This document shows positions 1 to 35,170 of a stretch of 35,170 bases of DNA, in pieces. The DNA comes from a virus, in IMG/VR virus record IMGVR_UViG_3300034279_000245, positions 1-35,170 of that record; one strand, given 5' to 3'. The first letter of the stretch is position 1. Each line of letters opens with the position of its first letter. Under the pieces are notes generated by a model. The model was not told the origin of the DNA and did not search any database. It worked only from the letters and a program-made list of their open reading frames with translations. The position numbers and the translations under genes are program-made.

Positions 1-87
1 AATGCTAATGAACTACAAGTAAAAGAATCAATACATGAAGTACATCAAAGAATTAAAAGGACGACTGCGCTCTTTATGGGGCAGTAA
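1..87 (+). CDS. 3' end of the FlbD-like small protein gene (partial)
   Basis: This is the last 28 codons of the gene whose full copy is at 34868-35125. The frame is open from base 1 and stops with TAA at 85-87. It overlaps the start of the next gene (ATG at 35) by 53 nt. It is cut only because the window begins inside the gene. Confidence 0.7.
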   Translation, partial: NANELQVKESIHEVHQRIKRTTALFMGQ

Positions 88-132
88 GAAGACCACGCAC
101 AACCTCGTTGAGGTATTCACTCACGAAGGCCA
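1..132. repeat. Terminal overlap, matches 35039-35170
   Basis: Positions 1-132 match 35039-35170 with two mismatches (127 A versus 35165 G; 130 C versus 35168 T). The first 126 bases are identical. Both differences fall in third codon positions of the gene that starts at 35 (GAA/GAG and GGC/GGT) and are silent. The simplest reading is a circular assembly with redundant ends drawn from two co-occurring variants. A physical direct terminal repeat is less likely because the copies differ. Confidence 0.93.
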
Positions 133-661
133 CACCTACTACCGATTCCCGAAAGAAGTCAACCTACCACTGGAACGCTTCAGCATGTCGATGAGTCTGC
201 TCGAGCGGTTAAGCTCTGGAGTTAGCGGCGCGGAGATGGAGCTGATACTTGGCGAGATGGAGAAGGCATTGGGCGCAGGCTTAAGCAATCCAAAGAACGC
301 GGCACTGATTGGCGCATACATCCATGTGATACGTGAGCGGCAGGATACGGTGATCCATCGCGACATCTTGCTAAACATTGCGGCGACTTGGTTGGTGCGC
401 GATGACGAAGACCCGAACATAGTGAACAGCGACATCCACAATTATAAGCTCGAGTTATTTGAGCAACTGAGCAAGGGAGGTGCGAAAGATTTTTTCTCAA
501 GCTTGGGTATCGATCCGCTGATGCCCTTGTTAACTATGTCTCCAGAAGACTTTCAGACATTATGGGAGTACAACCTCGTGCAGCAAAGAAATCTCAAGGA
601 GTCGTTGTTCCGTCTCAATTCTCACCGAGAGTCAGGGCGCAGAAAGCAGGAGACTACATGA
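35..661 (+). CDS. Putative tail assembly chaperone
   Basis: 208-residue protein rich in charged and helical segments, without a signal peptide or membrane segment. I do not recognise a named family from the sequence. Its place, two genes upstream of the tape measure gene, is where siphoviruses carry the tail assembly chaperone that coats the tape measure protein during tail assembly. Its last codon overlaps the next ORF as ATGA. In many phages the chaperone pair is linked by a programmed frameshift; I found no good slippery heptamer in the shared region 562-661. The start overlaps the preceding gene by 53 nt in another frame. The function comes from position alone. Confidence 0.6.
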   Translation: MKYIKELKGRLRSLWGSKKTTHNLVEVFTHEGHTYYRFPKEVNLPLERFSMSMSLLERLSSGVSGAEMELILGEMEKALGAGLSNPKNAALIGAYIHVIRERQDTVIHRDILLNIAATWLVRDDEDPNIVNSDIHNYKLELFEQLSKGGAKDFFSSLGIDPLMPLLTMSPEDFQTLWEYNLVQQRNLKESLFRLNSHRESGRRKQETT

Positions 662-777
662 GGGAGCAAGTGATGATTCTTAGTGGTGGCAGCGTAGTTG
701 AGTATAATGAGATGATGAATGGTGATGTTGACTTTTATTTGCGTAAATTTGAGGCGAACATCAAAGCGCAAAAGTAA
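658..777 (+). CDS. Small protein, possible second chaperone ORF
   Basis: 39-residue ORF. Its ATG overlaps the preceding stop (ATGA at 658-661), and an AGGAG sits at 648-652, five bases ahead of the ATG. Its stop (775-777) overlaps the tape measure ATG at 777, so the three genes look translationally coupled. The same frame is open upstream to about 562, so a -1 extension of the upstream chaperone (a lambda G/GT-like fusion) is conceivable, but no canonical slippery site is visible. No motif is recognised. Confidence 0.55.
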   Translation: MREQVMILSGGSVVEYNEMMNGDVDFYLRKFEANIKAQK

Positions 778-3095
778 TGGCCACAGCTACCATCCAAGTT
801 GCATACGAAGCGGAAACATCCAGTCTCAAGGCAACCGTCAATGAGATCAATCAGATTAACGACAAGGTAGTAGAGGGGGCGAATGACACCGCTAAGAAAG
901 TAAAGCAGCAGTACACGAGCATCGCGCAAACCTTCGCTGCGGCATTCAGCGGCAAGACGGTTGAGCAAGTTCTAAGAGGGCAAACCACAGCCATCGATTC
1001 ATTGGGCAAGTCGGGCAAGAGTTTGACTGGGCAGCTAAGAGGATTGAAGCAGGAGCTCGCGCAGTTAGAGACCGCAGGCAAAGATGGAACGGCGGCATTC
1101 AATGAGTTGCTAATCACAGCGGCAAAGCTCGAGGATCAGATTGGCGATACAAGAGACCGAGTTCGAATCCTTGCATCTGACACATTCAAGTTCGATGCGG
1201 CGGTAGGTGCAACACAGGCATTGGCTTCAGGATTCGAGATTGCGCAAGGAGCAGCGGCATTGTTTGGCAGCGAGTCGGAAGACTTGCAAAGGGCATTGCT
1301 TAAGGTACAAGCAGCAACGGCGGTGGCTAATGGAGTGCAGCAAGTTGCTGCATTGATTACACAGGAGAGCGCAGTTAAGACGGCGGTGCTCACTGGAGCA
1401 CAGGCTGCTTATGCGGCGGTGGTAGGAGCATCGACAGGAGCGTTAAGGTTGTTCCGCTTGGCACTTGCCGGAACAGGAATTGGTGCGCTTGTGCTTGCCA
1501 TCACTGAGCTGATTGGATACTTCAATGAGTTACAAGCGGAATCGGCAAAGACACAGACTGTGTTCGGCAGATTCAAGGATACATTTGCAAATGCGAAGAC
1601 AGCAATCGAAGGCTTTCGTGATGCCATCATCGATGCTCAGAGTCGTATCGATGTTGCGCTTGGAAGAACAAGCAAGACTGAAGCGGATATAAACAAGACC
1701 AGACGAGAAGGATACAAGCAACTTGAAACCGACCTTAAGCAGTTGGTCTTTGCTCAGGAGTTATTGCGCATTGAATACCAGAGAGAAGTTGCAGCCAGTA
1801 AAGATGCCAATGCTTCATTCGAGGAAAGAATCAAGGCAAGCAACAGAGCAGAGCAGAAGCTTAAGGAATTAACAACAGTTGAGAAAGCAGTTAACACAGC
1901 AAGAGCAGAGGGGCAGAAGTCAATCGAGTTAACTGTTAAGGCATTGATTGAGGAGGAGAAGGCAACCGAGAGAGCGAAGAAGGAAAAGGATGCTAACAAG
2001 GATAAGATTAAGCAGACCAGACTCGAATATGTCAAGCTAAGCGAGACATTGGATGAGTACACTAAAAAGCAATTAGCAGCTAGTAAGATTGATGTTGGGC
2101 TTTCAGAACTAAACTTAAAAACAGCAGAGGAGTTTGCTCAATCAAGAGTATTTTTCTTGCAAGCGGAGGAGGCGGCAGGAGATAAATCGCTTGAGAATAG
2201 GCTTAACATCATAAGGGCGGAAGGCGAAGCAAGAAAGGCAGCACTGGAATTAAATGAAGACTTTGCAAATCGCTCAAAGATTATTGATGCGGAGACACAG
2301 GCTGCAATTACTGCAACGACTAAAACCGAGTTTGATAAGCGTGTTGAGTTGGCTTTGCAATATGCTCAACAAGTGACTGCATTATTTAATACTATAAACG
2401 AATTAAGTAAGCAGCAATCTGAAAACAGATTAACAGAAATAACAGCGACAAGCGAAGCGGAATTGAATGCAATAAATGCGAGTAGTGACCTTGAGCGAGA
2501 TAAGGCAAGACAGCGAATCGCATTGGAGAAAAGAACAAACCAAGCAATTGCAAACGAGAAGACAAAGCAGGCGAGATCAGATAAGGCACTTGCGTTGTTT
2601 AACATTGCAGTTAACACAGCAACATCAATCATAAAGACTGGAGCACAACTTGGTTATCCTGCGGCTATTCCATTTCAAATTCTTGCCGGTGCCATCGGAG
2701 CAATCCAATTAGCGGCAGTAGCAGCCAAGCCATTGCCTAAGTTCGAGAAGGGCGGATTGATTGGCGGCAAGCTGCACAGCCAAGGCGGTACGCTGATTGA
2801 AGCGGAGCAAGGCGAGTACATGGTGAACAGACGGCAGAGCGCAAAGCATCGCCGCGAACTGGATGCAATGAACACCTCAACGGAAGCCTTCCGCAGAATG
2901 ATTGACGAGAAGTATGTCCGCCCTGCATTGATGAGTTACTCGGCAGGAAGAAGAGGCAAGGAGGGTGTGATTGTCAACGCATCGCTAAACAGCAAGAGCA
3001 TGGAGAAGAAACTGGACACCATCAACAAAAGCCTCAAGAATCGCAACGTGGTGGTGAACATTAACCAACAAGATTCAAGATACTCATGGCAGTAG
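777..3095 (+). CDS. Tail tape measure protein
   Basis: 772 residues; sets tail length and occupies the tail lumen until DNA ejection. Long helical, coiled-coil-rich stretches full of Ala, Lys, Glu and Gln dominate. Hydrophobic segments lie near residues 208-251 and 607-652, as usual for proteins thought to insert in the host membrane. A Gly-rich region near residues 659-686 has the GGLIGGKLHSQGG and EAEQGEYMVNRR elements often found at tape measure C-termini. A length of 772 aa would predict a tail of roughly 115 nm by the usual 1.5 angstrom per residue rule; this is an inference. The ATG overlaps the preceding stop by one base and the 3' end overlaps the next gene by 10 nt. Confidence 0.9.
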   Translation: MATATIQVAYEAETSSLKATVNEINQINDKVVEGANDTAKKVKQQYTSIAQTFAAAFSGKTVEQVLRGQTTAIDSLGKSGKSLTGQLRGLKQELAQLETAGKDGTAAFNELLITAAKLEDQIGDTRDRVRILASDTFKFDAAVGATQALASGFEIAQGAAALFGSESEDLQRALLKVQAATAVANGVQQVAALITQESAVKTAVLTGAQAAYAAVVGASTGALRLFRLALAGTGIGALVLAITELIGYFNELQAESAKTQTVFGRFKDTFANAKTAIEGFRDAIIDAQSRIDVALGRTSKTEADINKTRREGYKQLETDLKQLVFAQELLRIEYQREVAASKDANASFEERIKASNRAEQKLKELTTVEKAVNTARAEGQKSIELTVKALIEEEKATERAKKEKDANKDKIKQTRLEYVKLSETLDEYTKKQLAASKIDVGLSELNLKTAEEFAQSRVFFLQAEEAAGDKSLENRLNIIRAEGEARKAALELNEDFANRSKIIDAETQAAITATTKTEFDKRVELALQYAQQVTALFNTINELSKQQSENRLTEITATSEAELNAINASSDLERDKARQRIALEKRTNQAIANEKTKQARSDKALALFNIAVNTATSIIKTGAQLGYPAAIPFQILAGAIGAIQLAAVAAKPLPKFEKGGLIGGKLHSQGGTLIEAEQGEYMVNRRQSAKHRRELDAMNTSTEAFRRMIDEKYVRPALMSYSAGRRGKEGVIVNASLNSKSMEKKLDTINKSLKNRNVVVNINQQDSRYSWQ

Positions 3096-5104
3096 ATATT
3101 AAGTTCCTAATCGATGGAGCTGACAGAGGGCAGCCGACCAATGCGGAGGAGTTCGGTGTAACAGTATCACTCGATCAAACTATTAACGCACGAATTGTTT
3201 CATTTGACAATGACTTGATATTTGTTGGCGGTGTTTACCAGTACATCTTCGACAACCTTGTTGAGACTGGAGGCTGTTCGCTAATCGATGTTCAGGTTCA
3301 GTATCAATGCGCCGGAACATGGAAGCGAATTGCAAATGGATACATCATTGTTAGCGAGTGTAACTTTGACTTAGATAAGTGCCAGGTTAGAACTAAGCTT
3401 TACGATGACAGCTTCAGCACCAAGATAAACAATAACAAGAGCATCCCTTTCTACTCGAATTCAGACATCACAAAGAACTTGCAGCCGATAGTGCCGCCAA
3501 CTGTTTACGATGTTGCATTCTTTAATGCTAGCAATGGAGTTTATGACATGGGCAATCTTGTTGGCTGCATCAAGATATATGATGCGCTTAAGTTTCTTGT
3601 CAGCTGCATGAGCGACAACTTTGTAGACTTTGAAAGCGACTTCTTCCGCGATCAGATCAACAACGATGGATATGGCAAGACGCTGATGATGACTAATGGA
3701 TTGGCGATTAGAACACCAAGCCAAGCACCAACTCAGATGACCTTTGATAAGTTATATGAGGCACTGAACAAGAAGATAAGATTGGGAATGGTTATTGAGC
3801 GGCAGTCTAATGGAAGACCATTGCTCCGTATTGAGAACTATGACTACTTTCAACAGCTCGGTGCAAGTTGCAACCTTTACGATCAGCCTAATATTAAGAT
3901 GGCATTCGATAAGACTCAACTTTATGCAGCTGTCAACTTTGGTTCTGAGCCGTTCTTGTATCCTGCGGAATGCGATGGAGGAAACGGCGGTTGCACATTC
4001 CCACAGATTGCCTTTCGCGGTTTCAGAGATGAGACCTTTGGTATACTCGGAGAATGCAATACAGGCAACGTCATGGACTTAAAGAGCGGCGAAGTTGTAT
4101 TCGATACCAACATCATTGATGACTGCTTTAGATTCAACAATGACCAGTATGACTTGGGGATGGTTCTCGTAGATACAAACTTCTTTGGGCCAACAGAACC
4201 AATTTATGCAGATGACCAGGATCCACTTGGATATGGTGATCATGTTTATAATGCAGATTACATCAATGAGCAAGTGTCGCAGAACTGGCTTGGAGGTTTT
4301 CCTAATAGCTTGTTTCAATATTTGTCGGTTGGCTTCAATCCATTTGATACAATCGTAAGTGCAAACTCAAACTATTCTGGATCGTTTCCATTTTTCCAAA
4401 TTGATGGCGGAGGCAATCTAACTTATAGCAATTACAATGGAAGCTATATTGTTTTCGGTAATCAGTTCTTTGATCCAAATAATTTATTTGACGGGCAGAC
4501 TTATACAGTTCCATTCACAGGATTATACAATGTCAATGGAAGTATTGCACTTCAAAGAATTTTACTTGGTGCTGCGAATAGTACACTCAGAAGCTTTCAA
4601 GTAATCGTTAGAAGATTTGATGCAGGTGCAACATTGATTCAATCAACCTATGGAGCATTATCGCAATTTGTACTTGGGTCATCTGATATGTATTGCGACT
4701 TCAATGTTAATGTTGCTTGTAACGCAACAGACTTAATCCGCATTGATATTGTTGGTAACTTCAGTACAACACTTGGCCCACTCGGACAGGGCTTGCTTAA
4801 CACTGCAACATTCAACGGCCAAACGAGAGCAACCAGAGTTTATATCTCAGGCACTCCATTCGAACCAACAGCATTGGTTGATGTAGACCCTAACTCAGTG
4901 CGCCGCTTAGATTACTCCTTCGACCGTCCACTCCGCATGGAAGAGATTGAGGCGATACTAGATAACACATCGCGACCGATTAAGTTCGGGCAGTTCGATG
5001 ATCCGCTGCGAGTGATTGAGGGATACATCAACAAGGTAGATATCAAGAGCATCATCAAGCAGGATGCTTCCATTCAACTTAAATCAAACAAGATACTTCG
5101 ATGA
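3086..5104 (+). CDS. Tail/baseplate protein, hub-like
   Basis: 672 residues. It directly follows the tape measure gene, where distal-tail and hub proteins are encoded. Residues 1-350 look like a mixed alpha/beta structural domain. The middle (about 420-590) is rich in Gly, Asn, Ser and aromatic residues and looks like a beta-sandwich insertion, possibly carbohydrate-binding. The C-terminus returns to a compact domain ending in the shared ATGA with the next gene. No enzymatic motif is seen. The baseplate role is inferred from position, size and composition. Confidence 0.65.
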   Translation: MAVDIKFLIDGADRGQPTNAEEFGVTVSLDQTINARIVSFDNDLIFVGGVYQYIFDNLVETGGCSLIDVQVQYQCAGTWKRIANGYIIVSECNFDLDKCQVRTKLYDDSFSTKINNNKSIPFYSNSDITKNLQPIVPPTVYDVAFFNASNGVYDMGNLVGCIKIYDALKFLVSCMSDNFVDFESDFFRDQINNDGYGKTLMMTNGLAIRTPSQAPTQMTFDKLYEALNKKIRLGMVIERQSNGRPLLRIENYDYFQQLGASCNLYDQPNIKMAFDKTQLYAAVNFGSEPFLYPAECDGGNGGCTFPQIAFRGFRDETFGILGECNTGNVMDLKSGEVVFDTNIIDDCFRFNNDQYDLGMVLVDTNFFGPTEPIYADDQDPLGYGDHVYNADYINEQVSQNWLGGFPNSLFQYLSVGFNPFDTIVSANSNYSGSFPFFQIDGGGNLTYSNYNGSYIVFGNQFFDPNNLFDGQTYTVPFTGLYNVNGSIALQRILLGAANSTLRSFQVIVRRFDAGATLIQSTYGALSQFVLGSSDMYCDFNVNVACNATDLIRIDIVGNFSTTLGPLGQGLLNTATFNGQTRATRVYISGTPFEPTALVDVDPNSVRRLDYSFDRPLRMEEIEAILDNTSRPIKFGQFDDPLRVIEGYINKVDIKSIIKQDASIQLKSNKILR

Positions 5105-6771
5105 GCTTTACTTCCATACCGAATCAGCCTATTGTCTTTACAAGCAACACTGTTGTTGACTGCCCAGATTGCGGCGGTGATTACAAGCAGCTGCTTGACT
5201 TCAATGATCAAGTATTCTTCCAAGTGGAGTCGACACCTTGCCCATTGTCGCAGCTGTTTCCTTATGATTCTTTTCAAGGAGGATGGGCAAACAATCTTGA
5301 AAATAATACTATTTGCAGTGATGATATAAATGAGCAAGGTGTATATGCTTTATACTTAACTACTAACTACATCTATCAATTGTACCAAGTTACCTTTACC
5401 ATCTTAACATTGGAACAGGGTACATTAAATGTTGAGATGTACGGAAGTAGTACCTATGAAATAACCTTACCAGGTACATATACTCTGTTCTTTGCTAATC
5501 CAACTATTACTGGAAACAGCATGACTCTTGTGTTTCAGACTCCGACTTTTGATGGATGGGTAGGATGCTTAAGCATAAATAATATCATAGTAAGTGGCCT
5601 TGCATCTGCAAATCAGATGAAGGTTGGCATCGTTGATGCGGTGACATTGGAGAACATTGATGTGATTTCGCCGCTTTACACGGTGAAGGATAACAAGATT
5701 ACAGCTGCATTCGACTTGACTGATGTTGAGATTGGAGAGGGATGCTACCGCCTTGCGATTACCGACTTCTGCACCAACACTTGCGGACAGAATTATGTTT
5801 TTAATGGTGTCTTTAGAAATGCAATCGGAGTAGGAGGATGGACATTAAGTGATACTGGAGGAGGATCAGTTATATTAAGCGAAAGGGAAGCAGCCTTTAG
5901 CGTGCCTGACAATGGAGATACTGCAACCATCACTCAAAACATAAGCAACGACCTTTGCGATGGATTGCAATATTATGTAAGTGTAATAATCGAGAGCAGA
6001 GATAATGTGCGTATATACGCAAAGATTGGTGCAAACGAAGAGCAGTTTAGTGGCACTGGATATCAGACAGTGCTTATTGCTGCCGATGGCAACAACCCTC
6101 TTGAGATTTATGTAGAAGGTTTTGGCATTGGCGTAGCTGAATCGGGCTCAGCTGTAATCACCTTAGTTGAGATACAGATTGAGGATAACGACATCCAGTG
6201 GGATATGTACTCCGATGTGCTTGCTATCGGCGATTATAATGACGAGTGCAAATACTTTAAGATTGAAGGCTGCAACGCAGAGGATCAGTTTAACCTTGCA
6301 TTTGGAGGCTCATCATTCTTGCCTGCCATCAGACTTGAGGGGCGCAAGTTCAGAGCGCAGTATGTTACAGAGGTGAATAACTTCCGCTTTGCTTCCGGCA
6401 AGTATCAGACGACTTATGTTGATCGCGAGAAGAAGTGGACATTCGCCTTCGGCAGATTGCCTGAATATGTGCTTGACTTCTTAAGCACCATCTTCTACTA
6501 TGACAACTGCTATGTCAATGGCGACTTGTACTATGCCATTGATGGCGAGTTTCCAGATGTGGAGTACAACGATGCCGATGACCTTGGAGCATTGAACATC
6601 GACCTTGCACTTAAGTCATCGAAGGTGCGCAAGACCATTTGCAGCAACACGGATGCCGACTGCTTGCCATCGATATTGGATAACAACGATGAGCCATTCT
6701 TATTGGGGCAAGATGGTCAAAGATTGACAACTGAAGATTCTGTTAATCTATATCAAGAATTTATTTTGTAA
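5101..6771 (+). CDS. Tail protein with beta-sandwich insertions
   Basis: 556 residues, coupled to the upstream tail gene by ATGA at 5101-5104. It is unusually rich in Cys near the N-terminus (CPDCGG at about 18-23) and again around 220-245. Two regions (about 60-170 and 240-370) have the alternating hydrophobic, Gly/Asn-rich pattern of carbohydrate-binding-type beta-sandwiches. The C-terminal third is conserved-looking and compact. It probably forms part of the baseplate or distal tail and may help in host surface binding. A named family cannot be assigned by eye. Confidence 0.6.
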   Translation: MSFTSIPNQPIVFTSNTVVDCPDCGGDYKQLLDFNDQVFFQVESTPCPLSQLFPYDSFQGGWANNLENNTICSDDINEQGVYALYLTTNYIYQLYQVTFTILTLEQGTLNVEMYGSSTYEITLPGTYTLFFANPTITGNSMTLVFQTPTFDGWVGCLSINNIIVSGLASANQMKVGIVDAVTLENIDVISPLYTVKDNKITAAFDLTDVEIGEGCYRLAITDFCTNTCGQNYVFNGVFRNAIGVGGWTLSDTGGGSVILSEREAAFSVPDNGDTATITQNISNDLCDGLQYYVSVIIESRDNVRIYAKIGANEEQFSGTGYQTVLIAADGNNPLEIYVEGFGIGVAESGSAVITLVEIQIEDNDIQWDMYSDVLAIGDYNDECKYFKIEGCNAEDQFNLAFGGSSFLPAIRLEGRKFRAQYVTEVNNFRFASGKYQTTYVDREKKWTFAFGRLPEYVLDFLSTIFYYDNCYVNGDLYYAIDGEFPDVEYNDADDLGALNIDLALKSSKVRKTICSNTDADCLPSILDNNDEPFLLGQDGQRLTTEDSVNLYQEFIL

Positions 6772-6776
6772 CTTTG
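6769..6776 (+). promoter_or_regulatory. Candidate promoter -7 element TAACTTTG
   Basis: TAACTTTG matches the Bacteroidota -7 consensus TAnnTTTG. It overlaps the stop of the preceding tail gene and precedes an 80-nt leader that is poor in structure and rich in A and C before the ATG at 6853. No convincing -33 TTTG is seen. The leader resembles the one in front of the capsid gene (CTACAA-type runs just before the ATG). Confidence 0.45.
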
Positions 6777-6852
6777 CATTACATAGAGACCAAGTAGGTG
6801 TATTGCCGCGACCTATCCAACAGCGAAACAACAACACAAACTTCTACTACAA

Positions 6853-7392
6853 ATGGCCTGTGTATCATATTGCGACACAACATTGCTTGAGCACGATTTA
6901 GTGGTCTGCAATGAATATAAACTTGGCGGAGTTTCCGCCATCATAATTGGAGCATGTGGGTCTGAGCTTGTTAATCCTTCATCAAATGAAGAGATTGATG
7001 AGATGCTTATCAGTGGCGATGCCAGAATGATAAGCGACATCAGATTCGCACTTCCTGCTGGTTCTCCTATCACTGTTGATTCACCAATAGGTTGTGGTAC
7101 TTCAATCCGTATCAACGAAGATCGTACAGCAACATTGTACGATGCTAACGTGACTGATGGAAATAGTACATTCTACAATGATATCAACAAGCGCAAGATA
7201 GCTTGGATCCTTGCTTACATGTGCGACAGCGGAAAGGTATTGTATATCGATTCTCCTGTTGGTATCACGACATCTGCAAACTTCATTTTGCCTGAGCAGA
7301 ACAACGAGCTTCAGCGTTATGAGGTGACATTCTCTTGGAGAAACAAAGACATCCCTGCTCAATACGATGCACCTCCAGGTGTATTCTCATAA
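6853..7392 (+). CDS. Probable major tail (tube) protein
   Basis: 179 residues, predicted mainly beta, Cys-containing (CVSYC near the start). Its C-terminal part (about 150-179), with the pattern RYEVTFSWRNKDIPAQY then PPGVF, is like the closing strand and arm of tail tube subunits. It has its own candidate promoter and a long A/C-rich leader like that of the major capsid gene, as expected for a highly expressed virion protein. Its place downstream of the baseplate-type genes, not upstream of the tape measure, is unusual. The alternative is a minor tail or fibre-attachment protein. Confidence 0.5.
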   Translation: MACVSYCDTTLLEHDLVVCNEYKLGGVSAIIIGACGSELVNPSSNEEIDEMLISGDARMISDIRFALPAGSPITVDSPIGCGTSIRINEDRTATLYDANVTDGNSTFYNDINKRKIAWILAYMCDSGKVLYIDSPVGITTSANFILPEQNNELQRYEVTFSWRNKDIPAQYDAPPGVFS

Positions 7393-8345
7393 TGACTGAG
7401 GAACAAACACAAACCACTCAGAGCATCACTCCAACAACTGGAGTGGTGCTTCTTGCGTTTGGCAAAGCTCAATATTATTGGGCAACATATAACCTTGTTT
7501 TTAGCATTAGAAAGCACAATCCCAATGTGAGAATCACAGTGCTCTTTGAGGACATAGGAAAGGCTTTATCTCATTGCCCCGAGATAGTTGACTATGTTGA
7601 GCAAGTTGGCAGCATCGATGCGGAAGATATCTACACAAACAAGAAACTTGATCCAGGCAAGGTCAAGATTAATTTATACAAGTATTTGCCATACGATTGC
7701 AATCTCTACCTTGATGTAGATGCGATTGCACTCAAAGACATTCAGCCGATGATTGACGAGCTTGCTCAATCCGGCAAAAATTACATAAGCCATACAGTTG
7801 GCTATCACACCATTGATAAGGGCAGAGACTTTAAGGAGATGCAGTGGGCGTGGGCGGATAAGATGTGGGCGCATTTCAATTTGCTTGAGTCATACGTGAT
7901 GCCTGCAATCAACAGCTCCATGCAGTGGATTGTGAAAGGCTCACAGAGTGAGGCGTTGTATCGCACTGCAAAAGACCTGTATTTTAATAATCCAATACCA
8001 GTTAATGAGTTGCGCATGAAGTGGGGCGGAGGGCAGCCAGACGAGTTGTACATGAATGTCGCACTTGCAATATTGGGAATAGATCCTGCGCTTAAGACTT
8101 ACACTCGAAATGACGGCAGCGAAGGTGGCATGATTCACTTTGCGATGCAGAGAGGCTTAAGCTTTGAAAAGATTACAGAAAACTATTACTTACAAAGCTA
8201 CTACGGCGGCGCAAGATTCACTCCAAGATTCTACATTGACTGGCTTGATAGAATGCTTAGTGCAGACTTCAAGGCAATCGGCAAAAGACATATATACCTA
8301 ATTAGCAGAATAGCAGAAAACAAATACGCAGATGGAAAACGATAA
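7392..8345 (+). CDS. Glycosyltransferase, GT-A fold
   Basis: 317 residues starting at the ATG that overlaps the previous stop (TAATG). It should transfer a sugar from a nucleotide-sugar donor. It has the GT-A signature DVD at residues 108-110 in the context LYLDVDAIAL, which binds the metal and donor diphosphate, an N-terminal Rossmann-like strand (VVLLAFGKAQYYW) and a later GGGQPDE segment. A frame extension upstream of 7392 lies inside the previous gene and is not used. With the methyltransferase that follows it forms a two-gene insert between tail and head genes. Likely targets are a virion protein or host surface glycans; nothing in the sequence decides between them. Confidence 0.75.
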   Translation: MTEEQTQTTQSITPTTGVVLLAFGKAQYYWATYNLVFSIRKHNPNVRITVLFEDIGKALSHCPEIVDYVEQVGSIDAEDIYTNKKLDPGKVKINLYKYLPYDCNLYLDVDAIALKDIQPMIDELAQSGKNYISHTVGYHTIDKGRDFKEMQWAWADKMWAHFNLLESYVMPAINSSMQWIVKGSQSEALYRTAKDLYFNNPIPVNELRMKWGGGQPDELYMNVALAILGIDPALKTYTRNDGSEGGMIHFAMQRGLSFEKITENYYLQSYYGGARFTPRFYIDWLDRMLSADFKAIGKRHIYLISRIAENKYADGKR

Positions 8346-8904
8346 GCCAAAAAAAGGCAGACCAAAAAAGACAGTTGTGACAACTGAGACATTCACAGAG
8401 GTTGCTCGTCACGACTGGAACTCAGAGGATGAGTGCGGCGCATTCTTAGCGACACTTGTAAAGATGAGCAAGTACATGACGGTGCTTGAGATTGGAGTCT
8501 TTGAAGGTGAGACAACGCAGCATCTTATAAAGGCTTTGCCAAAAGGTGGGCAGTATGTCGGCATTGATATCAATGATTATCGTACAGATGCAACCAAGCT
8601 ATACATGGCAGAGGGTGGTAAGTCGATTGATTTTATCTTGGGCAATTCACTTGATGAGTTGAATAAGTTGCCTAAGAATCATTTTGACCTTATCTTTGTG
8701 GATGGAGATCACAGCTTCGAGCATGTGATTAAAGAGTTTAAGTTGGTTGAAAAGTTGGTAAGTCGTGGAGGTGTTATTGTTTACCATGACACAATCCACT
8801 TAGATGGCCCGAGAAAACTTGTAGAATACGCAGCGCATTTTAACTATAACAATGTCACGCTTAACACAACTGAAGGGCGTGGTATCTCAATCCTACACAG
8901 ATGA
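8332..8904 (+). CDS. SAM-dependent methyltransferase, class I
   Basis: 190 residues, overlapping the glycosyltransferase by 14 nt. The SAM-binding motif I is at residues 53-60 (EIGVFEGE), an acidic residue ends strand 2 (D79), and the DLIFVDGDHSFE block is at 119-130, as in Methyltransf_24-type enzymes that often act on sugars or small molecules. Residues 5-14 (KPKKGRPKKT) form a basic AT-hook-like tail, a hint of nucleic-acid contact. No DNA methyltransferase motif (NPPY, DPPY) is present, so sugar or glycan methylation fits the neighbour better. Confidence 0.75.
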   Translation: MENDKPKKGRPKKTVVTTETFTEVARHDWNSEDECGAFLATLVKMSKYMTVLEIGVFEGETTQHLIKALPKGGQYVGIDINDYRTDATKLYMAEGGKSIDFILGNSLDELNKLPKNHFDLIFVDGDHSFEHVIKEFKLVEKLVSRGGVIVYHDTIHLDGPRKLVEYAAHFNYNNVTLNTTEGRGISILHR

Positions 8905-8975
8905 AACCAAACTACTGCCGATCAAAATCTTGTGGATCTAACATAATGGAAAGACCAAATGGCTCTAAGTTCTGA
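8901..8975 (+). CDS. Possible 24-residue Cys-containing peptide
   Basis: The ATG overlaps the methyltransferase stop (ATGA at 8901-8904) and the stop TGA at 8973-8975 lies inside the portal gene. The peptide has a CRSKSC pair, like half of a small zinc knuckle. It fills the only gap between methyltransferase and portal and could simply couple translation. Too short to be certain. Confidence 0.25.
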   Translation: MKPNYCRSKSCGSNIMERPNGSKF

Positions 8976-10866
8976 GGACATTCAAAAAATCGTAAACCGA
9001 TTCGCGGCAAAGCGAAAGGGTTGGGAGCAGATGACACAATCTACTCCCCTTAATCCAATCACTAAGCAGCGAGCATCGAGCCAGTATCCAGAATATTGGA
9101 GCGGTTACAATTATGCCGCCAAGATGTATGATAGCATCTTGCCGCATAGCCGCTCCGATGTTTATCCTGAGCATTTGCTTTCGGTGCGTGCTCCCAATCA
9201 AACGGATGCGCAGGCGTTGTATATTAAGGCGAACTACAAGGCAACAACCTTGAGTGTGTTTGAGGATTTCCGTGCAACCATTAGCAGAGCATTTGCCGAT
9301 CAGAACTGGAGCATCAGATACTCGCCCGAGTTGGATGAGCGATTCGGTGAAGAGACCTTTCAGCGATACGTGAACAATGAGATTGAGAAGTTCGGCAGCT
9401 TGGAGATGTTCGTTAAGAATATGCTTCCAACCTTGAAGCTTGTCGATGCCAATGGTATCATCGCCATCTACCCAGATGACATAGAGTACTTAGACGAGGA
9501 CGAGTTCGAGGAGCCAGTGATTGGCAACGAGCTGCTTCGTCCAATGCCAACATACTACAACTGCAAGAACATTGTCGGGCAGAAGTTCGGCGAGTATTAC
9601 TTGGTGATAAGCGATGACCACAGTTACGTTAAGAACGGCAGCAAGATGGAAGAGACTGGCATCGTGTTATATCTTTATGACTCGATGGCCATCTATAAGA
9701 TTGAGCAGACAGGCAAGAAGAGCGACATGACTTTCGGTGAGCCGATGCTATACTTTCAGCACAACTTAGGATATGTGCCGTGCATAAAGCTGATGGGCGC
9801 ACCTCAACTTATCAATGACGAGATTGCATTTCAATCGCCATTCATTACGGCAGTGCCATTGCTTGATCAAGTTGTTCTCGATGAGAGTTACTTGCAGATG
9901 AGCAAGGCAACAAGTGCATTCCCTTTTATGGTGGCACTTGGTGAGATATGCGAGTTCGTAGATCGCGAGGGGAACAAGTGTAACGATGGGCAGATATTCG
10001 ACCCAATCAACGGAGGATACAGAACTTGCGGCAGCTGCTCAGGCAGCGGAGTAAAGAGCCGATTCTCTCCAACGGGTATGCTATTAATTAAGCCGAGAAC
10101 ATCGCTAAGCGAAGGAGATACCGGACTAAGTGGAGAATACTTAAAGTTTGTTAGTCCTCCGATGGACACGCTAACATTCCTGCGCACAGAGATTGAGCAG
10201 CAGATGGCTAAATCACGCCGCATCCTGCATCTTCCATCGAGCGATGAAAGTGGAACTATCGGCGAGGCATCGACTGCAACAGGAAGCCTTAACAAGCTTA
10301 GAAGCTTATATGCTTTCATCAAGCCTATAAGCGATCAGTTGTTCACCATCTATGAGTTCTGCTTGGTGACAATTGGCAAGATGCGATATGGCGATTTGTT
10401 TGGAGGCGTAAACTTAGTTTATCCAACCTCATTCGACATCAGCACACCGAGCGATTACCTTGCTGTGATCAGCGAAGGAGTGAAGGCAGGAGTGCCGCCA
10501 TCGATTACCTTCTCTAATGTTTACAACTACATCAGAGCAATCCACTACACCGATGAGGAGACCAGTGCAGTGTATGATCTAATCATCAATGCAGATGAGT
10601 TGCTACTTATGAGCAATGCCGATATCCTTGCAAGACTTGCAAGCGGCAGCGTTGAGAAGTGGCAAGATGTATTGCATAACTCTGGGCCGCAACTAATCAT
10701 GGAGCTCATCAGAGACTTCATTCCAACAGAAGGCGCACAGAGATTCCTTGACCAACCGATGAGCGACCAGATTACACAGCTAAGAGCGAAGGCGGCAGAG
10801 AAAATTGCAGTTACATTAGATCCGATTCAACAGGCACAACAAACACTTTTGAATGGCATCGTTTGA
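8959..10866 (+). CDS. Portal protein
   Basis: 635 residues. It would form the dodecameric ring at the capsid vertex through which DNA is packaged. Size, position directly before a MuF-type gene and scaffold, and the acidic/helical make-up with a C-terminal helical region (about 440-635) fit portals of Bacteroidota siphoviruses. A cluster of four Cys around residues 330-360, ending with CGSCSGSG, resembles a DnaJ-type zinc knuckle inside the portal. The 3' end overlaps the next gene by 14 nt. The family is inferred from context and general pattern. Confidence 0.75.
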   Translation: MALSSEDIQKIVNRFAAKRKGWEQMTQSTPLNPITKQRASSQYPEYWSGYNYAAKMYDSILPHSRSDVYPEHLLSVRAPNQTDAQALYIKANYKATTLSVFEDFRATISRAFADQNWSIRYSPELDERFGEETFQRYVNNEIEKFGSLEMFVKNMLPTLKLVDANGIIAIYPDDIEYLDEDEFEEPVIGNELLRPMPTYYNCKNIVGQKFGEYYLVISDDHSYVKNGSKMEETGIVLYLYDSMAIYKIEQTGKKSDMTFGEPMLYFQHNLGYVPCIKLMGAPQLINDEIAFQSPFITAVPLLDQVVLDESYLQMSKATSAFPFMVALGEICEFVDREGNKCNDGQIFDPINGGYRTCGSCSGSGVKSRFSPTGMLLIKPRTSLSEGDTGLSGEYLKFVSPPMDTLTFLRTEIEQQMAKSRRILHLPSSDESGTIGEASTATGSLNKLRSLYAFIKPISDQLFTIYEFCLVTIGKMRYGDLFGGVNLVYPTSFDISTPSDYLAVISEGVKAGVPPSITFSNVYNYIRAIHYTDEETSAVYDLIINADELLLMSNADILARLASGSVEKWQDVLHNSGPQLIMELIRDFIPTEGAQRFLDQPMSDQITQLRAKAAEKIAVTLDPIQQAQQTLLNGIV

Positions 10867-11761
10867 TGAACTTGTTAAAAGAAAAATTAAACTGCTCGAG
10901 ACCGTTCCCGAGGAGATTGCTACTGCGGCGGAGAGGACTCAACGCGAGGCATGGAGAAAGATTGCTCCATTGCTTTCCGAGATGGATGTTGATGCCCAAG
11001 GAAACATCGCACAGACAGAAGACAATGTTCGAAGAATTGGACTGATAACAGAAGAACTTAACAAGGTACTGGCAGGCGGCGAATATAGAGCCGCCGTGCA
11101 GTCCTTCCTTGCTTCTATCGATGAAGGTGTCCAGCTCACTGACGAGATTGCAAAAAAAATCGACAGCACCTTTGAGCCAGACAATGTAAAAAGACAACTC
11201 CTTGCCATCTCCAAGCAGAATGCAATCAATGCCTTCTTTGGTTCTGGACTCCGCGAGAATGTTACGCAGCCATTCCTTGAGCAGCTGACCGCTAATGTTG
11301 CTGCTCGTGCTCCACTGCGCGAAGCGGTGATTGCATTGCAAGGAGTTATCGAGGGAACAGATGCCAACGATGGCAGGCTGCTTGCCAATGTGCGCACAAC
11401 AGCCAACACTGCTCAAGCAATCGCCGACAGAAGTTATGCGGCGGCGGTAAACGAAGAACTCGGCATTGAATACTTCCAATACCTGGGTGGCGAAATACCT
11501 ACAACAAGACCGTTCTGCGAACATCGCGAAGGCGAGATATATCACCGCAGGGAGATTGAAGCATGGGGCGATGGCAAGAACTCGGCAGGCATCAACGACA
11601 TCCGCAATGGTACATGGGCAGGGCGCATAGATGGCACTGACTCACGCAGCATTTTTACCTTTGTAGGTGGATGGAACTGCCGCCACTTCCTTGTTCCAGT
11701 AATCAAGCAGAGAGTTCCTGCAAGTGTTATTGCAAGAGCGGAAGCAGAAGGTTTTACATAA
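10853..11761 (+). CDS. MuF-like head morphogenesis protein
   Basis: 302 residues. The N-terminal two thirds are helical. The C-terminal domain carries the pattern of phage Mu F / SPP1 gp7-type proteins: RPFCEHREGEIYHRREI (about 221-237) followed by GGWNCRHF near residues 272-279. Such proteins are minor capsid components that bind the portal and are often ejected with DNA. It follows the portal gene with overlap, as expected. A 244-codon frame on the opposite strand (10811-11545) is a shadow. Confidence 0.88.
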   Translation: MASFDELVKRKIKLLETVPEEIATAAERTQREAWRKIAPLLSEMDVDAQGNIAQTEDNVRRIGLITEELNKVLAGGEYRAAVQSFLASIDEGVQLTDEIAKKIDSTFEPDNVKRQLLAISKQNAINAFFGSGLRENVTQPFLEQLTANVAARAPLREAVIALQGVIEGTDANDGRLLANVRTTANTAQAIADRSYAAAVNEELGIEYFQYLGGEIPTTRPFCEHREGEIYHRREIEAWGDGKNSAGINDIRNGTWAGRIDGTDSRSIFTFVGGWNCRHFLVPVIKQRVPASVIARAEAEGFT

Positions 11762-11782
11762 TCAAAAAGTTTTATATCTTTG
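11752..11782 (+). promoter_or_regulatory. Candidate promoter before the scaffold operon
   Basis: TATCTTTG at 11775-11782 matches TAnnTTTG. TTTT at 11752-11755, 19 nt upstream, approximates the -33 TTTG. It lies across the end of the MuF-like gene. The ATG at 11787 is only four bases past the element, so transcripts may begin at or next to the start codon. Confidence 0.55.
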
Positions 11783-11786
11783 CCTT

Positions 11787-12008
11787 ATGACTTACTACAT
11801 CATGGCAGACGGCACCATTAAGCGTGCAGATGATGTACTCGCTGCTTATCTTATCAAGCGAGGCGCAAGAGAATTAAAACTAACACCAATAATAATAGAC
11901 TATGGCAATCAAATCGGAGGAAGCACTGGAGCTGATGAAGTTCCTCAACCTCGAAGAAGCAGCGGATCTCGAAGCCGCAAAAGAAAAGTTTCAGGAAAAC
12001 TGGATTAA
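11787..12008 (+). CDS. Small protein overlapping the scaffold gene
   Basis: 73 residues from the ATG directly after the promoter; an alternative ATG at 11802 gives 68 residues. The first 40 residues look like a folded small domain. The last third (basic, Arg/Ser/Lys-rich) is encoded in the 107 nt that overlap the scaffold gene and may be only tolerated sequence. No family is recognised. It could be a short capsid accessory or a leader that couples scaffold translation. Confidence 0.45.
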   Translation: MTYYIMADGTIKRADDVLAAYLIKRGARELKLTPIIIDYGNQIGGSTGADEVPQPRRSSGSRSRKRKVSGKLD

Positions 12009-12723
12009 ACAAGAAGAAGTGTCCGGCAAGATAGGAAAGCTTACAGGCACAATCGCCAATGTAACTCGCAAAGCATTTGAGCCGTTTGGCATCGTGCTAA
12101 CTGATGAAGATTTCAAAGGGCAGAAGGTTGAGGAGGTAATCCGCAGCGCATCAGAAAGAGCAAAGAGCGAGTTTGAAAAGCAGCGCGAAGATTGGGAGAA
12201 GCGTGCATCTGGCAACGGCAGTGAAGCACTAATCCAAGAGTGGGAGAAAAAGTATAAATCACTTGAGCGCAAGACAAATGAACTTGATTCAGCGCGTCAA
12301 GATGTGATGTCGCAATTTGAATCTTACAAGGTTCAGGTTGCGACTGACATTAAAACAAGCAAGATCAACAGTTCATTTGAGAAGGAGCTTGGTGCATTAA
12401 AGCTTGACCCAAGTGTTAACGAGTACACCATTCGCGGCTTTAAGTCGGCTGTAACTGATAAGTATTCAATCGACCTTGAGGAAGATGGCGCATTTGTGGT
12501 TAAGGACAAGGCAACAGGCGAGCGGTTAAAGAGCAAGGAAAAGGCAGGCTCATTCCTAACAATGTCTGATGTGCTTATTAAAGAAGCAACGGAAGCAGGC
12601 ATCATCCAAAAGAATCCGCATGCAGGCAGCAAGATTCCAATGCGCAGCCCATTGATTCCGCAGATGGAAACTCAAGGAGAAAAAAAGTTAAAAGGAATCA
12701 ACCCGAGATTCTATACAAAGTAG
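11902..12723 (+). CDS. Capsid scaffolding protein
   Basis: 273 residues, highly charged, with a central coiled-coil region (about 85-155, many Glu, Lys and Gln) and a basic C-terminus (KLKGINPRFYTK). Scaffold proteins of this kind guide capsid assembly and bind the shell through a basic C-terminal tail. It sits between the MuF-like gene and the capsid gene, as usual. No protease catalytic motif is visible, so separate scaffolding is more likely than a fused protease. A terminator follows. Confidence 0.75.
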   Translation: MAIKSEEALELMKFLNLEEAADLEAAKEKFQENWIKQEEVSGKIGKLTGTIANVTRKAFEPFGIVLTDEDFKGQKVEEVIRSASERAKSEFEKQREDWEKRASGNGSEALIQEWEKKYKSLERKTNELDSARQDVMSQFESYKVQVATDIKTSKINSSFEKELGALKLDPSVNEYTIRGFKSAVTDKYSIDLEEDGAFVVKDKATGERLKSKEKAGSFLTMSDVLIKEATEAGIIQKNPHAGSKIPMRSPLIPQMETQGEKKLKGINPRFYTK

Positions 12724-12752
12724 TATATTAGCACTGGGGTTAATGTTTAATT

Positions 12753-12787
12753 TTAGGCCGCGCTTGTGAGAGTGCGGCTTTTTTATT
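12753..12787 (+). terminator. Rho-independent terminator before the capsid gene
   Basis: Stem arms AGGCCGC (12755-12761) and GCGGCTT (12774-12780) pair over 7 bp, including one G-T pair, and are followed by a T-rich run. It lies after the scaffold stop and just before the promoter of the capsid gene, so the two transcripts would be separated here. Confidence 0.75.
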
Positions 12788-12796
12788 TTACCTTTG
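12763..12796 (+). promoter_or_regulatory. Major capsid gene promoter
   Basis: TACCTTTG at 12789-12796 matches TAnnTTTG. CTTG at 12763-12766 is a possible -33 element at 22 nt spacing. It lies directly behind a terminator, and the 110-nt leader to the capsid ATG (12907) is A/C-rich and unstructured by eye. Confidence 0.6.
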
Positions 12797-12805
12797 TGAT
12801 TCTCT

Positions 12806-12916
12806 ATGGTAGTCGGCAGGACTTTCAGCTGCAAAAAAGTAGGCATCAAAGCAACAGCCTTCAGAATAAGTTGCAATAAATTCTACAACTACAAACGACT
12901 ACTATCATGTCAATAG
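12806..12916 (+). CDS. Possible 36-residue leader ORF of the capsid gene
   Basis: The ATG lies nine bases after the promoter element. The ORF runs through the whole capsid leader and its TAG (12914-12916) overlaps the capsid ATG by 10 nt. The peptide is basic and has three Cys. It may be a translated leader that couples or tunes capsid synthesis, or a chance frame in the untranslated leader. Confidence 0.25.
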   Translation: MVVGRTFSCKKVGIKATAFRISCNKFYNYKRLLSCQ

Positions 12917-13950
12917 ACAGAATACTTTCCGAATGCCCTAATGTGCAAATGTCACTGGGCGAATTATTCATTGAGGTTGGACAGCGCGAGCAACTTCCTT
13001 TTCTTGAATACATCTTATCACCAGAAAACGCGAAGTTAATCCGCACTGAAGTTTCTCCAGGTAATGGAAAACTTAAGACGGTTCAAGCTCGTTGGATTCA
13101 GCGTTTACCAGAAACAGAAGTTGAAACAGAAGGCAGCATCTTAACATGTACTTCTGACAATGTTTACGGAGACACAACAGCAACCTACACAGTTGATGTA
13201 ACTGACACGTATACTGCTTCTCAATTAATCAATGCAGCGGACATCGCTCGCCATTGCCAAGAGAACAGCCGCTACGTATTAGAATCAATCATGCGTTTGA
13301 TGGATGTGTTAGATCGTAAGATTGCATCTGCTGCCGCTGTTCAAGCTGTTGCTGCTATCGGTAACTGGGGAACTGATGTAGAAGGTTTCTACACTGTTAC
13401 TTCTGATTGCTTAGTTATTAAGACAATGGTTTCTGCTAACGAGCCAAACGCATTCGCTATCGCTGACATTCAGCAAGCAACACGCATGGCTAACTACCCA
13501 GGTGCACCAGTTGCATTCGGTGGAGCAGAGATGCAGCGTTATGCTAACGCAATGGCAGCAGGATGCTGCACGCAGTACGGCATCGACTTACTTGCAATCA
13601 CTCAGCAGAACGGTTTCGGCTTTGCTTATGATTCAAGATTGGCTGCTGCTCAAGGTGCACAGACTAAGGCTTTGGTTACAACAGCAGGAGCAATCCAGTG
13701 GTTGTCATTTAACTTAGCTGAGTGGAACACAGGCATCACTCCAACAGCAGGAAGCAACTACTCTAAGACGTTGGTGTTCACACCGGCAGGAGTTCCAGTT
13801 GACTTGACTATGAAGGATGATTGCGGTAACTTATCAATTGTATTGACTACAACTGGTATCCTTGCAACATTGCCAACTGACATCTATGAGTCTGCTGATA
13901 AGTATGCAGGAGTTAACTATGTTAACTGCGTATCTATCGTAAACGCATAA
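12907..13950 (+). CDS. Major capsid protein
   Basis: 347 residues. It follows the scaffold gene, has its own promoter in front and a strong terminator behind, and codon use shifts to a more uniform set (GCT, GTT, TTA, AAC) than the neighbours, as in very highly expressed genes. The content is mixed alpha/beta with a long helix-rich part (about 110-150) and a Gly/Ala-rich part (about 205-240), compatible with an HK97 fold. No signature motif can be named by eye. It builds the icosahedral shell. Confidence 0.82.
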   Translation: MSIDRILSECPNVQMSLGELFIEVGQREQLPFLEYILSPENAKLIRTEVSPGNGKLKTVQARWIQRLPETEVETEGSILTCTSDNVYGDTTATYTVDVTDTYTASQLINAADIARHCQENSRYVLESIMRLMDVLDRKIASAAAVQAVAAIGNWGTDVEGFYTVTSDCLVIKTMVSANEPNAFAIADIQQATRMANYPGAPVAFGGAEMQRYANAMAAGCCTQYGIDLLAITQQNGFGFAYDSRLAAAQGAQTKALVTTAGAIQWLSFNLAEWNTGITPTAGSNYSKTLVFTPAGVPVDLTMKDDCGNLSIVLTTTGILATLPTDIYESADKYAGVNYVNCVSIVNA

Positions 13951-13975
13951 TCTTTTAAGTGCAACAATGAAAATG

Positions 13976-14004
13976 GGAGAGGTGAAAGCCTCTCCTTTTT
14001 TTTT
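13976..14004 (+). terminator. Rho-independent terminator after the capsid gene
   Basis: Perfect 7-bp stem: GGAGAGG (13976-13982) and CCTCTCC (13989-13995), loop TGAAAG, followed by nine T. It lies 26 nt after the capsid stop and ends in the -7 element of the next promoter. Confidence 0.92.
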
Positions 14005-14011
14005 ATCTTTG
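14004..14011 (+). promoter_or_regulatory. Candidate promoter -7 element TATCTTTG
   Basis: TATCTTTG abuts the T-run of the capsid terminator and lies 16 nt before the ATG at 14028. No clear -33 element is visible, since its place is taken by the terminator stem. It would restart transcription for the connector and fibre genes. Confidence 0.5.
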
Positions 14012-14027
14012 TGAAAATTATAAGCCA

Positions 14028-15065
14028 ATGTGCTACGAAAAACTTCTTGGCCTTCAAGGGTGCGATAGGCCAGAGCCAACTACTGGACTTTATATCGATG
14101 ATCTCGGCATTAATCAGACTTTACTCGGGCAGCTAATCACTGACCAATACAATAGCGGAGTTGAACTCTTTGAAGCAAAGCGTGCATTTGCTTGGCGCAA
14201 GATGTCAACTGATATCTTAAGCCGCTTGAATCCAATGATGAAAGCGGATACGGTTGTCGAGTCTAAGCGCATCGGTCAAGTGGTAACCAACTCAAGCAAT
14301 GTAGACTTAGCACTTGGTGCAGGAAAGTACGCAGGCATCAGAGTAACAATCGACCCGAACACTGCAAGCTTTTTAAACTTTTACTTGTCGAACTTTCAGA
14401 TTGACATCTACACGATGGCAACGCCAGTGGAGATATTTGTCTACGACATGGCAACTTTGAAGCTGATTGATTCATTCTTCTACCAATCGGAAGCAGTTGA
14501 GGAGTTCATTGGCAAGACCTTCAGAGCCAACCGCCGCAAGATGGATTTGGCATTTGTTTACGAGTCGCTTTATGATACAACAAGGATGGTTCCTAAGAGA
14601 GGCAGCTGCACTGATTGCGGAGGTAACTTAAGAGCGGTGCACGTTTGCCCATTTGTTGATGCCATCGGCATCGAGCTGACAACGGACGGCTTCAACGTGC
14701 TATCCTCCAAGTCTAAGAAATACACGCAAGGGATGTCGATGGTTTACAATGTAAACTGCGACAGAGAAGCTTGGCTGTGCAGCATAGCAGGATTGATGGC
14801 GATGCCGCTTGCTTATGCAACGGCTGTTGAGATATATAACTACGGCTTAACAATCAGCCCTAACCAAAGAGTGAATACAACAGTTAGCGTGAACACTGGC
14901 TTCGCAACTTCCGACCCCAACGATGGAATGATTGCAGGGCGCGACATTGCAGCAACGAGATACAGCGAAGAGCTCACGGCCATGTTGCAAAACATGAGGA
15001 TGCCTGACGACAATACGTGCTTTGATTGCCGCCGCAACATGAAGTATGTAACTGCTCTACCTTAA
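14028..15065 (+). CDS. Structural protein of unknown function downstream of the capsid gene
   Basis: 345 residues, Cys-rich (CTDCGG near 196-201; CFDCRR near 334-339), so zinc or disulphide cross-links are possible. Mixed alpha/beta, no membrane segment. It lies between the capsid gene and the gp10-like neck gene, a slot for head-tail connector or capsid decoration proteins. No family is recognised. The start follows a promoter and terminator; the 3' end meets the next ATG as TAATG. Confidence 0.7.
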   Translation: MCYEKLLGLQGCDRPEPTTGLYIDDLGINQTLLGQLITDQYNSGVELFEAKRAFAWRKMSTDILSRLNPMMKADTVVESKRIGQVVTNSSNVDLALGAGKYAGIRVTIDPNTASFLNFYLSNFQIDIYTMATPVEIFVYDMATLKLIDSFFYQSEAVEEFIGKTFRANRRKMDLAFVYESLYDTTRMVPKRGSCTDCGGNLRAVHVCPFVDAIGIELTTDGFNVLSSKSKKYTQGMSMVYNVNCDREAWLCSIAGLMAMPLAYATAVEIYNYGLTISPNQRVNTTVSVNTGFATSDPNDGMIAGRDIAATRYSEELTAMLQNMRMPDDNTCFDCRRNMKYVTALP

Positions 15066-15526
15066 TGGCTACGCCCAAGGAGATAAGTGATCGCATCAAT
15101 GCTCTGTTCTCTGAATGGAATAACGGATTCACGCCGCTATCCTTTGCAGTGCAGGATATGAGGCGCGAGATGTATATTAGAATCTTTGGGATTGATACTG
15201 GAAGAGGTCGCAATCAAGCAGGCAACTTCTTGCCGACCAAGCCTTACACTCCTGCTTACGCAAAGATAAAAGCTGCAAACGGAAGACCTCCATTGGAGCT
15301 CACAGGATTCTTGAAGAGGTCGTTTGCAACAGATCAAACAACAGTTATTACCGAGGGATTTGATACTGCAATCTACACTGTTGCTGATGAAGCAGGCAAG
15401 GTAGAAGGGCTTGAGAAACTTTACGGAACAATATTTAAACCAACAGCGGAAGAGCAATCGAGAATGTTGCAACTACATGCAGAACTATTAGTAGAGCAAA
15501 TATCAATACAGATTTCTAAACCATGA
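15065..15526 (+). CDS. Neck/tail-completion protein, HK97 gp10- or Mu gpG-like
   Basis: 153 residues from the ATG at 15065, which overlaps the previous stop. The order, an N-terminal helix, then a basic LELTGFLKRSF segment and a short beta part with GKVEGLEKLYG, is the usual pattern of HK97 gp10-type or virion morphogenesis proteins that join tail to head. The start codon is supported by TAATG coupling; the longer frame lies inside the upstream gene. It ends in ATGA with the next gene. Confidence 0.6.
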   Translation: MATPKEISDRINALFSEWNNGFTPLSFAVQDMRREMYIRIFGIDTGRGRNQAGNFLPTKPYTPAYAKIKAANGRPPLELTGFLKRSFATDQTTVITEGFDTAIYTVADEAGKVEGLEKLYGTIFKPTAEEQSRMLQLHAELLVEQISIQISKP

Positions 15527-18138
15527 ATCTACTTAAGACCATCATCGAGCGGCTCAACCAACGTGTTGAGGTTGCGAATATCTTCGACAAGCAGTTTGGA
15601 CTTTGCGAGCTTAATGCAAACGGAAACGACAAAGCTTGGGTGCATTACATCGGCAATGGTCAAGCGGAGGTTGTTACCAACTTCGATGCTAAGCAAGGAA
15701 CATTGTTTTGGGCTAAGCGTGGCAAGGTAACAGTTACCAAGACTGATGCCTACAAGATGAGCGGCTGCAAGCAGTTGTACGTGACATCTTTTCCATTGAC
15801 TGCTTATGCAGTGGTTCGCAAGAGTCATCTGCCATGCGATGGAGATGATGCACAGGATTGGCTTGCATCGAGAATCTACAAGCTGACTAGTGGCACTGAT
15901 TCACAATTTAAGCAGAGTATAGGTGTTATCAACTACGAGGTAATTCCGAGCGGTTACATCAACGAGATTAAGAGCCTAACAGCAAACTATGAATTTGCTT
16001 GTGTGACTGTCGACTTTGATATTCAAATTATCACAACCACTGAGGATGGCTGCTATGATATCTGTGCAACAGGCGACATTCCGCTTCCAGACTTCCAACC
16101 TTGCACACCTTGCTTAACTGAGGTTGCTGTTGATGGTGTTACAATCACCGGAAATGGAACGGCTGCCGATCCATTGGTGGCAGTTGGTGGCGAAGGTGGA
16201 GCGATAGCAGTGGAGAATGATGATGTTCAGGTGACACCGATTGCAACTACATTGAACTTCACAGGCGATGGAGTTACAGCATCACTGACATCACCTGGAA
16301 TAGTTGAGGTAAATATACCGGGCGGAAGTGGAGATGTTGGAACATTGCAGGAAGTTACCGACTTAGGGAACTCGACAACCAATGATATTGCATTCACAGC
16401 AAGCGCAGGGCTTTCATTTGACAACGGCGCATTCTTCCGCAAAGGTACAACCGATGCAGGCAATGGCGGAGCAAAGGGCACAGCGCAAATTTGCTCAATA
16501 AGTTATGAGCTCAAGTGGGAAGCAGGAAGGTTGTACTACATGCAGCAAGATGGCTTCACCATTCGAGATGTGACTCACAACTTTACACTTGTGCCTCAAG
16601 TAACTGATGACAGCACGAAGGGCTTTGTGGCAGGTTCTCGATGGAGCTTAGATGATGGCACTGTTTACCTATGTTCTGATGCCACAATCGGCGCAGCTGT
16701 TTGGGCAGTTGTTGCAGTTGGCGGAGTCACATCGGTTACAGGCACAGCACCTATTGCATCAAGTGGCGGTGCAAATCCAGACATTAGCATCACTCAAGCA
16801 AATACCACAACGGATGGCTACTTGAGTTCAACGGACTGGAATACATTTAATAACAAAGGATCAGTCTCATCGGTTGACCTTACAATGCCTGCCGCATTCT
16901 CTGTCACTGGCAACCCAGTAACAACGAGCGGAATATTGGCGGTGGCAGCGGCAGGACTTTCAACGCAATATATCAGAGGTGATGGGCAGCTTGCAAACTT
17001 CCCTACATCAAGCGGCGGCGGTTCATCAGTTAGTTACTACCTCAACGGCTCTGTTCCCCAAGGTACATTTGCTGGTTCTGCTTATGAGCAAATGAGTAAA
17101 ACTCCAGTCTTAGGAGGTGGTACAACCTTTACAAGAACTAATGCTCAAGGTAATGGATTGATAGCACAATTTATTACAGATGCAAACGACCCAAGTGTTT
17201 TATCAATACCGGCAGGTAATTGGAATTTAGAACTATTTTTTAGAGCAACATCAAATGGTGGTAGTCCGTCATATTATGTTGAATTGCTCAAGTATGATAC
17301 CATAGGACTTACATTTACATCAATTGCAACTGACTCAGCAACACCTGAAGGTATTACAAACGGCACTACATTAGATGCTTATTTCACTGCATTAGCAGTG
17401 CCTGCCACTACACTTGCAGTAACCGATAGATTAGCACTTAGAGTATTTGTAAACACATCAGGTAGAACAATTGAACTACATACTGAGAATGGTCACCTAT
17501 GCCAAGTCATTACCACTTTCTCCACTGGCTTAACTTCGCTTAATGGACTGACTGCTCAGACTCAGCTTCTGGCAGTTGGTACAAGTGGCACTGACTTCGC
17601 GATATCATCAACAACTGCAACTCACACCTTTAACCTACCAACGGCATCAGCTGCTAACAGAGGTGCGCTGAGCACAACTGATTGGACTGCCTTCAACGCC
17701 AAGCAGGATGCACTGGTAAGCGGCACGAACATCAAGACCATAAACTCGACAAGCATCCTTGGAAGCGGTAACTTTGCCACTCCATTCGAGCTTGTTGTCG
17801 CAGCATCAGATGAGACTACTGCGCTAACTGCCGGAACGGCGAAGATAACTTTCCGCATGCCGAGGGCAGTGACCTTATCAGCTGTTAGAGCATCGCTTAC
17901 AACGGCTCAAGCAAGTGGGAATATCTTTACCGTTGATATCAATGAAGGCGGCACAAGCATCTTAAGCACTAAGCTGACAATCGACAACACCGAAAAGACA
18001 AGCACAACGGCTGCCACTCCTCCAGTGATCAGCGATACTACTCTTGCCGATGATGCAGAGATTACAATCGACATCGACCAGATTGGAAATGGAACAGCGA
18101 GAGGATTAAAAGTAATGTTAATAGGTAATTACGCATGA
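15523..18138 (+). CDS. Neck-like domain fused to a long tail fibre
   Basis: 871 residues. Residues 1-190 are a compact, Cys-containing domain that looks like a stand-alone neck or tail-terminator protein, ending at about CYDIC. The rest is fibre-like: Gly/Thr/Ser/Asn-rich beta repeats with DGYLSSTDWNTFNNK (encoded near 16816-16860) and LSTTDWTAFNAKQ followed by GTNIKTINSTSILG (encoded near 17670-17765). These motifs are widespread in fibres of Bacteroidota phages. The end (about 760-871) is a separate small beta domain. It is coupled to both neighbours by ATGA. It probably anchors to the tail by its N-terminus and points toward the host; the exact role of the N-terminal domain is inferred. 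Confidence 0.7.
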   Translation: MNLLKTIIERLNQRVEVANIFDKQFGLCELNANGNDKAWVHYIGNGQAEVVTNFDAKQGTLFWAKRGKVTVTKTDAYKMSGCKQLYVTSFPLTAYAVVRKSHLPCDGDDAQDWLASRIYKLTSGTDSQFKQSIGVINYEVIPSGYINEIKSLTANYEFACVTVDFDIQIITTTEDGCYDICATGDIPLPDFQPCTPCLTEVAVDGVTITGNGTAADPLVAVGGEGGAIAVENDDVQVTPIATTLNFTGDGVTASLTSPGIVEVNIPGGSGDVGTLQEVTDLGNSTTNDIAFTASAGLSFDNGAFFRKGTTDAGNGGAKGTAQICSISYELKWEAGRLYYMQQDGFTIRDVTHNFTLVPQVTDDSTKGFVAGSRWSLDDGTVYLCSDATIGAAVWAVVAVGGVTSVTGTAPIASSGGANPDISITQANTTTDGYLSSTDWNTFNNKGSVSSVDLTMPAAFSVTGNPVTTSGILAVAAAGLSTQYIRGDGQLANFPTSSGGGSSVSYYLNGSVPQGTFAGSAYEQMSKTPVLGGGTTFTRTNAQGNGLIAQFITDANDPSVLSIPAGNWNLELFFRATSNGGSPSYYVELLKYDTIGLTFTSIATDSATPEGITNGTTLDAYFTALAVPATTLAVTDRLALRVFVNTSGRTIELHTENGHLCQVITTFSTGLTSLNGLTAQTQLLAVGTSGTDFAISSTTATHTFNLPTASAANRGALSTTDWTAFNAKQDALVSGTNIKTINSTSILGSGNFATPFELVVAASDETTALTAGTAKITFRMPRAVTLSAVRASLTTAQASGNIFTVDINEGGTSILSTKLTIDNTEKTSTTAATPPVISDTTLADDAEITIDIDQIGNGTARGLKVMLIGNYA

Positions 18139-18941
18139 GTTTCTTAGTCAACCCCTACGTCTATGGATCAGCTGCCTGCACCGATGTTGATGCACTTGCA
18201 TTTTTAGCGGCGGCAGGTATTACCGATGCCACAATCACATCGGCAGTTTGCACATTGGTGACAACGATGAAGATTGATGGTACCTGGGCCAAGTGCAATG
18301 CTATTTATCCGATGGTTGGAGGAACGGCAACAACGCATAAATTCAACCTTAAGAATCCTGCCGATAGCGTTCTTGCTTTCCGATTGTCATTTGCAGGAGG
18401 TTGGGTGCATTCGGCAAACGGCGCACAGGCAAATGGTAGCAATACTTTAGCAGATACGTTTTTAAGTCCAAGCGTAACATTGACTTTGCTAAATACTCAT
18501 TTATCCTTTTATTCAAGAACCTCAACAATAGGAAACAACAACAGAGATATTGCAGCTTTCACTGCTAACTCTACGCCATCGTTTTCATTGGGAACAAATA
18601 CCGGCTTGTTGGTATCCGACCACTACTGGTTTACAACTAACCGAATGACAAGGTCTATTCCCAATGCACAGGGCATGATGCTAACAAGCAGAACCAATGA
18701 CACGACCCACAAATCTTACAGAAATGGTGTGCAATTGGGAGCAACTGATACTGTATCCAATGCAGGCAAGGTGATGCCAACAAATAATTTATACTTAGGA
18801 GCGGCAAATGGATCGTCAGGAACATTTTCAAACAAGCAGTATGCGTTTGCATCCATCGGCAGCGGCTTGACTGATGCAGAAGCATTGGCATTTTATAATG
18901 CCGTACAAGCGTTTCAAACAACTTTAGGAAGACAAGTATAA
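18135..18941 (+). CDS. Lectin-like tail fibre or receptor-binding protein
   Basis: 268 residues. It opens with SFLVNPYVYGSAACTDVDA and ends with a helical LTDAEALAFYNAVQAFQTTLGRQV-type tail (residues about 244-268). The middle (about 70-240) has the strand pattern of a concanavalin A/LamG jelly roll, including a NNLYLGAANG segment. Such proteins in Bacteroidota phages are predicted to sit at the fibre tip and bind surface sugars. No catalytic residues are evident. Coupled to the fibre gene by ATGA. Confidence 0.6.
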   Translation: MSFLVNPYVYGSAACTDVDALAFLAAAGITDATITSAVCTLVTTMKIDGTWAKCNAIYPMVGGTATTHKFNLKNPADSVLAFRLSFAGGWVHSANGAQANGSNTLADTFLSPSVTLTLLNTHLSFYSRTSTIGNNNRDIAAFTANSTPSFSLGTNTGLLVSDHYWFTTNRMTRSIPNAQGMMLTSRTNDTTHKSYRNGVQLGATDTVSNAGKVMPTNNLYLGAANGSSGTFSNKQYAFASIGSGLTDAEALAFYNAVQAFQTTLGRQV

Positions 18942-19141
18942 TGGAAGTATATAAACTAACATACGAAGAGGCTCAGAGCCTTGTTGGCATTCAGTTTATG
19001 CCCGATAATTATTTCAACCCCATCATGGATGCTGATGGAAATCATATAATCAGCATTGAAGAAGTTGAGCAGTGCTCAATTGATTGGGTGAAAGCATTAC
19101 CTTTGATAACCTATAAACCTATTGAATTATGGCAGGAGTAA
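18941..19141 (+). CDS. Small hypothetical protein in the fibre cluster
   Basis: 66 residues, acidic, no membrane segment. It starts at TAATG with the lectin-like gene and overlaps the next fibre gene by 13 nt. Position suggests a fibre chaperone or attachment factor; no family is recognised. Confidence 0.6.
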   Translation: MEVYKLTYEEAQSLVGIQFMPDNYFNPIMDADGNHIISIEEVEQCSIDWVKALPLITYKPIELWQE

Positions 19142-19638
19142 AGATTACCGACTTACCATTAATTACTGAAGCGGAAAGTGGTGACTTGCTTTATATCGTA
19201 GATATAAGCAACACAACCGAATCTCCGCAAGGTACATCTTCGCAGATTTCGGTGGGGAATATTGCAGGTTTTGATAGTGGAAGCTATACTCCGACAATTA
19301 GCGGACAAACGAATGGCATATTAGTATCACCGATTTCTAGCACATACATTAAAATAAAAAACATTGTATCAGTTTCAGCTATGTTGGATATTCAATTGGC
19401 ATCAAGTGAAAATACTGGTACTTTTCAAATTGAACTTCCAGTAGCATCAAATTTCACAAATTCAAATCAATGTTTTGGCTTAATGCAATGGTCTTATGGT
19501 GGAATTTTAGCTGAAATAGTAGGCTTAACAATTGAATCAAATTCTATAAACAATACATGTATTGTAGGATTAAGTACCGCAACAGATAACATTCAATTGT
19601 TATATGCTGTAATTCAGTTTCAATATGAAATTATTTAA
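19129..19638 (+). CDS. Receptor-binding candidate, tandem copy 1
   Basis: 169 residues. The first 45 residues (MAGVKITDLP, then GDLLYIVDISNTTESP and a VGN box) are nearly the same as in the next gene, while the remaining 120 residues are unrelated at sight: beta-rich with many Ile, Ser and Asn. A shared N-terminal docking module with divergent tips is typical of alternative fibre tips. No enzymatic motif. Confidence 0.6.
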   Translation: MAGVKITDLPLITEAESGDLLYIVDISNTTESPQGTSSQISVGNIAGFDSGSYTPTISGQTNGILVSPISSTYIKIKNIVSVSAMLDIQLASSENTGTFQIELPVASNFTNSNQCFGLMQWSYGGILAEIVGLTIESNSINNTCIVGLSTATDNIQLLYAVIQFQYEII

Positions 19639-19650
19639 AATCAAACCATC

Positions 19651-20145
19651 ATGGCAGGAGTAAAAATTACAGACTTACCACCACTTGCTACGGCAGTAAC
19701 TGGAGACCTATTATACATCGTTGATATCAGCAACACAACCGAATCTCCAGAAGGAACATCTTCAAAGATTACAGTTGGGAACTTGACTAATTCGCTTAAT
19801 GTCGTGAGTGGTACATGGACACCAACATTTAGTAACAATTCAGGAGCATGTGGTAATGTGACATTGACAACTGCATACTATTCAAGAGTAGGTAATATTG
19901 TAACTTGCACAATATATGGCAGTGTTGATACTGATTTTAGTTCTCTTGTTCAGGGTGATTTTGATTTTACTTTCCCAATTGCACCAGTAAGCAATAATGC
20001 AAGAGGGGTAACATCATTTAATCAATATACTAACGGAGCAAGTGATGCTGTTATAGATGACAGAATTTATTTAAGAGCATTGGCAACAGACCCTTTAAAT
20101 TCTAATCAAGAATTTGTTGCATCATTTCAATACTCTTTGATATAA
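19651..20145 (+). CDS. Receptor-binding candidate, tandem copy 2
   Basis: 164 residues, paralogue of the preceding gene over the first 45 residues and divergent beyond. The C-terminal part is beta-rich with Thr, Asn and Phe and looks like a compact tip domain. Twelve bases separate the two copies. Its stop overlaps the endolysin ATG (TAATG). Confidence 0.6.
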   Translation: MAGVKITDLPPLATAVTGDLLYIVDISNTTESPEGTSSKITVGNLTNSLNVVSGTWTPTFSNNSGACGNVTLTTAYYSRVGNIVTCTIYGSVDTDFSSLVQGDFDFTFPIAPVSNNARGVTSFNQYTNGASDAVIDDRIYLRALATDPLNSNQEFVASFQYSLI

Positions 20146-20600
20146 TGCGGCTTAGCGACAACGGCCTGCGCCTCATACAGGAGTTTGAGGGATTGCGCTT
20201 GACCAGTTACCTCTGCTCAGCAGGAGTGCCCACCATTGGATACGGCGCAACCTACTATGCAGATGGCAGCAAGGTAAAGCTCGGGCAGACAATCACCAAT
20301 GCTCAAGCGGCGCAACTTCTCAAGGATCATGTTAAGGAGTTCGAAGGTGCAGTGCTTGGTCTGCTTAACACTACCAAGTTGAATCAGAATCAGTTTGATG
20401 CGCTTGTAAGTTTCTGCTTCAACCTTGGAGCAGCAAACCTTGCAAAGTCTCAGCTGTTGCGGTTTATAAAAGCCAACCCAAACGATCCAAAGATTGCAAC
20501 TGAGTTCCTTAAGTGGAACAGAGCAGGCGGCGAGGTTTCCACTGGGCTTGTAAGAAGACGCAAAAAAGAGGCGCAACTATACTTCACAAAAATCGTTTAA
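20145..20600 (+). CDS. Endolysin, GH24 lysozyme (muramidase)
   Basis: 151 residues. It cleaves the beta-1,4 bond between MurNAc and GlcNAc in peptidoglycan. The GH24 catalytic set is readable: E15 in EFEGLRL, C24 eight residues on (the C variant of the usual D/C position) and T30 five residues further, followed by IGYGAT. A typical NQNQFDALVSFCFNLG block follows at about 97-112. No signal peptide is seen, so export should depend on the holin encoded next. Full length for the family. Confidence 0.93.
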   Translation: MRLSDNGLRLIQEFEGLRLTSYLCSAGVPTIGYGATYYADGSKVKLGQTITNAQAAQLLKDHVKEFEGAVLGLLNTTKLNQNQFDALVSFCFNLGAANLAKSQLLRFIKANPNDPKIATEFLKWNRAGGEVSTGLVRRRKKEAQLYFTKIV

Positions 20601-20605
20601 CAACT

Positions 20606-20806
20606 ATGGCCGCAAGAAGAGTCAATAAGCCAAGGCAAGTGCTTGATATATTCATCAAGTATTGGAGGCCGACCATTGGCTCTTTGGTAATTCTCTCAAG
20701 TGTGTTTGCCCTTATCTTTAAGCAGATCACCACAGAGACTCTTGCAGCTATTGTGGCCGCAATGGTGGCCGCAGGATACATACCAAAAGCAAACGACAAT
20801 GGATGA
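20606..20806 (+). CDS. Holin candidate
   Basis: 66 residues from the ATG five bases after the endolysin stop. A basic N-terminus (residues 1-12) is followed by two hydrophobic segments, about 23-44 and 48-60, with a short link. Size, topology and place after the lysozyme fit a small holin or phage lysis membrane protein. A longer upstream frame lies within the endolysin gene and is not used. Confidence 0.65.
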   Translation: MAARRVNKPRQVLDIFIKYWRPTIGSLVILSSVFALIFKQITTETLAAIVAAMVAAGYIPKANDNG

Positions 20807-21275
20807 AGGAAGAGACTCAACGTACACTACAATTGATGAAGGCTGCGTGGTGGGCATTGGGTGCAAAGTCCATACTCATCATCACACAATTCATATCGAG
20901 CCGAAAATCGTTTACCAATCGATGGTGAAATTCACTATCTTTGGCAAGCAATATTGCACTAATCAATGGGGGCAAACTTATGAGCTTCCTGCTGATGACC
21001 CAATACCAGAGCCAAAGCCGATGCAACAGATCTACGCAAGCGATACAATCACACCTACCACATCTGCATTCTTGCTTGCTCCAAAGCCAGAGGCGAAGAT
21101 AATCATCAAGCCTCGCACCGAGTACACCGAATTTAAGCCCACAATGGATGGGCCTGTGATGGGCACGCTGCTTGTGTTTACAATTTACATCACTGCACAT
21201 TGGGCATGGAACTCAATGGCTGCATGGAATAATCTATATAGCGAACTCTCGGCATGTCTTCGCTCTTCATCTTAG
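20799..21275 (+). CDS. Hypothetical membrane protein in the lysis region
   Basis: 158 residues from the ATG at 20799, overlapping the holin gene by 8 nt. The N-terminal half is His- and Cys-rich (THHHTIH near residues 28-34, a CVVGIGC pair at 17-23). The middle is Pro-rich, and one hydrophobic segment lies at about 130-148. The topology suggests a soluble domain and a C-terminal anchor. No family is recognised. A part in lysis or in anchoring the following PAS-HisKA protein would be a guess. Confidence 0.55.
   Translation: MDEGRDSTYTTIDEGCVVGIGCKVHTHHHTIHIEPKIVYQSMVKFTIFGKQYCTNQWGQTYELPADDPIPEPKPMQQIYASDTITPTTSAFLLAPKPEAKIIIKPRTEYTEFKPTMDGPVMGTLLVFTIYITAHWAWNSMAAWNNLYSELSACLRSSS
20803..20928 (+). 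CDS. Possible nested 41-residue membrane peptide
   Basis: The ATG overlaps the holin stop as ATGA (20803-20806), and the frame runs to TGA at 20926-20928, inside the preceding ORF in another frame. It has a basic/acidic head and one hydrophobic stretch (about 15-32). It could be a second small lysis protein. Only one of the two overlapping frames may be real; the longer one is favoured. Confidence 0.25.
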   Translation: MKEETQRTLQLMKAAWWALGAKSILIITQFISSRKSFTNRW

Positions 21276-21820
21276 AAAGATCAATCGACCTCTTTTATGT
21301 GGTCACCGACCTTGAAGGCAAGATTTTCACGAACAATGAATTGTTCAAGAATTATGTTAGCCATATCAAGCCGACCAAAATCACTGATATCATCAGCATC
21401 GAAGGTGACAAAGCAGACTTTATCGAAGCCATTGAACGAGCTCGCAAACATTCGCCTGAGCCTTCAAGAGTCTATGCTCGCACACGACAGAAGAACACAA
21501 GCGACAGATATAATGTTTGGAATTGTTTTGCGATTGATGACACTCTTCACTTTGTTGGCATCCAGATAGTCGATGTAACTTCCATCAGCTCGCATGAGCA
21601 TGAGCGGCAAAAGAATCTTCTCGAGGAGTTTCGCTTTATGCTTAGTCATGAGTTAAGGCAACCACTTACCAATATCGCAGGACTTGTGCAGATGCTGATT
21701 CAGCACCATGTCGCTGATGATATGGATCGCAAGGAACTGCTTGGCATGATTAGCACTTCAGTCAACAAGCTTGATGATGCCATCAAGGCATTGGTAAAAA
21801 AAGCAGCTCGAGAATTATGA
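21254..21820 (+). CDS. PAS-HisKA protein: truncated sensor histidine kinase
   Basis: 188 residues. Residues about 8-110 look like a PAS domain (FYVVTDLEGKIFTNNELF at the start, FVGIQIVDVT at the end). Residues about 118-185 are a histidine kinase dimerisation/phosphoacceptor domain with an intact H-box, MLSHELRQPLTNI, H132 being the expected phosphorylated His. The frame ends directly after this helix pair. No HATPase domain (N, G1, G2 boxes) follows here or in the next gene, so it cannot phosphorylate itself. It may pair with, drain or receive phosphate from a host two-component system. It lies inside the lysis region, with ATGA coupling downstream. Strongly atypical for a phage of this size. 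Confidence 0.82.
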   Translation: MSSLFILERSIDLFYVVTDLEGKIFTNNELFKNYVSHIKPTKITDIISIEGDKADFIEAIERARKHSPEPSRVYARTRQKNTSDRYNVWNCFAIDDTLHFVGIQIVDVTSISSHEHERQKNLLEEFRFMLSHELRQPLTNIAGLVQMLIQHHVADDMDRKELLGMISTSVNKLDDAIKALVKKAAREL

Positions 21821-21999
21821 CAGACCAAGAAGCGGACGAGAGACTTGTTAAGGTTGCCGCTTGGTACGTCATCGAGCGTGAGATGCCAATCTGCGTGGCA
21901 TTGCAAATCCTGCAAGCAGAGCTCAATGACAAGCGACTATTCTGGGAATCATCAAAGACATTGATTAAACTCATTCAAGATGGCATCTGTACGTACTGA
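21817..21999 (+). CDS. Small hypothetical protein
   Basis: 60 residues, mostly helical, no membrane segment. Coupled to the PAS-HisKA gene by ATGA and overlapping the spanin-like gene by 20 nt. It might act with the PAS-HisKA protein because of the tight coupling. No motif is recognised, and it is not the missing ATPase domain. Confidence 0.6.
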   Translation: MTDQEADERLVKVAAWYVIEREMPICVALQILQAELNDKRLFWESSKTLIKLIQDGICTY

Positions 22000-22627
22000 A
22001 ACGATATATTTGATTGCGCTAATTGTGCTCTTGTTCTTGTTGCTAAAAACTTGCGGAGAAAACATTGCGGATGATTACCGCCTTAAGCACACGATATACG
22101 AGGACAGCATAGTTATAGCCTCGCAGAAGAAGATAATCGCACAGGCGGGCTCTGATGCAGCCAAACAAGCACAGCAGATCGCTGAGCTCGAAGTCAAAGT
22201 AAAGAACGCATCGGAGGTTGTAAAGATTGAGACTCGCACAATCATCAAAACGCAGATCAAGTTAGGCGATACAGTGATGATTGAAAAGAAGCCATACATC
22301 CAACTGCCAAAGCCATTCCTAAAGAGCACCGAGTGGTATACAATCGGCGGCATGATTAACCGACTTGGATGGTTGCATATTGATTCGCTTGTGATTCCGG
22401 CTAAGTTCACCTATGCTGTTGGTGACACCATGCGCACTGGCTTCGTCAACCGACTGCTTAATAAGAAGGATACTGTTGTGCGCCTGAGAGTCGACAATCC
22501 AAATGTGCAAGTGGTAGGATTGGAGAACATCTACATCAAGCAAGACAAGAAATGGCATCAGACAACTGCGTTTAAAGTGGGAGTTGGAGTGCTGATTGGA
22601 GTTGCGGCAGTTAGTGCTGCAAAATAA
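21980..22627 (+). CDS. Spanin-like membrane protein with coiled coil
   Basis: 215 residues. An N-terminal membrane anchor (about 8-24, ending KTCGE) is followed by a Lys/Glu/Ala-rich coiled coil (about 38-80), a compact domain (about 85-190) and a second hydrophobic segment at the C-terminus (about 195-212). Rz-type inner membrane spanins have the same anchor plus coiled coil and are encoded beside the endolysin. The extra C-terminal segment is unusual. The alternative is another periplasmic phage membrane protein of the lysis cassette. Confidence 0.55.
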   Translation: MASVRTETIYLIALIVLLFLLLKTCGENIADDYRLKHTIYEDSIVIASQKKIIAQAGSDAAKQAQQIAELEVKVKNASEVVKIETRTIIKTQIKLGDTVMIEKKPYIQLPKPFLKSTEWYTIGGMINRLGWLHIDSLVIPAKFTYAVGDTMRTGFVNRLLNKKDTVVRLRVDNPNVQVVGLENIYIKQDKKWHQTTAFKVGVGVLIGVAAVSAAK

Positions 22628-22683
22628 TTGTGCTGATTATGTGCGAGATAGCATAATTGCGTGTAAATAGTTTTGAATGTATA

Positions 22684-22713
22684 TTGTGGGAATCAAATAT
22701 AGGTGTAGATTTG
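22684..22713 (+). promoter_or_regulatory. Promoter candidate for the replication region
   Basis: TAGATTTG at 22706-22713 matches TAnnTTTG, and TTG at 22684-22686 is spaced 19 nt upstream, the expected -33 distance. It stands in a 127-nt intergenic stretch (22628-22754) that is AT-rich and otherwise carries nothing recognisable. It is the best full promoter in the window together with the one at 31536-31567. Confidence 0.65.
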
Positions 22714-22754
22714 CCTATCAATCATTCACTAATAAATCATTTACTCTTTTACTC

Positions 22755-22976
22755 ATGAAAACAACAGTTAATTTATTCGAAGGTTCTTATTGCTACTACG
22801 AAGTTTCTACTGATCTTAATGTTAGTCCTGATTTTATCGAAATGAAATTGGCAAAGCAATATGAATATAGACCAACAACAGAATCATTGTGGGCTATAAT
22901 AAGTCAAGGCTCAACAGAAATTGCACGATATGAACTTTTATACGGACAAGGATTGCAAGAAATTAAATTTAAATAA
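22755..22976 (+). CDS. Small hypothetical protein, first gene of the replication region
   Basis: 73 residues from ATG 22755; the longer frame from 22677 would start upstream of or inside the promoter. Acidic, rich in Tyr, AT-rich codons. No family is recognised. As the first gene behind a strong promoter it is a candidate early host-takeover protein. Confidence 0.55.
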   Translation: MKTTVNLFEGSYCYYEVSTDLNVSPDFIEMKLAKQYEYRPTTESLWAIISQGSTEIARYELLYGQGLQEIKFK

Positions 22977-22983
22977 AACTAAC

Positions 22984-23002
22984 GGGCGGCTAACTACCGC
23001 CC
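22984..23002 (+). terminator. GC-rich hairpin in the 3' region, no T-run
   Basis: Stem GGGCGG (22984-22989) and CCGCCC (22997-23002) with a 7-nt loop, directly after a stop codon and 37 nt before the next ATG. It lacks a T-run, so it may be a weak terminator or an mRNA stabiliser. The same stem sequence recurs at 23986-24008. Confidence 0.5.
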
Positions 23003-23039
23003 ACAAACTTTAATCATTCACTAATTCAATTTTTAATCT

Positions 23040-23327
23040 ATGAACACTTTTTTCAAATCACACGATTCAACGCAGTATTTTAACTACGATCATCTATCTG
23101 GCATTATGCTTACAATTGTGCAAGACGGTTGCCACCAAGGTCTATTTCAGAGATGCGACAAGAACTCGCTTGTACTTGTTCGCCAATACTCTAAGGAGAT
23201 GACCCAAGGGCTTCATGAATCGGTTCGCACTTATCATCCATCGGATGTTAACGAGTTCTTCAGAATGTATCAGAAGACGCTGCACAATACTCAAGTATCA
23301 TTCAATCAATTAATAACTCAATTCTAA
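23040..23327 (+). CDS. Hypothetical protein
   Basis: 95 residues, soluble, rich in aromatic residues, His and Gln. It lies between two hairpin-flanked genes and nine bases before the SSB-like gene. No motif is recognised. Probably part of the early replication set. Confidence 0.65.
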   Translation: MNTFFKSHDSTQYFNYDHLSGIMLTIVQDGCHQGLFQRCDKNSLVLVRQYSKEMTQGLHESVRTYHPSDVNEFFRMYQKTLHNTQVSFNQLITQF

Positions 23328-23336
23328 AACAATCAC

Positions 23337-23978
23337 ATGGCTTTAAAAGCACCTTCAGGGAATAACACCTCCCGTCAGATTGCTCCGGAAGGAGCATTCG
23401 TGGCAAGATGTTACCAAATCGTTGACCTTGGAACAACGATGCAAACTGGTCAGTTTCCAGGTAAAAAACGCAAAGTGCAGTTTATCTTTGAACTGCCGAC
23501 CGAAACACACGCATTCGAGGAAGGCGGCGAAGAGAAGCCGTTCTATGCTCGCAGCATCTACAACCTCTCAATGAACGAGAAGGCAGTGCTCCGCAGAGAC
23601 ATCGAATCTTGGGCAGGAAAAAAGATGACCAATGGCATTGCTGAAGACTTCGACATCTTCACGCTGATTGGAAGACCTTGCATGGTTAACTTGACTCACG
23701 TAACTAAAGGCGACATGACCTATGCGAACATCATTGGAATATCTCCAGTGCCAAAAGGTTTGGTTTGCCCTCCTGCATTCAACACGCCGCTATGTTACAA
23801 CACCGAGGAGCATGATGATGCAATCTTTGCTCAGCTGCCCGAGTTCATCCAAGATAAAATCAAGATGTCTGATGAGTGGATTGCAAGAGTGTCGAAGCCA
23901 GTGACTCGAGTGGTAGTAGCTTCAATGGATTCCGCTGCTTTCGAGGTTGAGACTGAAGATGACGGCTTTCCGTTCTAA
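23337..23978 (+). CDS. Single-stranded DNA-binding-like protein
   Basis: 213 residues. The N-terminal part (about 15-140) has the strand spacing of an OB-type fold (GAFVARCYQIVDLGT, VQFIFELP, FTLIGRPCMVNLTHV). The C-terminus is acidic and ends DDGFPF, like the acidic tip (DDDIPF) of bacterial SSB that recruits replication partners. It lies at the head of the replication and recombination genes. A phage recombination accessory protein is the alternative. Confidence 0.65.
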   Translation: MALKAPSGNNTSRQIAPEGAFVARCYQIVDLGTTMQTGQFPGKKRKVQFIFELPTETHAFEEGGEEKPFYARSIYNLSMNEKAVLRRDIESWAGKKMTNGIAEDFDIFTLIGRPCMVNLTHVTKGDMTYANIIGISPVPKGLVCPPAFNTPLCYNTEEHDDAIFAQLPEFIQDKIKMSDEWIARVSKPVTRVVVASMDSAAFEVETEDDGFPF

Positions 23979-23985
23979 AATAAAA

Positions 23986-24008
23986 AAGGGCGGTGGTAAT
24001 CCGCCCTT
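23986..24008. terminator. GC-rich hairpin, second copy of GGGCGG stem
   Basis: 8-bp stem: AAGGGCGG (23986-23993) and CCGCCCTT (24001-24008), loop TGGTAAT. It follows the SSB-like stop (23978). An A-run precedes it, so the T-run lies on the minus strand; on the plus strand it may act as a weak terminator or mRNA 3'-end stabiliser. Confidence 0.5.
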
Positions 24009-24037
24009 CATTAAAAACAATCAATAAAACAATCGCT

Positions 24038-24694
24038 ATGAACGCAGCAAATATAGACAACATTACCGACTTCTACAAGTCGCTAAACTCAACCAAGATG
24101 CTTGAGGCGCAGAGCATGATTAAAGGCGCACCATCTGCCATCGAAGATAAGCTGACATACGACATGAGTGCCGTATCCATCAAAGCAGCAAACGATGCAA
24201 TCAAGCACATCGAGACCAACCGCAAGCTCGTAACTCTTCCACTGGATACCTACAAGAAAGAAATCATGGAAGTCGAGCGCGATGCCGTTGCTCCGCTGAA
24301 GGCTTACATCGAAGAGCGCAAGCAGATGATGATTGACTACTCCAACGAGCTCGCAGTCAAGAAGGCTGTTGCAGATGCAAAGATTGCACAGGATGCAGCC
24401 GATGCCCTTAAGTCAGCAGTAACAAGCGATGTCTCAGGCATCTTCGCAACATTCACCGATGCAACAACCACCACTACACTTGAGCTCGACCACACCAAAA
24501 ATATCCGCATCAGTAAAAAGGCGGAGATAGTTGGCGAGGTAGATTGGGCAACACTGCTCTGGACACTTATGCAAGCAGAGATGTTTGATGTGGCCGAGTT
24601 ACTCCGCAAGTTGCCAAAAGCAATGGAGATCACCAATATCGCAGAAATTAGAGGCATTGAACTAACAGAAGTTAAAACACAAGTAATCCGATGA
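24038..24694 (+). CDS. Hypothetical coiled-coil protein of the recombination module
   Basis: 218 residues from ATG 24038; the longer frame starts inside the hairpin. Long helices (about 60-140) rich in Lys, Glu and Ala suggest a coiled coil. It is similar in make-up to DUF1351- or Gp157-type phage proteins found near SSB and exonuclease genes. A role in recombination or annealing is inferred from neighbours. Ends in ATGA with the next gene. Confidence 0.6.
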   Translation: MNAANIDNITDFYKSLNSTKMLEAQSMIKGAPSAIEDKLTYDMSAVSIKAANDAIKHIETNRKLVTLPLDTYKKEIMEVERDAVAPLKAYIEERKQMMIDYSNELAVKKAVADAKIAQDAADALKSAVTSDVSGIFATFTDATTTTTLELDHTKNIRISKKAEIVGEVDWATLLWTLMQAEMFDVAELLRKLPKAMEITNIAEIRGIELTEVKTQVIR

Positions 24695-24927
24695 ACGAAC
24701 TCGACAACATCCACTACGAATTCAAGCAATTCAACCGCTACCTTGATGCAATCATTGATCCACGCGAAGCCGACAATGACACAATGCAGGCCAAGGTAAA
24801 AGAAGCAATAATCCAAGCCTATTCAAATGGCTACCACGATGGCCAGAAAGCTATCATCGATAGGTTTCCAAGGCCGTCATCACAAGGAGGCGAAGAAGGA
24901 GGGCGCGAGTATTATGAGTCGCTCTAA
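24691..24927 (+). CDS. Small hypothetical protein
   Basis: 78 residues, acidic. The pattern AIIQAYSNGYHDGQKAIIDRF in the middle (about 49-69) recalls the short helical proteins common in Bacteroidota phage replication regions. Coupled by ATGA upstream and overlapping the HNH gene by 14 nt. Confidence 0.55.
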   Translation: MNELDNIHYEFKQFNRYLDAIIDPREADNDTMQAKVKEAIIQAYSNGYHDGQKAIIDRFPRPSSQGGEEGGREYYESL

Positions 24928-25519
24928 CTGGACGATGGAAGAGACCGAGTTGCTGATTGAATACTATCCGCATCGGTCGACAAAAGAGGTTGCATTCATC
25001 ACTAGGAAATCAATCGCCCAGTGTTATGCCAAAGCCTTCGCACTTCAGCTGCATAAGACTCCCGAATACCTGGCAACAGAAGCAAGTGGCAGGCTGCAAA
25101 AGACAAGAGAAGAGTCGCAGTTCACAAAAGGCCACACACCTTGGAACAAAGGCATGAAAGGCTTGCAGATAGGCGGCAAAGAATCGCAATTTAAGAAAGG
25201 CACTGTGCCACCAAACCACAAAGAAGTTGGCTCAGAGCGCATCGATGAAGATGGATACACGTACATCAAGATTGCAGAGCATACACGATGGGTGCTTAAA
25301 CACCGGCACATCTACGAGCAGCATCATGGCAAGCTTGAGCCGCACATGATAGTGACATTTCGAGATAAAAACATCTCAAACTTTGAGATAGAAAATCTGG
25401 AAGCAATCACCAAAGTGGAAAACATGCAACGCAACACAATAACAAAATACCCCAAACCAATTCGAGACACAATTAAAACACTGAACAAGTTATGGCAAGA
25501 AATAAAATTGAAGATCTAA
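24914..25519 (+). CDS. HNH endonuclease (homing-type)
   Basis: 201 residues from ATG 24914. An N-terminal helix-turn-helix (about 5-45, WTMEETELLIEYYP) is followed by two FKKG/FTKG-type DNA-contact motifs (TKGHTPWNKGMKG and FKKGTVPPN) and a C-terminal HNH_3 core (WVLKHRHIYEQHHG, then FRDKNISNFEIENLE). It nicks or cuts DNA with metal at the H-N-H site. Freestanding enzymes of this layout spread between phage genomes. It is squeezed between two small genes with overlaps of 14 and 28 nt and could be a recent insertion. Confidence 0.8.
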   Translation: MSRSNWTMEETELLIEYYPHRSTKEVAFITRKSIAQCYAKAFALQLHKTPEYLATEASGRLQKTREESQFTKGHTPWNKGMKGLQIGGKESQFKKGTVPPNHKEVGSERIDEDGYTYIKIAEHTRWVLKHRHIYEQHHGKLEPHMIVTFRDKNISNFEIENLEAITKVENMQRNTITKYPKPIRDTIKTLNKLWQEIKLKI

Positions 25520-25707
25520 GGGATCACCTATTCGAGATAATCGAGATGCTCAAAGAAAACGACATGGAGCTCGACAAAGCAAAAGCAATCGCAGACATCG
25601 CCCAGGTCATTGTCAACTCAGCAAAGGTTGAGGTTGACTTTATCAAGGTAGTACATGGGAACGGGTCGGGTTTCATTCCGCTTGACAAAAGAGCACTGGA
25701 GTCATGA
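25492..25707 (+). CDS. Small conserved-looking phage protein
   Basis: 71 residues. The start MARNKIEDLRDHLFEIIEML and the helix KAKAIADIAQVIVNSAKVE make a helical hairpin that is common in phages and mobile elements of Bacteroidota. The function is unknown. The gene overlaps the HNH gene at the start and the exonuclease gene at the end (ATGA). Confidence 0.65.
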   Translation: MARNKIEDLRDHLFEIIEMLKENDMELDKAKAIADIAQVIVNSAKVEVDFIKVVHGNGSGFIPLDKRALES

Positions 25708-26267
25708 GCCGCGACATCTACAACAGCATCGAAGCCATCAACGCATCAAGCATTAAGAGGCACTTCACTGGCAGCATCCAATACGCTGCTGGTGCTCTTG
25801 AGCGCGGCGCGGAGTTCCATCGCAATCTGCTTGAGACGGATCCCAAAGATATGCCGCCCAATGCTCGCTTGATTTACGATGCCATAATGAAGCATCCAAT
25901 GCTCCGCTTGGTATTCGAGAAGTCAGCAAAGGAAATCACCTTTATCAAGGAGATTGAGATTGATGGGCGCAAGGTGGCGGCAAAAGGCATCCTCGACTTG
26001 CACTGCCCAATGTACTCGATTAATGCCGATATCAAGACAACATCCTGCACCAACCTCCGTGCATTCGCCTCCGACATGACTAAGCACTACAACCACATCC
26101 AAGCTGTTTGGTACTCGTACCTCACTGGATACTCGCCGACAAACTTCTACTACATAGGAGTGCCCAATAAGTTCAAAGGTGAACTTTTTATCCACCGACA
26201 CACAGCTGACGAAATTGATACAGCAGAAAACCTCATCAGAGAGTACCTGGTCCACCGAGGGCTTTGA
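25704..26267 (+). CDS. PD-(D/E)XK nuclease, exonuclease VIII/RecE-like
   Basis: 187 residues. The nuclease core is readable: GAEFHRNLLE (about 35-44), GILD with D98, then DIK at 109-111 and a Q in HIQAVWY (Q133). These are the order and spacing of RecB/RecE-type PD-(D/E)XK exonucleases that resect DNA 5' to 3' for recombination. It is short, so only the catalytic domain is kept. The likely partner is the upstream SSB-like or coiled-coil protein. Confidence 0.8.
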   Translation: MSRDIYNSIEAINASSIKRHFTGSIQYAAGALERGAEFHRNLLETDPKDMPPNARLIYDAIMKHPMLRLVFEKSAKEITFIKEIEIDGRKVAAKGILDLHCPMYSINADIKTTSCTNLRAFASDMTKHYNHIQAVWYSYLTGYSPTNFYYIGVPNKFKGELFIHRHTADEIDTAENLIREYLVHRGL

Positions 26268-26289
26268 AAATTATTCCTTTACCAATGTG

Positions 26290-26547
26290 ATGTATTACTT
26301 CCTGCATCGCGACTTCATATATATAGAGACAAACTTTAAGCATCTTAAGATGATGTATAATCACTTCGATGATGCAACAGTATTTATCAGCCTTGCTGAA
26401 GATACCAAGTTTGTTGAAATAGTATGGAGCACACCTGGAAGAGTAAAAACGAAATACAAACCTCATAACATTTATGACATCTACTTCATTGAAAAAAATC
26501 CTTTATCTCTGCCGAGACAGAGCGGAACAGATGAGCAAGTCCAGTGA
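26290..26547 (+). CDS. Small hypothetical protein
   Basis: 85 residues from ATG 26290; a GTG at 26287 and an upstream extension into the exonuclease gene are possible. Rich in Tyr, Phe, Ile and His, AT-rich compared with neighbours. Nothing is recognised. The 3' end overlaps the next gene by 17 nt. Confidence 0.45.
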   Translation: MYYFLHRDFIYIETNFKHLKMMYNHFDDATVFISLAEDTKFVEIVWSTPGRVKTKYKPHNIYDIYFIEKNPLSLPRQSGTDEQVQ

Positions 26548-26731
26548 GCAGTACGCTCATGCAATGGCAATGGTCTACGAACAAGTCGCGCTACTATGCG
26601 AGATTGAAATTCCAAACGAAAAACAAATGCTTATCGATATCTGCAACGAATGCGCCAAGGATATGATGAGCGGAAATTTAGCCGTCGGAAAGTCCGCCGG
26701 TGAGCAACTTTATAAAAAGAAATACGCATGA
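26531..26731 (+). CDS. Small hypothetical protein
   Basis: 66 residues from ATG 26531. Helical, with three Cys, no membrane segment. A TATCTCTG box about 20 nt before the ATG is one base off the promoter consensus. Coupled by ATGA to the next gene. Confidence 0.5.
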   Translation: MSKSSEQYAHAMAMVYEQVALLCEIEIPNEKQMLIDICNECAKDMMSGNLAVGKSAGEQLYKKKYA

Positions 26732-26952
26732 AAAAGCAAACAGCAGTTGAGTGGTTGGCACTTAAATTTTCAGAATCTTCAGAAGATGAATTAGCAGAAA
26801 ACATAAATATTTGGTTTGGACAAGCCATCGCAATGGAAAGAGACCAAATAATTGAAGCATATCGCGATGGCAGAACAGACCAACAGACAAGAGTTCCAAA
26901 GTTCTACAATCGCAGCTCTGCAATCTACTACACCTCAACCTACGGCTCATGA
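26728..26952 (+). CDS. Small conserved-looking phage protein
   Basis: 74 residues. The pattern MKKQTAVEWLALKF, then FGQAIAMERDQIIEAYRDG, is a short helical protein often seen in Bacteroidota phages and their hosts. The function is unknown. Coupled by ATGA on both sides, the downstream partner being the SF2 helicase. Confidence 0.65.
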   Translation: MKKQTAVEWLALKFSESSEDELAENINIWFGQAIAMERDQIIEAYRDGRTDQQTRVPKFYNRSSAIYYTSTYGS

Positions 26953-28451
26953 TCCTGCGACCTTACCAAGAGCGATTCATCAACAACATATCTGCGAAGC
27001 TGCGCATCCATCGCAAGGTGGTTGCTCAGCTCGCAACAGGCGGAGGCAAGACAGTATGCTTCGCTGCGATATGTGACCGCTTCTGCGCTCGAAGTGAGCA
27101 GGACATCTTAATCCTCGTTCACCGCGAAGAACTGCTCACACAAGCGAGCAAAGCCATCAACCTACCAGTGCAGAAAGTGGTCGCCGGAATGAAGACCATC
27201 CCTCATGCTCGGGTGTATGTCGCAATGGTGGAGTCGGCACATAAGCGGCTTGCTATGTTCAGCAATATCGGCATGGTGATAGTTGATGAGTGCCACATCG
27301 GAAACTTCACCAAGGTGATTGAGCACTTTAAGGACCAGTACATCATCGGCTTCACCGCCACTCCACTTGCCGCCAAGAAGACCAACCCACTGAAGGGCTA
27401 CTTCGATGACATCGTGTGCGGCATCGACATACCCGAACTAATCGAGCAGGGCTTCCTATGCCCTGAGCAGACCTACTCCGCATCATCCATTGTAGAGCGA
27501 GCCAAGCTTAAGATGAAAGCAGGAGAGTTCGATCAGGCACAGATGGGAGCAATGTACAAAGAGCCCAAGTACATCGACACCACAATCAACGCCTACAAGA
27601 AGAACTCACTCGGGCGCAAGACAATCATCTTCAATTGCAATGTCGAGCACTCGATGGCAGTCAATGCCGCATTCATCGAGCAAGGCTTTAACTCGCGCCA
27701 TCTCGATGCTACCTCAACAGATCGCGCAGAGACCCTCGAGTGGTTTGCCAATACTCCAGATGCCATTCTAAACAACATCGGTATTGCAACAACAGGCTTC
27801 GACCAACCCGACATAGAGACCGTCATAGTTAACAAGGCAACAGCATCGATGCCACTCTGGCTTCAGATGTGCGGCAGAGGCGCAAGGCCGCATCCAATCA
27901 AGCTCGCATTCACCATCATCGACCTTGGTGGGAATTGCCTCACACACGGCTCATGGGCATCGCCCCGAAATTGGGAGGATATATTCCACAATCCGAAGAA
28001 GCCAGGTGCAGGAGTTGCTCCAGTAAAAGAATGCCCCAAGTGTGCAGCCCTATTGCACACATCAAAAATGAAGTGCGATGCGCAACACCTCGGCATGCTC
28101 TTCCCTTGCGGCTACGAGTTCCCAAAGAAGATTGTGCTCGATCAAGGCATCGAGGACTTCATACTAATGACCGATTCAGTCGACATCAAGAAGCTCATAA
28201 AAATGAACGAGCACCACAAAGAATACCGCTCGCTATTCGTAGCAGTTGAACACCTTGCCCTTATTGCAAAAAAGAACATCAAGAAATTAAATGCGGATAA
28301 CTACTTGCACATTGAGAAAAAGAATCACGAAATTGCAAGGCTCTGGTGTCGTGAACGCAACAGAAAATTCAACCGCTTCCACAAAGACTTGGTTGACGAA
28401 AAATTGAAAACAACCCTTAAAACAATATATAATGCTGATATCACACTATAA
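26949..28451 (+). CDS. SF2 DNA helicase (DEAD/DEAH superfamily)
   Basis: 500 residues. The helicase motifs are complete: Q-region RPYQERF (4-10), Walker A ATGGGKT (29-35), DECH (113-116), FTATP motif III (135-139), and QMCGRGARP motif VI (306-314). A C-terminal Cys cluster (C362, C365, C376, C387) can bind zinc. It is a Ssl2/RecQ-like DNA-unwinding enzyme of the type used at phage origins or in recombination. It overlaps the primase-helicase gene by 20 nt. Full length for phage SF2 helicases. Confidence 0.92.
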   Translation: MILRPYQERFINNISAKLRIHRKVVAQLATGGGKTVCFAAICDRFCARSEQDILILVHREELLTQASKAINLPVQKVVAGMKTIPHARVYVAMVESAHKRLAMFSNIGMVIVDECHIGNFTKVIEHFKDQYIIGFTATPLAAKKTNPLKGYFDDIVCGIDIPELIEQGFLCPEQTYSASSIVERAKLKMKAGEFDQAQMGAMYKEPKYIDTTINAYKKNSLGRKTIIFNCNVEHSMAVNAAFIEQGFNSRHLDATSTDRAETLEWFANTPDAILNNIGIATTGFDQPDIETVIVNKATASMPLWLQMCGRGARPHPIKLAFTIIDLGGNCLTHGSWASPRNWEDIFHNPKKPGAGVAPVKECPKCAALLHTSKMKCDAQHLGMLFPCGYEFPKKIVLDQGIEDFILMTDSVDIKKLIKMNEHHKEYRSLFVAVEHLALIAKKNIKKLNADNYLHIEKKNHEIARLWCRERNRKFNRFHKDLVDEKLKTTLKTIYNADITL

Positions 28452-30567
28452 GAACGTGCACGACAAGCAAGATGTCGACATCGAAATAGATAGCTTTCTA
28501 GAAGGAGTCCAAACAGGAAAATGGCAAGACATCGCCCTTGAAGTCCGCAATGCTCCTAACAAAGAAATCAAGGACATTATAAAAAAGAAAGCTCCACTGG
28601 TAACAATCAGCGGATCATTCGCAGAAAGGAAAGTGGAAGGCCTTCGAAAACATTCCAACTTCATAGCTATTGACATCGACAACCTCGATGATCCACAATC
28701 GACCAAGGCTCGCATAGGTGCTGACCCTTATCTATATTCAGCATTCATCTCTATCAGCGGCCAAGGGCTTTGCTTAATCATTAAGATTGATGGCACTCGT
28801 CATCTTGATGCCTTCAATGCAATCGCTGCATACTTATACAATCAATATCAGCTTATCGTAGATCAGTCAGGCAAGGATGTTTCCAGAGCTCGATTTGTTT
28901 CCTACGATCCTTTTTTACTTCTCAACAAGAAATCAGCAACCTTTAAGAAGTATCTACCAAAAAAGAAAGAGCCCAAGCATCCAAAGGTAATGGTAATAAA
29001 AACCGACTTCGATGCAATGATTAAGCAGATGGATGAGAAAGCCATCAACCTATGCGAAGACTACTCCGATTGGGTGCGCATCTGCTACGCCATCGTTTCC
29101 GAGTTCCAAGAGCATGGCCGCGATTACTTTCACACCTTATCATCGCACAGCTCGAAGTACAACTCCATCGATTGCGATAGCCAGTTCGATGCTTGCCTTA
29201 AGAACCACAGCGAGACAAAAGGCAAGAAGTCCACAATCGGCACAATATACTTCCACGCAAAGCAGAACGGAATCGACATCTACTCAGAGCACACCAAAGC
29301 AATTGCGCGATTCACCACATCGCAGAAGGCCGCAGGACTGTCCAAAGATGCCATCATCGAAACACTCGAAAAGCAAGGCGGATTCAGTCCAGAAGAATCA
29401 AAAGAAATAGTTGAGCAGATAGTAAGCAAGGATATTAAATTTAAATCGGATTCGATAAGCGAGGATATTGCTGCTTATGTAAAAACATTCGAACTTAGAA
29501 AGAATCTAATCACTCGCAAGATTGAATTAAATGCAAGGCCGATTGATGATTCCGATTTGAACTCCATCTTCCTTGACTCAAAAGGAGTATTCAAAGAATC
29601 AACAAAAGAACTTATCACATCCATTATATTCTCCAATCGGATACCATCATACAATCCATTGCATGAGTTTTTTGAATCAGAGTTTTATGAGTACAACAAC
29701 GATCAGTGGCCAAACATTCAGCTACTACTTAGCAGCGTTATTACCGACACTGCCGATGCTGACTACTTCATACTTACTTGGCTGCTTTCAATTGTCGCAT
29801 CTGCATACGGTCATAAGTCAGAGCTCGTGCTTGTTTTTTGCGGAGAGAAGCAAGGCACTGGAAAGACTCATTGGTTTCGCTATCTACTTCCAAAGCCAAT
29901 CAGATACCTATATGCGGAGTCCAAGATGGATGCCGGAAAGGATGACGAGATACTCATGTGCGGCAAGCTTATCATAAATGATGATGAGTACGGCGGCAAA
30001 TCAAAGCGCGAAGAGAAGCGAATGAAGGAACTAACATCAAAAGAGTTTATTAACGTGCGCGAGCCATACGGCAGAGTTTCAACAGACTTAAAAAGACTTT
30101 CAGTATTCTGCGGAACATCCAACGAAACTCAAATACTTAGTGATCCAACAGGCAACAGGCGCATCATGCCAATCCACATCCTTGACATTGACCATGAGTT
30201 TTACAACCAATGCAACAAGGACGGCCTTTGGCGCGAGCTGTTCTGCATGTTCCAAATGGGAGCCAATTACAAACTGCTTGGCGATGACATTGCTAAACTT
30301 AATGCAGCAACTGAAAGCTACAAGCTATCGACTCCAGAAGATGATCTAATCAACAAAAAACTTTCACCTGGAACATCAACATCACTTGGCGAATGGATGT
30401 CACTCACAGACATTCAACAGTTCTTGATGATGGATACCAAGTTTAATTACCTTAATCCGCAACGCATTGGGTCAATACTTACCTCGCTTGGATTCCAAAA
30501 GGAGCGCAGAGGAAAACGTGGTCAACTCGTTATGATGTACTATGTTAGCAAGAATTTTGGCGACTAG
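28432..30567 (+). CDS. Primase-helicase, VirE/BT4734-like plus SF3-type ATPase
   Basis: 711 residues. The N-terminal domain (about 1-180) is BT4734/VirE-N-like with an archaeo-eukaryotic primase pattern: FIAIDIDNLDDP with D81 and D83, SISGQGLCLIIKI, and SRARFVSYDP. A PriCT-like linker follows (about 195-285). The C-terminal half is a VirE-type ATPase: Walker A GEKQGTGKT (471-479), Walker B LIINDDEY (513-520) and an arginine-rich TGNRRIMP (573-580). It would prime and unwind at the origin, which lies just downstream. This is the main replication initiator of the phage. No DNA polymerase is encoded, so the host's must be used. Confidence 0.9.
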   Translation: MLISHYKNVHDKQDVDIEIDSFLEGVQTGKWQDIALEVRNAPNKEIKDIIKKKAPLVTISGSFAERKVEGLRKHSNFIAIDIDNLDDPQSTKARIGADPYLYSAFISISGQGLCLIIKIDGTRHLDAFNAIAAYLYNQYQLIVDQSGKDVSRARFVSYDPFLLLNKKSATFKKYLPKKKEPKHPKVMVIKTDFDAMIKQMDEKAINLCEDYSDWVRICYAIVSEFQEHGRDYFHTLSSHSSKYNSIDCDSQFDACLKNHSETKGKKSTIGTIYFHAKQNGIDIYSEHTKAIARFTTSQKAAGLSKDAIIETLEKQGGFSPEESKEIVEQIVSKDIKFKSDSISEDIAAYVKTFELRKNLITRKIELNARPIDDSDLNSIFLDSKGVFKESTKELITSIIFSNRIPSYNPLHEFFESEFYEYNNDQWPNIQLLLSSVITDTADADYFILTWLLSIVASAYGHKSELVLVFCGEKQGTGKTHWFRYLLPKPIRYLYAESKMDAGKDDEILMCGKLIINDDEYGGKSKREEKRMKELTSKEFINVREPYGRVSTDLKRLSVFCGTSNETQILSDPTGNRRIMPIHILDIDHEFYNQCNKDGLWRELFCMFQMGANYKLLGDDIAKLNAATESYKLSTPEDDLINKKLSPGTSTSLGEWMSLTDIQQFLMMDTKFNYLNPQRIGSILTSLGFQKERRGKRGQLVMMYYVSKNFGD

Positions 30568-30578
30568 CTGCATCATCT

Positions 30579-30610
30579 TGCATCACCTTTGAAAAAACAA
30601 GGGTGATGCA
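30579..30610 (+). other. 13-bp hairpin after the primase gene
   Basis: Arms TGCATCACCTTTG (30579-30591) and CAAGGGTGATGCA (30598-30610) pair over 13 bp with one G-T pair; the loop is AAAAAA. It includes two origin-type repeats in inverted order. It may be part of the origin, or a transcription stop without a T-run. Confidence 0.7.
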
Positions 30611-30694
30611 CTGAATCGCTACTGCCACAAAGCACATAGCCGATTGCATCAGCATCATCTTAATTATCTATTAAATATATATATATAATATACA

Positions 30695-30724
30695 TGCACA
30701 CACACACACATATACACACACATA
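30695..30724. repeat. CA microsatellite
   Basis: A run of CA units with one TA interruption sits between the AT-rich core and the downstream repeats. Such alternating purine/pyrimidine tracts are easily deformed and could help melting. It could also vary in length between strains. Confidence 0.75.
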
Positions 30725-30779
30725 TAGGTAACCTCCAAACTCTAAAAGATGCATGATGAAGATGATGCAAGATGATGCA

Positions 30780-31109
30780 ATGAACGAAACAGCAACCCAA
30801 GCGAGAGCCTTCCAAAACCTTTGGAACGCACGCCCAGACTTAAGAGGCCGCATATTTGCCATCAATAATAATTCCATCAACGGCATCAAGGGAGCCATGA
30901 ATAAAGCGATGGGAGTCATCGCAGGAGTTGCTGACATGTGCTACTTGAAGCCAGAAGGCAAGACTTGTTGGATTGAGTGGAAGACAGACACCGGCAGACA
31001 GTCACCTCAGCAGATCACCTTTGAGAAGCTTTGCCGGTCACTTGGACATGAGTATCACATTGTAAGAAACGAAGCAGAATTTTTAGCAATCATAAACCAA
31101 GCAACATGA
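30780..31109 (+). CDS. VRR-NUC domain nuclease
   Basis: 109 residues from ATG 30780. An upstream in-frame ATG at 30753 would encode the repeats as MMKMMQDDA, so 30780 is preferred. The VRR-NUC pattern is readable: GVIAGVADMC (about 45-54), WIEWK with E66 and K68, then GRQSPQQITF (72-81). This small PD-(D/E)XK family cuts branched or Holliday-type DNA. Its place beside the origin fits junction resolution before packaging. Confidence 0.85.
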   Translation: MNETATQARAFQNLWNARPDLRGRIFAINNNSINGIKGAMNKAMGVIAGVADMCYLKPEGKTCWIEWKTDTGRQSPQQITFEKLCRSLGHEYHIVRNEAEFLAIINQAT

Positions 31110-31327
31110 AACAAAGAAAAATATTTAAAATTAAGTATTCAGTAAACTATCCATCTGGCAAAAAATGGATAACTACTAAAGAGTTTTATGCACTTACTGA
31201 ATATGGTGCAATAGAATGCTTAAAATGGATTTTTAGAAATAAAGATATTTCTGTATTAGGTATTGAAACAATTGGATATGTTGGAGATCCAATTTATGAG
31301 GATCGAGCTACACTTGGAGATTACTAA
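31106..31327 (+). CDS. Small hypothetical protein
   Basis: 73 residues, basic N-terminus, AT-rich codons. Coupled to the VRR-NUC gene by ATGA. No family is recognised. Confidence 0.55.
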   Translation: MKQRKIFKIKYSVNYPSGKKWITTKEFYALTEYGAIECLKWIFRNKDISVLGIETIGYVGDPIYEDRATLGDY

Positions 31328-31329
31328 TT

Positions 31330-31590
31330 ATGGAATTGACAACTGAGGAGAAGATTATTAAGACCATGAACGAGTGGTATCCGATTGAGGGCAAGATTGT
31401 GGATGGCTGCGTGACATATCATTCAACACAGCGCACGCATGAGACCTTTCGGATGCACTTGATGAATGCTAACCCTGAGAGCATCGTATACGGTTATTAT
31501 TTAAAACGATGCGCGAAATGGATTAAGACATTGAAATTGCACAATCAAAAGTTAATTCCTATCTTTGTACCCAATGGAACAGAAGATTGA
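31330..31590 (+). CDS. Small hypothetical protein
   Basis: 86 residues, mixed alpha/beta, no membrane segment. Two bases after the previous stop. The 3' end overlaps the promoter and start of the next gene by 17 nt. No family is recognised. Confidence 0.55.
   Translation: MELTTEEKIIKTMNEWYPIEGKIVDGCVTYHSTQRTHETFRMHLMNANPESIVYGYYLKRCAKWIKTLKLHNQKLIPIFVPNGTED
31536..31567 (+). promoter_or_regulatory. Promoter candidate, TATCTTTG with -33 TTG
   Basis: TATCTTTG at 31560-31567 with TTG at 31537-31539, 20 nt upstream, a full match to the Bacteroidota pattern. It lies in the 3' end of the previous gene. The ATG at 31574 is six bases further, so the mRNA may be leaderless. Confidence 0.65.
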
Positions 31591-31759
31591 GCGCAGAGGA
31601 GGCAAACGTGCAGGAGCAGGCCCGCCATTTAAATATGGCGAGGAGACTTGCAACGTGACTCTCCGCATACCGAAAAGCAAGAAAGAAGATATCAAGCGAC
31701 TTGTCAAGCAATACCTTGAGCAATATAAATCAAAACGCACAGACGACTATGGCTGCTAA
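31574..31759 (+). CDS. Small ribbon-helix-helix-like DNA-binding protein
   Basis: 61 residues from ATG 31574, chosen because the frame upstream starts within the promoter. A basic Gly-rich head (RRGGKRAGAGPP) is followed by CNVTLRIPKSKKEDIKRLVKQ, a strand plus helix like ribbon-helix-helix proteins. Similar small proteins lie before phage terminases. It may regulate the late/packaging operon that starts here. It overlaps the next gene by 11 nt. Confidence 0.6.
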   Translation: MEQKIERRGGKRAGAGPPFKYGEETCNVTLRIPKSKKEDIKRLVKQYLEQYKSKRTDDYGC

Positions 31760-32048
31760 CAGATGGCGAAGTGGATACATGAGGCTGCAAGATGACAGCT
31801 TCACTGGATACTTGACTCCAATCGGATCAGTGCAAGATGTTGAGGTTACATTCAAGCTTAAGGTGATGCAGCAGATCATGGAGGCATCGGAGGACTTACA
31901 AGTGGATGCGCCGAATGAATACTTGATTGGAGCACTGCGAGACAGCGAAGAAGGATATAAGACTGCCGATGTTATAATTTATAACAAGGTTGTAAGATTG
32001 AAATTAACAGAGGACGAAATCAAGCGCAGCAAAACACTATCTTTGTAA
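31749..32048 (+). CDS. Small hypothetical protein
   Basis: 99 residues from ATG 31749; the longer frame from 31701 lies inside the previous gene. Mixed alpha/beta. No motif is recognised. Precedes a TATCTTTG promoter candidate. Confidence 0.55.
   Translation: MAANRWRSGYMRLQDDSFTGYLTPIGSVQDVEVTFKLKVMQQIMEASEDLQVDAPNEYLIGALRDSEEGYKTADVIIYNKVVRLKLTEDEIKRSKTLSL
32038..32045 (+). promoter_or_regulatory. Candidate promoter -7 element TATCTTTG
   Basis: TATCTTTG overlaps the stop of the upstream gene and lies five bases before ATG 32051. No good -33 element is seen. It would start the packaging operon, again with almost no leader. Confidence 0.45.
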
Positions 32049-32050
32049 TC

Positions 32051-32185
32051 ATGCCACTATTCCAAGGCGACTCGCCACAAATCATCCAGATGAACATCAG
32101 AAAGCTAATCGATGAAGGCTATGCACCAATGCAAGCGGTGGCAATTGCGAACGCAGAAGCGGCTAAGTTTAAGAAGCGAAACTGA
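32051..32185 (+). CDS. Very small conserved-type phage protein (44 aa)
   Basis: 44 residues. The C-terminal half, GYAPMQAVAIANAEAAKFKKR, matches the short helical phage proteins with a KxAVAIAY-type core that occur widely in phage genomes. The function is unknown. It is the first gene after the promoter at 32038 and stands 18 nt before the DUF5681-like gene. Confidence 0.65.
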   Translation: MPLFQGDSPQIIQMNIRKLIDEGYAPMQAVAIANAEAAKFKKRN

Positions 32186-32203
32186 AACAACGATAAAACA
32201 GCG

Positions 32204-32515
32204 ATGCCAAAGCCGGAAAACATAGAGCCGCATAAGTTCAAGAAAGGGCAGACAGGCAACCCCAACGGGAGACCTCGTAAGCTTCCAGAGCTGAGCAAGC
32301 TGATGGCGGACATCTTGGGCGATGAGAAGAACGGGCTGAGCACAGCGGAGCGCATCCTCAAGGCTATTGAAGCCAAGGCATTGCGTGGCGACATTAAGGC
32401 GGCAGAGATGCTGCTTGATCGCGGCTACGGCAAGCCCAAGCAAACGACCGACACCAACATCACAAGCACTGAGCCCTTGGTGATTATAAGAACAATTGAA
32501 TCAGATGGAAAATGA
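32204..32515 (+). CDS. DUF5681-like protein, putative small terminase subunit
   Basis: 103 residues. The N-terminal motif FKKGQTGNPNGRPRK (12-26) is the DUF5681 signature, followed by helices (about 27-90) with RGDIKAAEMLLDRGYGKPKQ. DUF5681 proteins are typically encoded just before the large terminase gene and are regarded as small-subunit or DNA-recognition candidates. The 3' end overlaps the homing endonuclease start by 11 nt, which separates it from its usual neighbour. Confidence 0.7.
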   Translation: MPKPENIEPHKFKKGQTGNPNGRPRKLPELSKLMADILGDEKNGLSTAERILKAIEAKALRGDIKAAEMLLDRGYGKPKQTTDTNITSTEPLVIIRTIESDGK

Positions 32516-33032
32516 AACTTGGATAGCGTTTGCAAATGGATACGAAGTGTCCAATATTGGAAACGTACGAAGCATTGACAGAGTTGTTCAAACAGCTAAA
32601 CAGCCATTGAAACTAAAAGGTAAGATGCTTAAGCCTGCCATTGACAAGAAAGGCTATAAGCGTGTTGCAATAATGGTTGATGGCAAACTTACCACACTTA
32701 AGGTGCATAGGATAGTTGCTAAGGCATTTATTGACAATGTCAATGATAAGCCTCAAGTGAATCACATTGATGGCATTAAGACCAACAATCATGTCAGCAA
32801 CTTAGAGTGGGTGAATAATTCAGAAAATGTTCAGCACGCATTTGACAATGGACTTATGACAGCTAAACGATTGCATGAAAGTCCAAGATGCAAGCAAACT
32901 AAGGAAGGCATCGAGCAAATTGCAAAGCTTAAATCACAAGGAGTAAAAAATATCACAATTGCAGAAATGTTTAATTGTTCTATTTCATCGATTAAAAGAT
33001 TAAATAGAAGCTATGCAGTTTACACTAACTAA
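32505..33032 (+). CDS. HNH homing endonuclease, NUMOD4-HNH-HTH
   Basis: 175 residues from ATG 32505. Modules in order: NUMOD4 (WIAFANGYEVSNIGNVRS, 6-23), HNH_3 with VHRIVAKAF (67-75), VNHIDGIKTNNHVSNLEW (85-102) and H111, then a C-terminal helix-turn-helix (about 133-168; IAEMFNCSISSIKRL). This is the make-up of freestanding SPO1/I-HmuI-type homing enzymes that nick phage DNA and copy themselves by repair. It lies between the small-subunit candidate and the large terminase gene, overlapping both by 11 and 20 nt, and its end is 73 nt from the 41-nt gap in the terminase gene. The arrangement recalls mobA next to gene 60 of phage T4. Confidence 0.9.
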   Translation: MENETWIAFANGYEVSNIGNVRSIDRVVQTAKQPLKLKGKMLKPAIDKKGYKRVAIMVDGKLTTLKVHRIVAKAFIDNVNDKPQVNHIDGIKTNNHVSNLEWVNNSENVQHAFDNGLMTAKRLHESPRCKQTKEGIEQIAKLKSQGVKNITIAEMFNCSISSIKRLNRSYAVYTN

Positions 33033-34331
33033 GACACAAACTATTGCCTTTGATATGGCGACCAGCGGAGACAAGCGAGTCATTGTTTTCGGGGGTGCCA
33101 TACGATGGTCGCCCCTTGCAGAAATGTAAGGGGGAAAGATTATCGAGGCGGCAAGACTTACTGGCTACTGCTCACCATCAGCCATCTCGCGCTGCACTAT
33201 GGCGGCAGTCGATGGGTGATAATAAGAAAGAGCTTACCTGACCTTAAGCGTACAACCTTCCCGAGCTTCACTGGATTGCTCGGCGATGGTTTGAACGCAC
33301 ATATCAAGAGTTGGAATCGAGACACCAATGTTGTGACCTTCAACAACGGCAGCGAGCTTATCTTCATGGCGGAAAGCTTTGATGAGGATAAAGACCTCAA
33401 CCGCTTCAGAGGGCTCGAGGTGAACGGCGCAGGGCTCGATGAGGTCAACGAGCTGCAAGAGCCGACCTTCTACAAGGTGCAGGAGCGTATTGGCAGTTGG
33501 AACAAGGCGCATGGCAAGCCGCCGATTGTTTGCCTTGCTACGTGCAACCCTGCGAACAATTGGGTAAAGAGCATAATCTACGACCGCTACCGCGACAACA
33601 GCCTACCTGAGAAGTGGAGTTACATCCCGAGTAAGATCACCGACAACCCGCACATCCCTCCCGAGTACCTGGAGAGCTTGAAGGAGTTGCCGCCTGTCCA
33701 GTACCAAAGATTTGTCGAGGGTGATTGGGATATCTTGGACGATGTTGCTAACCCGTTCTTGTACGAGTGGCAGGACGATAGGCACATCGATGACAGCGTT
33801 GCGCTCAATCGCAATATACCGATATTCATATCAGTCGATTTTAACATTAACCCATTGTGCGCACTGGTCATCCAACAGCTACCTCGTGGCTGCGTGGTGG
33901 TGGATGAGATTAAGATTGAGAAAGGCAGCGTTGATGCGTTCTGTGATCACATCGAGCGCATGGGCATTCCAATGGGTCTCCTGCGCATCACAGGCGATGC
34001 AATGGGCAAAGGTGGCACTGTGCAGCAGCGTGACAACTCGAGTGCGTATACGCAGATAAAACGGCGGCTGCATCTCAGTGATTCGCAGATCATCATTCCA
34101 GCGAATCCAACCCACTACAACAGCCGCATCGATTGCAATGCAGCACTGCGCAAGCTTGACATCAGAGCCAACTCTGTGCGGTGCAAGGGCTTCGTATTTG
34201 ATGCAAAGCAAGTGCAGTGCGATGCGAACGGCAGCATCATCAAGAGCAACAGAAGAATCTTATCCGAGCGTGCAGATTTCTTAGATTGTTTTCGTTACTT
34301 TGTGAACGCAATCTTAAAGAGATACCTATGA
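33013..34331 (+). CDS. terL: Terminase large subunit, split by a 41-nt coding gap
   Basis: Two frames make one protein. The first (33013-33105, 31 codons) gives MQFTLTKTQ... to FGGAIR; the second resumes at 33147 with GGKTYW. Joined without 33106-33146 it gives 425 residues with Walker A GAIRGGKT (28-35), Walker B GAGLDE (125-130), the LATCNP coupling motif (161-166) and nuclease acidic residues D262 (SVDFN), D284/E285, D315 and D408/D411. Read straight, the first frame ends at TAA 33127-33129. The ATG at 33105 could start the second frame but gives no Walker A and loses the N-terminal adenine-binding region. Identical CGA codons border the gap. TerL packages DNA into the prohead with the portal. 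Programmed bypass is the best explanation; a broken gene or sequence error cannot be excluded. Coupled by ATGA downstream. Confidence 0.85.
33092..33115 (+). other. Alternative hairpin across the take-off codon
   Basis: GGGGTGCCAT (33092-33101) can pair with ATGGTCGCCCC (33105-33115), with T109 bulged and one G-U pair, leaving ACG (33102-33104) of the take-off region in the loop. It uses CCCC 33112-33115, so it excludes the GAAA hairpin. Confidence 0.55.
33103..33146 (+). promoter_or_regulatory. Candidate translational bypass element (take-off, gap, landing)
   Basis: Take-off codon CGA (33103-33105), untranslated gap 33106-33146, with the landing triplet CGA as its last three bases (33144-33146). 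The gap contains an in-frame TAA (33127-33129), a stem-loop (33112-33133) and a purine-rich GGGGGAAAG (33130-33138) six to fourteen bases ahead of the landing codon, the place of the SD-like helper in T4 gene 60. Length 41 nt is not a multiple of three, so a plain readthrough cannot restore the frame. Comparable with the 50-nt T4 gap; the match in layout is an inference. Confidence 0.7.
33112..33133 (+). other. 9-bp hairpin with GAAA tetraloop inside the gap
   Basis: Arms CCCCTTGCA (33112-33120) and TGTAAGGGG (33125-33133) pair over 9 bp, including one G-U pair, with loop GAAA, a stable GNRA tetraloop. It starts six bases after the take-off codon. The in-frame stop lies in its 3' arm. Confidence 0.85.
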
Positions 34332-34663
34332 GCGTATGTTCACCATGTTATGATGCAGGCAGTTATGTGAACGCCTGCCTGACAGAATTCACCTTTGGCA
34401 TAGTTGAAGCAGAGACAGAGTTCACTGTCTGGCTGCAACACAATGCCACGCAGAAGATAATGCAGTTCACTGCAACGAGTGATGCCGAAGGCTACATCAC
34501 CATTGAAGGCATTCAACTCGATCCACTTCAAGGCTATACGATATGGGTAACCGACTCCGCAGACTCAAACGTTCAGCTCGACATCACGGTCGATGGCGAT
34601 ATCTACAAGTGCTTATCATTCTCGGCTGCTTCGGTTGGGCAAAGTCCTGTGGTAATACCATGA
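34328..34663 (+). CDS. Small beta-rich virion-type protein
   Basis: 111 residues. An N-terminal CSPCYDAG pair is followed by alternating strands (FTVWLQHNATQKIMQFTATS, TIEGIQLDPLQGYTIWV) like a small Ig-like or carbohydrate-binding sandwich. It is coupled by ATGA to the terminase and to the next gene. A structural role is inferred from its place before the tail genes. No family is recognised. Confidence 0.55.
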   Translation: MSVCSPCYDAGSYVNACLTEFTFGIVEAETEFTVWLQHNATQKIMQFTATSDAEGYITIEGIQLDPLQGYTIWVTDSADSNVQLDITVDGDIYKCLSFSAASVGQSPVVIP

Positions 34664-34866
34664 CACGCATCGGAGCAATACTCGAGGGGTGGTGGTTCTA
34701 CCTAACGAGCAACAAGGCAAAGACGGAGATGAGCAAGCCACGGACGGCAATCTGTTCGCTGTGCCAACACAAGGATAAGCTGCTGAACTCATGCAATGCG
34801 TGCGGCTGCTTCTTGCCTGCGAAGACCAGAGTCGAAGATGCAGAGTGCCCTTTCGGATACTGGTGA
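34660..34866 (+). CDS. Small zinc-ribbon phage protein
   Basis: 68 residues from the ATG in ATGA at 34660-34663; the longer frame lies in the previous gene. The Cys spacing CSLC, then CNACGC followed by FLPAKTR and CPFGYW, is that of a small zinc-binding protein family common in phages of Bacteroidota (C..C ... C..C.C ... CP...W). The function is unknown, perhaps DNA binding or a virion assembly factor. Confidence 0.75.
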   Translation: MTRIGAILEGWWFYLTSNKAKTEMSKPRTAICSLCQHKDKLLNSCNACGCFLPAKTRVEDAECPFGYW

Positions 34867-34867
34867 C

Positions 34868-35125
34868 ATGGCAGGCTTCATCCTTGTGCGCACGAAGTTA
34901 ATCCAGTTTATGGATACTGATGACGAGCAGCTGCAAGAGTTGACAGCGGAAGAGATGGGATACACGGACATCATTGTTAATGTCAATGAGATCATGTACG
35001 TGTTTGATGACGGGCATAACACCATTATCAAGATGTCGAATGCTAATGAACTACAAGTAAAAGAATCAATACATGAAGTACATCAAAGAATTAAAAGGAC
35101 GACTGCGCTCTTTATGGGGCAGTAA
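34868..35125 (+). CDS. Small FlbD-like protein (full copy)
   Basis: 85 residues from ATG 34868, one base after the previous stop. The pattern IIVNVNEIMYV, then NTIIKMSNANELQVKESIHEV (split over residues about 37-75), resembles the FlbD/small phage protein fold of about 70 residues. It overlaps the tail chaperone start (35073 in this copy) by 53 nt. Its 3' end is repeated at 1-87. The function is unknown. Confidence 0.6.
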   Translation: MAGFILVRTKLIQFMDTDDEQLQELTAEEMGYTDIIVNVNEIMYVFDDGHNTIIKMSNANELQVKESIHEVHQRIKRTTALFMGQ

Positions 35126-35170
35126 GAAGACCACGCACAACCTCGTTGAGGTATTCACTCACGAGGGTCA
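35039..35170. repeat. Terminal overlap, matches 1-132
   Basis: Second copy of the overlap described at 1-132. It includes the start of the tail chaperone gene (ATG 35073), cut by the window end. Confidence 0.93.
35073..35170 (+). CDS. 5' end of the tail assembly chaperone candidate (partial)
   Basis: First 32 codons of the gene fully present at 35-661. Differs from it by two silent changes. Present only because the ends overlap. Confidence 0.7.
   Translation, partial: MKYIKELKGRLRSLWGSKKTTHNLVEVFTHEG

Follow-up and report, generated by a model that had tools for sequence, protein, structure and literature searches.

The lysis region of the virus record IMGVR_UViG_3300034279_000245 encodes a protein that resembles a PAS-type histidine kinase but ends before the catalytic ATPase (CA) domain. 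This raises the question of what such a protein can do, and why its gene should lie among lysis genes. The window analyzed here is the whole stretch of 35,170 nucleotides (positions 1 to 35,170 of that record), and the features concerned are as follows.

20145..20600, + strand: phage lysozyme (endolysin), identified by Pfam Phage_lysozyme (E 2e-42) and phrog_7 (E 3e-59).
20606..20806, + strand: candidate holin-like protein of 66 aa, hydrophobic at about residues 23-59, proposed from hydropathy and position; no family match.
20799..21275, + strand: 158-aa protein with a weakly hydrophobic C-terminal segment; no family match, conserved gene order, 22-nt overlap.
21254..21820, + strand: PAS-HisKA protein of 188 aa without a CA domain, identified by profile matches, family alignment and fold matches.
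21287..21586, + strand: PAS domain, about residues 12-111, with its end at D107-V-T-S-I, assigned from the fold match of a clade-B model, NCBIfam histidine kinase models and the order of strands and helices.
21590..21817, + strand: DHp/HisKA two-helix hairpin, residues 113-188, with the phospho-acceptor H132, assigned from Pfam HisKA, predicted helices and motif invariance.
21647-21664, + strand: H-box core H132-E133-x-R135-Q136-P137, invariant in 117 distinct proteins.
21817..21999, + strand: 60-aa protein, with an ATGA overlap with the PAS-HisKA stop codon; present in 220/220 assessable loci.
21980..22627, + strand: spanin-like protein of 215 aa, hydrophobic at its N- and C-terminal ends, proposed from weak matches to phrog_2536 and DUF6549 and from hydropathy.

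The PAS-HisKA open reading frame starts with ATG and stops with TGA, and H132 lies within the sequence SHELRQPLTNI. The DHp region matched Pfam HisKA (PF00512) with 35.9 bits (E 8.1e-9), the curated cut-off being 26.9 bits, and 69 of 69 aligned relatives matched the same family. The Pfam PAS signal of single sequences was weak, since only PAS_9 was matched, in 8 of the 69 relatives and with a best E value of 0.005. When compared with the NCBIfam models PhoR, PnpS and AtoS, residues 15/16-182, comprising both PAS and DHp, gave unbroken alignments with scores far under the curated cut-offs of these models, and the PhoR match stopped at profile position 173 of 333, approximately at the start of the CA domain.

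The AlphaFold2 model of the window protein, built from 69 close sequences, was of poor quality (pLDDT 56.6) and its fold search gave nothing on PAS; a clade-B relative was therefore used instead (pLDDT 74.8, mostly 72-86 in the PAS region). The clade-B model consists of a PAS domain joined to two long helices. Its residues 6-107 matched PAS-B domains with Z of 13+ and an rmsd of 1.9-3.0 over 91-103 residues, indicating a PAS fold in this relative, and the top Foldseek matches were LOV/PAS-HisKA kinases, the best being chimeric LOV-histidine kinases. In the poorer model of the window protein the order of elements was nearly the same, with helices at residues 113-150 and 156-187. No membrane segment was found in the protein, which is presumably a soluble dimer, and HATPase_c was absent from every frame of the 35-kb record. 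The features named in the original prediction, namely a PAS-like domain, a HisKA region with an intact H-box at H132 and an end where the catalytic ATPase should start, were thus borne out by the fold and profile matches, and its conclusion that such a protein is not self-sufficient is supported.

As in the HisKA PAS kinases represented by the PhoR, PnpS and AtoS models, the PAS domain of the phage protein is followed by a DHp with the motif F-x-x-x-x-S-H-E-x-R-x-P. In contrast to these kinases, the phage protein has neither a CA domain nor a membrane segment, and carries Q instead of T/N at H+4. Judged by its sequence, it originated from a PAS-HisKA kinase.

Relatives of this protein are encoded in more than 300 viral stretches, the scans of viral contigs with different queries having returned overlapping sets of 112, 115, 54, 304 and 33. 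The complete gene was present in 243 fetched loci, representing 137 distinct DNA sequences and 117 distinct proteins. These proteins fall into four clades (A to D) with identities down to about 50%, and the most distant pair differs at 52% of positions.

The H-box was the most conserved stretch of the family. Residues S131, H132, E133, R135, Q136 and P137 were invariant in all 117 distinct proteins, every one of which contained H-E-[LIV]-R-Q and therefore Q at H+4. Mean column entropy was 0.35 bits for residues 124-141, compared to 0.94 bits for the PAS domain and 1.53 bits for residues 142-170 of the DHp. In HisKA kinases, E or D at H+1 is essential for the kinase reaction alone (PMC3510030). 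Because the H-E pair needed for ATP-dependent phosphorylation is invariant here, phosphorylation of H132 by the CA domain of a host kinase is suggested; the invariance could also reflect protein docking without phosphorylation. In an alignment with HK853, the positions altered in published rewiring of that kinase correspond to residues 140, 143, 147, 165 and 168 of the window protein. Residue 165 was invariant whereas the other four varied among the 117 distinct proteins, a suggestive pattern that would be expected if the clades meet different partners.

The phage itself appears to offer no such partner. HATPase_c was found neither in the window nor in 13 further related records, while 14/14 control genomes were positive, showing that the protein is not a complete histidine kinase. 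The receiver domain PF00072 was not detected in the 14 related records, several of which may be incomplete (controls 12/14 positive). A self-contained phage two-component system was rejected on these grounds, and any phosphotransfer must therefore use host proteins. The window primase was nearest to those of Cellulophaga, Nonlabens and Flavobacterium phages (31-36% identity) and the portal protein to those of Polaribacter phages (24% identity), so the host probably belongs to the Bacteroidota, an assignment to be read as probable only. The Bacteroidota-type promoter consensus had no match in the window. The PAS-HisKA protein did not match known defence families. Elsewhere in the window, inside the structural module, positions 8332-8904 encode a DNA methyltransferase-like protein whose match to PADLOC mad2 of MADS defence (E 2e-13) was confined to residues 37-165; it is more likely an orphan phage methyltransferase than a MADS component.

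An invariant H-E acceptor in a protein without a CA domain, from a phage without a kinase, is most simply explained if the protein works with a host CA domain. Our preferred reading, held tentatively and with somewhat less than even confidence, is that this PAS-DHp protein of the lysis cassette acts through host two-component signalling as a kinase-competent, phosphatase-dead partner of a host kinase. The phage DHp would pair with a host HisKA kinase in a mixed dimer, or a host kinase would dock on it, and the host CA domain would then phosphorylate H132. Subsequently, the phage DHp would keep the phosphoryl group or hand it to a host response regulator, its removal by the phage DHp being precluded by Q136 in place of T/N. 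The PAS domain would gate phosphotransfer by some signal, so that a host response, such as one to envelope or energy stress, might be shifted once the lysis genes are expressed.

The position of the gene between holin-like and spanin-like genes had been given correctly in the original prediction, and the conserved neighbours it had proposed to look for in other phages were found, since the same lysis genes accompanied it in all assessable loci. The order lysozyme, holin-like, 158-aa, PAS-HisKA, 60-aa and spanin-like gene was the same in the long loci of clades A, B and C, with the 158-aa gene of clade C being weakly similar or merely positional. Lysozyme was found in 237/237, the holin-like gene in 243/243, the 60-aa gene in 220/220, the spanin-like gene in 194/194 and a downstream 213-aa gene in 136/136 assessable loci, counts that are not independent because several loci came from the same contigs. 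The spanin-like assignment is itself a weak one, the match to the Rz-like spanin phrog_2536 having E 0.039 and that to DUF6549 (E 3e-4) being under the cut-off. At its 5' end the PAS-HisKA gene shared 22 nt with the gene before it in 84/85 clade-A and 23/23 clade-B genes, and in clades A, B and D its stop codon formed an ATGA overlap with the start codon that follows.

So that the PAS-HisKA gene itself would not bias the sampling, a reverse search was carried out with a clade-B spanin-like gene as the query. It recovered 35 loci, including the previously unseen clade C, and the PAS-HisKA gene was present in all of them except L218, whose contig ends short of the spot. Furthermore, pairwise distances of the PAS-HisKA protein followed those of the endolysin (r 0.93, ratio 0.99) and of the spanin-like protein (r 0.92). 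Linkage, the spanin-first search and distance tracking together therefore indicate that this is a core lysis-cassette gene of the phage group and is inherited with it. This constant linkage favours a part in lysis, although it does not show control of lysis timing.

Among the neighbours, a protein of 60-70 aa was encoded directly after the PAS-HisKA gene across the family, and in the window this 60-aa protein is a candidate partner of the PAS-HisKA protein. The 158-aa protein evolves fast (34-85% identity), and in clades A and B its gene always separated the holin-like gene from the PAS-HisKA gene; it is possibly an antiholin or an outer spanin component. Before the lysis cassette, 19129-19638 and 19651-20145 are adjoining paralogues that both begin with MAGVKITDLP, and relatives match both at one place, which suggests that a surface or tail-tip protein was recently duplicated or exchanged.

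The gene's constant position and its overlaps in the cassette, evolution at the pace of the endolysin and a conserved PAS domain with invariant R72, Y74, R85, W89 and N90 would also suit a lysis-timing sensor that carries out no phosphotransfer. The PAS domain would then sense a ligand or the redox or energy state, and the DHp would serve as a dimeric output binding a lysis protein, such as the holin-like, the 158-aa or the 60-aa neighbour. This is a serious contender, albeit an unlikely one, and it leaves unexplained why conservation peaks at H-E-x-R-Q-P in an otherwise variable DHp. The protein might also do no more than sense lysis proteins, which counts against the preferred reading.

A phosphate sink or dominant-negative decoy that silences a host response late in infection, either as a dead half-dimer occupying a host kinase or as a drain of phosphoryl groups from a response regulator, would likewise agree with the missing CA domain and the intact H-box, and has a precedent in PIT4, a phage protein that binds several histidine kinase domains (PMC10714779). 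We consider this distinctly unlikely. A pure decoy would need neither H132 nor E133, and is counter-indicated because this pair is invariant, whereas a sink fed by back-transfer alone should be able to dispense with E133, on which kinase activity depends (PMC3510030). The late-cassette place is also poorly suited to early host takeover.

The original prediction had further allowed for a phosphatase acting on a host response regulator, and HisKA kinases are indeed capable of dephosphorylating their own response regulator as well (PMC3510030). However, this requires T or N at H+4, residues needed exclusively for phosphatase activity within the motif H-E/D-x-x-T/N (PMC3510030), and none of the 117 distinct proteins contained this motif. 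The corresponding exchange in CrdS, N375Q, left no measurable phosphatase activity and lowered kinase activity by only about 40% (PMC3510030). With Q136 at the position where HisKA phosphatases require T/N, this option is weakened to the point of being very improbable. From homology, we infer that the phage protein would be chemically ready to receive a phosphoryl group from a CA domain but could not take one off a response regulator. The H-box SHELRQPLTNI was found in identical form in a full kinase of Chloroflexi (L194:1223-3400), a hybrid kinase with the order receiver, PAS, GAF, HisKA and ATPase by reading of the sequence, and it is therefore compatible with an ordinary kinase. L194 was the sole match of a degenerate H-box pattern in the genome collection, which indicates that Q at H+4 is rare in this context. 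Since L194 shares the H-box, Q136 may be an ancestral trait rather than an adaptation, a point against the preferred reading.

Protein length was 188 aa in clades A, C and D and 186 aa in clade B, with no exceptions among the 117 proteins, and dN/dS was about 0.09 in clade A, indicating purifying selection. With so many distinct homologues of fixed length under such constraint, the reading frame appears to lie far beyond chance. None of the family members found continued into an ATPase domain; relatives with a full ATPase domain were an outcome that the original prediction had regarded as speaking against it, and the other such outcome, a profile search that detects no HisKA similarity, did not occur either. 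Although the protein does originate from a PAS-HisKA kinase, a recently truncated passenger gene with no function of its own is scarcely credible, and recent truncation was ruled out, given the fixed length in four clades, the low dN/dS, the lack of any longer relative found and the universal presence in the cassette. No cellular homologue was detected in a scan of genome contigs with the family alignment. The plasmid search gave weak HisKA matches only, matches to the HisKA region in the phage collection were short and weak only, and a viral pattern search with V/I/M after RQP returned 0 matches.

PIT4 of Pseudomonas phage LSL4 is an early protein that binds host histidine-kinase domains and alters two-component signalling (PMC10714779), and it is a precedent, also for the preferred reading, of a phage protein that targets such domains. 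An action on host two-component signalling is likewise proposed here for the PAS-DHp protein; in contrast to the early, kinase-binding PIT4, it is a lysis-cassette product and is itself a PAS-DHp protein. Similar folds in BFVD belonged to a 528-aa kinase of an uncultured Caudovirales phage, the Hokovirus HKV1 kinase and phage PAS proteins of 169-205 aa. These viral proteins have the PAS or PAS-HisKA fold in common with the present family, but are not known to be linked to a lysis cassette. In cells, Spo0B, ChpT, DivL and RetS use a DHp-type bundle for phosphotransfer or for regulating another kinase by contact, and keep a CA or CA-like domain, whereas the phage protein is entirely without one; DivL and RetS were among the matches found in our searches. 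In the open-access literature, no phage PAS-DHp protein without a CA domain in a lysis cassette was found.

In its widest form, our preferred reading would be that this phage group evolved a CA-free, kinase-competent, phosphatase-dead PAS-DHp protein as an obligatory part of its cassette, and that, through a borrowed host ATPase, the host's two-component signalling determines or goes along with lysis timing under the control of a ligand of the PAS domain. In this full extent we regard it as doubtful. A natural and evolutionarily maintained DHp without a CA domain is useful for asking what a DHp does alone. The timing of phage lysis is usually put down to holins alone. A sensor with a phospho-acceptor, universal in the cassette of a large group of uncultured phages and constrained like the endolysin, would tie lysis to host signalling; its retained phospho-acceptor half and missing ATP-using half suggest that these phages make use of signalling by the host when they lyse it.
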